From assembly GCA_029378245.1 (NCBI GenBank), contig JARKIF010000004.1:310001-374000 (forward strand): 64,000 nt of DNA, read 5' to 3'. Origin of the DNA: Roridomyces roridus (taxonomy: Eukaryota > Basidiomycota > Agaricomycetes > Agaricales > Mycenaceae). The notes beneath the pieces are model-generated. The model was not told where the DNA came from and did no database searches. It saw nothing but the letters and a program-made list of their open reading frames with translations. This document shows positions 1-64,000 of the stretch, in pieces (position 1 is the first letter of the stretch; the number at the start of each line of letters is the position of its first letter). The position numbers and the translations under genes were made by a program.

Positions 1-1383
1 AGATAACCATGGGTCACTTTCCAGGCTTTGTAGCTTGAAGTCCATGCGAGTTTGAGATAGCAGGTTGAGCCACGGCGCATTTGCATACTGGAAGAGATAT
101 CATGGCATTCGAGTTTGAGAGTCTTGCTAATATTGAACTGGTCCTTGGTTCAACGATTGAACAAGTAGCGTCTTGCCGTCCCCCGTTCTATCGGAGTGTA
201 AAAGACTTGTTTATGAGCCTGAAAGCAAGCAAGCGAATGAGAATGAGGAGAATGAAAAATACGTACAGAACCCACTACCCTCACCGAAATCATCATCAAA
301 TAAAGTACTCAACGACATCGGCTCCGCGCGGGACATGTCTATTGTGGTTGCGGAGTGCGGCCCTTCCCAGAAGATTAATCGACCGTAATTCGTGCGGGAG
401 GAGTAGCAGCTCACCCGCGCCGTCAGCAATTCAGGTGTGAGACATAGCCCAGAGCAGAGATGCGTCGAGCTCGGAGGGTTATAACCAGTGAGGGATTTAC
501 CGAACGCTTCAGAACGCCGGCTTGACGCCGGCATGGTCGACAACTGAGCCAGGGCGTGTGTCAAGGTAGATGCAGTGGTTTGATATCGGCGTCGACGGCA
601 ATTGGCTGCCGCTGGAGCCGTCAGTGGTGGTCACGCAGGCGACACGGAGATGGCGATGGCAGAGGGAGGGAGAGCTGTGGGGACAGTTAGCATCGGTGAA
701 AAAAAGTCAAGCCGAATCACCTCCAATACCGCAAGCGCGGGCGTTGTCCACCATCGACATCATGACCTCTATGGTAGCGTAACTCGCTCCGATCCCTTTG
801 GAAATCGCTGGATGGGAGGTTTACTTTGGATTCAACGAGATGAGTGATGGACATACAGAAATTGCTGAACTCGTTTCAGCATCTATCACGATAAAATGAA
901 ATGCTCACCAGATCAGACCGAATCAGGGGGACGGGGTCCACGGTCTCCCGGTATCACTCGTCCATGGTGCATGTAGGCATATGAACTGACAGACAGACAA
1001 CTCACGAGCGAATAGATCAGACACGAAGTGGTACTGTGAAGGTGTAGTATATACTAATGGGTCATGGCTTCGAGTCTTACTCTTCGTCGCCGAATGTTAC
1101 ACATATCGGAACTAAGCGTCACCGTTTTCTCTCAAACAAAGACATTCTGAGCCGAGAACCATCCATTCAAGAGTCTAGCCGGAACCTCTGTCCGAAGAAA
1201 TAGTACTTTTGCGCTTGAACAGTTGCCGGATGCAACCCCGAAGGGTGCAGGTCGTTTGATTCGAAGCTGAGTTCTCGCGACCTCTGTTGACACCAGAAAT
1301 CGAACAGAGCTCCCCCGTCGGGGAAGAGATGAATCCAGATTTCATCATGATTGCGGCAGTAGCAATAGACGCAGCAGTGATTA
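1..1383. other. Region without a supportable gene
   Basis: I see only short unrelated open frames in all six frames, with no recognisable domain, signal peptide or consistent exon-intron pattern. It lies directly upstream of the inverted-repeat element that begins at 1384. Confidence 0.5.
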
Positions 1384-2449
1384 CAGCTAAATGCGGAACA
1401 TAAGGCTCGGCTCGATTTTTGTCAAATTTCGTGACATTTCGATCACTTTCAGTAATTACGCTGTTGTGGGCTCGTTTCTTTTCCGAGTGTCTTCGGACAT
1501 GGACCAATCGATTCCCACTGTCGCTTTACAGTGCTTAGGCTACAAGAATCATTTGTGTTATTGCATCATTCTGTCAAATCAAGGGATCCGATGTTTTTCA
1601 ACCATTGACACTTTAACTGCCTTTGGAATGTTTTTGTGCACTAAATATTGAACCATTAGTCTCTCACAGGTGCCACACAGTGCATGGGGTGGTCTGTGCA
1701 GCCAGGTATGCCGCGGTTCTGTGTCTATTTATCATAACAGAGGTGCATCACAACATGACCATATTGTTAGCCACAGGACTCCGCGGCAGATATTCTGAGC
1801 ATGTCTGACTACAGTTCAGGGTCACATCTCAAAGTTCCGGGCTATCCGGAGGCACCGGAATCTGTTGATTCAATGCAGAGTGCAGCACAACCACTCGAAT
1901 GATTGTGCTTGTCACACTTGTGTCACGCATTCCGAGCGTCTGTCGGGCAGCGTTCTGCTCGTTTTCCGTTGCGTAAATGGCCCTCGGATGAGACGGGATG
2001 ATGGTACAGGATGTCTATGAGTGGCACCACATGGGTGGTTTGAGAAAATTAGCCCGCCACGAGCTGAGATACAACTGAACAGTGATGGCAAGAGATATTG
2101 ATACACCTACTTTTTCCTCATGAATCTGGACACAATTTTCGGCCATGGCGCACTGTATCAGATGTAGGAGAGTGCCCAGGTCAAATATTGGGACCCCAGT
2201 ACATTCCCCTCAACTGCTGGTGTGTCAATAGTTGAAATTAATCATTTGCTTCTCTGGGGTTCATATTCATACGAAACCAATTCATTCAAGTACCCTAGGC
2301 ACTGTAAAAGGACGGTGGAAATCGATTGGTTCATATCCGAAGACAATCGGAAAAGAAACGAGCCCGCGACAGCGTAATTACTGAAAGTGATCGAAATGTC
2401 ACGAAATTTGACAAAAATCGAGCCGCGCCTTATGTTCCGCATTTAGCTG
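1384..2449. mobile_element. Non-autonomous TIR element (MITE-like), TA target
   Basis: About 160 bases at 1384-1545 recur in inverted orientation at about 2285-2449 with roughly 90% identity. Both outer ends begin CAGCTAAATGCGG and are bordered by TA (1382-1383 and 2450-2451). The interior of about 740 bases codes for nothing recognisable. Terminal CAG next to a TA duplication suits a Tc1/mariner-type deletion derivative. The short open frames shared by both arms are simply the two faces of the repeat, not genes. Confidence 0.7.
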
Positions 2450-2539
2450 TAAGTATTGATCTAGACAGTTGCCCGGTATTTGAGGGTCCTTGGTGGACAA
2501 AACCTGGAATTGTGCAGGGATGTGTGGTTCTTTCTTCAA

Positions 2540-3245
2540 ATCTCAACAGAAATCTCAAGATCTTGAAAGATTTGGCTCATTTTGTAAGTTGAATCAAGTT
2601 CTTGCAACATCCATTGATATCTTGCTAGTTTTTGCACAATGTGGTATTTCAAGCAGGGTTCAGGTGATATTTTCTGCATTGCAGGGATGCAAGATCTGGT
2701 GAGTCAAACAACAAATGGAAAAAAGATAAAAAAATTGACACTGGAATCCCAAATTCTGTGGTGTGTCACAAGATCTTGGAAGGTTAAAGGCCACAAGTGT
2801 CGGAGCAAATCTCACATGACAATCACTGATTTTCTGATTGCCACCCACTCAGGCTGTTGATCCGTTGGCAGCCGAACCGCCAGGAAACGGATAGATCACA
2901 CTTTGGCGCCCTTCAACATAAAATGATTGATCACAGTAGCGGCTTGAACTCGGCCACCACGGCACCACCAACTCTGGTGAGATCTTGCATCCCTATTAGA
3001 CTTGATGAGCCATATTTTGACTTTCAATCTTTCAAAATCTTTGAACATTCGCTGCAAATCAGTGGCCTCAAAATGAATCAGTGGAACTTGCACAAACTTT
3101 CAAGATCTTGGGGGGAGGAAAATTCACAAGATCTTGCAAGATGATGGTCAAATAATGCCAGGGCAAGTCGACAATCATCCAATATCTTCCAAGATCTTGA
3201 ACAAACTGGAAGATCTTGCCAAATCTTGCAAGATCTTCGAAGATG
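2540..3245. repeat. Cluster of the palindrome CAAGATCTTG and variants
   Basis: The self-complementary motif CAAGATCTTG or a close variant occurs near 2553, 2690, 2767, 2980, 3102, 3127, 3191, 3212 and 3230. The copies fall into a left group (2540-2780) and a right group (2980-3245). Two groups of one short palindrome around a non-repetitive middle look like the subterminal repeats of a DNA transposon, but I could not fix outer ends or a target duplication. Confidence 0.45.
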
Positions 3246-4015
3246 TCACGGAAATGATGGTGGTGGCAACAAGAAAATACCTTTTGTCCACCAAGGGCCT
3301 TCATACCGGTAGCTGAATGAGCGGAGCGAATGGTGAGATTGTAAAAAGCAGGATTGCAGCCAACAGCGGAGGAGGAGCGGCCGCCCAACGAGCCCAAGTC
3401 AAGGTAATGATGGTGTTCGGAAACAGAGAGATTCCAAACAATCCGAATAGAATAAACCGCGAAGTTCAAGAAAGAACCCAGCCAGTGCTGTCGCTCGACT
3501 GGGGCCAAATCCATGAGAATCCTCGGCTGCCGTACAGTTTTTCTCTCGAACGAGGGCAAGAACTTCAAGAATGAAGTAGCAGATCCAGGGACCAGTGGAA
3601 GACGGTAGACCCGATAGCTGAGCGTCCGAAGCGTTTGAACCAGGAACAAGAACAAGCAAGACCGTAGCGTAGAGCCAAGGAGCTCGAAAGAGGAACGGAG
3701 TGGCCAGCGAACTGGACTCGAAAGTCGGGAATTGAGATGATGGTGGTCGGAGAGAGAGAGAGATGCCAAACAGATACCAATACCTTGTTCTTTATTTGAT
3801 CGTTTGAATACGAAGTCTACTACGACTTGCCTCGATCTGCCGAGCACCCGTAAGCAGCCTACTTAACCAGCATTGATTCGGCATGTGATGCCTTGAGTGA
3901 TTGCGTGCCGGGCAGTGACTGATGGATCGACAGGGCCGCTCCACCGAACCATGCGGTCAGATACGAGATCTGGACCCCGTTGATTATTAGGCCTGATGGG
4001 AGGACAAATAAAGTT
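3246..4015. other. No supportable gene; one 259-codon minus frame
   Basis: A minus-strand frame (3847-3068) runs without a stop, but its product is low-complexity, resembles nothing I know, and its end overlaps the CAAGATCTTG cluster. Two short stretches (about 3400-3440 and 3735-3765) resemble each other, which suggests repeat-derived DNA. Confidence 0.4.
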
Positions 4016-4215
4016 GATTTTTCGTCTCCAGATCTGGCTGCATCTGGCTCCGAGATTTGGCCAAATCTGAGTCCGGATTGCCAAATGCAATTCGGCATTG
4101 ATGAGATTTGGCGAGTTCTGGCCAAATCTCGCCAGATTTGAGACATCGCGGACGGAAGCCAAATCTTTCCAGATCTGGGGAGATTTGGCTAGAACTGACC
4201 AGAACTGGCATGCCA
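4016..4215. repeat. Cluster of CCAAATCT/AGATTTGG and CCAGATCTGG motifs
   Basis: Within 200 bases the octamer AGATTTGG or its complement occurs at least seven times, together with CCAGATCTGG and CCAGAACTGG variants, in both orientations. The density and mixed orientation resemble transposon subterminal repeats. The motif differs from the neighbouring clusters at 2540 and 4520. Confidence 0.45.
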
Positions 4216-4513
4216 ACACCAATTCCTTGACTTATTGTCCAGTACGGACCCTCAAACAATCCGGATGGATATCATGTGTATCCCACGATGTCGAAAGGGG
4301 CAGTGGAGCGGCCAGCAGTGAGCCAGATAGCGGGCATGAATGTGCGCAAGGGAAGGCCACATGGAGAATGAATGTGGTGAGCGCGGATGGTGGAAATCGA
4401 GCCATATCGGAATGAGCAAGAGGTGAGGTCGGATGGACGAAGGTAAGGATCGTAAAGGCAGATATGACGTGGCTGCGACGGATGTCGCTAGAGCTGTCGG
4501 GGCCCATAACCTG

Positions 4514-5504
4514 TCAGAAAATGCATGCCGGAGGTGGCTACTAGAGCCAACGAGGCTCAGGATTGAGGACATCAGGAAAAAGTTTTTTGCACAGTAGCTG
4601 CCACTCATTGTTTGATAGCTCGGGTAGCTGCAGGAGCCCTGGTAGAATTGGGTGAGATGCCTGGTAGCCCTTGGTAGCTTCAGTAGCTTCTGGTTTGTAG
4701 CCTGGTAGCAGCAGTAGCTCTTCACTCAGTGCTTAGTAGCACCTAATAGACCCTCCCCTGAAGTCAGTAGAACTGGTAGACTTGTGCAGAGTGCTCAGTA
4801 GCACCCAGTCTGAGATGGTGAGTGAGCTGTTGAAATACAACACAAGTGGTGTGACAGAGCTCATAAATACTGCAATGTTCATAGAGTGCTTGTAGTGATT
4901 CAATTTCCAAAAAAAAAAAAAAATCCAAAAAAAAAAAAAAACTACTTGTCAATGAAGAGCAAGTCACACTCACAACAAGTTCAAGTCCTGAACCACTTAG
5001 GCCATGCAGATTTGATTGACTTTTGAGTCAGTTTTGACTCTCCCACCCAATAACAAGACCGGTGTCAGACAGAAATCAAATATGTGCATGTTCCGAGAAT
5101 GAGTCAGTAGAGCAAGGGAATTACTTGCAAGTTGCAAGTGCCAACACAGGTGGCACCCTGTTATCAAGCTTTTCTCGGACTTTGGCAAGCTCAATTAGTC
5201 TAGTAGTTTAGTTGTCTGGTCATAGAGATTGTTATTTACCGGAGGTCTCCCGTTTGAATCCTGCCCCTGACAAAAGTCAAGAAATTCCTCCCTAGGTTTG
5301 GAACACCATAGAAGCTTCTTTTTTGCAATCCAATTAATTGTTCATTATTGGGCGACCCTGCCTAGTCGCGCTGGTAGCTCGAGCTACTGAGAGCTACCGG
5401 GCGTTGGCAGGTGGCTACCAGGAGCCTAGTAGAGGGGTACTTGGCTACCCAGCTACCGGGGCTCCGGAGAACTACCAGAGCTGTGTATCCAAGTGCATTT
5501 TCTG
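4514..5504. mobile_element. Candidate DNA element with GGTAGCT subterminal repeats
   Basis: GGTAGCT/AGCTACC and near variants crowd both ends (4530-4750 and 5370-5480). The outer sequences CAGAAAATGCA (about 4517) and TGCATTTTCTG (about 5494) are inverted copies of each other. The interior holds two A tracts (about 4907-4940) and a tRNA-like module at 5196-5275. No clear target duplication is visible and no transposase is encoded, so this would be a non-autonomous element. Confidence 0.4.
5196..5275 (+). repeat. tRNA-derived (SINE-like) module
   Basis: An A-box-like sequence (TAGTTTAGTTG, about 5206) is followed some 45 bases later by a B-box-like sequence (GTTTGAATCC, about 5250). The acceptor stem does not pair, so this is not an intact tRNA gene. 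A similar module starting TAGTCTAGTGG lies at 29653, inside the nested element. Confidence 0.35.
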
Positions 5505-6206
5505 CTGATGGAGACACTCGAGTGCGCAAATGGACGATAGTGCGACAGGGGACGTGGAAGTCAGGAAGATAGAAGGACCGATTCATATCATACGTAGGCT
5601 GTACATCAAGTATACGGATACATACCATACGAACCGATGCAAATAAACCCAGTTCCTGACAGAAAATTGCATCCTGAGATATATTTCTCGCGCGCATACA
5701 CGCAAGAGACATGTGAAGCTGCCCGTGACCTGATCGAATTGGAGAATTTCGTCTGCCGTTATGATGCAATCCCAGCGTACCTTGGTGGGCAGCATCTCGG
5801 CCGACGTGCGTTGCGCGAGAAATAATATCAGACATCGTGGTTGGAGTCAAGAGCGGAATGATGCGTCATTTGTTTGGCGCAATCGGTCGCCTGACCTGAC
5901 CCCTTTCTTAAATGCCGGCGGGCCAGCTTCATCTCGATTCTCGGTCGCCCGTTCAACTTGCTGTTCCGATACTTGAGTTTCGACACCTGTTCAATCCGGG
6001 GTGAAACCATGACCGTTCTGTTTCTCTTTTTTGTGTGGTTGCTGGGAGAACAAAACTCGGCATGGGCCGGGTGGCTCCAGCCAATATCTAACTGCAGGTT
6101 CGGTGTGAATGAGGAGCATCCAACTCCCTCGATACCTCCAGTCGCGCACCATTCGGCTTGTTCAAACATCGAGCTTGTTTACAATCCCAAGAAAACCACA
6201 TCAGTT
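5505..6206. other. Region without a supportable gene (3' side of SET1)
   Basis: I see no recognisable coding sequence. A plus-strand frame running through 5958-6845 is the antisense shadow of SET1. Confidence 0.45.
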
Positions 6207-7714
6207 CTACAAAATAATACCCCCAAGTCTCATCGCCGTGAGCCCTTTCATCATCGCATCCCAACTCTCCTTCGAATCACGGTCAAATCGTTTGCGCCAC
6301 ATTGGATGCGTCTTGTACGCCCGACTGTTAGGGTCCACGAAAGACTCGATATCCTTCGGTACCTCCTCCACCCACCGAATCCTCGCAAGCTTCCGAGCCC
6401 ACTCGCTCGCACTCTGGGCATCTCCTGTCGCAACACAAACGACGAAACCCACCGAGAGAACCTCATAGTAGCGGAACACAGCCTCCATCCCCTCGCGCTC
6501 GATAATCGCCATCTGCCGGCGACATTCATCGAGGATCCTGCCAGTGGCCTGGGGTGCGTCGTCAAAGAGCCACAGAGAGATGCTCGGTGGGCCGGATTTT
6601 TCGAGATCGGCGCGACGCGCGTCGGATTTGGGGTCCTTGCACGAACTACAGGTGCAAACAAAGTCGTATGGCTTGAGGTCCTCGTTGCGCTGCGCCGTGG
6701 AGCCCTCAATCCCGGTATACAGGTACGTGAGTTCCTCGTCTGCTGCGATATCGCGCACGGCGAACAGTTGAAACGAAAAAGTGATCATACTCCAGTGCGT
6801 TCTGACGTTGGGAGAACAACTAGGGAAGGTTGTGGGCACAGATGATTGGAAAGGCAAGTCGGATACTCACCTATGATTCAAACGCGAAATCTTTTCGCAC
6901 ACCCCGGTGCACCTTGCAGCGACAGATCCATCCGTCACGTCTGGGCGCAGCCCTTCAATGCCCAGCCCATTCGTCCGCAAAATTCCGACGAGAGGCCCCG
7001 AGCCGTCCTCGAGATGACTATTCTTCAATGCTTTATACGCCGCCTTGTCCTCATCGGTCATCCGGCCGACAGCAACAGCCACAAACTTCTCAAGGTGATT
7101 CAGAAGATACTGACCCTGCTGCTCGGGCGTAAAGGTCGGCGGCACCCAGGTCGGCAACACCTGCGCAGCCACGAGGAGGGGCCGCTCGCTGAAATGAGTT
7201 CACCAGCCTTGATCCTACGGGTCGCAAAAACACCAAGTCCCATCCCCGGCACTTCCTTGACCCGAATGGGCGAATTCCTCCCAACGGGCATGACCATCGG
7301 CTGAGAAAATCCCGGGAGGCGCATCAACACCTCCTTGCTCCCTGGATGGAATATACACTCGGTCCTAGGCTCCCCCGAGAATGGAACAGTCGTGAAGGTG
7401 ATTCCACCCGGAACGCTGCCCGAGCTGGGATGGACCTCTTTGAGCTTCAGCTCCGAGTCATAGCCCTCAGGTACCTCTGCGATGCGTTGCGATCGTCTTG
7501 AGCCTGGGGCGCACGCAATACGGGCAGGATCGCGGCTCACCGACGTTTTGCTTGCCTATCGGGGGCTTGGAAATGATAACATTGGGAGCGGGCGCTGGGG
7601 CTAAAGGTGTATTGAGCAGAGGCCAAATGGGAGAGACGGCAAGTAGTGCGTACGTGCGGGGGAGCCCAGAGGACGCGCTTTTGCCTTGGAGCTATTCAGG
7701 AAACCACGTTTCAT
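6207..7714 (-). pseudogene. SET1: SET-domain methyltransferase paralogue with a one-base frameshift
   Basis: Four exons match the SET2 layout: 7714-7654, 7594-7541, 7476-6871 and 6819-6207. The start MKRGFLNSSKAKARP, the nSET motif GMGLGVFATRRIKAGEL, the split NHSCSPN motif, DEELTYLY and the post-SET CTCSSC are all present. At about 7192-7195 one T of a run is missing (ATTTCAGC where SET3 and SET4 read ATTTTTAGC or ATTTTCAGC). The frame shifts just after GELI and would end about 40 residues on. The downstream frame is otherwise intact to the stop at 6207, so the break is recent or a homopolymer sequencing error. Intron 3 (51 bases) is the exact empty-site counterpart of the KDZ insertion in SET3. 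Confidence 0.8.
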
Positions 7715-7919
7715 CTTGACGAGGGGAGGAGAGAAGTCGACGGGCGTCAGGGCAGCTTCTTAGTCAAAGCAGGCTCGTTTACGTCTGCGCATCAAGAACG
7801 CGCCCGGCTTGCGCCGATGGCGGGCGGTGAGTTCCACGTCGCGAGCACGAAAACAGAAGTCCTGAAGCAGTCAAGTTTGGATGAGAGAGTGTGAAGCCAT
7901 GGCGGGCGTTGGCAAAGAG

Positions 7920-7970
7920 AGCACTAGTACTCAGCATGAGTCATGTTTATAGTCCGATCAGATCGGATTC
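7920..7970 (-). promoter_or_regulatory. SET1 distal upstream block: GCN4/AP-1-type site plus palindrome
   Basis: ATGAGTCAT (7936-7944, perfect Gcn4/AP-1 consensus) sits 8 bases from the near-palindrome TCCGATCAGATCGGA (7953-7967). The same pair, in the same relative order, lies upstream of SET5 and at an orphan site at 56.5 kb; the palindrome alone lies upstream of SET3 and SET4. Conservation across paralogues suggests a shared promoter element. Binding is inferred from the motif only. Confidence 0.45.
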
Positions 7971-9124
7971 TCACTTGCTCTTGATCCCCATGTCCTCCAA
8001 CTCCCGGGACTCTCCCCTGTGCAGTTCCGTGGCGCTTCACATTCTGAGTTGTGTACCGGCTCTCAGAACGCCCGACTGCTCTAGGCCTCCCGGCGGTAGG
8101 TGTTCAAGCTGCGCGACTCTCTCGCATGGACTCGCAAAGCTGAAAACCAGACAACTTCTCCGATCTCCGAATCCCTTCCTCCCCTACTTGGATGAAATGT
8201 GGAGCTATCTGTACAACTGAGTCTTTACACTTTCCCTGTCTGCGGAGTCCAAAATCGACTGACGCAACAACCCAACCAGTCGGCGTCCCGCGGATAACAA
8301 GGATGAGGCAATCATCGGTGCCAAGTAGCACATCGGTGTTGGAGAATTAACCTCGAAGACGGCTTTCTGGAATACGGCTGAGGACGCGCAGAGGAGCTCG
8401 TTCGATTCGGGGTCTGCGCCTGGCCGTGGCAGACAACAATACGTGAATTTTTTCCCCCCAACCCGTTGAGGGCGGTGGAGTCGAGGTGTGCCAATCCTTT
8501 GCTGTATGTCTATTTTATTTTCATGGAATGATTGAACTGAATAGTCCACGGTGTGTCGGTCCTTGTCGGAGGGGCACCTCTGTGCATGGCAACGACCTCG
8601 AACTCAAGATATCATCGGCACTGTACAACCAATACATGTGACAACCTCTTGCTGCCAATGCAGGCCCCGGGACCTTGCAGACCCCGTTCGAATCGGGATG
8701 CGGCCATTTCACCTCTCCCGCATTGTTTTTAGACGCATGCAATCTGTCCTTGCACGGCTTAGTAGGGTTCGGCGTTCGCCACGCTACAAATTTCCACTGA
8801 TATTCTCCCGAATCGGATACAATAAGTCGTTCAAATTGTATTTCTCCCGGGTCGCGTCGAGTGGACTGTTTCCACACATCTACAATAGGCAAACATCAAG
8901 CAAACATTCCAAATTTTGCCATGCTGCATTTCGAGTGAATGCCACAGGGGTTCCAATCAGAAATCTTATCTGCGGCGCCTTCTAGGAAGCTCCAGGGAAC
9001 GGGTATCTCCCGGCCGGGAGAACATCTACTCGCAAGTTGAGCGGACTCAGGGAGCAGATACTTATTTACGTTACTCAGTCCTCATAAAAAGGTTGCACGA
9101 AGACTGCATGGTAAGTATCCAACC
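7971..9124. other. Region without a supportable gene
   Basis: Several 70-140-codon frames exist on both strands but none resembles a known family. The stretch contains a T-arm-like hairpin at 8682-8697 (CCCCGTTCGAATCGGG), one of many in this window. Confidence 0.4.
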
Positions 9125-9388
9125 ATGGTTCCCTCAGACTTTCTCCTCAACATCCTGCTTGTTCTCCCAGGACTATTCGCCACCCCTTCCTGGGCCGTCG
9201 TCCCACCCACGCCTGCCCTCTGCTGTATCTCGGGCACCGTCTGTGGCCGTGGCATTGCCAACCTGCCTGGACACAGTATCGAAGATTCACGCCCAGTACC
9301 GGTCGCATCACTTCAGCCAGACATTGGTTGCTGCTGCCTTGCGCCGAATGAGGCTGGATGTGCGACCATCTGTGGAGGTAAGTGCTAG
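9125..9388 (+). CDS. Candidate small secreted cysteine-rich protein
   Basis: An 87-residue frame opens with a hydrophobic signal-peptide-like segment (about residues 5-24, ending PSWA). A short mature part follows with nine cysteines in the pattern CC-C-CCC-C-C-C. That spacing is not the hydrophobin pattern C-CC-C-C-CC-C. A TATA-like CATAAAAAGG lies about 40 bases upstream. A GTAAGT donor near the 3' end could replace the last few residues by splicing. The family is not recognised. Small secreted cysteine-rich proteins are common in mushrooms, but a chance frame cannot be excluded. Confidence 0.4.
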   Translation: MVPSDFLLNILLVLPGLFATPSWAVVPPTPALCCISGTVCGRGIANLPGHSIEDSRPVPVASLQPDIGCCCLAPNEAGCATICGGKC

Positions 9389-11122
9389 CTATTGCTCTTT
9401 CGAGGTCAACTTATGTATGCTGGCGATCTAGTGTGAGCTACTCGGAATTTGAACACCGGGGGAACTCGCTGGGAACTTGAATATGCAGGAGAGAATTCTT
9501 GGGCGCACTTCGAGAGGGTCTATGTAGGTAGGATTGTGTGTAAATTAGGAAAGGATCAATCATTTCGTTGAATGTCCGGTATGTACCCGGGGGTAGCTTC
9601 GCCGGAGCTCGTCATCAACTGCAATATTGAACCGTGTGAATTCGTAATTCGTAGATAAGATCAATATATTTATGGTGAGCATTCGACAAGGGAGCAGGTA
9701 TGTGTGTATGTGCACAAAACCTCGGTGCGGCGTACTCAGGACTCGCTGGAGAAATTTCTAATCATCCGGAGCCCCACCGTTCGACTCGGGGCCGGCTGAA
9801 TTGCCCTGCTACCTCTTACAAACCTTTTTAGCGGCCCCACAGAGTAGGTTACAGGGCGTCAGCTCGCTGTTCACGGAGCCGAAGCCGAGATGTCGATTTT
9901 GGTCGTCCACAACATTCAGAAAATTCTTTCTAGGGTAGAGGGCAGACCTCAACTGTGGGAGAAATCAATGGATGATCAGATCGATATTCCAAATGCCGAC
10001 TTGTTCCGAGAATACTGTAAAAACCCCGAATCGACTGCATTGCACAGGTGCCTGCAGAGATTGCGTTTTTCCAGTATAACCGCCCGCTTGTTGTCGGCAA
10101 AAAATGGAAAGTATGAGTCAAATATGAAATATCACGACCACCGAATCGAACGGGCCATTTTGCACGCGTCTTGCGTGGTCCAGAAAATGACTCCACGAAA
10201 TGCACTCCAACTCTTTTCTGCATGCATGTCTGCAGGAACACGATTTTATTTGTGATTTTCCAGAGCTTTAAATGCCAAGGATGATGTCTGGGAACCGCCC
10301 GCCTCCTGTTGACAAAAAGCTACAGCTTAGAGATTATCACTCTCAAGGGCCGAGCACGAGTCGAACATGCGAGAGTTGTACGGTATCTCAAACTTATCTT
10401 CCATCAGGGACCACCGGTACCTGCATCAGCTCACCAGCACTCACCCTTGCAGGCATCGTCTCTGATTTGTCCTTCATTCGTGCAAGTGTATCCTGGTCTC
10501 GGTTACAGGTTACATGGCACGCAACGCGGCTCGACATCCCGGCGGAACGCAGCGAACGCTGGAAATCGAATCAATTCGCCTACTGTCACGAGTACCCGCC
10601 GGAAATTTTCTTACAATAAAATGGCGTGGTCTTGAAGCTGGCTTTCGCCCCCTCGTGTGTCCCTCTCCTCCCATCCCGTTCGATGACACGGACTCCACCA
10701 CTGGGTAACGGCTCCAGCGACGGACCTAGGTCCTAGATTTAAACTGGACACATGCTCACATTGGTGAAAGTGACGGTGTCAGTCGCTCAGGCTGACTGGT
10801 GTGTCTCCTGCTGCGCTTCTCTCTTTCATCGGACCTTGACTCGACACTGGGCGAGACTGCGCGCTTCTTCCACTGGAGATCGATTTCTAACTGAAACGTC
10901 GTCGGACGGCGACCGCTCTGGGCATTGCCGACGACAACAATCCACGAGTACTGAACAGCGACTCGTCACTCACTGGATCTTCATTTGACTTGTGTCTCCA
11001 AAAACTGTTGAATCCTTCAAAAATATCATACAATATCACTATACTCGGATACAAAAACACGGAAATCCTATCTTACAAGCGATTCTTTCCTTTGTCAACA
11101 TCACTGGCTTTCACGCATGCAT
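9389..11122. other. Region without a supportable gene; dispersed repeat copy at 10100-10250
   Basis: I recognise no gene. At 10135-10185 (minus strand) lies one copy of a dispersed repeat whose core is CACGCAAGACGCGTG followed by CCCGTTCGATTCGG. Related copies lie at 16230-16280 and 17355-17395, with a diverged one at 42775-42825. Another T-arm-like hairpin is at 9777-9793. Confidence 0.4.
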
Positions 11123-11651
11123 TCAGATATGCACGGGCTTCATGGGCTGCGAGATCCTCCCCGCACCACCGAAACCCTTGCCGCCGCCTCCCCGAGCACC
11201 GGCATCCCGCGTCGGGCGAGCCATCTCGGCTTTGCGTTGAGCGAGCTCGAGGAGCTTACGCTCGTTGGCGAGGTCCTGCTTCTTGTCTTTGCGGGGTGCC
11301 TCTTCTTCGTTGTTATTGTTGTGAGGGGGTGGGACATGCGCTTCGGTGGGTGCGACGGGACGGGGGTAGTCGGTCACTGGCTCTGGCTCTGGGGCCGGGT
11401 CGGTCTGTGCTGGTTCTCTGTGGGTGGGTAGCCAAGGGTCAGTCCCGGCACGCAGAAGAGGGTTATAGGACGCACACAGGAGGCCGTGGTCTGTGCTTCA
11501 TCGTAATATTAATGGAATGCCGCCGTCCACCGACTTTGACTGTACAGGAGGGTGAGTTAAGGTGCATCTTCATCTTGGGGACGAGTCACGACGACGACGC
11601 ACTGGCAGGAGGGTGGTTGGCGATGAAGTTGTCGATGGCTACGTCGGTCAT
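11123..11651 (-). CDS. Small hypothetical protein with a lysine-rich helix and glycine-rich tail
   Basis: I read two exons: a short first exon from 11651 (MTDVAIDNFIANHPPA) and a second ending at the stop at 11123, joined by an intron of roughly 190 bases. The product is about 110 residues: an acidic proline/glutamate-rich stretch, a charged helix (KDKKQDLANERKLLELAQRK) and a tail with GARGGGGKGFGGAG. The RGG-like tail could bind RNA, but I recognise no family. It is transcribed away from the poly(A) polymerase gene that starts at 12158. The long intron is the least certain part. Confidence 0.45.
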
Positions 11652-12157
11652 GGTGTCGAGCTCTGGTAGTGAGAGGATGTGGAGATTGTGTGGGTTGGTG
11701 CGGGAGCTCCGCTATTTAAATACTGTCAGCTGGGACACGACACGTGCTGTGGCCCGAGCGGTGATGCAATAATGGAGAATAGCGGATTGTCCCCAGAGCA
11801 CAAAGGGATAGCAAAGCGTTTTTGGTTATTGTGAATGTGCCACACAGTGCCAGCGAAAGAGCCTTTCTTTCCAAGAGAATGAGAGCCTTTGTGAGAGCCG
11901 GAAAGGTGAGGAAATGGATGGAAAATGGGCATCTGGCTCCAGAACTGCTCCAGGGCCGCGGGGGTACGAATCCGACGAGTCTATCGTGCTGGCTGGGTGC
12001 AACGGAGTCTCGGAGACCAGACGGTCCAGACTCGGGACTGACTCAGAGATCAATGATGACTGCTAGTGATCCGGCGCCTCTTCCTTCCGTCCACCATCTT
12101 CTCGAGGTATTTCTGTCCAGTCCTCGCTGAAATGCAGCCCACGTATCGTCGAAATAG

Positions 12158-14173
12158 ATGGAAGAACGGCCGCGTGGTCGGGAAGCCGCTGGAGACGCGT
12201 CAACTAGTCGTCCTGACGCGAAGGACGACGCAAAGCCACGACAGAAGAGGAAACGCTCGCCTCCGCCTGTGGCTCCAGAGGACGAGCCTGTCCTCACGCC
12301 TTGGCTCTCTTTGCTAGCTTCCGAGACTGTTTCTACGACTACGGAGCAGAGGTGTGCCTTGTATCTCGTTTTGTCACTCATGAATTGATCTCTTGTGCAG
12401 GTTACACCATGAAATCGTGGCGTTCGCCGCGTGGGTGCAGCCAACGTCTCAGGAGACCACAGCTCGTCATGCGTTGCGCGAGATGATCCAGCAGGTCATC
12501 CGCCTGCGATTCCCAGCTGGCGAGCTCCAACTATTCGGCAGCGAGGTGACGGGCTTGTGTCTGCCTACAGGGTGCGTTATGTGTTCCTTCTCTGCACTCC
12601 CATTCTAAAGACGTATCCAGTGACATGGACCTCGCCGTGATGCTGCGCGAGGATTACTCGCAGAAGGAGAAGAAGAAGCCGCTCTTCAAAATGGCCGACC
12701 TCCTCAAGAGTGCGCGTATCACCTGGGACGTCGAGGTCAAGCACCACGCGCGCGTGCCCATCTTGAGCTTCACAAGCTTGCCTAACTATGGTGCGTTTCC
12801 GTGCCCTTTCCCTTACACTTGACTGGACGCTCGATCGCAGGTTCGTTCAGCGTCGACATTGGCATCAATAACACCGATGGTCCGCGTGCTGTGGAGCTCG
12901 TGAAAGGGTTTCTCACCAAGATACCTGCCCTCCGCCCGCTCGTGCTTGTCATGAAGGCTTTTCTCTCCCAGCGCAGCCTCAACGACCCCGCCGTGGGTGG
13001 GTTAGGGAGCTACTGTCTCTTGTGTATGTGCATCAGCTTCCTTCAGGTGCGTCTTCTTTCCCCCACTACATCCAATGCTGACGGCTCGACCAGCTTAACC
13101 CCACCAACCGCCCGCGAGAGTATCTCGACAAGCCCATGGAGACTCTCTCGCTTGGAGCGCTCCTCACGGACTGGCTCTTCTACTACGGCACGCAGTTCCC
13201 GTACGCGACGTCGTACATCTCCGCCACCGAAGGACGGATTGGGCTCAAGGAGCAGGCGGAATGGGTTTTGAAGAAGAATGGCGGCGGGCTTGCGATCGAG
13301 TGTCTCGTTAACCCAGGTCGGTGGTGCTTTACTTCTTTTTCTCGCTCTGACTGACTCGTACTACAGGGCATGATGTTGGGAGGTCGGTGTCAAGGCTCGA
13401 GGCGATACGGGATGCGTTCAAGGAAGGGTACAAGGCCATGCTGGAGCTTGGAGATGACGTGGAGAGTACGCTGAAAGTGGTGATGGGGGTGACGCAGAGG
13501 GTGTGTCGCTTTTCATCCTTATTTGTTTTCACTGCTTGACTGACGGACGTAGACGATGGACCGTCGAGCGCATATCAAACGCATCGTGGATAATGGGGTG
13601 CTCGAGGTTCCTGCAGCGAGGCCTCCATTGAGGGAGCGGTCTCGGGGCGAGTATCATCGTCGCAATCCAAATCAGAAGCAGCATCCTCCTCAACGGCAGC
13701 ATCACCCTCAGCCTCAGCGCCAGCAGCAGCATCCCCAGTCTCGACCGACACCACGTCCTGCACCCGAGTCATTATCCCAGCGACAGTCGCAGCCCGATAT
13801 GGACATGCAGCCCCGTCCTCCTTCGCAGCCTCGTCCACAGCGGCATCCCCAGCCGCAGTCGGTGCCGCTTCTCCAGCGTCTGTCGCCCGCGCAGATTCCT
13901 CACTTTGGGCTTGAGTTGGGGGCTGGGTCGGCGATGGGTCGGGGTGGGGGTGCTGGAGACGCCAATGGGAATGGTAGCAAGAAGCCCAAGAAGAGTTTTG
14001 CTTCTGGCTCAGGGTCTGGATCTGGGTACGGGTCCGGTTACGGGGGGTGGTCAGCTTCACCCTCGGTCGTGCCAGCTCCTTATCCGGGGTTTGACCCCGA
14101 GTGGCCGCCCAAGGGGAAAGAGTCGAGGAGGGAGAAGAAGAGGAGGAGGCTTGAGATGAGCATGGGCGCTTGA
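12158..14173 (+). CDS. TRF4/Cid14-type non-canonical poly(A) RNA polymerase
   Basis: This family adds short oligo(A) tails to aberrant nuclear RNAs for exosome decay (TRAMP complex). Seven exons fit: 12158-12351, 12401-12571, 12621-12790, 12841-13044, 13094-13316, 13367-13500 and 13553-14173, all with short GT-AG introns. The nucleotidyltransferase core shows LFGSEVTGLCLPTGDMDLAV (the GS motif with two catalytic aspartates in GDMDL) and the third aspartate in SVDIGINN. The PAP/25A-associated region follows with GGLGSYCLLCMCISFLQ and NPGHDVGRSVSRL, typical of the TRF4 branch. The long last exon is rich in proline, glutamine and histidine, then glycine and serine, and ends in a basic RREKKRRRLE that may serve as a nuclear signal. 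The N-terminus is short and basic. No damage is visible. Confidence 0.88.
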
Positions 14174-14439
14174 GTGAGGGGAGGGGAGGTAGTTTGCTGC
14201 ATTCAGAATCGAGATTGGCATCGCACTGTACATTCTAGGCACGTATGTAGGGGTTGTAGGTTAGGTCTCTGTAGATACTGTAGTACTGCTTGTGAATCGA
14301 CAAAGAACAGACTTGATTAGAGTCAATCCGCTCTCTTTCTTCTACGACCTCCCATCCCGACCTGATGGCTTCAGAACGATTTACTCTGCCTACTCGAACT
14401 GGCCGCACACCAAATGCCTCGGATTCACAACGTACTGGC

Positions 14440-14570
14440 CGCACACATAACTCGAGCCTTCAAGCCGGGCACGCTTCTTGATGTGGACGTAAATGGACAA
14501 CAAAAGAGGACACTAGTAAGAAGCTGCCTTGACGCCCACCGACCTCTCTTCTTCCTCCATCCTCTTCAAG
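14440..14570 (+). promoter_or_regulatory. SET2 proximal promoter, conserved among the paralogues
   Basis: The block GCCGGGCACG...CTTGATGTGGACGTAAATGGACAACAAAAGAG, followed by AAGAAGCTGCC and TTGACGCCCACC, occurs within about 130 bases of the start codon here. It recurs upstream of SET1 (about 7715-7850, minus), SET3 (about 19935-20000), SET4 (39470-40300, split by an insertion) and SET5 (about 44090-44185). GTAAATGGACAACAAAAG is the best-conserved core. Confidence 0.55.
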
Positions 14571-16072
14571 ATGAAGCGGGGTTTCCTGAATAGCTCCAGG
14601 GCCAACGCCCGTCCCGTGGGCTCCCCTGCAGGTACGCCGCACTTGCTGTCTCTCCCCGTGGTCTCTGCTCAATCCGCCTTCAGCTCCTGTGGTCATTCCG
14701 AATCTCGGCACTGGAAAGTACTCCATAGGCAAGCAGAACGTCGGTGAGCTGCGATCTGCTATGATCGTTGGGGCTCAAGACGACGGATCGCAGAGGTACC
14801 CGAGGGATATGAATCCGAGTTCGTTCACATAGAGCGCGATCCACGTTCGGGCAGCTTTCCGGGTGGGATCACATACACGACGGCCCCGTTTGTCGATGCA
14901 GCGCCCGGGGAGCCTACGACGGAGTGTATATTCCATCCAGGGAGCAAGGAGGTGTTGATGGACCTCCCGGGATTTTCTCAGCCTATGGTGAAGCGCGTTG
15001 GGAGGAAATCGCCGATTCGGGTAAAGGAGGTGCAGGGGATGGGGCTTGGTCTTTTTGCGAGCCGTGGAATCAAGGCTCGTGAGCTCATTTTCAGCGAGCG
15101 GCCGCTCCTCGTCGCTGCGCAGCTGCTGTCGACGCGGGTCCCGTCGCACTTTACGCGCGAGCAGCAGCTGCAGTATAGCCTCGACCAGCTCGAGAAGACG
15201 CTTGCCTTTGCTGTGGACCGGATGAGCGATGAAGACAAGGCGGCGTATATGGCGCTGAAGAATAGTCATCTTGAAGACGGCTCGGGGCCTCTCGTGGGGA
15301 TCATGCGTACGAATGGGCTGGGTATTTCAGGGCTGCGCCCCGAGATAACGGATGGATCTCCTGCTGGCATCTGCTGTGGGGTGTGTAATATGATTTCACG
15401 TCTGAATCACAGGTGAGTATTTCTACTTTCCTTTCATTTGTATCCACAATTCTCTTCAGTTGCTCGCCGAACGTCATTACGCAGTGGAGTATGCTCAAAT
15501 TCTCGTTCCAAGTATTTGCCGTGCGCGACATCGCAGCAGACGAGGAACTCACGTACCGGTATATCAACATCGAGGCCTCGACGGCGCAGCGCAACGAGAA
15601 ACTCAAGCCATACGATTTTGTCTGTGCCTGTTCTTCGTGCAAAGACCCCGAATCCGACGCTCGTCGTGCCGACCTAGCAGAATCCGACACCCCCACAGTC
15701 AAGGAGTGGCTCTCCGACGACGAGCCGCACGCCAATGCCCGAGTCCTCGATGAATGTCGTCGGCAGATGGAGCTTCTCGAGCGCGAGGGAATGCAGGCTG
15801 CGTACCGGTACTTTGGGGTCTCGGTTACTGGATTTACGGTGTGTGTTGCGAGCGGGGATGCGGAGAGTGCGAGCGAGTGGGCTCGGAAGCTTGCGAGGAT
15901 TCGGTGGGTGGAGGAGGTTCCCAAGGATATCGAGTCGTTTCTGGATCCCAAGAGTCGGGCTTATAAGGCGCATCCGATGTGGCTGAAGAGGATTGACGGT
16001 GCTACTATGGAGAAGGACGTGATGGTCGAATTGGCGGCGATCGGGATTGGGTCTGTTACTTTGGAGGACTGA
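14571..16072 (+). CDS. SET2: intact SET-domain protein (probable lysine methyltransferase)
   Basis: SET proteins of this SMYD-like kind transfer methyl groups from S-adenosylmethionine to lysines. Exons are 14571-14631, 14684-14743, 14794-15412 and 15460-16072, giving about 450 residues. The leader MKRGFLNSSRANARP leads to a conserved N-terminal part (TECIFHPGSKEVLM). The SET core follows: cofactor motif GMGLGLFASRGIKARELIFSERP, NHSCSPN split exactly by intron 3, and DEELTYRYI. A post-SET cysteine cluster CACSSCKDP and a helical tail complete it. No MYND zinc finger is seen. Frames and splice sites are intact. The 1.1 kb of 3' flank is duplicated behind SET4. The real substrate is unknown. 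Confidence 0.85.
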
Positions 16073-17558
16073 GGTGAAGTTCCAGGTGGTTTTTCTTGTA
16101 AGTACTCAATAAAGAGTGTCCAGTTGTGGACTGAGAATGGAGGCAATGAAACGGAGACTGGCGTGATACTCGACGAGCGGGTCCTCTCTTACAAGCCCAC
16201 AGCGTGATGCCTTTCCTGTATACTTCTGGGCCACGCAAGACGCGTGGCAAACGGAATTGCCCGTTCGACTCGGGACCCAGGCATAATGCGGTTTGCAATG
16301 TTGCATTGTCTAGTTTTTTCTCCACACGGTTTATTGTACATAACTTTAAAAGACTTAATCGTTTGGCACACACCTGTCAATGCCTACACTACCCCTCACC
16401 GGCATGTGTGCTCGCCGTTTGAGGAGGGCAAGCGAAGATTCACCAGGTCCTTGACTGTGCAAGCCTAATACCTTTTGAGACGAACTCATATAATGTCAAG
16501 TGAAAATCAAAGCACAAAATGGTTCCGCACCTGGAGCTCACCGGTCAGGCCCTGATCCCGAGTCGAACGGGTGTTCCTGCAAACTACACTCTAGAAGTAC
16601 TGCGGACTATAGGCAGGGTGCTCCGAGCAACAACAGGGTCGGCTTTCATTCCTGCAAGATGATACTTATCCACAACCCCTGGGTTGAAAGGAAAGTGGAA
16701 CATTCCTCCTCAGTCCCGGAATATTAGATTGATTTTATCAACGAACCATTCCCACGGTTGAGATTCCACTCAGGTTGAGCCCGGACGGGTGCATTGCAGC
16801 TCAACATATGTACTTCAGCGAGTACATATGCAGCGTGGAATCACTGTTTGCCAAAAAAACCCGGGAAATTCATCGTGCATATATCGGAAACATCTTCCTC
16901 CTGGTCAAATTCAACCCCAGGGAAGGATACGTCTCGAAAAAAAAAACCACCTCTTCCTACACCCATAGTCCGAATCGAATGGATACCTCCGTCGAAGCGC
17001 TCCTATGGGCACGCTCCACACGAGTAATCTGCGTACGGTTCTCGGATACGTATACAAGCGGAAGCGGGTTTTTCACAATCTGACTGTGTCAGCCTGGACT
17101 CAAACGGAAGGCGGAATCAGCCGCTTGCCAGAAAACGATCTCACACACTCGCACCAGTGTCATTATGGGAGAGGCGTCAGAAATGGCAAGGGAGAAGGGC
17201 CCGATTCGAACGGTCTCCTGCTGGCTGACTTTCCAGAGCTTTGGTAGTCTGCTCTCGAGCGGTATAGGCAGAGGAATGCAGGTCCGCTGAACACAGTTGG
17301 GACTTGTGTGCTCGTTTGCCCAGGACGCCTTTCGTTTAGTGATTCTCTGCGCAAGACGCGTGCAAAGCAAAATTGCCCGTTCGACTCGGGACTTGAGGAA
17401 TCTGGTGTGGTGTGGCGCCTTGGGAATCGGGCCTCGGCACGGGCGTCAGGACTCGGAGAGGTAAACCTAAGGCTCTTAGAGAGAGAGAGGCACATGGAGT
17501 GTAAATCTACGTAAAGAATTTGCTCTCCGTATCGCAATGCGCACACCGGGGCACCACT
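16073..17558. repeat. SET2 3' flank: duplicated segment with T-arm-like hairpins
   Basis: This gene-free stretch is related to 42609-43330 behind SET4. Shared blocks include GCCCGGACGGGTGCATTGCAG (16780 and 42950), ATGCAGCGTGGAAT (16828 and 42982), CCCATAGTCCGA (16960 and 43180) and TCAGCCTGGACTC (17090 and 43268). It carries five T-arm-like hairpins near 16258, 16556, 16968, 17198 and 17376. The copies at 16230-16280 and 17355-17395 share the longer core CGCAAGACGCGTG...TTGCCCGTTCGACTCGGGAC. Confidence 0.55.
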
Positions 17559-18309
17559 CTAACACACGGTCGAAGCACCAGGGCACTCATACGCATCGAT
17601 AGCTTCGTCGAACGCCCTGAGAACGACTTTCTCGATATCTAGGGCTTCAGAGAACTGGGCCCCGGGGTTCTGGCGTTGAATCAGAAATTTAGCAAAGTAA
17701 ATATCAATGGAGCTCAAGACGCACCGGCGCAGCCATGGTAAGATTTCCAAGATACAACAAGCTCGAGTCAAGGTACTCGTTGAGGTCGGCGAGGATATTT
17801 TCCACAAGGTCGAGTTCCGGCAGCGAGTCTTGAAAGAAAATCGGCTTGGCGATTATAGTCTTGTTGAGGACACTGAGGAGTTCCGGGACGTAGGTCGTGT
17901 TGGCTAAATTGATGAAGAAAGCTGCGTCCTCTGGTGAGGCGACGCCGTTTAAGGACACACATGCCTTTTCATTATGAGCGACAGTCATGAACGAGCGGGA
18001 ATCTCTGCTTACATGAATCTGGAAAGACGCGTCGAGGGTGACGGCGTTGACGGCTTCGAAAGTTCCGTCGATGACCTAGTATGTAAATTTCAGGCCATAT
18101 TCAGAGAGTCATAGGTTTGGTCATACGAAAGCCACGCTAGTGTTGGAGGCAGAGTTGAAGTTCTCCGGATCGAGGTCAAAGTCGATCATTTTGAGTTCAG
18201 CAGTGATAGCGTTGAGAGTCGCAACCGGGGGACCCAGGTTACGGGCAAAGTGGCCAACGTAGGCGGCTGAGGCGCTGAGGGAAAGGAGAGCGAGCTGGGT
18301 GAAGAACAT
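17559..18309 (-). CDS. Secreted HsbA-like (hydrophobic surface-binding) protein
   Basis: The frame from 18309 begins with a signal peptide (MFFTQLALLSLSASAAYVG). About 190 residues follow with few charges, evenly spaced hydrophobic positions and no long motif. Exons join across introns near 18073-18124 (GTATGA to ACATACTAG) and near 17683-17735 (GTGCGT to CGCCAG), and the product ends CPGASTVC before TAG at 17559. Length, signal peptide and the helix-rich pattern resemble the HsbA/galactomannoprotein family, secreted proteins that coat hydrophobic surfaces. The match is by general shape only. A GTAAGC at about 18013 could be a further donor, but the frame is open through it. Confidence 0.5.
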
Positions 18310-19640
18310 GTTGGGTTGTGGGGTCGACTCTGCTCTTTCAGCTGGTAGTGTCCCGGCTTTTAAGCAGTGGAACTGATAAAGATACGAGGTGAAGTGCCTG
18401 GACACAGATTTTTCAGCCGTTGCTGACAATCCTGTCTCATGAGTGTCTTGAAGAGATATGAGAGATCAAAGATGCCAAGGGCGCGACATCGAAGTTGGAG
18501 CGGCAACAGAGTCAGAGCAGAGACAAACTTGGGGCAGCGGCATAATTAGCAGAGATGATAAACTCTGTGGGATGATCAGGAACAGACGATGTCCGACGAG
18601 GTCTGAGTGGAGCGGGAGTTCACCTTTCTACCGAAAGCGAGGCGCCGGCAGTGCCCAAAATGATGCCTGGGCAGGCGGTAATTAAGCAGGGCCTTGAAAC
18701 AGAGTTGGCGAGCTTTTTACGCTCGTCCAGAACTTGAAGCGAAATACACCGATCATCGACGCCCGATAAGTAGTTCCGCCTCGACCTCTCTTTGGCTCAT
18801 CCAGAACATTCAAGGAGCACAGAGTTGGCCCAGAGACACTCTAAGCGCTGGTTGGTAGCAGATTTATCTGACCGGCACAGCGGATGATAGAGACCATCCT
18901 GAGAAGCGCAGACGAGCAGTTGAAGACCAGGAACCACGAGAAGATTTCCGCATGTTTCAAAGAGAGACCGGTACCAGAGCCATCGTGTTCCTGGGCTTGT
19001 CGCCGGGAGGTTGATGACTCGATGAAAAGTCATTGGAGGTGGTAAGGAACAAAAGTGGCTGCCGGACATTGATCCGCGCAGATGACTTGACAGCCCGTGA
19101 ATCAAGGCCCTCTCTTTTCTTACCACCATGTGCTCCCGAATGTATTTCCTCCCCAACATAAGCCATGATCCAATAGAAAATATCCACGCGCTGCGCTCGG
19201 GCGCTATCAATCAATCCCAACCATGCCCCGTGGCGGCGACTTCCTCCCTGTTTCGAGATGGGCAGTTGGAGCAGTGTGCGATTGATTAGAAGCTGCGAAG
19301 AACTGTCAAGCGACTTGACTGGATTGTTTCCTGTACGCCGTACCGTGACTTCGTGTTTGAGTCAGTATGTATATTCTCTTCGCGGCTTGCAGTTTGAAAC
19401 TTGTAGAGTTTCTTCTTTCTTCGAGTTGTGAACTGTTTTATTCTCAGATTTGTGCCTCCATCCAACCTCCATCTCCCAAACTCGTGCAACATCGCGGCCC
19501 TCGTTGAAGTCCGAACCACATTCGCCAAATGTGTCGGACAAGGAGTCCTAATCGGCACTTCAAAACACTACTCGTCGTCTGAGGCATCCGACAGAGATTG
19601 CGATTCAGAGAAATGAGAGTGAGCGCGTGCTTTCGGCGCT
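18310..19640. other. Region without a supportable gene
   Basis: Short frames on both strands (for example minus 19210-18797) show no recognisable domain, and no exon chain could be built. Confidence 0.4.
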
Positions 19641-19659
19641 TGAAGGAATGTATTCGAAT

Positions 19660-20023
19660 ATTCAAGGGAAACCCAGATGAGAGTTTCGGGAGTTGGGAGA
19701 ACATGGTGGTAAACAGCAAGCCCGAATCCGATCTGATCGGACAATAGATGACGCGTGTTGCCGGCCCCGGCCACCACTTTTCTTCCTCTCGCCCTCGGGT
19801 CCTTCGATCCTTCGATCCCGACTGGATTGCTTCGGTATCTTTCAGCCCGCTTTGCTAACGTGGAATTGGCTGCACCTCTCACATGCCTCGAAGCGGCACG
19901 TTCTTTGATCTGCGGAGCCTAGACCGTCGACTGGACGTAAATGGTCAACAAAGGAGCCTGCTTTGACTAAGAGGCTGCCATGACGCCTGCAACTTCTTTT
20001 CTTCCTCTCTCTTCTTCTTCAAA
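19660..20023 (+). promoter_or_regulatory. SET3 upstream region with conserved palindrome
   Basis: TTCGGGAGTTGGGAGAACATGG and the palindrome TCCGATCTGATCGGA (19727-19741) match the upstream blocks of the other paralogues. The adjacent AP-1-type site has decayed here (ATGACGCG). The proximal block GACGTAAATGGTCAACAAAGGAG lies at about 19935. Confidence 0.45.
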
Positions 20024-20880
20024 ATGAAACGTGGTTTCCTCAATAGCTCCAAAGCAAAAGCGCGTCCTCTGGGCTCCCCCGCACGTACGCACTACTTGCC
20101 GTGTCTCCCACTTGGCCTCTGCCTAATAAACCTTTAGCCTCAGCGCCCGCTCCCAAGGTTGTCATCTCCAAGCTCCCGATAGGCAAGCAAAACGTCGGTG
20201 AGCTGCGATCCTGCCCATAGTTCGTATGCACCAGGCTCAAGACGATCGCGACGCATCGCAGAGGTACCCGAGGGCTACGAGTCGAAGCTGACTCTCAAAG
20301 AACGCGATCCGCGTTCGGGCAGCGTGCCGAGTGGGCTCACCTTCACGACTGTCCCGTTTGTAGCTCCGGGGCGGGGGCAACCTACGACCGAGTGTATATT
20401 CCGTCCAGGGAGCAAGGAGGTGCTGATGACCCTCCCGGGCTTCTCGCAGCCCATGGTCAAGCCCGTCAGAAGCAACTCGCCCGTACGGGTCAAGGAAGTA
20501 CCGGGGATGGGGCTTGGCCTTTTTGCGACCCGTAGAATCGAGGCTGGTGAGCTCATTTTCAGCGAGCGGCCCCTCCTCGTGAGTGCGCAGGTGTTGTCGA
20601 CGCGGGCGCCGCTGACCTTTACCCGCGAGCAGCAGATCCAGTATAGTCTCAACCAGATTGAGGAGATCCTCGCTGTTGGTGTGGGCCGGATGAGCGATGA
20701 GGACAAGGCGGCGTATATGGCGTTGAAGAATAGTCATCTAGAGGACGGGTCCGGGCCCCTTACCGGTATTTGGCGGACGAATGGGCTGGGCATTTTCGGG
20801 CTACGCCCCGAGGTGACGGATGGATCTGCTGCTTCTATCTGCAGTGGGGTGTGCGATATAATTTCGCGTTTGAACCACAG
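20024..20880 (+). pseudogene. SET3, 5' part (exons 1-3), split by a KDZ transposon
   Basis: Exons 20024-20084, 20144-20197 and 20272-20880 form an open frame equivalent to the first two-thirds of SET2, ending at the asparagine-histidine of the NHSCSPN motif. The intron 3 donor is GTGGGT. Twenty-five bases into intron 3 the sequence turns into a terminal inverted repeat, and the rest of the gene continues 14.6 kb away at 35479. The coding part itself shows no stop or frameshift. Confidence 0.85.
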
Positions 20881-20905
20881 GTGGGTTTCCTATTTGCTTT
20901 TCCAA

Positions 20906-21033
20906 GAGGTGTAGCTGTACCCTCATCTAGATGTGGGCAGCCCCGGCTGGGGGGTACATTTAAATGTGGACACGCCTTGACCGACCAGCCAATCTGTGCC
21001 CACATTTAAATGTGGCTGATGGCCTTACCTTTT
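20906..21033 (+). repeat. KDZ left terminal inverted repeat
   Basis: The repeat pairs with 35351-35478. The outermost 25 bases are diverged (about 14 of 25 match) and the inner 100 bases are nearly identical. ACATTTAAATGT occurs at 20956-20967 and 21002-21013. Confidence 0.88.
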
Positions 21034-21796
21034 CGGGACCCTCCTCCGAATGTTGATATTACCCGCTCAGCCGGCATCCCTGCCGCCGGATATGTTCCTC
21101 GTATACCCTCGAATCAACAGATAACCCTTGCCGACCTGCCGAATCTGCTTTGAAGGGACACCGTGTGTATTTGTTTTTATTGACTACTCATGGGAGCCAC
21201 CACACCCACCCCCGCTGTCCGTGTCCCAACCATGCCCACCGGGACACGGACCCTCAACGATGTTGCCCACCAGCGCCCCTGCCGCACGGCACACACTCAA
21301 TTAGCGGCGTTTCTTCCACCATCTGCCCTCTGCGGGGAATCTATCGAGCGATGCTGGGGGACAGTGGGCAATTCTACTTTGCCGGGTATATGATCACACT
21401 CTCCGCTTTTTTCACCTCTCAATTCTCATCTGCAGCCTTAACAGTCGCCAAAAGTAGCAGTGGAGGTGCAAATAGTACTTAGAAGTAGACTCGGAATCCG
21501 GTCATGTAAAAATTTAAAACGCCGAGTTCCGTTGATTGCGCTGACTCCGTCACTCCGATGAGCCCGTGCTGTAAGGTACGAGAAGTCTTGAGCATTGACG
21601 TCATACAATCTACGATCAAAGATGTAGGAACACACAGGATTGAAAGGAAAGGGAACTAGTAACGAGCTGAATTAATTGAGGTGAAGCATCCAGCACTACT
21701 ACGAGCAACTCCCGAGGCCCTGGGTTTTCAAGTCGAAGCCCGTGGTTTCCTTGACGAAAGAAGATCAGGAGATGTCAGATCGGGAGCAATTAACAC
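21034..21796. other. KDZ element interior without a gene
   Basis: I recognise no coding sequence between the left inverted repeat and the 3' end of the first cargo gene. A 110-codon plus-strand frame at 21150-21482 has no features. Confidence 0.4.
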
Positions 21797-24700
21797 TTAC
21801 TTGGCCTTCCCACTGTCAGTGTCACCCGCCTTGCGCTTTGTCCCCGCCCGCGTCTGGGGAACGGATTGGGCGGCTTGACTCCGGGTCATCACTGCACTAT
21901 TTCTCTCGGACGCCTTGACCGCCTTCTTAACGCTGTCGTATCCGTCCATGGTCAGTATCTCGACGATTACGATAGCCGATCGCTTACCTCGGGATTCGCT
22001 TCATCGTAGCCTCGAGTATCGCAGTCAAGTCGTGCACTGCGAGTAGCCAGTCTGCTCGCAATGCCTCGGCGTCGTCGGACAGCTGAACTGCCTCGCCCCA
22101 CCACAACAGCCCTGCAGCGTACAAAAGCATCCCGTTTCGCCCATGCATCTTTGCCAGCTCATCCCACGTATTCGCACTCATCTCCTCCACCCCTTTCCAT
22201 CCTCCACCTGTAACTCGTCCCGCGGGCTGCGCCGCTCCAAGCCAAGCCCACCACCTTGCCGAGAAAGAGCCCACTTGGTCCCTGGGTCCTACCCCACTCT
22301 GCAGCACCACCCGCTCCCCCCACTTTCTTTGATCTCGCATCCAGGCCTCTACCTCCTCAGGCCTCTCCTTTCCCGGTGGAGCGGCTGTCAATCCTCTGTC
22401 CGGGAAACTCCACAGGCGCTCCAGCTTCACGACGGCATCCACAAGCCGTTTCCATTCACTACCCCATTCCTTGCCTCGCTGGAATGCCCCATACGCGCAT
22501 TTCACTTCTGCCGACCACGCCGCGGTGGGCTCACTCCATTTGTACTTCGGGCGGGGTACTGGTCTTGTCGTGACAGGAGGAGGTGGAGGTGTACCAAGCG
22601 TGTTGTCACTTGGGTGTGGGGGCTCGGGTGATTCGTCTCCCGATGCTGGAGTGTGGCTTCTTTCCCGTTGAGGTAGCTCGCTGCCCGTTGGTGGAGGGGT
22701 AGGTGGATTGCTTGGAGGTGGAGGCGGGGGAGGGTCGTCGTCCACGGGAGGAGGCGGGGGAGAGTCATCACTCGGTGGACTCGGGGTTTTATCGTTACTC
22801 GCGGGTGGCAGCGGAGGCGATTCCTGATTCGCAGGTGGGAGCGGGGGCAATTCATTCTGGACAGGAGGAAGTGCAGGCGGGTCGTTGCTCGCCGGAGGAG
22901 GCGCAGGCAGGTTGTTGCTTGCAGGAGGAGGTGCAGGCGGGTCGTTATTCGCAGGAGGAGGTGCAGGCGGGTCGTTATTCGCAGGAGGAGGTGCAGTCGG
23001 GTCGTTGCTTGCAGGAGGAGGTGCGGGCGGGTCATCGCTTGTGAGAGGAGGTGCAGGCGGGTCGTTCGCAGGAAGAGGTGCCGTCATATCGACATCTTCC
23101 TCTGCATCCGACTCTGCCATCGCCGCCGCAATCGCCATACCGCTGTTGATGCGCCGAAGCACACGCCACTCTTCAGCAAGGTTGTTCTCCTCCTCCAGCT
23201 CGGCCGCCGACATCTGCTCAAGCCGGTTTTTGTACAGCATGCGCTCGGTCTCTGGCAGAGCATCTATCTCTCCTGCCAGTGCTTTGCGTATCCTGGCCGA
23301 TCCCGCCTTCCACCTCACCTCACCTGCCTCGCCCATCTTGCCAATCAACGCGTCAAGCTCCTCCGGCGTTAAATGTGCCAGTTCCTCCAACGCCTGCGCT
23401 TCTTCATCTGTCATGAATGCCAGTGTATTGTCAAACAGGGTCGTGTCTATCAAGGGCACGCCGTCATCATTGTGGGGTGGGAATATGTCCTCGTTGAGGT
23501 CGTCCAGCGACAGGAGGCCGTCCAGTGCGGACTGGTGGGGTTCCTGCTGTCCCTGTGTGTGCGCTGCTGCTGGGGGAAGGATAGTTGGAATGGGTGCAGT
23601 TGTGGTGGGTATTGAATTGCGGGAATCAGCAGGTGTGGGGCTGTTTACAGTCGGGGGGGTCGTATTCAAGACTCGGGCTCGGCATTCGGCTTCAGCTATA
23701 AATCAAATCAGTTTCATTTCTTGCTCGGTTTCTAAGACGCTCACTGAAGCACTTCTCTGTAAAGGCGATCATACTGTTTTGGAGGGCAGCAAAGCCGATG
23801 GGATCGACCTGAGACCAAACCCTTGGCACTATTTCGTTCGTGGTCCCAGCGTGTGCACTGCATCTATGTCAGTCGTGTTGTGATGGTCTTTGTATACAAT
23901 TACTCGCCTTTTCACCTCGATCTGCCCATCCTTATTCGGACCGCACAGGAAGAGGGACACGTTCTGCCCGAAGTACCCACGCACGGCGTCGACGAAAGGC
24001 TGCAGATAGTAGCCTGCATTATGGATCGCACTATAACATAGTGAGTATTGATTGTGATCCCCGAGAAAGATGGTGCACTCACGTCTGATATTCCTGCGCC
24101 GTCTGGGGCGTGTCCAGGGATGCAGCCAACGCGTGCGCCTGCAAAGCCAACTGATGCTCCTTTTCCATCGCCGCCGTCACCTCAGCCTTGAACTCTGGTG
24201 TCTCGCTCAGCCAAACCACCTTTGTCACCGCTTTTCTGACTATCAGGATATGTGGTGGATTCTCGAGCTTGGATACCGCCGCCCAACGAGCAATGACACG
24301 GTCCTTGATGCGCGTGTGGTAGAATTTGTTGGAGTAGTAGTCGAGGACACGCTGCTTGGTTGGTGCGGTTGGGCCTAACTCGGGTTTGTCGAACAGTTTT
24401 TTGAAGGTGGGGACATCATCCGATGCGGTTTTCTTGCGGCTCTCTCCGTAGTGTCCATTATACCAAGCAGTCACTTTCTAAATTGCGAGGTCAGCAAAAC
24501 AATGTGAAGAGCAGTACTCTCTGACCCACCATTCGCAGCTGGCCTTCAAATTTTGCCCGGCCCGTCGCTACCTCGGGGTCCAGGGAATCTACATCCTCGT
24601 CTGCCACCACGTCAGCCGCCACCTTCACGCCTTCGGGTAGGTCCTCCTTCCAGGGAAGCTCTCATCCATAGACCGCCGTGAATTCGCGAATGAAGCCGTT

Positions 24701-24868
24701 GTAGAATACGGTCGATTTTTTGGCCGCGGACGCGGCAATGAAGGCATCCTTACGTTCCTCGAAGAAACGCAGCTTGGATCCTTTAACCCAGCTGACGGGG
24801 CCAGGTTTAACGACACTGGGACCGCCCTCGCGTTCGCGTTTGCGTTGTCTGGTACCACCGCATGGCAT
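21797..24868 (-). pseudogene. KDZ cargo gene A: large proline-rich protein, one nonsense codon
   Basis: Exons run from MPCGGTRQRKRE (24868) through a conserved N-terminal domain to a long exon (about 23690-21984). That exon encodes dozens of PPAPPPASND-type repeats, then a helical C-terminal domain, and a last exon ends at TAA (21797). I recognise the N-terminal pattern (RFFEERKDAFIAASA, WYNGHYGE, LDYYSNKFYHTRIKDRV, HAGTTNEIVPRVW) as a basidiomycete family commonly found beside transposons; its function is unknown. A TGA at 24662-24664 interrupts VYG-ELPWKEDLPEGV where related proteins carry tryptophan, so one G-to-A change ended the frame early. Everything downstream is still open. Confidence 0.68.
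22680..23070 (-). repeat. Proline-rich coding minisatellite inside cargo gene A
   Basis: About fifteen imperfect repeats of 24-27 bases encode D(P/L)PAPPPASN and related PPLPPA or PPPPP units. The repeat units on the plus strand read roughly GGAGGAGGTGCAGGCGGGTC. Copy number probably varies between strains. Confidence 0.7.
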
Positions 24869-25029
24869 GAGGTAGTAGAGGAAATTTCAAGGGAGTAGCT
24901 TTGATCCCGGTGTGTTTTGTCTGCGTTTCGTGACATATACAGCTGAGGGTCATCGCTCCATCGACCCATCTCATCTTTGAAATTACAAAGCAAGTAGCGG
25001 AAATGCATTTAGAAATTTACACAGATAAA

Positions 25030-25772
25030 TTACTCGTCCTCAGCATCGGCCACAGCGAAGAGGGAGGCCTTGAGCACATCGCGCGTCACCAGCATGTCCG
25101 GTTCCTCCCCCTGCCGCTGCATCTCAAGGTAGCGATGCTCGGTGCGTTGCCTAGAGAACGTCGGTATCAGCTGACATCATTGACGACGAACAGGCACATA
25201 CGCGCTGCTCGACACGATGCCATCGCTGCGGATGGCAAAATTCAGAGCGGGAGCGTCCGTAGCTGCAATCACCCGTGCGGAAGAGGATGCTGGTGCGTGC
25301 TCCCTTTTGACCGGACTCCCGCATGCGACTCTTGTACCGCGCTTCCGGGGGGAAGAACTGGCCGATGTATTGCTGGAGGGGTTGGGTGTGCTCTGCGGTG
25401 CTGGTGGATGGGGATGGACGCCAAGAGGGCAGAGGCCCTGCCAGATTTCAATGCCCTCCTCGACACTGTCGCAGCCCTGGTGAATGGGATCGCGGAAGCC
25501 TTTAATGCTGGCCGCGGTGGCAGACCTATATCTAGTACTTAGCGGAAAAGTGGAGTGTACCACCATACTCACCAGTTATCAAGAAGCCCAACGATGTGCC
25601 CGTCACATACGATGTAGAATGGATGCTTTGCACCCGGCGGCGACCTGGGATTCTGCGGATCGAAGCGGAAGGGCGGGATGCACCAGTAGCGACCGTCCCT
25701 GCCTGCGCGGATGTCCATGAGAAGCCCCTCAGCGGAGAGGTTTACTTTTTTGAGAAGTGGTGCGGAAGACAT
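25030..25772 (-). CDS. KDZ cargo gene B: protein with an RNase H1 N-terminal/viroplasmin-like domain
   Basis: Three exons: MSSAPLLKKVNLSAEG (25772) to LLDNW, a middle exon, and a last exon reading QRTEHRYLEMQRQGEEPD that ends at TAA 25030. Introns lie near 25561 (GTGAGT) and 25150-25200 (GTATGT). The central segment FYIVCDGHIVGLLDNWSA...IKGFRDPIHQGCDSVEE fits the small fold found at the N-terminus of RNase H1 and in viroplasmins: a short aromatic strand, W, then GF..I.QG...EE. That fold binds double-stranded or hybrid nucleic acid. The rest is serine-rich and acidic. About 180 residues, no damage seen. It lies between cargo genes A and C on the same strand, inside the transposon. Confidence 0.5.
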
Positions 25773-25894
25773 TGATTGGGCGATTAAGGGAGAAGACAAA
25801 GGAGGCAAGCACACGTGTCGCCATCTACATTTCTGTCCCACACGCACAGGGGGCAAAAGGCCGCGGTGGACTTACTGGGTACATATTCAATAAT

Positions 25895-26363
25895 CTACCA
25901 CTCTTCGTCTTCGTCTTCCTCGGAGCTATCGAGCTCGTCGGCAGACCAATACTGCCTTGCTTTGGGCCGCAGTTTTGTCTCTTTCCCCGCAGCCCGATTC
26001 TTCTTGACAGTAGAACGCCTGGCTCGATGCGCAATCTGCTCACGGAAACTAATCGTACAGTCAGCTAAACTTGGTTTTGTTTTCAAGCAGTCCACAGCAT
26101 ACCGTTCGCGATAGCGTGCCTGAGCCTCCCGGTGTTTCACCTTCTTCTCCTCCGTCTGTACGGCACGCAAACGAGCCATCCGTTCTCTTCCTTTTGCCCG
26201 ACAGACATCCCGGTTCCTGCGATGTCATCAGCTCCGAGTCGCTTGAATTTGTCGGGGGGTGGCGCAGAAGTAAGTACCTCGCACGGTAGTTCCTGTAGGT
26301 CTCGAGCCTCTTCAAGTGGCGCAGATAATCCTCCTGTGTCTTGAAAGTACGAGTCGGGGTCAT
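25895..26363 (-). CDS. KDZ cargo gene C: small basic arginine-rich protein
   Basis: Three exons: MTPTRTFKTQEDYLRHLKRL (26363) to NYRAR, then NRDVCRAKGRERMARLRAVQ to YRER, then FREQIAHRARR to EEDEDEEW at the stop at 25895. Donors are GTACTT and GTATGC, and acceptors CGCAG and GATTAG. The heptad-like pattern of arginine, lysine and alanine (RERMARLRA, REAQARYRER) is typical of short basic proteins that accompany transposons in Agaricomycetes. It is probably nuclear and possibly DNA-binding, with an acidic tail. Function unknown. About 125 residues. Confidence 0.5.
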
Positions 26364-28733
26364 GGTGAGCAGTGACTAATGCCGGATTGGGCAGGAATCG
26401 GAGATGCATTTCCGTCTTGATTATGTAACATCGTCGGTTGGAAGAAATTTTGCTCAACTGTTCTCCACATAGGGCTCTGCAGGCCTGCGCGACAGCTCTT
26501 TAAGGGTTCAGAACATATCCTCTATTGAAATGAGTGAAATTGTGATGGATTGAATTTTGAAAGTTACCAAGTGTGTAGGCTCTTCTGAGAACGTTGAACA
26601 TCTCGAGGCTATATCGACACTTGAGCAATATATATAAGAGAGGATGCTGCAGATTTTGTGAGAAGTGAGGTATAGCAACGAGAAATGCCACTGGGGATCT
26701 ACATAGCAATACATACCGCAGCGAATTTATGCAGGTCCGTTTTGTTCATGGAAATCTAGCCGGTGATTGCGCCACACCACATCGAATCGAGGTTTTGGCT
26801 CTAGTTTTGAGGTCGGTACTTGGGTGGAATCACGCTTCAGCTCAATAAAACATGCTAGATAAAGAATATAAGCGAGACCAGGGATGTTGGTGCCCAGTAA
26901 TGGCGTTATTTGTACTTCGGGAAGTAGCCCATGAGTGCGCCACTGAGACGAAAGTGACTATGGAGGGGTGTTTTCTTGGTGAATCTGCAGATGCAGATGT
27001 AGGTACATTTGATTGGACTGCGAGAGCTCCGTTCTCTCGTCTCCGCGAGGGAGTGACGGCTTCAATTAACGAAAAAAAAGCAGATTCCAACGACAAAGTC
27101 AGCCGCCGTCGAGTTTACATGCTGGGATGGCGAAGAAAGTTGAATCACACAGCGGGGACGAGTTCCCTCGGGGATTCAGACAATATCTCTGGAAGAGTGT
27201 TTGAATTCGAGCGCTATAGCCGCGTCTGCAGACCAAGAGTGACCAGACAAGCAAGTGAGCTCAGATCGCTGGGTGCCCAGAGTGGCGGAAATACGAGGTT
27301 TGAAATTCATGATTTAATTGCGTGTGTAGTGTTTTGTTTAAGGAATCGCAGACGAGTAGAGTTCAAGTCGAAAGGTGAGCGGAAAGAGGAAGCGAGGATT
27401 GTGTGTGTGTGTGATTTGATGATCTAACTAACCGTCTCTTTCTCTCTGCCACGTCAATGCCACACTCTCCGTCCTCGCTCTTCCACGACGACGTCGCGTC
27501 TTTCGTTCATTCAGAGGTACTTCATCTCATCTGATTCCATGTGTCTAGGCTGATATGAACCCCTCCCAGGCCGCATCTCCCGATTGCTGAATGCCACGCA
27601 TCCGACGAGACACCTTTGCCTACGCCAGTCCCCACTGCGCTACGCTCCCCAAATAATCTTGGTACGTGCTATTCCTTTCAGAATAAGAGACCCGCCGCGA
27701 GTCGCCGACACCCCTGCCCAATTCCCACCACAGAGCAGGGCGGGGTGAAGGTCTGGCTTCGGGGAGTCTCTCATCCACCACATTGTATTGCCGACATTGA
27801 TTATTCCCTCCCAGCCCGATGCCGTCCGCGACCCACCGCTTCCATTTACGATTGCACGTACCCGCGGCTGCGCTTCCGCCGCCGACCGTTACTCGACGTT
27901 GTGGGAGGTTTTCTCGTTGGCGTGGTAATAGGATATCGGCATGCGGTACGTCCTTATCTACATGTTTTCGTTCTTTCTTTCTTCCTTCTCCGTCCCAATC
28001 TGCTTCCACTCCGCGCTCCGCCCGCATCTCTTTGGCCAATTGGTCTCTTTGCTGCTATCAGCAGGGTCACGTGCCCTGGTCGTGTGCAGACACTTTCACT
28101 TGCAAGTCCACCACGCTTGCATTGTGGGGCAACCGGCGCACGGAGCACATTCACTAGATGGTACTCCTCCTCCTCCCGTGACTCGAGTTGGCTCGTTTGT
28201 TGTGGATGTGCCTCTGGTCGTCGTTGTGTGCGACGGCATCTTGGGGCAGTTTTATCTTTCTCCCCTTGTCTATATTGGCCGTCTCTCAATCCCTGCCGTT
28301 TCCTCCTCTTCCATCCATCTCCCTCATTTCGTTGGCGTCAATACTGACAAAACGTCACAGATGTGATAGCACTCATCGGCTGCCGCTGAGGAGGATACAT
28401 TTGCTAATCAAAGGCTGCCACTTGTCGGAGGATACCTTCGCTACTCAAGGCTGCCGCTTGTCGGAGGAGCGCGCAGCATCCACCGCAGATCCTGTAGATT
28501 GTTTTGTATTCCGCCCTCTCCCCTTAGTTCCCATCTTAGTTTACATGTCAACGTTCTCACCCTGTGTACTACAGCAACTTGTTAATGCATAGAAATATCT
28601 GAATGCCATACATAATGGGCTTCAAACACCTTGAGCTCGCGTCCTTTGCGTTAAGATTGTTTCAATCCATTTTGGGAAGCACCGACGCATCACTCACTCT
28701 CCTCCCTCAGTTTCCGTCTCACTCAGACGCCCC
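26364..28733. other. KDZ element interior without a recognised gene
   Basis: Two frames of 191 codons (26852-27427, plus) and 243 codons (27616-28347, plus) have no recognisable domain and uneven composition. The 27420-28400 part is rich in CT tracts. It separates the divergent cargo genes from the transposase and may hold its promoter. Confidence 0.4.
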
Positions 28734-29054
28734 ATGTCAGCTAGCCACAAGAGGAGGGAAAGAGGTCCCCCTCCAATGACTGTCGGTGGCGGCGGTACCA
28801 TATCGCACATCAGCTACAACGCCCCGGGAAATTCTCAGACACATCGGACAGTGCGAGCGAGGCTGGAGCCTGGACCCACCACTGCCGAGGCAAGCCGAAC
28901 TCCATGGGAAGAAGACGTCGCGACGCTGCAAGCCCGCTCCGATCCCAATTTTTCTTATTCGCTGGGAGACGGATCACTTTCCTCGCAAGCGGACCAGCAG
29001 GATGTCGGAGAGAGCGGTATTGTGGTGGTCATTGCTGAACGGAGGAACCAAAAC

Positions 29055-31757
29055 CACTACATACAGTACATCTTTTGCAAAAGATACATTAAGTATCAGA
29101 CCGTGGTTTTGCAAAAGTTACCAGTAAATTTTATCTATACCCAAAAAGCACTGAATCTCTTATCTCTGACCGTATCCATCACAGGGATCAGGGCGGCATC
29201 CTGGGGCAGTATCGGGTATACTGGACAACCAGGTTAACTCTCGGTTAAGCTCCATTTAATGGGTAATTGATATTAATATCTTAAATTGCCATCAAATAGC
29301 TCCGGAGATGACTGATACCACTGCATCAATTGACTGCACACCCTCGGCATGGATCAGAGATGATGGGGGATCAAAAAATCAAAGTTGTAGAGCTGATTTG
29401 CAGCTACAGAATCACCCTATACAATACTGGCTCAAAATGCCTGGCTGGCTCACAAAATGCAAAATACTTTCCAAACACCGGCTTCAGAAAAATGAAATGC
29501 CTGTATTACATTGTTCAAAATGTATGGCCTATTGCTCAGGGTGTTTTGATGGTGATTTTTTAGGGCACGGTGACATAGTAGGTATGGTGGGCTAGCAAAA
29601 GAGGTGTGCTTTGTAGATGAGGTGAGTCTCCAGTGCTTCCTGATATTGGTCCCCTAGTCTAGTGGTTATTTACCTGTCTTATATTGATCATCTTATTAGT
29701 TCTTTTGCCAAGGTTGCAAGTTCAAATCCTGGCACCCTCCTCCCATTTTTGTTGCCTTTATACCTTTAGCATCATTGCTTCAATTCTTTTGAATCTTCAT
29801 AGAACCATTGCAGCACTCCCTCCCATGCACTCCATGTATTTACAACCCCCATTGACACTGACTGAGAGGCACAATTGCTGTATGATTGCAAACACTGATT
29901 CCCTGGTACTGAATGATTCTGGTGCCCAGATGTGTGATCTGTAGCCTGTGAGTCTGATCCTGGCTCATATTAACTCTAATCTGAAGAAGGTTCAACCAAG
30001 GCCCCTGATTCCAGAGAGATTTCAACTCAATTCTGTCAAATGTAAGTGTGCACCAGTTCTCAATACCTGTGGCTAATGCATTGGTTCCAACACCACAGTG
30101 AACATTTCCCTTGCCAGTAGACCCCATTAGAGCAAAGAAACTGGCCAGAACACGAGGAGAAACCTGAGATATGAGTGTGATCATTTTCAGCTGATCCCCC
30201 TTGTTGTGCACCTACAGGGCCATGTACATATATTGGGAGTCTAAAAACTAGCTGGAACATCTTAGAATTGCTCCACCCCTCCATATTTGCAAGAGTATTT
30301 GCAACATTCCACTGGTTGTGTTTGGGTCTGGCAGGATTGTACGGTAAGAATTTGGTCAAATGTCCAGTGGAGCTCTTGAACAAAACTCCATGGATTCTCC
30401 ACCGACCCTAATGATCAAGGACATTTTCTGGACCCCCTGAGCTCCCTTTCCTCATTGGTGACTTCAAATATCCCAGATTCCACTCCCTTTGTCTTCTATC
30501 AACAGAATGATCCAAAATGATCACAAAATCTCTATGCATATAACTTTACATTCTGTGCAGGTATTGAGCTGATCCTGGCTGTGCTGGCTTCCTATACTCT
30601 AGGGTACTTGTCCCATTCACTTCAACCACAGAGAAAAAATCAAGAGCATGAGCAATATAGTGAAAATGGGATTTGATGACTTTTTCCACTTTCACCTGGC
30701 CTACTGTTCACCTTATGGTAAGGGACTTCAAAGGTCATTGATACTACTCATTGAAGTCTTGGGGTGCTAAGGATCAGGTTATCAACTGCTAATATCAATA
30801 GCTGTACCTAAATCTACCTTTTATCTCATTCACTTATAACACTCTCCCATGGCTCAGATCTGGACTGATATTTGAGATCTAGCATCCTAAGTGGTACATA
30901 AACATGCTAAGCTCACAGATCACAAAAGCATGAAACTACATGGAAATGATATCAAAGGTGCAAAAATGCACAGACCGTTTCCACTCTTACAGCTGGTATA
31001 TGCACAAAGTGGTAGCACAATTGTTGCCAAAACATGTGGAAGGATTGAAAGAAGAATTGTTGTCAGTAAAGTCTGTTAAGGATCCTAGAGGCAGATCCAA
31101 TGGGAGTGCAAAAGCCGAAAATTGCCTTTTTGGGAGGGAAGCGTAGTGGCTCAATCGGGAATAGCATCCGAAATGTCAAACATATTTTGAATTCAGAGTT
31201 GATGATACCACTCTGAGGTTGGAAAACATAATGGTTCCTTTGGTATGAAGCCTTGGGACACACTCAGCCTTCAAAGCCTGGTGGTTGGTTTCCAAAGACT
31301 CGCCTCTGAAAAAGTATTTTGCATTTTGCGGGCCAGTCAATCAGTTTGATGTAAAACAATGTGAGCGACTCCTTGAGCTCTCGAGCGGCTCTACAACTTC
31401 GATTTTTTGATCCCCCATCTTTTTTTGATGCATGCCGCTGGGCCAAATGTGTCGGTTACTCTTTCAGGATTGTTATCACAACTGGGAGAAGCCATCAATG
31501 TTTTTCTCACTATTTCTCATACATTTTAAATATGTGCAGTGGAAAATACCTGAAAATCAATTTTTAATAGCATATATAGCCTGTGCCGGATGTGCCGTGC
31601 CAGCCGGTCAACTAGTTCATTAGCCGCCCGCTATCTGCGGCTAGCCACAACCATATATAGGCTCCAGGTGGCTGTACACCCACTAGCGACTTCCTTTTGC
31701 AAAACTATGGTCTGCCACCTAGCACTATCTTTTGCAAAGTATGTACTGTACCAGCTG
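29055..31757. mobile_element. 2.7-kb nested TIR element inside the KDZ transposase gene
   Basis: The duplicated target CCAAAAC flanks it at 29048-29054 and 31758-31764. The ends are inverted: TACAGTACAT..TTTGCAAAAGATA at 29061 against its complement ending about 31750. A second inverted block (GATGGGGGATCAAAAAATC..AAGTTGTAGAG at 29361, and GCAAAATGCAAAATACTTT) pairs with 31300-31425. Both copies of the target lie in the same coding frame (glutamine-asparagine), so removing the insert and one copy rejoins the frame without change. No transposase frame is visible inside, so it is non-autonomous. The 7-base duplication and long imperfect inverted arms suit a KDZ relative. Confidence 0.82.
29653..29740 (+). 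repeat. tRNA-derived (SINE-like) module inside the nested element
   Basis: A good A box (TAGTCTAGTGG, 29656) and B box (GTTCAAATCC, about 29731) lie in tRNA order, but spacing is long and the acceptor stem does not pair. It resembles the module at 5196-5275. It may be a captured SINE head. Confidence 0.4.
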
Positions 31758-34700
31758 CCAAAACTCGGTGCGTCACCAGAGCAGCCCTTTGCGAGCAGGT
31801 CCTCACGGCAAGGTACAGGACCGCCCGTTACAGACGTGGTACCCCTTCTGTGACGAGTATCTCGATGAGCAAATGCGCCGCGAGGGGCGTGGATCGCCCA
31901 AAGTCTATGCAAAGTGTGCTACACGGGATTGCCCTATGCCGCCGCTGTTTCGCTGCGTGGACGGGGCCTGCATGGGGGAGGTCATGCATTGCGAGAGCTG
32001 CATCGTCAAGACACATGCACGGCTGCCCACACATTTTGTCGAGGTGAGTCTTCCGTGAAAGGGCGCAGCGAGTGTACTAAATCTACCAAGAAATGGAACG
32101 ACAAACATTTCGTCAAGAAGCGGACCTGGCTGCGCGAATTGGGTCTCCGAGTGCAGCTTGGACATCCACCAGGCGTGGTGTGCCCGCACAGAACCACCGC
32201 CGCGTCGGATTTCACACTCTACGACATCACCGGCGTCCACGAGATCGCTGTGGACTTCTGCGGGTGCCACACAGTGCTCAGCGAAGACTCGCAGCTACAA
32301 GCGCTACCTCGGCGGCAGCAGCTGCTCCGCGCTTGCTGGTGGCCGGCCACGGTCAAGAACCCCAACACATGCGCTACGTTTGGCGTCTTGCGGCTGTTCC
32401 AGATTCTTAATTGTCTGGGGAAGCTGTCGGCGTACGATTTCCTCAGGGGATTGGAGCGTGTCACCAGCAACGACGGGCTGTGAAAGATCCTGGTGAGCTG
32501 ATATTATCGTACACACCTGACACGGCTCATCCCTTCGCAGAACCGTCGGAAACCATTCATGCATATCGTACGCCAGTGGCGTTTTGTGAAACGGATGAAA
32601 CGGAGAAAGCGTGGACATGGTCGGGGTGGAATAAAGGGTACGAGCCAGGGGGAACTTGCTCTCAAGTGCCGCGCGTGTCCGCAGCCGGGGCTTAATTTGC
32701 CTGAGGACTGGGACAAAGGGGAAGCAATACACAAGTGAGTTACTTCCATCGGATCTGGAAGTCGCAAGCTAATACGTTATAGATTTATTTACTTTTTGTT
32801 TCTCGCCCAAGATGCAAATTTCCGCTTGTCGAATCGTAACATATCGACAGAGCTAGCCGACCCCATCATGGGCGATGGTCTTGGCTACTTTTGTAAACGA
32901 GAGAGCGAGGATGGATACAAGGCGTACATCGAGAAACACGCCAGTGAGCAGGAGGTATCCAATTGCTCAGGCTTCCAGGCCATGTTCATGGCCAACACGC
33001 GGCGGGTCAAGGGCTTGCGCACAACGGGTGTGGGAGGCGTTACGTGCTCACGCCATAATATGTGGCGTCCCAACGGCATGGGAGATCTCCAGGTCGGAGA
33101 AAGGTATGATTCGCATATCATTCCCGCTACAAGCGTTCTTACAATGGACAGATACTGCAACATGGAGTTCCTGTTACTCTCAGCCGTGCTCCACTTCTCC
33201 TTACTCTGCCTCGTCGTCTCCTACGATATCGCCTGCCAATTCTCCATCCACTTTTGGGACAGGATGTCCAAGATGCCGTCAGCTCTGCAGCTGAAGATAC
33301 CGCGCGAGAATCTCTGGTGGAAGGTGCCCAACTTCCATCTCCCTCCTCACAAGAAGCGCTGCCACGGGCCGTATTCGTTCCACTGGATGCCGGGAGCGGG
33401 GATGACGCACGGAGAGACGGTAGAGCAGAATTGGGCGTTCTCGAACGGGGCGGCGGGCTCGACAAGATTGATGGGGCCAGGCTTGACAAAATTTCAGATC
33501 ATGTGCTCCCGAAGCGACTTGCCGTTGCCATTCAAGAAGGCACTAAGCACCAGGCCGCGTTCGACACCTTTACCTCTGGCCTTGAAGCTGTGAGACCGGA
33601 GCAACTGAAGGAGTGGAAGGCCATGGTCATCGAGTGGGAGTCAAAACAGCATACGGACTCATCGGACCAGTCACCGTGCCCATTTGAAGTCGCGGATGAA
33701 GGTGAGTCTTTTTGGACATGATCTTGATACGGACTGACATGTTACCAGTAACTACCCTACGTGACATACAAGTCCAGATCGCCACGGAGGAGTACATCTG
33801 CACCGAGGACGGCTTGGAGATCGAGCGGGAGCACACACTGGGGGCCTTTGTCTCCATGGGGCTGGATCTAGAAGAAGCACAGTACGTGTGAAAATAAAGC
33901 GAGTGGTTCCTTAGCTCATTCAATCTAGACGCCGGCTTGAAATCGATGTCCGCGCCCTCAAGGAGCCGTCTCCCACGCAACGACTTGGTTTTACAAAGCG
34001 GCGCACGGCGCTATTGAAGCGCATCCACAAGTTTCGCGAGCTGCAGCGAATTTACATGCCCGCGCTGCGATCTGCCCTGTCAGAGACGCAGAAACAGATC
34101 TTTGACGGAAACGGGGAGCAGTTACCTGAGGCCACACGGCTTTTCATGCCGTCGGAGATTGCGGATGCCGGGCGCCGTCGACAAGTGTGCGCCACGGGGC
34201 TGCCGGACATCGAGGCTCGTCTCCGCCTCAGAGAGGCGGAGGAGGCCCTGAATGCGGTACGGAATGGCCTGCGGACACGAACGATGACGAATCGTTACAA
34301 ACTGCGAAATTGGACGGGACAAGGGATGATGACGAAGGGCCAGGGGATTCTGCGGCAAATCAATATCAAGATACACACGGCCAAGCTTCGATATTGTTAC
34401 GCCAGAGCAGCGGTGCTTGTCCTGCGCGGCCATGGAGACTGGGAGGATCGACTCTGCGTCCTTAACGACGATGACGTTCGTGCTCTGAACGAGCGCGCCC
34501 TGACGGTTGAAGAAAAGGCCCAGAATGCGCACTGGGCAGAGCTCGGCGGTGCTGTCGTCGAGGGTGGAGTTGACAGGGCATCCGCATTAGCGCGCGGTGA
34601 GGGTTCTCACACCCTTTCGTGGATCTGGTATACGGCGGGTGTGGGGGCCAGGCGTGTGACAGAGGAGGAGGAAGACTTGAGGCTGCATGAAAGTGCGTCA

Positions 34701-35073
34701 CGCGCTAGCTTTCATTTTAACCTCTATTGACTGTACCGGCAGCATTGAGGCTTGAATGGTGCAAGGCTTACTTGCGCGCGCGTCGGTACTCGGAAGAAGT
34801 ACGGCTTTTACGGGAGGAAATGCGCCGTACCATCGCATTTGGCCGGAGCGAGGTAGCCGAGTGGGAGTGGCTAGCACGGAGTGATGCGGCGGATGTGGCA
34901 TTGGAGGTTGCGGAAGGCCGCCGTGCGTACGCCGAGGAGCATGCGGAAACCGAACGCCAGACGTGTGAGATGCTGGCGCGCCAGTGGGCTGGGATTCTGC
35001 GCAAAGCGGACCAGTATCTTGAGGGGAATGGGGCGTTTGATGGTGATGCCGCGGATACCCTCCAGTCGATTTG

Positions 35074-35350
35074 ACGGATGAATTGGACCCCGAGGAGGAG
35101 GAGGCACGGCTGGAGGCGGAGGCGCAGGAGGAGGAGTACTAAGTGCTGCCTTTTTTGGCATTTGACGGCGGTGCCAAACAGGGCCAAGCGCCACGGCATT
35201 CCGGCTGCTTGGCACGTACATTTTATTCTCTGATACATTATATATTCCGTTTTTATTAACGAATTAATTCCAATTTCTAATGCTAGTGATGGCTCGCCGT
35301 GAGCGGCCGAACGTATGCGACGCGGCAGCGACGGGATCATTGGATATCCA
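35074..35350. other. Transposase 3' end and inner flank of the right inverted repeat
   Basis: A second frame continues after the stop with DELDPEEEEARLEAEAQEEEY, possibly the original acidic C-terminus lost by a frameshift at about 35067. The rest up to the right inverted repeat is AT-rich and non-coding. Confidence 0.4.
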
Positions 35351-35478
35351 CAAAAGGGAAGGCCATCAGCCACATTTAAATGTGGGCACAGGTTGGCTGG
35401 CCGGCCAAGGCGTGTCCACATTTAAATGTACCCCCCAGCCGGGGCTGCCCACATTTAGTTGTGGCTACCACCACTGGT
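35351..35478 (-). repeat. KDZ right terminal inverted repeat
   Basis: This is the inverted counterpart of 20906-21033. ACATTTAAATGT occurs at 35372-35383 and 35418-35429. The flanking GTTTCCAA at 35479-35486 is the right copy of the target duplication. Confidence 0.88.
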
Positions 35479-35512
35479 GTTTCCAATCGTCTGTGCCTAC
35501 AACCTTCGCTAT

Positions 35513-36131
35513 TTGCTCTCCCAACGTCAGAACGGACTGGAGTATGATCACCTTTTCGTTCAAAGTCTTTGCCGTCTGCGATGTCGCAGCAGACGAGGAG
35601 CTCACGTACCTGTATACCTCGATCGAGGGCTCCACGGCGCAGCGCAACGAGGACCTCAAGCCATACGACTTTGTCTGCACTTGCCGTTCGTGCAAGGACC
35701 CCAAATCCGACGCGCGTCGCGCCTATCTCGAACAATCCGGACCTCCGAGCATCCCTTTGTGGCTCTTTGACGACGCACCGCAGGCCAGCGCCACGCTCCT
35801 CGAGGAATGTCGTCGGCAGATGGCGATCATCGAGCGCGAGGGGATGGAGGCTGTGTACCGGTACTATGAGGTGCTGTCGGCTGGGTTCGTTGTGTGTGTT
35901 GCGACAGGAGATGCCCAGAGTGCGAGTGAGTGGGCTCGGAAGCTTGTGAGGATTCGATGTGTGGAGGAGGTACCGAAGGATATCGAGTCGTTCGTGGACC
36001 CTAACAGTCGGGCTTATAAGGCACATCCAATGTGGCGGAAGCGATTTGACCGTGATTCCAATGAGAGTTGGGATGTGATGATGAAAGGGCTCGCGGCGAT
36101 GAAACTTGGGGGTATCATTGTGGAGAACTGA
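35513..36131 (+). pseudogene. SET3, 3' part (exon 4), splice acceptor lost
   Basis: Exon 4 is open from CSPNVRTDWSMITFSF through DEELTYLYTS and CTCRSCKDP to TGA at 36131, closest to SET1. The intron end reads CTAT at 35509-35512 where SET1 reads CTAG, so the acceptor AG is gone. Together with the transposon in the same intron, this part can no longer be joined to exons 1-3. Confidence 0.85.
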
Positions 36132-36770
36132 TGTACCGGTCGTTTTCTTGTAAGCTCCGACTTGATTGGGCGAAATTCTTTGACCTGGAAGTTCGAACAA
36201 GCCGAATGGAGGAATCGAGGCAGTCCACTAATGAATCTGGATTCCCCTTGTTCACTTCAAAGTTCAAACTTTCAGATTATTTCAGGTTCATTTTCTCCGC
36301 ACCCACACAAACAAGAGGACAAACCGTGTTCCAGCATTACATAGGCTGGAAAAAATGCGAAGAGCTCGCAGCAATGCCGCCAATGCCGGATCGAACGGAC
36401 AAGTCCTGGACTAGGCTCCTGCTGGGAATACACTATTTGTGGTTGAAATATGTACAGCCCGGCGGTGTAGTAAGCTGGGTCGAGCTGGATGAAAAACCAT
36501 TCGTAATGAATATTGAATGTGCGGCGACGTTGTGCGCAGCAGGGGAATGCGTCGGATTTTATTCTATCATGGTCAAGTTTGATTTCAATTCCAAGTCCAA
36601 CGGCCACATTTTATCCAAATGTGGAGAGGGAGAAATTTGGAATTCGGAAAGGTTGTCTCATTCTCAACTTGGTGAGGCCATACCGTTACGATTCCTACTT
36701 GTTAGGAATCGTTCTTTATGAATCCGTCTTCATGAAGCCATCATTTGGAAATTTCAGCCCCATGTAAGTC
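36132..36770 (-). pseudogene. Relic of a second UstYa/DUF3328 gene
   Basis: On the minus strand, 36680-36600 reads as a diverged version of exon 3 of the intact UstYa gene (SPHLDKMW preserved; CCACATTTGGATAAAATGTGG matches 54717-54738). 36505-36460 matches exon 7 (FIQLDPAYY against ALDPDYYPAW). The two motifs that bind the active site are not found, and stops interrupt every frame. It is a partial duplicate of the 54-55 kb gene. Confidence 0.5.
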
Positions 36771-39180
36771 ACTCAACGAATTCCGCCGATACCCCTATAC
36801 CCGAATGGAACAGGCACCGCCTCGCTGATGGCGGCATCTTCTCGGCACCTATGTCTGCCATCACCGTGCCGCAAAGTGTTTGTGGTGCCAAACACCAGCC
36901 TCCCTTCCTCTCCCATTACCTCCCTCGCGCGTATCTCGATCCCGCCAAATGTCGGCCTCGACATCAACCTCGCCAATGCCCGAGCATGTCGCCTCGCCGG
37001 CCGACCTCGCCCAGGGTAGTCAGGCCTCAACGTGAAGCCGATGGTAGGTGTGGATTGGTCGCACTGGTACCGCGCCGGTGCGTTACCTCGACTATCTGAC
37101 TGCCACTCGCTCTAACACCAATTCAGCATGTAGTAGCTACCACGCCATTCGATCGGAGGCTCATATTCGACGCCAGCGAGCCGCATCTTTGCCCAAACGA
37201 GTCGGAACGACTGTCAGCCACCCTGCTCGCTCTTCCCTTTCCCCTTCACCTGCTCCCCAGCCCTTCCGTCCTCCCCCCGGGGCCCCACCACCGTGCTTCG
37301 CATCGTCCTTGCTACTCCTGTCACCCTCTCACCTCGACGCTCGACCCCACTATCCAAACGGACGGACGACTTGCAAGTGCATCATGGACTCGTACTGTAC
37401 TGCTGTACTACAGTCGTGTTGATGGAAGCGTGGCGTTGGGCGTAGTTAGTATTAACTTAGTAATGGCTACGGGTTTCGTGTCTGCACCGTGTTTCGCCCA
37501 TAACATTCTGATTCAAATCGGCGAGTGTTCTGAGACGGACTTGGGTTTTGTGTGGTTGAAGCGGCAGCCCGGCACATCAATTGTCTGCCGTGGCTCGCCC
37601 GATCACTGAGGCGGTGTCGATCCCAAAAGGGTATAGGGGCGTCGGCGGAATGTAAGCAAGTCATGTAAGTACATTTGCCGATCAATTTCCGTCCCCGATG
37701 CACCGGCAACCAACCGGCGACTCGTCAATCAGTCTGACCGGGACGCTTAAATCGCGGCAAAATACTTCGACATGGCTGATCCGATACGGACCCATGTGTC
37801 TTGTCGGCGTGTCCATGCAAAGGGCCGATATTGATCAATATGTTCCGACGGTGCCGCTTGTCCGACGAGTTGACACTGATGATTTGAGTGACCAGATGCA
37901 TCATTGATGTGAGTTCAGTCGGTTGGACTCGGCGCGGCAAGTTCGGCATCTTCGTGCTGCCTGCTACCGGTGTCCGGCATCTGGACCCGACTCCTTGCAT
38001 TTCCCAGTCAAATTGAAGTGTGTTGATGCATCAGCTCGAGCCCTCTATTTGAAAAAGTTGAAAACAGGCGGAATCGTCACTTCTCAAAGCCAGGTTTGAG
38101 GATGCTTATTGTCATGAAACCAGCGCTTGCCGACTGATCCGGTGATGCCATCACCGCCATCAGTTACGGATCACGAGATTCGTTATCATCAACAAACATA
38201 TGTTCGGTCCACGCACGACAAGTCCTTCCTCGAGAGATGGATGTCGCCCGCCTGAACAAGGAGTGGGTAGTCCCAGAGGAACTACCACTCGGATACGAGG
38301 GCAGCAGTACATGCCCAGCGCGGGAAGGGTTGCTAGGACAGAACCCGACGAGGGGTTCCAAACACATGTCACCCAGTGAAGGTACAGAAGTACATGCCCG
38401 GCGTAACATGGGTTCTTGGTATAGAACCCATCGCGCAGTGTTAGAACCCAACGAGTGGGGAAACACATGTCAACCAGTGATCCCTCGGCAAGGGATCATG
38501 ATGCATATTAGGGGAGGACGATCGTGGTTACACACAGGGCCACAGGGGTGGCTCCACCGGGACTCTATTGAGTCAGAAGGATATTAAGGGACAGGGTCCG
38601 ATCACACAGGAGTGAACTCCTGACAAAGTTACTATATAATGTTGGGTAGAATCTCCTGTACAGTAGATCTACCTCGTCTATTCTCCAGCGATACTCTGGC
38701 TTGCCGGTTCCCCCCTCTCGTCTTAGAACCCGACATCTCAGTATTCGACTTGGTCTTCATTCACATATTCGACACGACTACTGGTCTCGCACCTGCACTA
38801 CTAGTTCCCCTGTGCTCGATGACCCTGCAGCCTGAGGCCTTGCGTCTGGCCTCTTGCATTGCAGATCACACTCATTTCGTCTGGTGCTTGACTACATCAT
38901 CCCATCCCTGGTCGTGTCCGAATCACCGTCACCTTCCTGTTGTACCCGGCCGCGTTACCGAGCGTGATCCGATCACCGGCATGTCGGCCTAGGCGCTGTC
39001 GTTGACACTTATGACCGGAAATCCAACACTCGATACCCTCACTTCGCTCTCGATAAGTCAGCATAGATAGAAAAGAGATTAGTCCAAGCACTCACGCGGA
39101 TTCCCGGCAGTGACTCAACACCTACCGTCGGAAACTTGAAGCCCGGGGCAGCAATTAAGTAGTCGTGACCGTCGTGAAGG
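36771..39180. other. Region without a supportable gene; two direct repeats at 38.3-38.5 kb
   Basis: No domain or exon chain is visible. At 38306-38378 and 38389-38481 two related units start AGTACATGCCC and end AACACATGTCA(A/C)CCAGTGA. A TATATAA with nearby promoter-like sequence follows at about 38630. A solitary LTR is possible, but I could not find matching TG...CA ends. Confidence 0.35.
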
Positions 39181-39508
39181 GCGCGGTACCGATCGGCGGG
39201 TGGTTACGGTGCTTGAACGACTGTGGCTGAATATTCAAAGAAAACCATTGCTTCAGAATTCAGACGGCCGGATAACAGAGTTTCGGGAGTTTGAGAACAT
39301 GATGGTGAAGAGCAAGTCCGAATCCGATCTGATCGGACGAAGCATGTACACGCCGGCCACCTGCCGTCACCACTTTTCCTCCTCGGGCTTGCCTCGTGCT
39401 CCCGGCGCTCTGAGCCCAACTGGACAGCTTGAACCCAACTGGACTCGCAGCGTGGAGCTGGCCGCGCCCTCGAAGCCGGGCACGTTTCTTGATGTGCAGA
39501 CGTAAATG

Positions 39509-40227
39509 CAAGGGGGCATCGGGATCGGAAATCCGTACCGGGGGAGGGGGGGGCAAGAGACCACGGGATCAGAAATGTCAGACATCGGGTACCCGTGAGA
39601 GAATTTTCCATCCCAAAAAGGAAACCTAGTGATGGCAATGTTTTTCGTGCATAACAGGACATTCCGAGCAACTTTCAAAAAAGTTTTTTCAGCTCGGACC
39701 CCCCTCCCTACGTAATGATTTGATCGGATCATGTCAAATCTCGCGGGAACCATCAGTCGCATCAGCGGTGACCCGAAACTCTCTCACGGGTACCCGATGT
39801 CTGACATTTCTGATCCCGTGGTCTCTTGGGGCGGTCCCGAGAGGGCTCGAAAAAAACTTCTAGGTGTATGTTAGCAATGTTGTTTTGGAGCTTGTCAAAT
39901 GGACAAAACCATGCATTGATTGAAATTTCCAAATTGGGACTGATGTATTACATAATACAGCCAGTCCCACCAGATTCAGCCACATATAAAAGGAGTTTCA
40001 GTGCTCAAGCAGACATGGGGGGCTTTCAACAAACTTGTAATACTTACTCTCTCTATGGTTGGGAGTCGCGAAAGGCTCAGACCGCCGGCGAAATCACATG
40101 ACTGTGGGAGTGATCTGCCTTATATAGGAGGGGAGGGGGTGGGGGGGGGGGGGGGGGGGGGGTCCAGCCAAGGTTGAAAAAAACTTTTCGACCCTATATC
40201 CGACTTTTGAATCCCGATGCCCCCTTG
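39509..40227. mobile_element. 719-base hAT-like non-autonomous element in the SET4 promoter
   Basis: The ends are inverted copies (CAAGGGGGCATCGGGAT) and the perfect 8-base duplication CGTAAATG flanks them (39501-39508 and 40228-40235). The target lies inside the conserved proximal promoter block, which is uninterrupted in SET2 and SET3. An 8-base duplication fits the hAT superfamily. The interior has no long frame, a second inverted repeat at 39554-39828 and a G tract at about 40132-40162. Confidence 0.85.
39554..39828. mobile_element. 275-base inverted-repeat element nested in the hAT-like element
   Basis: 48 bases beginning CAAGAGACCACGGGATCAG at 39554 recur as an exact inverted copy ending at 39828. 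The flanks are G-rich (GGGGGGGG against GGGCGGTC), so a target duplication is uncertain. Confidence 0.6.
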
Positions 40228-40314
40228 CGTAAATGGACAACAAAAGAGCCTTCTATTGACTAAGAAGCTGTGTGAGGGCCACCAATCTCTCTCTCTTCTT
40301 CCATCGTCTCCAAA

Positions 40315-42608
40315 ATGAAGCGCGGCTTCTTGAATAGCTTCAAGGCCAACGCCCGTCCTCTAGGCTCCCCCGCACGTATGGTGGTGGACGAAACTTCATG
40401 TCACGTTGCAATTTTGGGGATTTTGACCTCGGATCTCGCCCGGCAGCCCCCAATACTCCAAGAGTGGACCAAATCCGAAAGCTTGAGCCGTGGGAAAATC
40501 CCATCAATTGATGGCCAAATTGGCCTCGGTCGAACAGCTTTGGTGAGCGCTTTTTAGATGTTTGAGTGCCTGTGGGTCGAGAGATGTGCTGGAAAACACT
40601 GTATTCACTCTTGCCAATGCTGCTCCCCTCCATTTATTGGTGTTCAATCACTTCCCTCACTCCCTTTTGGGGAACTCCTCCCATTTTTGGACGTGATTGA
40701 TGGGAACAATGATCAAATGATGGCCGAATTGACCCTTAAATTTTTAAATTTTAGATTTTCACTATTCTGCTCCATGGAATGTCAAAACAATGCTAATTAT
40801 GCAGTTTCGGGGTCTCTGAGGGTTTGTGCCAAGAGTTATTGGCTGTTCAAGATCAGTGATGCGGACTTGTCACGAAGTGACGTCCACCACCATATGCACT
40901 GCTTGCCGTCTTTCTCATCTCGCCTCTGCTCAATACGCCTTCAGCTTCAGCTCCTACGGCCGCTCCCAGTGTCGGCACTGCAAAGTTCCCTATAGGCAAG
41001 CAGAACATCGGTGAGTTGCGATCCGTCCACTACTGTAGTATTTCGTTCAATTTGTATAGTCACAGGTCACAAGCAATTTTTCATACGGAAATTTTCGTAT
41101 GTCACAGGGTCACAAGCAAAATTTTCGCCCCGCCGAGGTATGCCGGTACGTGCCGCCGCCTGCCGGCGGATCAAATTTCCTTTTTGGGACGTGCCGGCCG
41201 TCGGCTACGAAAGGTTCCATTCATATGAAATGTCACACGGCAAAGGGTCATTCGAATTGAACATAATACTACAGTATTTCGTGCACACACTCAATCCGAT
41301 GCATCGCAGAGGTACCCAAGGGCTATGACCGGAAGCTCATGGCCAAAGAACGCGATCAGCGTCTGGGCAGCGTCCCGGGTATGATCAGCCTCACGAGGGT
41401 GCCCTTTGTCAATGCGGTGGACGGGGAGCCCACGACAGAGTGTATATTCCACGCAGGGAGCAAGGAGGTGCTGATGGGCCTTCCTGGCTTCCCGCAGCCC
41501 ATGGTCAATCGCGTTGGGAAGAAATCGCCGATTCGGTTAAAGGAGGTGCCGGGAATGGGGCTTGGGCTTTTTGCGACGCGGGGACTCAAGGCTGGTGAGC
41601 TCATCTTTAGCGAGCGTCCGCTCCTCGTGGCTGCGCAGGGAGTGTCGCCGGGTGGCCCAGATATGCCGTCGACTCGGACCCTTACGCTCGAGCAGCAGCT
41701 GCAGTTTGACCTCGATCAGCTCGAGAAGGTGCTGGCTCTTGTTTTGGAGCGCATGTGCGATGAGGACAAGGCGGCGTACATGGCATTGAAGAACAGTCAT
41801 CCCGAAGACGGCTCCGGGCCTCTCACCGGGATCATGCGTACGAATGGGCTCGCAGTCCCCGGGCTGCGGCCGGAGGTGACGCCGGGAACAGCCCATGCGT
41901 TTTGCAGTGGAGTGCGTGACATGATTTCGCGTGTGAATCACAGGTGAGTATCCTACATTCCTTTCCTCTCGTTTTTCATCTAAAATCCTCTCTAGTTGCT
42001 CGCCCAACGTCCGACCGCACTGGAATATGCTCACGTTCTCCTTCCAAGTTTTTGCCACTCGCGATATCGCAGCAGACGAGGAGCTCACGTCTCAGTATAT
42101 CCCGTTCGAGGGCTCCACGGCGCGGCGCAACGAGCTACTCAAGCCATACGACTTTGTCTGCACATGTGCCTCATGCAAAGATCCCGAATCCGACGCGCGT
42201 CGCTCCTATCTAGCAGAATCCGACGCCCCCATGCTCAGCAAGTGGCTCTTCGACGACACGCCGAACGCAAATGCCCTGCTCCTGGATGAATGTCGTCGGC
42301 AGATGGAGCTTCTCGAACGCGAGGGGATGGAGGGTGCGTCCCGGTGCTTTCAGGTCGCGGCTGCTGCGTTTACGGTGTGTGTTGCGAGGGGAGATGCCCA
42401 GAATGCTAGTGAGTGGGCTCGGAAAATTGCGAGGATTCGTTGGGATGATCGGGTCATGCCGGAAATCGACTCGTTCGTGGACCCCAAGAGTAACGCTTAT
42501 GAGGGGCATCACATGTGGCAGAAGAAAATGGACGGTGGTGCTCTGGATAAGGACCACAGGGCTAAATTGGCGGCGGTGGGGGTCGGTTCTCTTCCTTTGG
42601 AGGACTGA
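40315..42608 (+). CDS. SET4: intact SET-domain protein with two intronic MITEs
   Basis: Exons are 40315-40376, about 40953-41010, 41310-41943 and 41996-42608. All SET2 landmarks are kept: TECIFHAGSKEVLM, GMGLGLFATRGLKAGELIFSERP, NHSCSPN across intron 3 and CTCASCKDP. The DEELT motif continues SQYI instead of (T/L)xYI. Intron 1 is about 575 bases and intron 2 about 300, against about 50 in the paralogues; each excess is a TA-flanked MITE. Reading frame and splice signals are intact, so the gene may work if the enlarged introns are removed. The promoter is also interrupted. A 3' flank is shared with SET2. Confidence 0.8.
40379..40892. mobile_element. 514-base MITE in SET4 intron 1
   Basis: The ends are TGGTGGTGGACG and CGTCCACCACCA, with imperfect inverted similarity for about 28 bases. 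TA flanks both sides (40377-40378 and 40893-40894). Removing it leaves GCACGTATGCACTGCTTGCC, matching the start of intron 1 in SET1 and SET3 (GCACGTACGCACTACTTGCC). Confidence 0.82.
41033..41274. mobile_element. 242-base MITE in SET4 intron 2
   Basis: The ends CTGTAGTATT.CGTTCAATT and its inverted copy AATTGAACATAATACTACAG are flanked by TA at 41031-41032 and 41275-41276. Without it the intron has the length and sequence pattern of intron 2 in SET2 and SET3. It contains a repeated GTCACAGGTCACAAGCAA and differs from the intron 1 element. Confidence 0.8.
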
Positions 42609-43660
42609 GGTGTAGTTTGGGGAAGTTTCTTGTAAGTACTCGTCGAATCAAAGGTTTCCAGTTGGGGAACGAACATAGAACCAATGTAGCGTAAAAATGC
42701 GCGTTCGACGACGAGAGGGTCCTCCCTTGACAAGATGCCTTTCGTATAGTCCTTGTATAGACAGTGAGCCTCTTGGACCAGGCATGACGCGTTTTAAATA
42801 AAACCACCCGTTCAACTCGGGATCGCGGCATAATGATGGTAGTATCGGGTTCGCCATTCCATTTTTACCGACAATCAATCTCGACTTTGCACGCATTTCT
42901 GTGTGCGTCGTGCGATGTTTGCGATTCCACCCGGGTTGATTAACGTTGAACCCGGACGGGTGCATTGCAGTTCAACAGAGTATGCAGCGTGGAATTATTG
43001 GAAGTTACAGTCTGTGCTAAAAGAAAGGCACAAGATTACTCGTGCATTTATAAGAAACATCTCCCTTCCTTTTCACAAATTCACCCATTTGCTAAGTGTT
43101 TCCCAGACGTTGAATGTGGAGGCTCGGGGAAGGAATTGTTTCGGCAAAAAAACACGACCACTACCTCGATATACCCATACCCATAGTCCGAGTCGAACGG
43201 GATCTGGACCACACGATACAATATGGTTCTAGCATGCAAGGGAGGCAGGTCTTTCGAATCTGACTCTGTCAGCCTGGACTCGCCCGGAAGACGGAGAATC
43301 AGTCGCTTTCCTACAAACAATCTTGCTACACTGGGTGCAACACGGGTAGACTGCCTGGCGGGCCAACGCAAGCTAGATACGCACCCCCCCCCCCCCCCCC
43401 CCCCGGGCAGCAATTTTCGCAGAGGTGACTTGGTTAGTATGCTTCTCGACTCGGGGATGGAGGCAATCCACTGATCCTACTTGTCTTCATGGAAAGGTAA
43501 GGTCGGGCAATTTTAAATGCGTGGTCTACCTCGTATCGGCGGTCGGATGACTTGAAGGAGAGTAATGAAGTCGGTGACAAAGTAAGCAGATAGCCACCAG
43601 AATTTCCTACAGCAGTTCAACACCTCCCGGCAACTTGTAAGGCGGATGGTGTTTTAGCTT
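42609..43660. repeat. SET4 3' flank: duplicate of the SET2 3' flank
   Basis: It aligns in blocks with 16073-17170. It holds T-arm-like hairpins at 42806-42823 and 43187-43203 and an uninterrupted C tract at about 43384-43404. No gene is visible. Confidence 0.55.
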
Positions 43661-43699
43661 CAAGACGGGAGCGGCACATCAGCAGAACAAGATTGTGAT

Positions 43700-44221
43700 C
43701 GGTGGGTGGATCGGTGCCGGAACGAATGTGCTCGAATAGTTGAAGAAAGACTCTTGCTTCAGATTGTAAAGATTGCACGGGTTTTTGGGACTCGAACTCG
43801 GAGTGGTGGTGGTCAAGAACAAGTCAAGAGTCCGATTTGATCGGACCAAACATGACTCATGCTGTCTTTGCCGCTCAACTGCCGCAGACTGCCGCTCCGC
43901 GTCCCGCCCTTTGCTTTTCTTTCCCTCACTCCCATCCGAACTCTGCTGCTTCAGAACGAGTTGCTCTTCGAGCTCGCAACGTGGAACTGGCTCCGCTGTG
44001 ACACAGGACCTTGTCCGCAATTGGTCTGCAATTGGCGCCCAATACCTATTGGCGCGGGTGTCTCGAGGCTTCTGAAGCTTAAGCTTCAAGCCGGGCATTT
44101 TCTTGACTCGGATGCGCAGCCTTAAATGGACAACAAAAGAGCCTTGTCTGACTCGGGCTGAGAACTACTTTGACGCCCACCAATTGCCCACCAACCTCTC
44201 TTCTTCCCCCTCGTCTGCAAG
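43700..44221 (+). promoter_or_regulatory. SET5 upstream region: palindrome plus GCN4/AP-1-type site
   Basis: The palindrome TCCGATTTGATCGGA (43831-43845) and CATGACTCAT (ATGACTCAT at 43852-43860) occur together as at SET1. The proximal block is CTTAAATGGACAACAAAAGAGCC at about 44121. Confidence 0.45.
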
Positions 44222-45793
44222 ATGAATCACAGTTTTCTCAACGGCCCCAAGGCGAAAGCGCCTGCTCTGGCCTCTTCAGCAAGTACGTACCATCTTGACT
44301 CTCGCCCAATTGGCCTCTGCTCAGCCCATCTTTAGCCCCTGTGGCCGTTCCCAGTATTGGCACTACCAAATACGATTTAGACAGTGAGTTTGCGATCCGC
44401 TGTTCTCTGAGCTCCGGACGACGACGCATGACAGAGATGCCCCGCATCGATTGTGGTGAGTTCCCCATAGGCAAGCAGAAGAACATCGGTGAGCTCCGAT
44501 ATGCTGGTTTCTCCGCTCAAGCCGACGCAATCGCAGAGTTACCCGAGGGCTATGAGGCGGAGCTAGCTTTCTTCCTGCGCGTAGTTCAGGCCAAGGGTAT
44601 GATCGTTCAAACGACGGTGCCCTTCGTCAATGCGGTACTTGGGGAGCCTACGACGGAGTGCATCTTCCACCCAGGGAGCAAAGAGGTGCTGATGGGCCTG
44701 CCTGGGTTCCCGCAGGCCATGGTCAAGCGTATCGGGAAGAAATCACCCGTTGTGGTAAAGGAAGCGTCGGGGATGGGGCTTGGGGTTTTTGCGACGCGCG
44801 GAATCAAGGCTGGTGAGCTCATCCTTAGTGAACGTCCCCTCCTCGTTGTTGGTCATTCGTTGCCAACGCCGGTGCCGCTGAGCTGGACGCGCGCCCAAAC
44901 CGCGCAGTGTAGCCTCGACCAGCGGGAGAAGATACTCGCTGTGGCTGTGGACCGGATGAGCGATGAGGATAAAGCGGCGTATCTTTGTCGGGGCCTCTGG
45001 TCGGGATTTGGCGGACGAATGGGCTGGGGATCGAAGGGTTGCGCCCGGAGCCGACGAAGGGAGATGACTCTGCAGTCTGCAGTGGGGTGTGCAAGATGAT
45101 TTCACGTTTCAATCATAGGTGAGTGTCCTACATCTACATCCGTCTCAGTCTGAACGTACAACCTTCTTTAGTTGCTCCCCCAACGTCACAGCGAAGTGGA
45201 ATATGATAACGTTCTCGTTCCACGTATTTGCCGTGCGAAACATCGCAGCAGACGAGGAGCTCACGCTTCAGTATATCCCGATCGAGCTCTCGACTGCGGA
45301 GCGGAACGAGCAACTCAAACCATACGACTTTGTCTGCACCTGCCGCTCGTGCAAAGACCCCGAATCCGACGCGCGTCGTGCCGAACTCAACAGACGTTGC
45401 CCTCCGACCATAATCATCCCTGCGTGGCTCACCAGGAAGAGCTCGCTCGCCGATAGCCACATCCTCAATGAGTGTCGTCAGCAGATGGACATCCTCGAGC
45501 GCGAGGGGATGGAGTCTGTTGTCCGGTGCTTCAACGTCTCGGCTGCTGGATTCCTGGTGTGTCTTGCCATGGGCGATGCTGACAGAGCGAGTGCGTGGGC
45601 TGGGAGGCTTGCGAGGATTCGGTGGGTGCAGGAGGTCCCCAAGGATATCGACTCTTTTCTAGACCCCAAGAGCCGGGCGTACAAAGATGGTGATTCCGAG
45701 GAGGGTTTGGATGTGATGACAAGAGAGTTCGCTGCGATGGGACTTCAAGAGCCGCCAAGCCTTGAGGAGCTGATGTCCGGACTCCTTGTATAG
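44222..45793 (+). pseudogene. SET5: SET-domain paralogue with a 28-base deletion
   Basis: It starts MNHSFLNGPKAKAPA and follows the family through TECIFHPGSKEVLM and GMGLGVFATRGIKAGEL to DEDKAAY. There (44983-44987) five bases replace the 33 bases that encode MALKNSHLEDG in SET2, shifting the frame to a stop at 45097-45099, just before intron 3. Exon 4 (about 45171-45793) is open with DEELTLQY and CTCRSCKDP and a slightly longer tail. The early part has an extra in-frame stretch at 44387-44470 absent from the paralogues. It is the most diverged copy. Confidence 0.78.
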
Positions 45794-46199
45794 AGAAATG
45801 AAGAATCTAGTTTTATTGTAAGCAACTTTCAATCGAAAAAGCCCATAGTCGGACGATTTTGGAGCGGGAATCGAGATAAAGCAAGTCATTATGCTTTGGT
45901 AGCGGGTACTTGGCGATAACCATGCTTGATTTAGGCCTGTGACTTTGGACGACTGAGGTACTAGTAGTATTTTCCCCGTACTGAAGCGTTGACCGAAATT
46001 TTCAACTTATATCTCACGGCCCTTGCGCTCCACGTCGACTCGAGGCCGAGTGCAAAGAATCCGGGCGCTGGAAAGCAAACGCGTGATCGCCGCGGGCATC
46101 AAATGATGATGATCTTCTCCTTTTGTCCTCCTTCCATCCCGATTCCCCGTTGATTCCCCGTCACCCTTCGACCCAGCGCCGCCTCTTCAAGCACGGAGC
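45794..46199. other. SET5-HDAC intergenic region
   Basis: I see no gene. It contains the presumed promoter of the HDAC gene; no clear regulatory motif was recognised. Confidence 0.4.
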
Positions 46200-47911
46200 A
46201 TGTCGCGACGACGAGTGGCTTACTACTACGATCGTGAGCACCGTCACTCTCATTCTCGAGTCCCTCACACCACAGTCTGCCAGCGGATGTCGGTGCCTAC
46301 ACTTTTGGGTACAACCAGTATCTCAAGCCGCACCGCGTCAAGATGACGCACGACCTCGTCTCCGCGTATGGCATGCTGGACAAGATGCACGTACTCGTGA
46401 GTCGGCCAGTCTTGGGAAGTAATCCTTCTTTGACGCGCGTACTACAGAAACCAGCTCGGTGTTCTGCAGAGACGATGACTTCTTTCCACACGGACGAATA
46501 CGTGCAGTTCTTGAGTAGGGTGACGCCGGAGACGTTTTCAAAGCTGAGTTTCGATGGGACTCGATGTGCGTGGCCTCATTTCTCGATTTTGGATGCCCTT
46601 TGACACGCATACAGTCCTCGTCGGCGAGGACAATCCCCCATTCGAAGGCGTATTCGAGTTTAGCGCCATCTCAGCCGGTGGCTCCATCGCGGCTTCGCAA
46701 CGACTAAACTGTGGCGCGGCGGACATTGCCATAAACTGGGCAGGCGGGCTCCACCACGCAAAGAAAGCCGAGGCCTCGGGGTTCTGTTACATCAACGACA
46801 TCGTCCTGGGCATCCTTGAGCTTTTGCGTCAGGTCCCCCGCGTGCTGTACATCGACATCGACTGCCACCATGGTGACGGTGTGGAAGAGGCGTTCTACAC
46901 CACAGACCGCGTCATGACGTGCAGCTTCCACAAGTACGGTGCGTACTTTCCCGGCACAGGCACGCAGGAGGATACAGGCCGCGGTTTGGGCAAGGGATAC
47001 TCGGTGAATGTCCCGCTCAAGGACGGTATCTCTGACGAGGCGTTCCGGAGCGTGTTTGAGCCAGTGATTTCCAAGATCATGGAAGTCTACCGACCGTCGG
47101 CTGTCGTGCTTCAGTGTGGTGCCGACTCGCTCGCTGGGGACAAGCTCGGGTGCTTCAACCTCACCATGCACGGGCATGCCCGTTGTGTCCAGTTCTTGCG
47201 CCAGCAGAACGTGCCTCTCGTCTTGCTAGGCGGTGGGGGGTATACCGTCAAGAATGTCGCACGCGCGTGGACTTATGAGACGGCTTGTGCGCTGGGCATC
47301 GAGGACACCATCGACCCGCTCATGCCGTACAACGAATATTTCGATTGGTTTGCGCCGAGGTTTCGGTTGGAGGTCGTTTCAAGTAACATGGACGATTTGA
47401 ATGTCCTGGATGGGTCGTTGGATGACGTGCGGTGTGTGGTTCTCTTCCCTTCTTTAGATTGAATCTCACTTCTGGACGGCAGGCAAAAAGCACTGGAGCA
47501 ACTATCTGAGCTGGCTGCTGCGCCTTCCGTGGGGATGCACGACGTTCCGAGGGACTCACTTGGCACGCATCTCTACCGCGCCCGAGATCGAGGAAATGCC
47601 CGGGACCCACTTGACATGCAACTTGCGCGTATGTGGCCAGAATATGATTCTACACTTGACCAAATATCCGTTTAGAACACATGCGCTACGTCGACGATCT
47701 TGCGGATTCTCAGGACGACTCGGACTCTGACGAGTCTACCGATGAAGAAGAACAGCCAAAACCAGCGCGTAGGCGTCCTCGACGTATGAGTATCGTCACA
47801 AACGAATACCTGGAGGCGCCGACTGCGAAGCGGCAGTTTTTCAAGACAGGGATTGATATCGACAAGTTGTTCAAGGTCGCCGAAGAGAAGGAGAATGTTG
47901 TATTGGGATAA
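46200..47911 (+). CDS. Class I histone deacetylase (RPD3/HOS2 type)
   Basis: Class I HDACs are zinc hydrolases that remove acetyl groups from histone lysines, usually in nuclear corepressor complexes. Six exons fit: 46200-46233, 46284-46396, 46448-46565, 46615-47431, 47483-47628 and 47676-47911. The start [20 protein letters not shown] is canonical. The active site is visible: tandem histidines in [20 protein letters not shown], the zinc ligands [27 protein letters not shown], the second aspartate in QCGADSL and the catalytic loop [14 protein letters not shown]. The C-terminal extension is acidic ([16 protein letters not shown]) then basic. About 490 residues, no damage. Which class I subgroup it belongs to is not certain. 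Confidence 0.92.
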
Positions 47912-47952
47912 GATTGACGAATGTACGTGTATACCGAGTCTGCAAATTGATC

Positions 47953-48520
47953 CTACTCTGTGTATTCGCTCAGCGATAAACTTCCACCGCGAATCTGTCC
48001 ACCCAGCCTCTTAACTCTCCCCTCGCCCTCGAGCTTCCGTAAATGCAGCGTCACCCTCTCGCAGCAGAATCCCAAACCGATTCAGGATGCTCCACATAAA
48101 TGGTCTTGACGACCTCCCACGTCGTCCATTCACCCTCCCCCGCAGGCCTGAGGGTCTTGAGAATCCCGACAATCTCAGCCTCCCTGGCATGCCTATTGTT
48201 GATATACGTCGTAAGGCGATCCTCCACCACCGGTCCGTGGCCAGGGTACAGGATGGTGTAGTCAGAGAAATTGAGCATACGGCAGAGGCTTGACATGTAC
48301 GCTCTGAGGTCCTTGTTCCGTGCCCGAAGACCGTGTCAGCGGTGTAGAGCGCGGTCGGAGGGGAGGTAGAGGGCGAGTGAGTCTATGGTGTGGCCTGCAG
48401 GACGTGGATTTGCGAGGGAGATCAGATGGAGAGGATCTGTCGGTCGTGGAGACCCTGGAATGGCGACTTTGTCAAAGGCAATTCGGTCTGTGTGTGAGAC
48501 AACGCCGCGAAGAATCACAG
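47953..48520 (-). pseudogene. Relic of a LACTB2-like metallo-beta-lactamase
   Basis: The minus strand reads GHTIDSLALYLPSDRAL, then LRAYMSSLCRMLNF, LYPGHGPVVEDR with AREAEIVGILKTL, and VTLHLRKLEGEGRV before TAG at 47953: the C-terminal half of the LACTB2 endoribonuclease family. Frames change near 48355 (two bases missing after DRAL), near 48320 (about eight bases missing after GHGT) and near 48058 (one base). The zinc-binding HxHxDH segment expected upstream is not found, so this is a degraded fragment. Confidence 0.6.
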
Positions 48521-48709
48521 ATGCTGCAAAGATGCGCCACTGCCATTCGACTGGGATGTGTAGGGGTGTCGTGTCGACTGGGGTTGAAATTTAAGGAAAT
48601 TGGTAGCATGGGTACATCTAATTCCACACCATAAGTAAGGAGTAAGTACAGACTGGGATAGAAGGGTATAAGTGAGTGGGCCAGTAGATAGAGAATGTGA
48701 TGCCTGCCC

Positions 48710-51464
48710 CTAGTCGTAGTAGTAAATATCCACCCCATCCCCGCCGCACACAGTCAACGCGGATGTGTACGGCGACAACGCGATTTCACCAGCGTTCAAA
48801 CTGCGTGAAACCTCACTGGGTAGAGCCACCAGGCGCAAGCCGTCCACTTCCCCCCAATGGCGAGTCTCATCCGCTTGAAGGCGACACAGAGTATGCTGGG
48901 CGCGTTCACCGAGGCGGTATGACAACCCGTAACCTGCGCAGGTGAACGAATGGATGATGGTGGAATCAATAGGGCCGGTGGAGGACAGTGGCTCCCAGGT
49001 TGGGATGCTCGTGGCGGGGAGAAAACGGAGGCGGTATTTATATAAGGATGGGCTCCGGGAGGCGAGGTCCTCCGGGGGGATAGGATCCCACGTGTGGATG
49101 TAGGTCGACACGATGTAACAGTGGTCGGAGGCGTGGAGTGGGCAGCGGTGAACCGTCAGCAGAGGAAACGTCGGCGATGCAGAAAGTTGAGGGTATTATC
49201 TGAGACTGGGATCTGGGCCACCTAAGGGGTTTGATGATTTTTGCGAGGGATAGGTTTGTTTTGCTGGTTGTTTTGGACCCCAGGGAGGTAGACTAGGTTC
49301 CTACGAGCAGAACGAGGCCTGGGGCTTGGCATTCTGTCAAGGTTTGAGGTCATGGGAAGAAATTTGCCGAGACAGGTCCAAAATTGACTCAAACGGGCTA
49401 GTGGGCCACACGTGGGAAGCACCCCGCCTGTGGCGCGCAGAGGCAGCGGCGCAGCTGCAACTTGAATTAGGGACACTGAGAGGGCATGGGGAGTCCCAAT
49501 GCACACATTATTACCCCTCATCTCAGCCAAACTCAAGCCCGAACGCTGTTGGCACGAACTGGACGTCGCACGTATCACACGGGAGAATTTCAAGTCTAGG
49601 CCTCTCGAATTGTGTCGGATATCGACCAGGGGGTCATAGATGGTGTATTGGAACAACGTAGGGCATGTTTTAGCTACAACCGAGACGATATTCGGGAGGT
49701 AGGGAAAACCGGGTTTTGATGGGTCCGACGGCGAGCTCCCATCCAGCCCGGAAAGAGATGGGGAGAGCGGGGTAAGCTCATGGATGCAAGTTCAATATTG
49801 TTGGAACGCACCTGATTCACTAGCTCCACCACCGAGGTCCTCTATTCCTCGCAAAAAGTTCCAAATGGCGCCATAGCGAAAATCGGGGGTTTGCGGAAGA
49901 TTACGGTGATGACAAGATACGAAGACAGTTGAGAGGGAGCGACAGCAGCCAAATCTAAGTTTGACATGTGCCGAGTGGGTGTGCAAAGACCTGAGAGCAA
50001 AGGACCAGCACGTCGTCCGATGCAAGGGTGGCAAGCGGACGCCCATGTCGACACGTAAGCTCTGATTCACTGCGTCTGGCGACATGGAGCGGGCGAATCG
50101 GGGGGTAGGAAGAGTGTTGGTGGGTAGCCAGGGGTCCTCCGAGAAGAATGAGTCCCGCAGGTCGTGAGACGGTGCCGTGGTCGTGGAGAAAGAGGCTGAT
50201 GAGTGAGACCAAATTAAGAAATCACGTTTTTTGTTCGCACGCGCCTCCGTCTGACAGCCACAGCCTCACGTCAACTTCACCAATCTTCACCAAAATCGGT
50301 GTCCGAGGACGTCTGCATATGTCCTTCATTATACCGACAACATTTGGGAGGTAGCTCAACTCGACACAGTTATAATTGCCTAGTGGCCCACTAGCTAGTG
50401 TGGCCCACTAGGCAGTCGCTGATAATATCTACTCGTCTGCAAGACGATGGGGTCGACTCTGAAAGGTTTGAGTGAGGCAGCGGCCAGCGCCTCGGTGGTC
50501 AGCGGATTCCAGGCGCCGGAAAAAGCGGAATTGGGGTAGAGGAGGATTTGCGAGTCCTCGTTTGAGCGGCTCATTGCCAGAAGATTGCCCTGCAGGAGGT
50601 GCTGATGCAAGACTTGATAAAGGAACGACCTGATGGGAGGGAACATACCTTGTCCCTGACTGAGCAGGACAGAAGGACGAAAGTCCTTTCTCTCCAGTTC
50701 ACGAGAAGAACACCGGGCGTCCACCCGAGTTCCGGATGATACCACTCGGAATCGGCAGCCCAGAACTCGTCGTCAATGATCGAGTCGGCCAATGCGGGAA
50801 AGTTGTGGGGGAGCTGTGTATCCAACAGGCTCTCAGAGCCGGAGTCTTGAAGACTGATTTGGAGCACGACCTCGGCGTCCAGCTGAGGGATCTGCCCGCC
50901 AGTCAAGACTTGAAGAGATGAGAAAATGGGGAATGGTACAAGCGGTGCAAGTACGCACCGTTTCTGCCCGGTCCATAGCGCAATGACGATCCCTCGTTCA
51001 AGTGGCTGCGCAGCAACACGGCTCCACGGGACAGTTTCATTCGCCCATACTTTGCGGCCTTGAGAGACGTCCCAGATCTCGGAGCCCTTCCTCAAAATCC
51101 CGCATCCAACCAGCAGATGCTTTTCGCGAGCCAGCACGATGGGATTGTGGGGGCACGAATGCGAGGACATTGGAATGCGTAGTCTCCGGCGAAGGGTTGG
51201 TGCGGTTGCGCCCGCATTCCAGGTTCTTGGTCCAACGACTATCCGTTTGACGTGCGCGATGAGCTCGCAAAAAAAGTATTGCGCAAGGTCCTCGGGAATA
51301 GGGTACCATTGGCGTAACCTGTCGAGGATGGGTATCCAGACATGCTTGTCTTGTGAAAGACGTCGGAGGGAAGAGCAAACTGAAGACGCCTTGAGCACGG
51401 ATGCTACATCAAGGAAACCGAGGATCCGCAAGAGGACATCGAAGGCGAGGTCTAGCAGGTGCAT
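48710..51464 (-). CDS. F-box protein
   Basis: The first exon (51464 to about 50966) begins MHLLDLAFDVLLRILGFLDV, an F-box (L.LP-type helix, VLKASSVCSSLRRLSQDKHVW) that would bind SKP1 in an SCF ubiquitin ligase. Further exons cover about 50915-50650 (GGQIPQLDAEVVLQISL), 50580-50410 (GNLLAMSRSNEDSQILLY), about 50200-49800 and 49700-49220. The last exon ends CGGDGVDIYYYD at TAG 48710-48712. The C-terminal part has repeated hydrophobic strands with no clear WD40 or LRR signature. Intron borders between 50400 and 49100 are uncertain. About 700 residues. Large, variable F-box families are common in Agaricomycetes. Substrate unknown. Confidence 0.62.
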
Positions 51465-51801
51465 GATGGTGGTCTGGCAGGAGATGGAACGACTCCGAAA
51501 TCACGCGGATCAATGCTCAAATGTTTATCTCAGACTCTCCTAATTCTGGTGCTCGGTAACATTCTAGACTCGAACCAGTCCCACGGGCACTTTTGCAGGG
51601 GAAGGTATTAGTGCCCGTAGGGACTGGTAGGACTTAGGCGAGAAGTCGCAGGGTGAGGGAGCAGTTGGAAATATACCTCATTGGGATAATACCCCCCGTG
51701 GCCTTCACTAGACACGTGAGCGTGATCCGAGGAATTATATACATAGTGATTTCTCATTGATCTCCCGAAGTTTTACATATCTAGTATCTACGACAAGATG
51801 C
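51465..51801. other. F-box gene upstream region
   Basis: I recognise no gene. A short direct repeat (GACTGGTAGGACTT and related GGGACTGG) lies near 51580-51640. It presumably includes the F-box gene promoter. Confidence 0.35.
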
Positions 51802-51809
51802 ATCCAGCA

Positions 51810-52435
51810 TAGTGATGGGTCGGTCCGGTTCGGTTCGCGTTCGGACACCTTTTTGCTGAACGCCGAACGTGAACGCAGCGTTCGGTTCAGTGAACTCCTG
51901 AACCTTGAACCTGAACGCGCGTTCACGTTCAGTTCGGCGTTCGAACGCGTTCGAACCCCGGATTTTCCCGGTGATAATCTAAGCAAACTTCACGGTACTA
52001 TGAGCTTCAAATGTAGTCGGGGAAGCACTAAATAACGCAGACTAGGTACCCAGTGCAATTCTACGTGCACAACGCCCGTACAACCCGAGTTGCGCCGCTC
52101 TGATGTGCCATCAATACTGATCAGACAGCCAGCACCGACCCACCACAGTCTCTGGCCTGGGTTCTGGTTGCATTAAAGGTGACTGTGTGAGTGCTTTCAC
52201 TAATATGTCACGTCTCAAGCTGGTAATCAACTGGGAATTGCAGTCACAGTCCCGAGAATGGCGGCTTTCGGTTCGATTTCGCGTTCGCGTTCGAACGCGC
52301 CCACTCCCGCCCGAACGCCGAACCGAACTTTGCGTTCAGGTTCAGCAATTTCATGAACCTGAACGCTGAACGGGCGTTCGGTTCAGTTCGGTTCAGGTTC
52401 GAACCGTTTCTTTGAACCGGACCCACCCACCACTA
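51810..52435. mobile_element. 626-base hAT-like MITE with GAACG/CGTTC subterminal repeats
   Basis: The ends are TAGTGATGGGTCGGTCCGGTTC and the inverted counterpart of TAGTGGTGGGTGGGTCCGGTTC, flanked by the 8-base duplication ATCCAGCA (51802-51809 and 52436-52443). Both subterminal regions are packed with GTTCGAACG, GTTCGGTTC and CTGAACG repeats. The TAGNGNTGGG start and 8-base duplication are typical of hAT elements. No coding capacity. Confidence 0.85.
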
Positions 52436-52443
52436 ATCCAGCA

Positions 52444-53097
52444 TGGCCCTTACTGGCGCATTATGTATGCCCCGGGCACAAGTTCATGAGGGGAGAGGAA
52501 GTGACGGCGGTATTATCAAAGCAGATTGATGGACCGCGTATCATGGGAATGACCTGCTAAATAGGGTATCCCCTACTCTGCGTAGCAGAGAAGGGTTTCC
52601 GTGGGCGTGAAATGTTGATCTCCAGCCAACTCGACGCGATCAAAGATCCATGTCAGATCAGAATCAATGACGAATGGCCCGGTCGAGACCATCCAGATAT
52701 TTATCTCCCGTGCCGTCAGATTTGCAGACATGCCGTTCCTCGGAACATCGGCACTCCTACTCATGTCAGAGTGAAATTTTAGCGACCGGTTACAGCGGAA
52801 TGAAAAATGTTAGACACAAACAAATTTTCGTTGATGTGCGGACCCAGTGCGGCCCAACGCTGCTCCAACACTTGCCAGGCGTTGCCGGTGACATCCAGCT
52901 CCACAATGACGACTCCAGGATACCCATTTCCTGCCTGAGCTCTTCGGCCCGAATGTGAACGCGAGATCAGATTGTGTCTATTGTTTTTCATTCAGCTGTA
53001 AGCCGAGCTTTAATATTTTCGTCGCCGCACAGCCGGCTGACGGCCGGTGGATACCGGCATGTCACATTGATTATTTCTGAGGTCAGACGGGACTTGG
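52444..53097. other. Region between two MITEs without a recognised gene
   Basis: Minus-strand frames at 52991-52779 (GYPGVVIVELDVTGNAWQVL) and 52764-52573 (INIWMVSTGPFVIDSDL) have protein-like composition and could be exons of one small gene. I do not recognise a family and could not link them. Confidence 0.3.
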
Positions 53098-53105
53098 AGC
53101 CAGGA

Positions 53106-53641
53106 TAAGGCTCCAACCGTTTCCGTTCGCAAACCGTTTGTGCCGAAAAAACGGTTTTTATTTCCGTTTTGTTTGCCAGGACCCGGAAACAGTTTCCCAA
53201 ACCATTTGCAAACAGTTTCTCTTGCCACACCTGGGGGGCTTAGAATCAACCAAATTGCTGCTACGTGCAGTCTCCCAGCAGGCCTGTACACTTGTGGTCA
53301 AACCGTTTCTTTGATCCGTGAAATTTTAACCCACATACCGCCAGTGAAATTGCAGTGAAATCGAGCCCCACGCTCCTGGCAGCTGCTTAGTCAAACCAAT
53401 CTCGCTTGACAAATTCCCAATCTCCCTCCCCGTTGGTGTTGAACGGCTCTGATACTCCGCAGATTGCATCCGTGTACACACCAAAGCATCCTGGGACCGC
53501 TGGGCCACTCTGGACACTGTAGAACGGGTTCCCCGGATTTATCCGTTCGGAAACCGTTTGCAAACGGTTGCAAACGGTTTCCTTCCGTTTCCGTTCTGTT
53601 TGCCCAGAATCGCAAACGGAAACGAAACGGTTGGAGCCTTA
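53106..53641. mobile_element. 536-base hAT-like MITE with AAACCGTTT-type repeats
   Basis: The ends TAAGGCTCCAACCGTTTCCGTT and the inverted copy AACGAAACGGTTGGAGCCTTA are flanked by the perfect 8-base duplication AGCCAGGA (53098-53105 and 53642-53649). The subterminal regions hold many copies of AACCGTTT, AAACGGTT and CCGTTTCCGTT. No open frame. Confidence 0.88.
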
Positions 53642-53939
53642 AGCCAGGAGGTCCCAAGTGCTTATGGAGTATCACACTGTTCTGCCAGGTTCTGCCATAC
53701 CCATAACTCTCCTTACTCTGAGTGAAAAATAACAACAAATCTTTTGCAGAGTAGGGGAACGGTGCTCGCACCGCTATAGATATATTTCAATTGCTCCCGC
53801 ACCCTGCCATCTCTCGCCTAAGTTGTACCAGCCTTTACTGAAGGTATTCCTGAAGTAAATGCTGTAACATTCCTTTGCATTCTGATGGACAACCGAACAA
53901 GATCCATAGAGCCTCGTCGAATCGCCGGCATACCCGTCT

Positions 53940-55147
53940 TCATACATGCACCAATTCCTCCCCTTGCTCATGAATCACCCTCTCCTTCGCCCAGGCCTGT
54001 ACGTTGTCAAACTTCCGGCACGTATGTGCAACGTCACTTCTAAAGACGCTCGTATTACGGGCGGAGTCCCATTGCCATCTGTTAGAATAAACTGAGCGAG
54101 GAGGAAGAGAGAGGAAGGGGAAAGGAAGACTCACACAATAACACTGGTATCGCTCGTACACATGATTGATTGGCGTAGCCATTCCACGCAATGGGCTTCA
54201 GTTATCCGTCAACAGAAGGAGGGTAGGGAGAGAGAGAAGGAAGGAACTCACAAATATGTTGGGTGACATTCTTCTGCTCCGGAATCCAATTATTTGCGGT
54301 CGAGATGCGCCAGGCGGGGTAGTAGTCTGGGTCGAGCTGCACGAATGATCTTGGTTATCCTGGTCAATGGGTGCAGAAGAGGTCTAGTGCGTACCGCCAT
54401 CCTGATTTTATTCTATCATATCAAGTCAAGTTTCAATTCAAAGTGATATAGGCCAATAGAGCAAGGAGGAGGACGCACCAGACAGTGCAGGGTGTGAAAT
54501 ACGTCCAGCGCGGCGATCTAATTCTGGTTTTCAATGAAGGCTAACAGACGGAAAAGATACATGCATAATGCCCCTCGTCCCCAGGTATCTCCTCCGTCTT
54601 GTTGGGAAGCATCGACGCCTCGTCTTTGGTTATCCGCGAGACGCCGACTAATCTTTGCGTAAGTACAAGCGGGTGTGGAGATTAAATTGAGACTGACAAT
54701 TATACAGATCGCTCCACATTTTATCCAAATGTGGAGAGGAAGGGATTTGGAAATCGGAAAAGTTGTCTGATTTTCAACTTGGTTAGCTCATGCGGCTTTG
54801 TGTCGATGCTCATTATTGACCGGAAAATCCGACATTGAATACCTTGACCTCAGTCTCGACGGCGCCCAGCGCTGGAGCTGCGAACACGATGAAAAGGAGC
54901 CGGGCAGAAAGACGACACACGCACAGTATAACACTTGCCCAGAGTCTAACGCAACGCTGCAGTTCTGTTGAGGAGCCCGTACGAAAAGAAGGATAACGGC
55001 TAGAAGTGCAGCGGTTTCGACAGCGAGGAGAGCGAGGAGCACCGTGCGGGATGCCCAGGGTGACGCCGATGGTGTCGCAGAGCGAGCGTCGGGATCCAGA
55101 TCATCCTCCATGAGCGGCTGGTACTCCGGATCCTGGTCCTTCGACAT
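53940..55147 (-). CDS. UstYa/DUF3328-family oxidase, probable RiPP-tailoring enzyme
   Basis: Nine exons give 255 residues: 55147-54925, 54871-54821, 54766-54698, 54647-54565, 54517-54479, 54412-54395, 54336-54252, 54195-54135 and 54078-53940. The layout is that of the family: an acidic N-terminus (MSKDQDPEYQPLMEDDLD), one membrane segment (about residues 33-54), then WSDLYNFGVSRITKDEA and LPNKTEEIPGDEGHY. The two diagnostic motifs are intact: HTLHC in ALDVFHTLHCLN, and HCVEWLRQSIMC. The end DVAHTCRKFDNVQAWAKER is typical. In ascomycetes, UstYa proteins oxidise and crosslink Kex2-released core peptides. It is divergent from the repeat precursor gene, 311 bases away. The exon 4 donor must be GC (GCATGT), and GTCAAT and GTCAGT donors are used, so splicing needs RNA evidence. 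Confidence 0.82.
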
Positions 55148-55458
55148 ATTGGCGGGGGATGAGATCGATGAGAGTGCATGGACGAACCCTGGAGCCATTT
55201 ATGGGAAGCATCGGATTTTGGGCGGGCAGACGTATTCAATACTTCCCGAACGAGTACCTGAATCGAGCGCCAGAACAAGAGATAATCCGACATTGCCCGC
55301 CGGGTACCTGACATCCCATCGCACGGTCTCCGTTACCTGCCCGCGTAAGCTTCCCATCTGCAGTTATATTAAGTAAGAAGCAAGCGTACCGGCCCTGAGG
55401 CGGGACGTGAGGGTCGTATAAAGAGGGGGGATGAGATGCTGAGATCTGAGACTCCAAT
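55148..55458. promoter_or_regulatory. Bidirectional promoter region of the UstYa-precursor pair
   Basis: 311 bases separate the two divergent start codons. TATAAAG at 55417-55423 lies 36 bases before the precursor ATG, implying a very short leader. The minus-strand start has no equally clear TATA box. The shared space suggests joint regulation. Confidence 0.5.
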
Positions 55459-56289
55459 ATGTACAGCAAGTTCTCTACTCTCCTTTTCTTCGTCTTCGTG
55501 GCCGCGGTCGCAGCCAGCCCGTTTAAAGCGGTGGTGAGCGCAGGCCGAGTTGGGTCGACTGCCCGCTAATTTGTCTCTCAAGGCCGTCGAAGGGGACACT
55601 GGAGTCGCCGACATTGTAGGTGAAGGCCAGTGTACGACGAAGAAGCACTCACTTTTCGCAGTCGTTCAACAAGTACCGCAGGGTTGACTCGGTAAGTATT
55701 TGTCTCGAGGTCGGTAGAGACAATGTATTGATTCCATCGGATTTCTGCCAAGGCCAACGAGGGGGGCGAAGGAAGCGCAGACATTGTAAGTGAAGGCCAG
55801 TGTAAGACGACGAAGCACTCACTTTTCGCAGTCGTTCACCAAGTACCGCAGGGTTGACTCGGTACGTATTTGTCTCGAGGTCGGTAGAGACAACGTATTG
55901 ATTCTATGTTTCTGCGAAGGCCGACACTGGCGATGAAGGACTCGCTGACATCGTGAGTGAAGGTCGTGCACGATGACAATGAAAACACCCACTTTTCGCA
56001 GTCGTTCAACAAGTACCGTCGGGGAGACTCTGTTCGTATGCATCTCGACCGATAGAAACAATCCGCTGATCATATCTTTGGTGTGGAAAGGCCGGTGAAG
56101 AGGATGCAGACCATGTGAGTGAAATGGTCGAGCTGCCCCAAGTTCCTCATGAGTTTCACGTTTTCCGCAGTGGTTTGTGTCGTACCGCCGCTCGGACGAC
56201 TCGAATGAGGATAAAGGACCTGGTGACAAAGTGAGTACATGAAACGAAGAGGCCATACCCGGAGAACTGACGAGGATTTGGTATAGTAA
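55459..56289 (+). CDS. Repeat-containing secreted precursor peptide (dikaritin-like RiPP candidate) made of microexons
   Basis: Ten exons, all introns phase 0: 55459-55533, 55583-55615, 55662-55691, 55753-55785, 55832-55861, 55920-55952, 56002-56031, 56091-56114, 56171-56230 and 56287-56289 (only the stop). Reading through the last donor instead adds VST. Exon 1 is a signal peptide (MYSKFSTLLFFVFVAAVAAS). Then 33-base spacer exons (AVEGDTGVADI, ANEGGEGSADI, ADTGDEGLADI) alternate with 30-base core exons (SFNKYRRVDS, SFTKYRRVDS, SFNKYRRGDS). A degenerate fourth pair reads AGEEDADH and WFVSYRRSDDS. Every core ends Y-RR, a dibasic Kex2 site, within acidic spacers. The product has 116 residues. 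In known dikaritins (ustiloxin, phomopsin, asperipin), tyrosine-containing cores before dibasic sites are cyclised by UstYa enzymes, and one is encoded next door. The product is inferred, not known. Confidence 0.8.
55583..56286 (+). repeat. Four tandem units of about 170 bases in the precursor gene
   Basis: Units 55583-55752, 55753-55919, 55920-56090 and 56091-56286 each contain a spacer exon, an intron, a core exon and an intron. Introns are conserved too: GTGAAGGCCAGTGTA.GACGA...CACTTTTCGCAG in the first two, and TATTTGTCTCGAGGTCGGTAGAGACAA in the second introns of units 1 and 2. The DNA unit, not just the coding repeat, was duplicated. Divergence rises from units 1-2 to unit 4. Confidence 0.85.
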
Positions 56290-56339
56290 TTTACCATCTA
56301 CCATAGGGCGGTCAGCGTTCTGAGAGCGGCAACTAAGTA

Positions 56340-56545
56340 GTAGAGTGGAGATTGGGAGATTCAGCGGGTGGATTCGGGGCTTGGACGAATGTGTTTAAAA
56401 AGAAAAAACTCTTGCTTCAGAATCTAGGAGGGAAACAGTCTTGGGAGTTGGAGAACATGGTGGTCAAGAACAAGTCAGAATCCGATCAAATCGGACCAAA
56501 CATGACTCATCCTTCCTGTGCTTCTTGTTATTTTCTCCTTCAATG
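56340..56545 (+). promoter_or_regulatory. Orphan copy of the SET-gene upstream module
   Basis: CTCTTGCTTCAGA, GGGAGTTGGAGAACATGGTGGTC, the palindrome TCCGATCAAATCGGA (56481-56495) and CATGACTCAT (56501-56510) match the SET5 upstream region closely. No SET gene follows; the next gene is a GST on the other strand. It is either a relic of a lost copy or a duplicated regulatory block. Confidence 0.6.
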
Positions 56546-56745
56546 AACCTACATCCTCAATTCACGACCGCACGATGTACAGACTGAATTCTAACTCGGC
56601 GGCTGGTTTGATTACCGTTTGAAGACTCGCAACAACCGAGCGGGATTCCGGTGTCGCCATCTCAAACGAATATGGCGCGCAGGCATGAGTTTTCTATATA
56701 AGCGGACAGATACAGACTCGCTAATTTCCCCATGACACACTCCCT

Positions 56746-57613
56746 TCACTGGGGTGTGCTCTGAACACCCTCAGCTTGGAGCTTCACCCACGACGGCCGC
56801 GTCACAAGCTCGTTCCACCACCTTACAAGCCATCCCGTGAGCCGAAGAAGGGACCTCTGACGACCAACTCACCTGGCGACATTGGGCCCCGAAGTCGTCA
56901 CCACGTCGATTCCATTGGAGACCACCATTGGCATGTACATCAAGTGGAAGATGTCGGCGAGGGTGAACTCCTGCGATAGGTACCCAGTCAAGTTCAAGAC
57001 CTTTTGAAGAAGAAGACGACTCACATCTCCGGCGACGTATTTCTGCTTGCCCAAGATGACATCGTACACCTTGAGCTTCTCCCTCAGCTCTTCGACGTAG
57101 CCGGCAAGCGCCACCTCGTCCACGGTCTCCCCGCGCATCCTGCCAAAACTTGTCAATTTCATCGACTCGAAAGGCAGCTCGACGCACGTTTTCCCCATCT
57201 TCTCCATCAAGACTTTCATCACCGCTGGATGCCAATTGGCGCTCTCGACCGACGCCGCCTGCTCGAACATCGCCTTCTGCTTGAGGTCGGTCGGAATCAA
57301 GGTGGGTCCCTGATCCGCGTATTTCTCCGCTAGATAACGGCAGATGGCGCGGCTCTCGTAGACGATGAACCCGTCGTCGTCCTGCGGAGCGGTGAGTGGA
57401 TATCATTATGAATTCACGCAGTTCAGCTGATGTACGCACGATGTATGGAACCTGCCCGAATGGCTGCTTGGCGAGATGTTCGGGGGTCTTGTGCTCCTTG
57501 GCAGCCATGTCGACGCGGACAAGCTCGAAAGGGATTTGCTTTTCAGCCAACAACACGGCGACGATACCGTTACCGCCGCCTGGACGATTACCACCGTGGA
57601 GTTTCAAGACCAT
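56746..57613 (-). CDS. Glutathione S-transferase (phi-like/GTT-type), copy 1
   Basis: Four exons: 57613 to about 57439, about 57380-57027, about 56970-56872 and about 56821-56746, with short GT-AG introns. The thioredoxin-like N-domain starts MVLKLHGGNRPGGGNGIVAV and shows the cis-proline segment QPFGQVPYI and then ESRAICRYLAEKYAD. The helical C-domain has KQKYVAGD and FTLADIFHLMYMP with the conserved aspartate, then NVARWWNELVTRPSW. About 215 residues. GSTs conjugate glutathione to electrophiles and sometimes act in fungal biosynthesis. It lies 460 bases from the RiPP candidate, but a second copy at the window end suggests a separate local GST pair. Confidence 0.85.
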
Positions 57614-59246
57614 TTTGTTTCAAGTTGAGTCGGAATGTGTAGGAGAAGAGAAAGAATGCTCGGAGGGATGGTGGGTACCCTACGTCCTTCCCTTTGCTTC
57701 TTATATAAACAACAGCGATTCTAATCGAGGGCACACAGGTGGCATCTAGTTCGGGAAGCGCCCAAGAGGCGGCTTATCAAGCAAATACCGCAAGAATCGG
57801 GATATGAGGGAGCAAAGAGCTATATTCGACTCGAGGTGGTCAGTGAATTTATCCAATAGATGCAGGGTTGGGCGCTCAAACGCTGACGCGGCGCACGGCT
57901 TGTGTCAAAGACATTCATTTCGAAGGCAAGTCGCGTTGGTGTGTGAATTTTTCGTTACAAAGCCGCAAACCTCACAAATGTTGATGACGTTTCTCCTTGG
58001 AAGCAAACGTAGATTCCCTCAGTTACCAGCACCTTGCACGGGTCGCCCAGTCCGATCCGCGAGCAGCCACCCAGTGTGTCAAGTCCTTCGCACCACCCCT
58101 GGCACACTGGGAGCTCCCTGGAGACGCGCACTCGACTCGGGTTCTCCACTCTTCTGGCCGAACTCCTCGCCGACTTGTAGCCGACCCTGCCCTACATACC
58201 CTGCCGTCATGCCTCTCAAATTCCTGCTGGCCTCGGGTAACCAAATCGCTATCGAACCACCGCTCAGGATGTAGGACTGCGTTGCGATTCTTCCTGTCCC
58301 AGTCCGTCAGACCCCACTCTTGATCAATATTTTCAGGCCATTCCTCGACCCAAGAAACTTGAAATGTCGAAATACAACAGCAGACCCGATTCGGCGTATC
58401 AGACAGAGATCTTGGGACCAAGCCAATAGAATCACTTGGGGTTTTGCTAATTCAAGGAAGCGTTGGGCATGACGCCCACGGGTGTTCATTCGGAGGGCGG
58501 GACTCAGGCGGAGTTCAGATGGCGAGTACTGGTTATGCTGGTTACACGTCTTGACCCAATGCAGATGGCTGAGCTCGACGCTGACCGTGTGACCTGTTTT
58601 CAAAGAATTTGGAAGCTTGCGCTGCCAGTTGGAACACGACGGGACTCTGCGCTGCTTACAATCCGACATGTGAACTGGAACGAACCATCTCCCCATCCCG
58701 GTGACTCTCGAAGTCATGTACTGAGATTCATTGAGTAATCGCACTAAAGCCGTATCCGATATTTCCAAGCAAATGAACAACCACTTTAAAATTTTACCAC
58801 ACGGATGCCGGGGTCTCGGGGCCTTGTGGTCGGAATAATTCCCTCGACCCAAGAGCCTTGGGTATCCCCAACATAACAGCTCTAGCGACTCCCAGGCGAG
58901 GTCTTCATCTCCTCCTCCTCCCCGTCAAAGTCCTTCTTCCTCGTCCCTTCGCCTTTCCCTCCCAACAATTCAAGCCCACCCATCCCCGCCACCCTTTATT
59001 TCTCGATCGCACTCCACTCCAGGGCATGCTCGAGGTCGAATTCTACTGAAAGTGCACCTTCTGTGGAGCAGGCAGGTTTGTCTCCACGACCGCGTGTTAA
59101 ACCAGGTTTTGAGTTGAAGCATGCCGCGACTCCGCCTTAGATAATTCCTCAAGAGCCGGATACCCGAGCATTCCGTATTTCCTCGTCGCCGACCTCCTGA
59201 GTGACTTTGACCGCTCAGCACAAAAATAAATTCAAGTAAAGCCCTA
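57614..59246. other. Region without a supportable gene
   Basis: Frames of 156 codons (57804-58274, plus) and 181 codons (58852-58307, minus) have no domain, signal or splice pattern I recognise. Confidence 0.4.
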
Positions 59247-60250
59247 CAAAATCTCAACCTCGACAAACCTCGACCGCACCTGCTCCTCCCCTCCTCCACC
59301 AGTCCTGGTCTTCACATGCACGCGTCGCGAAATAGCCGCCCAACCCCGCTTCAAACTCATAATCGTCTCATCAATCCCACCATAACCTCGCCGCTTCCTG
59401 TGGTGACGAGCCCAAGTGACGCTCATCCCAATGCGTGGGGCGGCTCTCACCCGTGGAGGACACCTCGTAAGCGCTGGCCCAAGCGTATATGCATACGAGC
59501 CAGAGAAGACTTGCGTTATGGTTCGCACGGAGGACGTGACTCTGTTGTTGCTGCTGCTGGCAGTGTGCGTGCGCTGGCGATGGCGGCGGCGCATGTGACT
59601 CGGGAGCCCGTGACCGAGGCCCGCGTATCTGGTATATCTGCAGGCGCTCCCTGGCAGAGGCTCGGCGAGTGGCGGTACCTCCACTGTTTCGAGGATCCGG
59701 ATGGGCGAGATGGAGCGTTGGAGGAGCGAAGATAGGCAACGCAGCTCGTTCGTGCCTGGGACTGGGAGGAGGAGGCCAAGGCCAGCGAGGGGCGCCGGAC
59801 TCATCTGGACATGCGATACGTTGGAGTTGCTGAAACACGACTCGCTGGGTGAGACCGGCAGGCCTTCGTACATTGCCTAACCTCACCATGTGGATCGAGT
59901 GGATAATTCGGCAGAGAAGAACGTACCCCTATCGACACTGAATCCACACTCACACCACGACTTTGATTCCCTCCTCCCTCTTCTTGCTCTTGGGCGACCG
60001 GCGGTACCGTTTTCGTGAATCCGGACTTGGCGGGGACTTTGAGAGCTTTTTTGATCTTATTCTGGATGGATGCGAAACGGCTGGACTGCAGAATTATGTC
60101 GGGAATGCTGGGATCTGGGGGTGGCGTGCCAGGACGTGTCTCAGAGACGTCGATGAAAGAGTAGCCGGATTCGGAGGGTAGGAGGCAAGGAGAGCGAGGC
60201 TCAGGCGAAGGACACGGACCAGCCGGTGTGCGGAAATATTTGAAAGGCAT
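59247..60250 (-). CDS. Hypothetical proline/serine-rich protein
   Basis: From 60250 (MPFKYFRTPAGPCPSPEPRS) the first exon runs to SVDSVSIG at about 59929. A 50-base intron (GTACGT to GTTAG) leads into a long open stretch ending RSRFVEVEIL at 59247. A segment SGYSFIDVSETRPGTPPP precedes a short basic helix (IQNKIKKALKVPAKSG), and the C-terminal part has RRVHVKTRTGG. No known domain. Two alternative frames are open across 59371-59880, so the second exon's frame, or an extra intron, is uncertain. Confidence 0.45.
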
Positions 60251-62016
60251 GTAGAAGAAGAAGGAGGTTGTGGTAGTATAAAAGAGAAATGGGTAAAGGG
60301 GCGATCTGGAATGTTACGCACAGTTTGGCTTCAATCGAATGTGAGACATCGCAGGTCTGACCTGTCCGCCATTCTTCTTTTCTTGTCCGTTCGTTTTCCT
60401 GGGAGGACGTGGAGGGGAGATGCATCTTTGACGTGCCGGATTTGGCAGGAGACGCGTCACCAACAGTAACTGATCCCGCCACTCTTTCTCTACGCTCTCT
60501 ATCCCGGACTCAAACTCGCCGGATTTTCTTTTCTGGGGCCAGAATATTTGGCAAACTCCTTCTGAAATCATCTCGCTCCAGTCGCAGAGTCAAACCTCGA
60601 CGATCTTGGCAGAAATCCGCTCTCGAATCGCACAATACATGGACTCCATCTTGGCCCCGTCCGGCTTGCTTTCAGCGCTCAAATTTCATTCTCCATATGG
60701 CCTCCCTCCGCTTCATCCAGAGCCCCTACTTTGCATTTTTTCTGGCCCCTAGAATACGGAGCGACATGCCCCATCCAGTAACTTCGCAGACCAGTCGCGT
60801 CTTTACTCTACCGCAAGTTTCTAAACCAGTATCCTTGCGCATCTTCCACCCGTGTGCTCACGCGCGTAGAAGATTCGCCATCCGCTCATTCTTCCGCACT
60901 GATTCGACATTCATTCTCATTCATCGGTATCATACAACAAAACGATTCCTATACTATGAACGCCTGCCTCCACATGCGGTGCCATACATTCAAGAGCCCC
61001 GCTTGTCTTCCTCCTTTCTTTCATCTACAAAGGGTCGACTGGGAGACTGGAAGACTGCAGTCGGATTTACCTGTGATTCAGATCGCTCGACCCGCTCCTT
61101 TCCAGAGCCTGTGTACGTCCTGTGGATTCTGGCTCAGTGCTCAGTGGCGACGCGAGACATGAGGGTGGCTTATCCTAATACCTGGGCCCGGGCTCACACA
61201 ATGCGTATTCCCTCTTCAGAGTTGGGGGCGACTTCTTCGCAGGAGACTGAGGCTGGTTCCCACTGCCCTCGCTCGTGTCTTGTACTTTGGTTTCCATCTT
61301 ATTCCGATTCTAGGGCAGATTATCGATAGTGGTACGAGGGATCTCATCGGTTTTATGGTCTTTGACGATGCTCAGGTTTGGCTTCACGGCGTGCGCGGTG
61401 CGGTGGCCACTCCTCGGTGGCCACCACAATTCAATTGGCGGTGCTGGTACAGTGCCAGTACGCGTACTTATCTTTACAAAATGCCGTAGGATTAACCCTG
61501 CCGCGTGCCCGGACCTTGTTCTCGCCTAGCCACTCCGAGTCTCCGACTGACATACTGTCACATACACGCTTGATGCGATCGAGCCAACCACGAGCAAGGC
61601 CGCCACGCCCCTTCGAAGCAATCTTGTAATCCAATTCTTTACGGCGCCCTTTCACGCTTCGAAGCCGTGCACAAGCTGTGTTTTTCACTAAAATCTGGTA
61701 ATCCAACCCTCGGCTCGGTGACAAAACGTACAAGGACACCCTTGTGTGCCCTTGTGGGCTTTCGGCATGCGTGGTAACAAGAACATCAAAATGGAACATC
61801 ACTTTTCTAGGCGGGTAGTCATCTGAATCGGTGGATCAAAATCGAACAAGTTGGCGCCCACAAGGTCCCATCTCTTTCTTCCCCAACTTCCTATCTGTCT
61901 CTTCACCTCACCTATGCCTGCCGGGCGAGCAGGATACATGCGGGGGAGCCTAGCTCGCGGTGCGCTTTTTTTCTGGACAGTTTGGTGCCTTATTCACGAG
62001 ATCTGTAGAAGGGGAG
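60251..62016. other. Region without a supportable gene; HMG gene upstream
   Basis: A 306-codon plus frame (60409-61329) is open but has no domain, and a 123-codon minus frame overlaps its downstream flank. The last few hundred bases presumably hold the HMG-box gene promoter. Confidence 0.35.
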
Positions 62017-63229
62017 ATGGTCGAGACCACCGGTACAGGTGGCGTCGGCATCGCTCCCATCGTCTTCGAGAGCGGCTTCACTGAGCTCCTCGACACTCCC
62101 GCCACCCCCGTAACCCGTCCGACTCGTCGGGCAACCCGCCGAAGGTCCGACTCTGGACACATTCCCCGGCCTCCCAACGCCTTCATGCTCTTTCGCTCCT
62201 GGTTCATCAACAGCGGGCACGTCCCGACGGGTGTCGAGACCAATCACGGGACGTTGTCCAAGATTATCGGATTCGCGTGGCGGAGGCTGGCCGAGGAGGA
62301 CAAGCAGAGCTGGCGTAACGAGGCGAAGACGGTGCTCGCTCAACACAGGCTCACCTTTCCCTCGTACGTCTACCGACGCACCCGCGGCAGCAGCAGCAGC
62401 AACGCCAACAGTGTCAACGCCGCCCAAGACGCCGATGGCTCCCCGTCCAAGACGAAGCGCAAGGTTCGCGAAGTTCCCCTCCGTAACGATCTCCGTTGCG
62501 AGAAGATTGCGGAGCTCGTTGCTGACGGGATGACTGGCGCGGAGCTCGACAGCGCCATGAAGGATTTCGATAAACACAATGTCCCGCAGATCGTCCCGCG
62601 TTTCCAGGCGCCTGTTACTGCGGGTACTTTCGAGGCGGCTGCTGCTGCTGCTGCAGCGACACCGCGCACAGTGCGTAAACGCAGCTCGTCGACCGCAAGC
62701 GTTCAAAGTCGGTCCTATCAGCAGCAGCCATCGACTCCGACCAACCTGGACTCTCACTTGCTCGAGCCCTTCTCCCTCTCCTTCGACCATCTTAGTACCG
62801 ACCTCGTAAGTCCCCGCACCTCCCCTTGATATCTAGCCCGCTCACCAAACATCCATGCAGGACCTCGGCGCGTTCTCCTTCTTTCCAAACGAGGCAGTCT
62901 ACGACTACCCCTCCTCTCCCTCAGTTTCGCATTCCAATTCCTGCGATCCCTCAATCTCCATGCTCCCCTCCCCAGTCCATGGCTCTACCAGCTTCGATTT
63001 CGGGCTGGAGACCGGGTCCAATATTGATTTGGATATGGACATGGACATGGACGTCCTCGCGTTGCTTTCCGGCAGTTTGTTGGAAGGAGCGGTGGACCCT
63101 TTCGGAGGACTCGGCGGCGCTGCTCCCCCCCTCGACGATACCAACCCAATGTACATGCCGGCGTCGGAACTCTCGTATTCCGACCTCGATATGCACGCGT
63201 ATCCTTACCTCGGATTCACTCATCATTGA
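62017..63229 (+). CDS. HMG-box transcription factor
   Basis: Two exons, 62017-62805 and 62861-63229 (donor CTC|GTAAGT, acceptor GCAG), give about 385 residues. The HMG box (about residues 50-120) shows RPPNAFMLFRSWFI, TLSKIIGFAWRRL, W.NEA and FPSYVYRR, of the MATA_HMG/SOX type that bends DNA at A/T-rich sites. A serine/asparagine stretch, polyalanine (eight residues near 62640) and an acidic C-terminal part (DLDMDMDMDV) follow; the latter could activate transcription. I chose the methionine at 62017 because upstream sequence to 61960 lacks family-like character; the upstream ATG in frame remains possible. Related mushroom regulators act in development or mating, but its targets are unknown. 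Confidence 0.8.
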
Positions 63230-63574
63230 TACATGTACAATTGTACCGTGTGCCGCTCGTAGTCTAGCCCGGACATTCAGGCGTGTAAATGTACTTGGTA
63301 TCATTATCCGGAATATCTATCCGAGTCGACTATATCGAAAGACCAGACTGAGTAAAGCTACTTCATTATAAGCACCCAGTTTGAGGTGAAAAATAAAGGC
63401 TCCAGTGACAGTACGGAGGGGAATGTCGTGGGCTGTCCATAAAAAAAGCTTCAAGAATTCAGGTTATGCTGGTATCCCCAATCGAACGAGTACCGTCAGC
63501 TTGGTATTGTGGAATGGGTAATGGACAAGTACAGTGAGGTGCGACACATATGTGCCCTCTTACAAGTTTCTACC
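63230..63574. other. HMG-GST intergenic region
   Basis: This convergent spacer holds a T-arm-like hairpin (CCCCAATCGAACGAG, 63477). No gene and no clear terminator signal. Confidence 0.35.
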
Positions 63575-64000
63575 TCACGGACTGGTGCCCCGAATGCCTT
63601 GTGCCTGCAACTCCACCCACGCCGACCTAGACAAAAGGTCGTTCCACCACCTTGATACAGGTCAACGAACGGAGCACATCGAGTCCAACCCAAGGAGAAA
63701 ACTCACCGTGTAACGTTCAGCCCCGCAGTCGTCATCACGTCGATTCCAAACGGCGCCAGGGATGGCGCGTACGATAGGTGGAAGAGGTCTGCAAGGGTCA
63801 GCTCCTACATCATCAAATTCAGTCTCATCATACATACACAGTGGGTGAGTGGAATAGAACTCACGTCCCCGGCAACGTATTTTTGTTTTCCCAGAATTTC
63901 ATCGTAGATCTTGAGATTCGAAGACAACTCGGCGATGTAGCCAGCAACCGCCACCTCGTCTACAGGCTGTCCGTTCATCCTTCATGAGATCCTACTTAGA
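63575..64000 (-). CDS. Glutathione S-transferase, copy 2 (5' end outside the window)
   Basis: The C-terminal exons are visible: GQPVDEVAVAGYIAEL to LGKQKYVAGD, then ELTLADLFHLSYAPSLAPFG to AGLNVTR, then WWNDLL and WVELQAQGIRGTSP before TGA (63575-63577). Exon borders and sequence are parallel to the GST at 57613-56746, with intron positions conserved. It is truncated by the window edge, so the N-domain cannot be judged. Confidence 0.82.

Follow-up and report, generated by a model that had tools for sequence, protein, structure and literature searches.

In the Roridomyces roridus genome, an unannotated gene for a putatively secreted repeat precursor (plus strand) lies divergent from a UstYa/DUF3328 gene (minus strand), with 311 bp between the two ATGs (Table 1). 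The window analysed here is 64,000 nt of contig JARKIF010000004.1 (positions 310,001-374,000 of the forward strand; assembly GCA_029378245.1). An earlier note on this DNA had reported this pair, with the DUF3328 gene starting 311 bases from, and opposite to, the precursor; the observation is confirmed and the interpretation given there supported in part. Both ATG positions (55147, minus; 55459, plus) agree with the note, and a second pair, in which a hidden Kex2-repeat precursor and a UstYa gene with both HxxHC motifs diverge, was found at locus L037 of the same genome. Judged from sequence, the pair would, by a modest balance of probability, constitute a minimal dikaritin-like RiPP pathway in a basidiomycete, with a new core and a new exon-cassette layout, and with an oxidation or cyclisation that we infer.

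Table 1. Features of the precursor/UstYa pair (positions are those of the window).
Feature	Position	Strand	Basis or content
UstYa/DUF3328 gene, 9 exons, 257 aa	53940..55147	-	annotated FB45DRAFT_1053696, with another start exon
UstYa exons	55147-54925, 54877-54821, 54766-54698, 54647-54565, 54517-54479, 54412-54395, 54336-54252, 54195-54135, 54078-53940	-	exon model
UstYa intron with GC donor (at 54564)	54518..54564	-	residues spanning the junction are identical in annotated P0001
Divergent intergenic stretch between the start codons	55148..55458	.	311 bp
TATA-like box, 42 bases 5' of the precursor start codon	55417..55423	+	sequence
First precursor exon, with the ATG and a signal-peptide-like leader (MYSKFSTLLFFVFVAAVAASPFKAV)	55459..55533	+	exon model; hydropathy rule
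Unit 1	55583..55691	+	spacer exon 55583-55615 AVEGDTGVADI, intron 55616-55661, core exon 55662-55691 SFNKYRRVDS
Unit 2	55753..55861	+	spacer exon 55753-55785 ANEGGEGSADI, intron 55786-55831, core exon 55832-55861 SFTKYRRVDS
Unit 3	55920..56031	+	spacer exon 55920-55952 ADTGDEGLADI, intron 55953-56001, core exon 56002-56031 SFNKYRRGDS
Diverged unit 4 and tail	56091..56230	+	spacer exon 56091-56114 AGEEDADH, intron 56115-56170, last exon 56171-56230 WFVSYRRSDDSNEDKGPGDK
Precursor 3' end, two options	56231..56289	+	in-frame TGA 56240-56242, or last intron to TAA 56287-56289; read by eye

The precursor gene was modelled as 9 exons (55459-56230, plus strand), all with lengths that are multiples of 3; all eight introns have GT-AG ends, are 46-61 nt long and lie in phase 0, which argues for the pathway. 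The product reads MYSKFSTLLFFVFVAAVAASPFKAV, then the spacer/core pairs of units 1-3, then AGEEDADH and WFVSYRRSDDSNEDKGPGDK, ending either by read-through to the TGA (...GDKVST) or at the TAA that the earlier note had chosen. The leader is hydrophobic with a small-residue site (by a simple hydropathy rule), as expected of a Kex2-processed repeat protein (KEP). The cores SFNKY, SFTKY, SFNKY and the diverged WFVSY each stand directly before RR, and Tyr is present in all four, a Tyr-bearing core beside a dibasic site being a dikaritin feature, and four RR sites with three near-identical cores and one diverged core forming KEP-type repeat units. The signal peptide and the repeats of acidic spacer, SF[N/T]KY and RR described previously were thus recovered, three of the cores having that form. 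At the DNA level the gene is a tandem array with a period of 170 bp, in which units 1 and 2 are 93% and 89% alike in their introns and 97% alike in the core. RR is retained in 4/4 units by differing codon pairs (CGC-AGG twice, CGT-CGG and CGC-CGC), and among the SFNKY-RR segments of units 1-3 one codon change is a replacement and two are silent; both observations count in favour of the pathway.

The UstYa protein matched PF11807 at 166.9 bits (curated cut-off 25 bits) and carries both HxxHC motifs (HTLHC and HISHC) by which dikaritin UstYa proteins are recognised, and each of these findings supports the pathway. The older dikaritin definition requires five genes, and the newer one the DUF3328 gene alone, with the two-HxxHC criterion coming from the same source (PMC12048977). 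The 'HCxxxRQ' that had been named beside HxxHC is HCxxxxRQ, and it lies inside the second HxxHC. Residues H157, H160, C161, H195, H198, C199, R204, C209, H235 and C237 each match at least 68 of 69 rows, and no stop or frame break occurs inside the model up to the tail. The gene had also been called intact, which holds for its catalytic motifs but not for the whole: the model needs a GC-donor intron (at 54564; the L037 paralogue has GTGAGT there) and lacks the conserved C-terminal tail. An acidic doublet in that tail, which marks the UstYa group of Mycenaceae and near relatives, is kept in 66 and 62 of 68 relatives and is absent from the annotated protein (P0001); we counted the missing doublet and the GC-donor intron against the pathway. 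Of 58 conserved columns, 4 deviate in P0001, one of them being only the annotated start, whereas 46 of the 68 others deviate at 0 or 1. The branch of the window UstYa (0.61) is the longest of its 7-row clade, which likewise weighs against the pathway. No solved relative was found by sequence (E ≤ 1), nor by fold (E ≤ 0.001) with an AlphaFold model of mean pLDDT 80.7.

Two features of the neighbourhood count against the pathway. None of 11 tyrosinase matches was on contig C334, a departure from the older five-gene definition, and the 10 flanking frames scanned held no tailoring-enzyme domain except a weak glutathione-transferase match; the methyltransferase, transporter and peptidase of that definition were absent from the same 10 frames. 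A second haplotype copy did not come to light, the match of contig C121 to C334 reaching only to about 37 kb of the window, where C121 ends.

A repeat precursor at most about 0.5 kb from a UstYa match was present in 4 of the 12 UstYa regions read in this genome and in none of 27 control stretches (8 tiles of the window and 19 other loci, partly redundant and not a random genome sample), which favours the pathway. Window tiles were positive in 0 of 9 cases, of which 8 were used because tile 49001-56000 contains part of the precursor; among 20 other loci the sole positive (L016) overlaps the precursor, leaving 0 of 19, and these 19 are non-independent, several overlapping each other or the window or being copies of one transposon or glutathione transferase gene. 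The scan detects the window precursor only via 6-mers that include an in-frame intron end (THFSQS, HFSQSF), and hence senses tandem DNA rather than the spliced peptide. Among the four close pairs, the nearest UstYa has both HxxHC motifs only in the window and at L037, which counts against the pathway, and a stricter count (two-HxxHC UstYa with dibasic repeats) gave 2 of 12. L037 (C334:2436500-2443500) resembles the window in its divergent UstYa (P0035, 56% identical to the window UstYa) and Kex2-repeat precursor, with start codons 523 bp apart. The L037 precursor holds its repeats, six of 27 aa that contain Cys and Trp, in a single large exon, whereas that of the window is built of microexons; at L037 a second UstYa gene follows, and GT-AG introns and the acidic C-tail are kept, unlike in the window UstYa. 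The other two regions counted were L038, which is weak (repeats ending GR rather than dibasic, and a nearest UstYa-like frame with no HxxHC), and L042 (broken repeat units and a UstYa with the second HxxHC only). Outside the count fell L044, where UstYa matches lie about 3.5 kb and 4.8 kb from the precursor, a member of a family with copies also away from the UstYa matches listed, and L036, where a secreted gene lies 1.3 kb from a UstYa and the scan found no repeats.

The L037-type precursor had one protein-database match, P0085 of Mycena sanguinolenta, which supports the pathway. P0085 apparently shares a contig with the UstYa P0023 (both contigs are 1,540,862 long), and P0023 and P0035 fall in a common 9-row clade (support 99/98), with the window UstYa in another. 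For the window precursor, a protein search (188 candidates) returned no homologue at E ≤ 10, a pattern scan of its own genome returned its four units only, a DNA search returned only itself, and no annotated counterpart was found; the absence of an SF[N/T]KY homologue from these searches counts against the pathway.

Repeats that occupy one symmetric microexon each are found more widely in this genome. The unlinked L051 array shows 91% similarity among exons and 84% among introns, and its differences at codon positions 1/2/3 number 26/31/87, a third-position bias from which we conclude that one exon per repeat is a real coding structure in this genome; we count this in favour of the pathway. 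Such precursors also occur far from every UstYa match among the matches listed, which counts against the pathway and keeps a linear-peptide product alive. We found no description of an intron in each repeat in the open-access literature searched, nor of a pair of this kind in its titles and abstract starts. The main texts of PMC7329392, PMC6339444 and PMC12048977 do not contain the word 'intron', and the sole 'intron' passage of PMC9769878 concerns cDNA cloning, with no intron-per-repeat layout there.

In the pathway that we favour, the precursor would enter the secretory pathway, Kex2-type proteases would cleave behind each RR, and removal of the RR by a Kex1-type carboxypeptidase would leave peptides ending ...ADISF[N/T]KY and ...HWFVSY, perhaps with further N-terminal trimming. 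The membrane-anchored UstYa would oxidise the core, most simply by cross-linking the Tyr side chain to Ile or Trp in the manner of asperipin or the epichloecyclins; the Tyr next to RR, which the earlier note proposed, may be the linked residue. Because each core has its own frame-neutral microexon, duplication of a unit would alter copy number and leave the frame unbroken.

The main rival, which we consider unlikely though a serious contender, is an ordinary Kex2-processed repeat protein that yields linear secreted peptides for signalling or defence, the UstYa being incidental or acting on another substrate. Agaric KEPs share with the window precursor a signal peptide, repeated units, dibasic sites and an origin in Agaricomycetes, and the peptides detected in four agarics are linear or minimally modified (PMC9769878), which counts against the pathway. 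In a 2020 survey, 1647 of 5372 ascomycete Kex2-repeat genes (printed as 30.1%) had a DUF3328 neighbour, against just 103 of 1680 (6.1%) in basidiomycetes, and the survey asked whether basidiomycetes hardly cyclise (PMC7329392). The exon-per-repeat precursors away from listed UstYa matches and the signs of loosened constraint in the window UstYa point the same way. Against linear peptides stand the 311-bp divergent start-to-start spacing, the second divergent pair at L037, the apparent clade-matched linkage in M. sanguinolenta and the Tyr in every core.

It is improbable that the pair is decaying or newly degenerated, with a readable precursor and a working UstYa no longer made, and so devoid of a modified peptide. 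The GC donor, the C-tail lost before its doublet, the deviating columns of P0001 and the long branch would fit such a history, and the broken units of L042 are evidence that such genes do decay; yet the UstYa frame is open as far as the tail, the two HxxHC motifs are retained along with the remaining near-invariant H, C and R residues, and the precursor is open with four RR sites. We give very little credence to a splice-model artefact, in which in-frame exons were picked from tandem non-coding DNA. Very short exons leave latitude in the choice of splice sites, and units 1 and 2, near-copies including their introns, agree for free; but the diverged unit 4 retains donor, acceptor and frame, the RR codons change silently, the leader and TATA-like box are in place, and the similar layout of L051 shows coding bias.

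The core of asperipin-2a is FYYTGY. Its pathway in Aspergillus is like the window pair in combining one DUF3328 protein with a secreted, repeat-bearing precursor that carries Kex2 sites (PMC7329392, PMC12048977), and differs in being from an ascomycete, with another core and a known product. Ustiloxins and phomopsins also have secreted repeat precursors, Kex2 sites and UstYa-type enzymes, but need a tyrosinase too, with two and five DUF3328 genes, and their cores begin with Tyr (YAIG/YVIG, YVIP) (PMC7329392, PMC9233826); the window pair has one UstYa, Tyr last in the core and no tyrosinase match on C334. The epichloecyclins of Epichloe (gigA) derive from a multi-core precursor and link an N-terminal Ile to an internal Tyr (PMC9233826). 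Both I and Y occur in ADISF[N/T]KY of the window, although the epichloecyclins are cyclic nonapeptides of an ascomycete.

The window pair supplies defined peptide masses to seek in a non-model mushroom, the computed linear monoisotopic [M+H]+ values being 1946.861 for VDSANEGGEGSADISFTKY, 2016.903 for VDSADTGDEGLADISFNKY, 1784.703 for GDSAGEEDADHWFVSY, 771.404 for ISFNKY and 658.320 for SFNKY. The clade-matched L037 type, apparently shared with M. sanguinolenta, is the better first target. High intron density in basidiomycetes hampers the identification of amatoxin-type cluster genes (PMC9233826). We suggest tentatively, and with doubts that exceed our confidence, that Mycenaceae, perhaps agarics more widely, harbour UstYa-modified peptides as a class that has gone largely unseen, with exon-cassette precursors that gene finders miss. 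If so, each copy would sit on a frame-neutral microexon or pair of them, and repertoires would grow by exon duplication and could be re-cut through alternative splicing; annotation that misses one-microexon-per-peptide precursors would help to explain the rare pairing of Kex2-repeat and UstYa genes in basidiomycetes, and part of the survey gap may then be an artefact.

The precursor gene of the window was modelled as nine short exons that splice into a single open frame, every exon length being divisible by three and all eight introns being of 46-61 nt, bounded by GT...AG and in phase 0. The predicted protein begins with a hydrophobic leader (by hydropathy), followed by four units, each consisting of an acidic spacer, a core and RR. 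The cores read SFNKY, SFTKY, SFNKY and a diverged WFVSY, and the underlying DNA forms an array with a 170-bp period. A TATA-like box stands at -42, and the last few residues of the C-terminus are in doubt, the frame closing with TGA 56240-56242 or, after a last intron, with TAA 56287-56289. The model bears out the hidden secreted precursor with SF[N/T]KY-RR units proposed in the earlier note.

Because the array is a tandem duplication, the agreement of units 1 and 2 (introns 93% and 89%, core 97% and spacer 70% identical) carries little weight as proof. Stronger evidence is that unit 4, though diverged, retains its splice sites and frame, and that the RR codons vary across units (CGC-AGG twice, CGT-CGG, CGC-CGC). 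Across units 1-3 the SFNKY-RR codons show two silent changes and a single replacement, N to T. Units 1 and 2 (55583-55785) differ more in the spacer exon than in the introns, which suggests gene conversion in patches or a duplication edge that has shifted.

The UstYa gene lies on the opposite strand, with nine exons encoding 257 aa from ATG 55147, and its divergent orientation to the precursor, also claimed earlier, is confirmed. The protein matches FB45DRAFT_1053696 of Roridomyces roridus, an agaric in the family Mycenaceae, at 100% identity and scores 166.9 bits against PF11807 (cut-off 25). ATG 55147 is a likelier start than the annotated one, since its alignment column holds M in 65 of 68 relatives. 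The description of this gene as intact holds in part: both HxxHC motifs are kept, as HTLHC and HISHC, along with further near-invariant H, C and R residues, but one intron has a GC donor at 54564 (GTGAGT in the paralogue at locus L037), the protein stops ahead of an acidic doublet found in 66 and 62 of 68 relatives, and its branch (0.61) is the longest in its 7-row clade. The annotated protein has identical residues across the GC-donor junction. Database relatives numbered 84 (74 from Mycena, Roridomyces or Favolaschia, 8 from other agarics, 2 without name). The AlphaFold model has a mean pLDDT of 80.7, and neither sequence nor fold search found a solved relative.

A UstYa family search of the 90.8-Mb assembly (window, C334:310001-374000) gave 28 exon-level matches, and 12 regions, the window and 11 others, were examined. 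Copies on C62, C201:552127, C179:760319, C162, C487, C349 and C108 fell outside these or were covered by 1.5-kb flanks only; the first five are 96-99.9% alike to examined regions, and C349 and C108 were taken as alleles because their search scores are equal. By scan, five of the 12 regions held a repeat gene (window, L037, L038, L042, L044) and six had none, the remaining region, L036, having a secreted gene without repeats. The same scan found none in 27 control stretches, a partly redundant set from which two stretches overlapping the precursor had been removed. In four regions no more than about 0.5 kb separates the repeat gene from a UstYa match; at L044 two matches lie ~3.5 and 4.8 kb away. 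Only the window and L037 have both HxxHC motifs in the nearest UstYa, and the L037 pair is the better preserved.

Repeat genes and other features (window coordinates unless a locus or contig is named)
Feature	Position	Strand	Spacing to UstYa	Orientation	Remarks
Window precursor	55459-56230	+	311 bp	divergent	nearest UstYa with both HxxHC
L037 precursor	952-1577	-	523 bp	divergent	UstYa from 2101 (+); six 27-aa units such as AEEVDQGNNKWCSEEDGVDGVNCDWKR, with Cys and Trp
L038 pair			507 bp	divergent	repeat unit EFAIAEEEPRLEGR (14 aa), units not separated by a dibasic pair
L042 precursor	2072-3082	+	~0.14 kb	same strand	intron within CFWNGG/GWYWCA units; some units broken
L051 exon-cassette gene (C57:1226008-1229439)	1008-2084
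Exon-cassette gene	C57:1412380-1413268
Exon-cassette gene	C157:617859-619192
Exon-cassette gene	C460:131417-132301
Exon-cassette gene	C357:465929-466578
L036 small secreted gene	~925-1384	-	1.3 kb	divergent	apparently several short exons
L039 secreted peptides	5900, 6735, 7418	-
L041 secreted peptide	5123	-
Glutathione transferase-like gene	56780-57610	-			adjoins window pair

The L042 precursor is directly upstream of its UstYa-like gene, with an intron inside each core and breaks caused by a stop or frame change. In the L036 gene, the aromatic stretches GSFYWNHTD and GTFWWHSED are similar by eye. The L039 and L041 peptides (MALKIMFPVLLVLVLLSG... and FYSNSDSCTVNGGEISWSLS) are small and belong to one family near UstYa genes on C179/C201, with no repeats by scan.

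Relatives of the L044 repeat gene were found at C57:1226728-1228167 (L051), C57:1412380-1413268, C157 (with C72), C460 and C357, forming a multi-copy Kex2-repeat family with one phase-1 exon of ~57-69 nt per repeat. L051 has nine such exons of 57-60 nt, with one repeat each, such as GSETQPPRRSIDINEDATI, which is also the type of unit seen across the family. In the eight compared, similarity is 91% for exons and 84% for introns, with 26, 31 and 87 differences at codon positions 1, 2 and 3. This is evidence that a symmetric microexon for each repeat is a real coding structure in R. roridus. Among the matches listed, the nearest UstYa is at least 80 kb off or on another contig.

Searched with the L037 precursor, 7986 scored candidates yielded a single protein match, P0085 of Mycena sanguinolenta (E = 3.9e-21); the L037 precursor itself seems unannotated too, being absent from the matches to its own query. 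P0085 and the M. sanguinolenta UstYa P0023 were taken as sharing a contig because both are on contigs of 1,540,862 bases. A 69-row tree places P0023 together with the L037 UstYa in a 9-row clade (99/98) and the window UstYa in a separate one (97/96), so that precursor type would track UstYa clade in the one comparable case. P0085 has a single-basic IR where the L037 precursor has KR, and their processing may differ.

We consider it somewhat better than an even chance that the window peptide would be secreted, cut after RR and trimmed, and that the adjacent UstYa would oxidise the core Tyr, the putative linked residue. The lack of a two-motif UstYa in two of the four closely spaced pairs lowered our confidence to this level, and leaves a Mycenaceae-wide class of UstYa-modified exon-cassette peptides doubtful. 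The L051 family, while supporting the microexon structure, also cuts against the pairing, since its exon-cassette precursors need no UstYa nearby; in the available text of PMC9769878, agaric peptides seen by mass spectrometry are linear or minimally modified. A linear Kex2-repeat peptide is the main alternative, and the less likely of the two.

Decay of the pair, for which the GC donor, lost doublet and long branch of the enzyme would speak, is improbable beside the retained near-invariant residues and the open precursor frame with its four RR sites. A splicing artefact we regard as scarcely credible, given the splice sites and frame kept in unit 4 and the varied RR codons.

Among the matches listed, no tyrosinase was found on C334 (at least 11 in the genome), and of ten flanking open frames scanned, four had no domain and six had one (glutathione transferase fragment below cut-off, histone deacetylase, F-box, HMG box, SET, KDZ transposase), so the gene set appears minimal. 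In this it resembles the asperipin-2a set, for which the portion consulted of PMC7329392 gives a single DUF3328 protein. The glutathione transferase-like gene has several genomic copies, 85-89% alike at C334:292948-294290. No second haplotype of the pair was seen, as contig C121 (51,455 bases) matches C334 to ~37 kb of the window and then ends.

Dikaritins are classed with ascomycete RiPPs in the part available of one review (PMC9233826), and 6 of 16 Pleurotus UstYa-like genes are developmentally expressed according to an excerpt of PMC8893723. Such pairs are not new as a kind in basidiomycetes, since the survey, in the same portion of PMC7329392, counted a DUF3328 gene near 103 of 1680 basidiomycete against 1647 of 5372 ascomycete Kex2-repeat genes. 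As far as the literature was searched, three things seem new: the SF[N/T]KY-type core, the occurrence of this UstYa/precursor pair in Mycenaceae, and a precursor built of exon cassettes.
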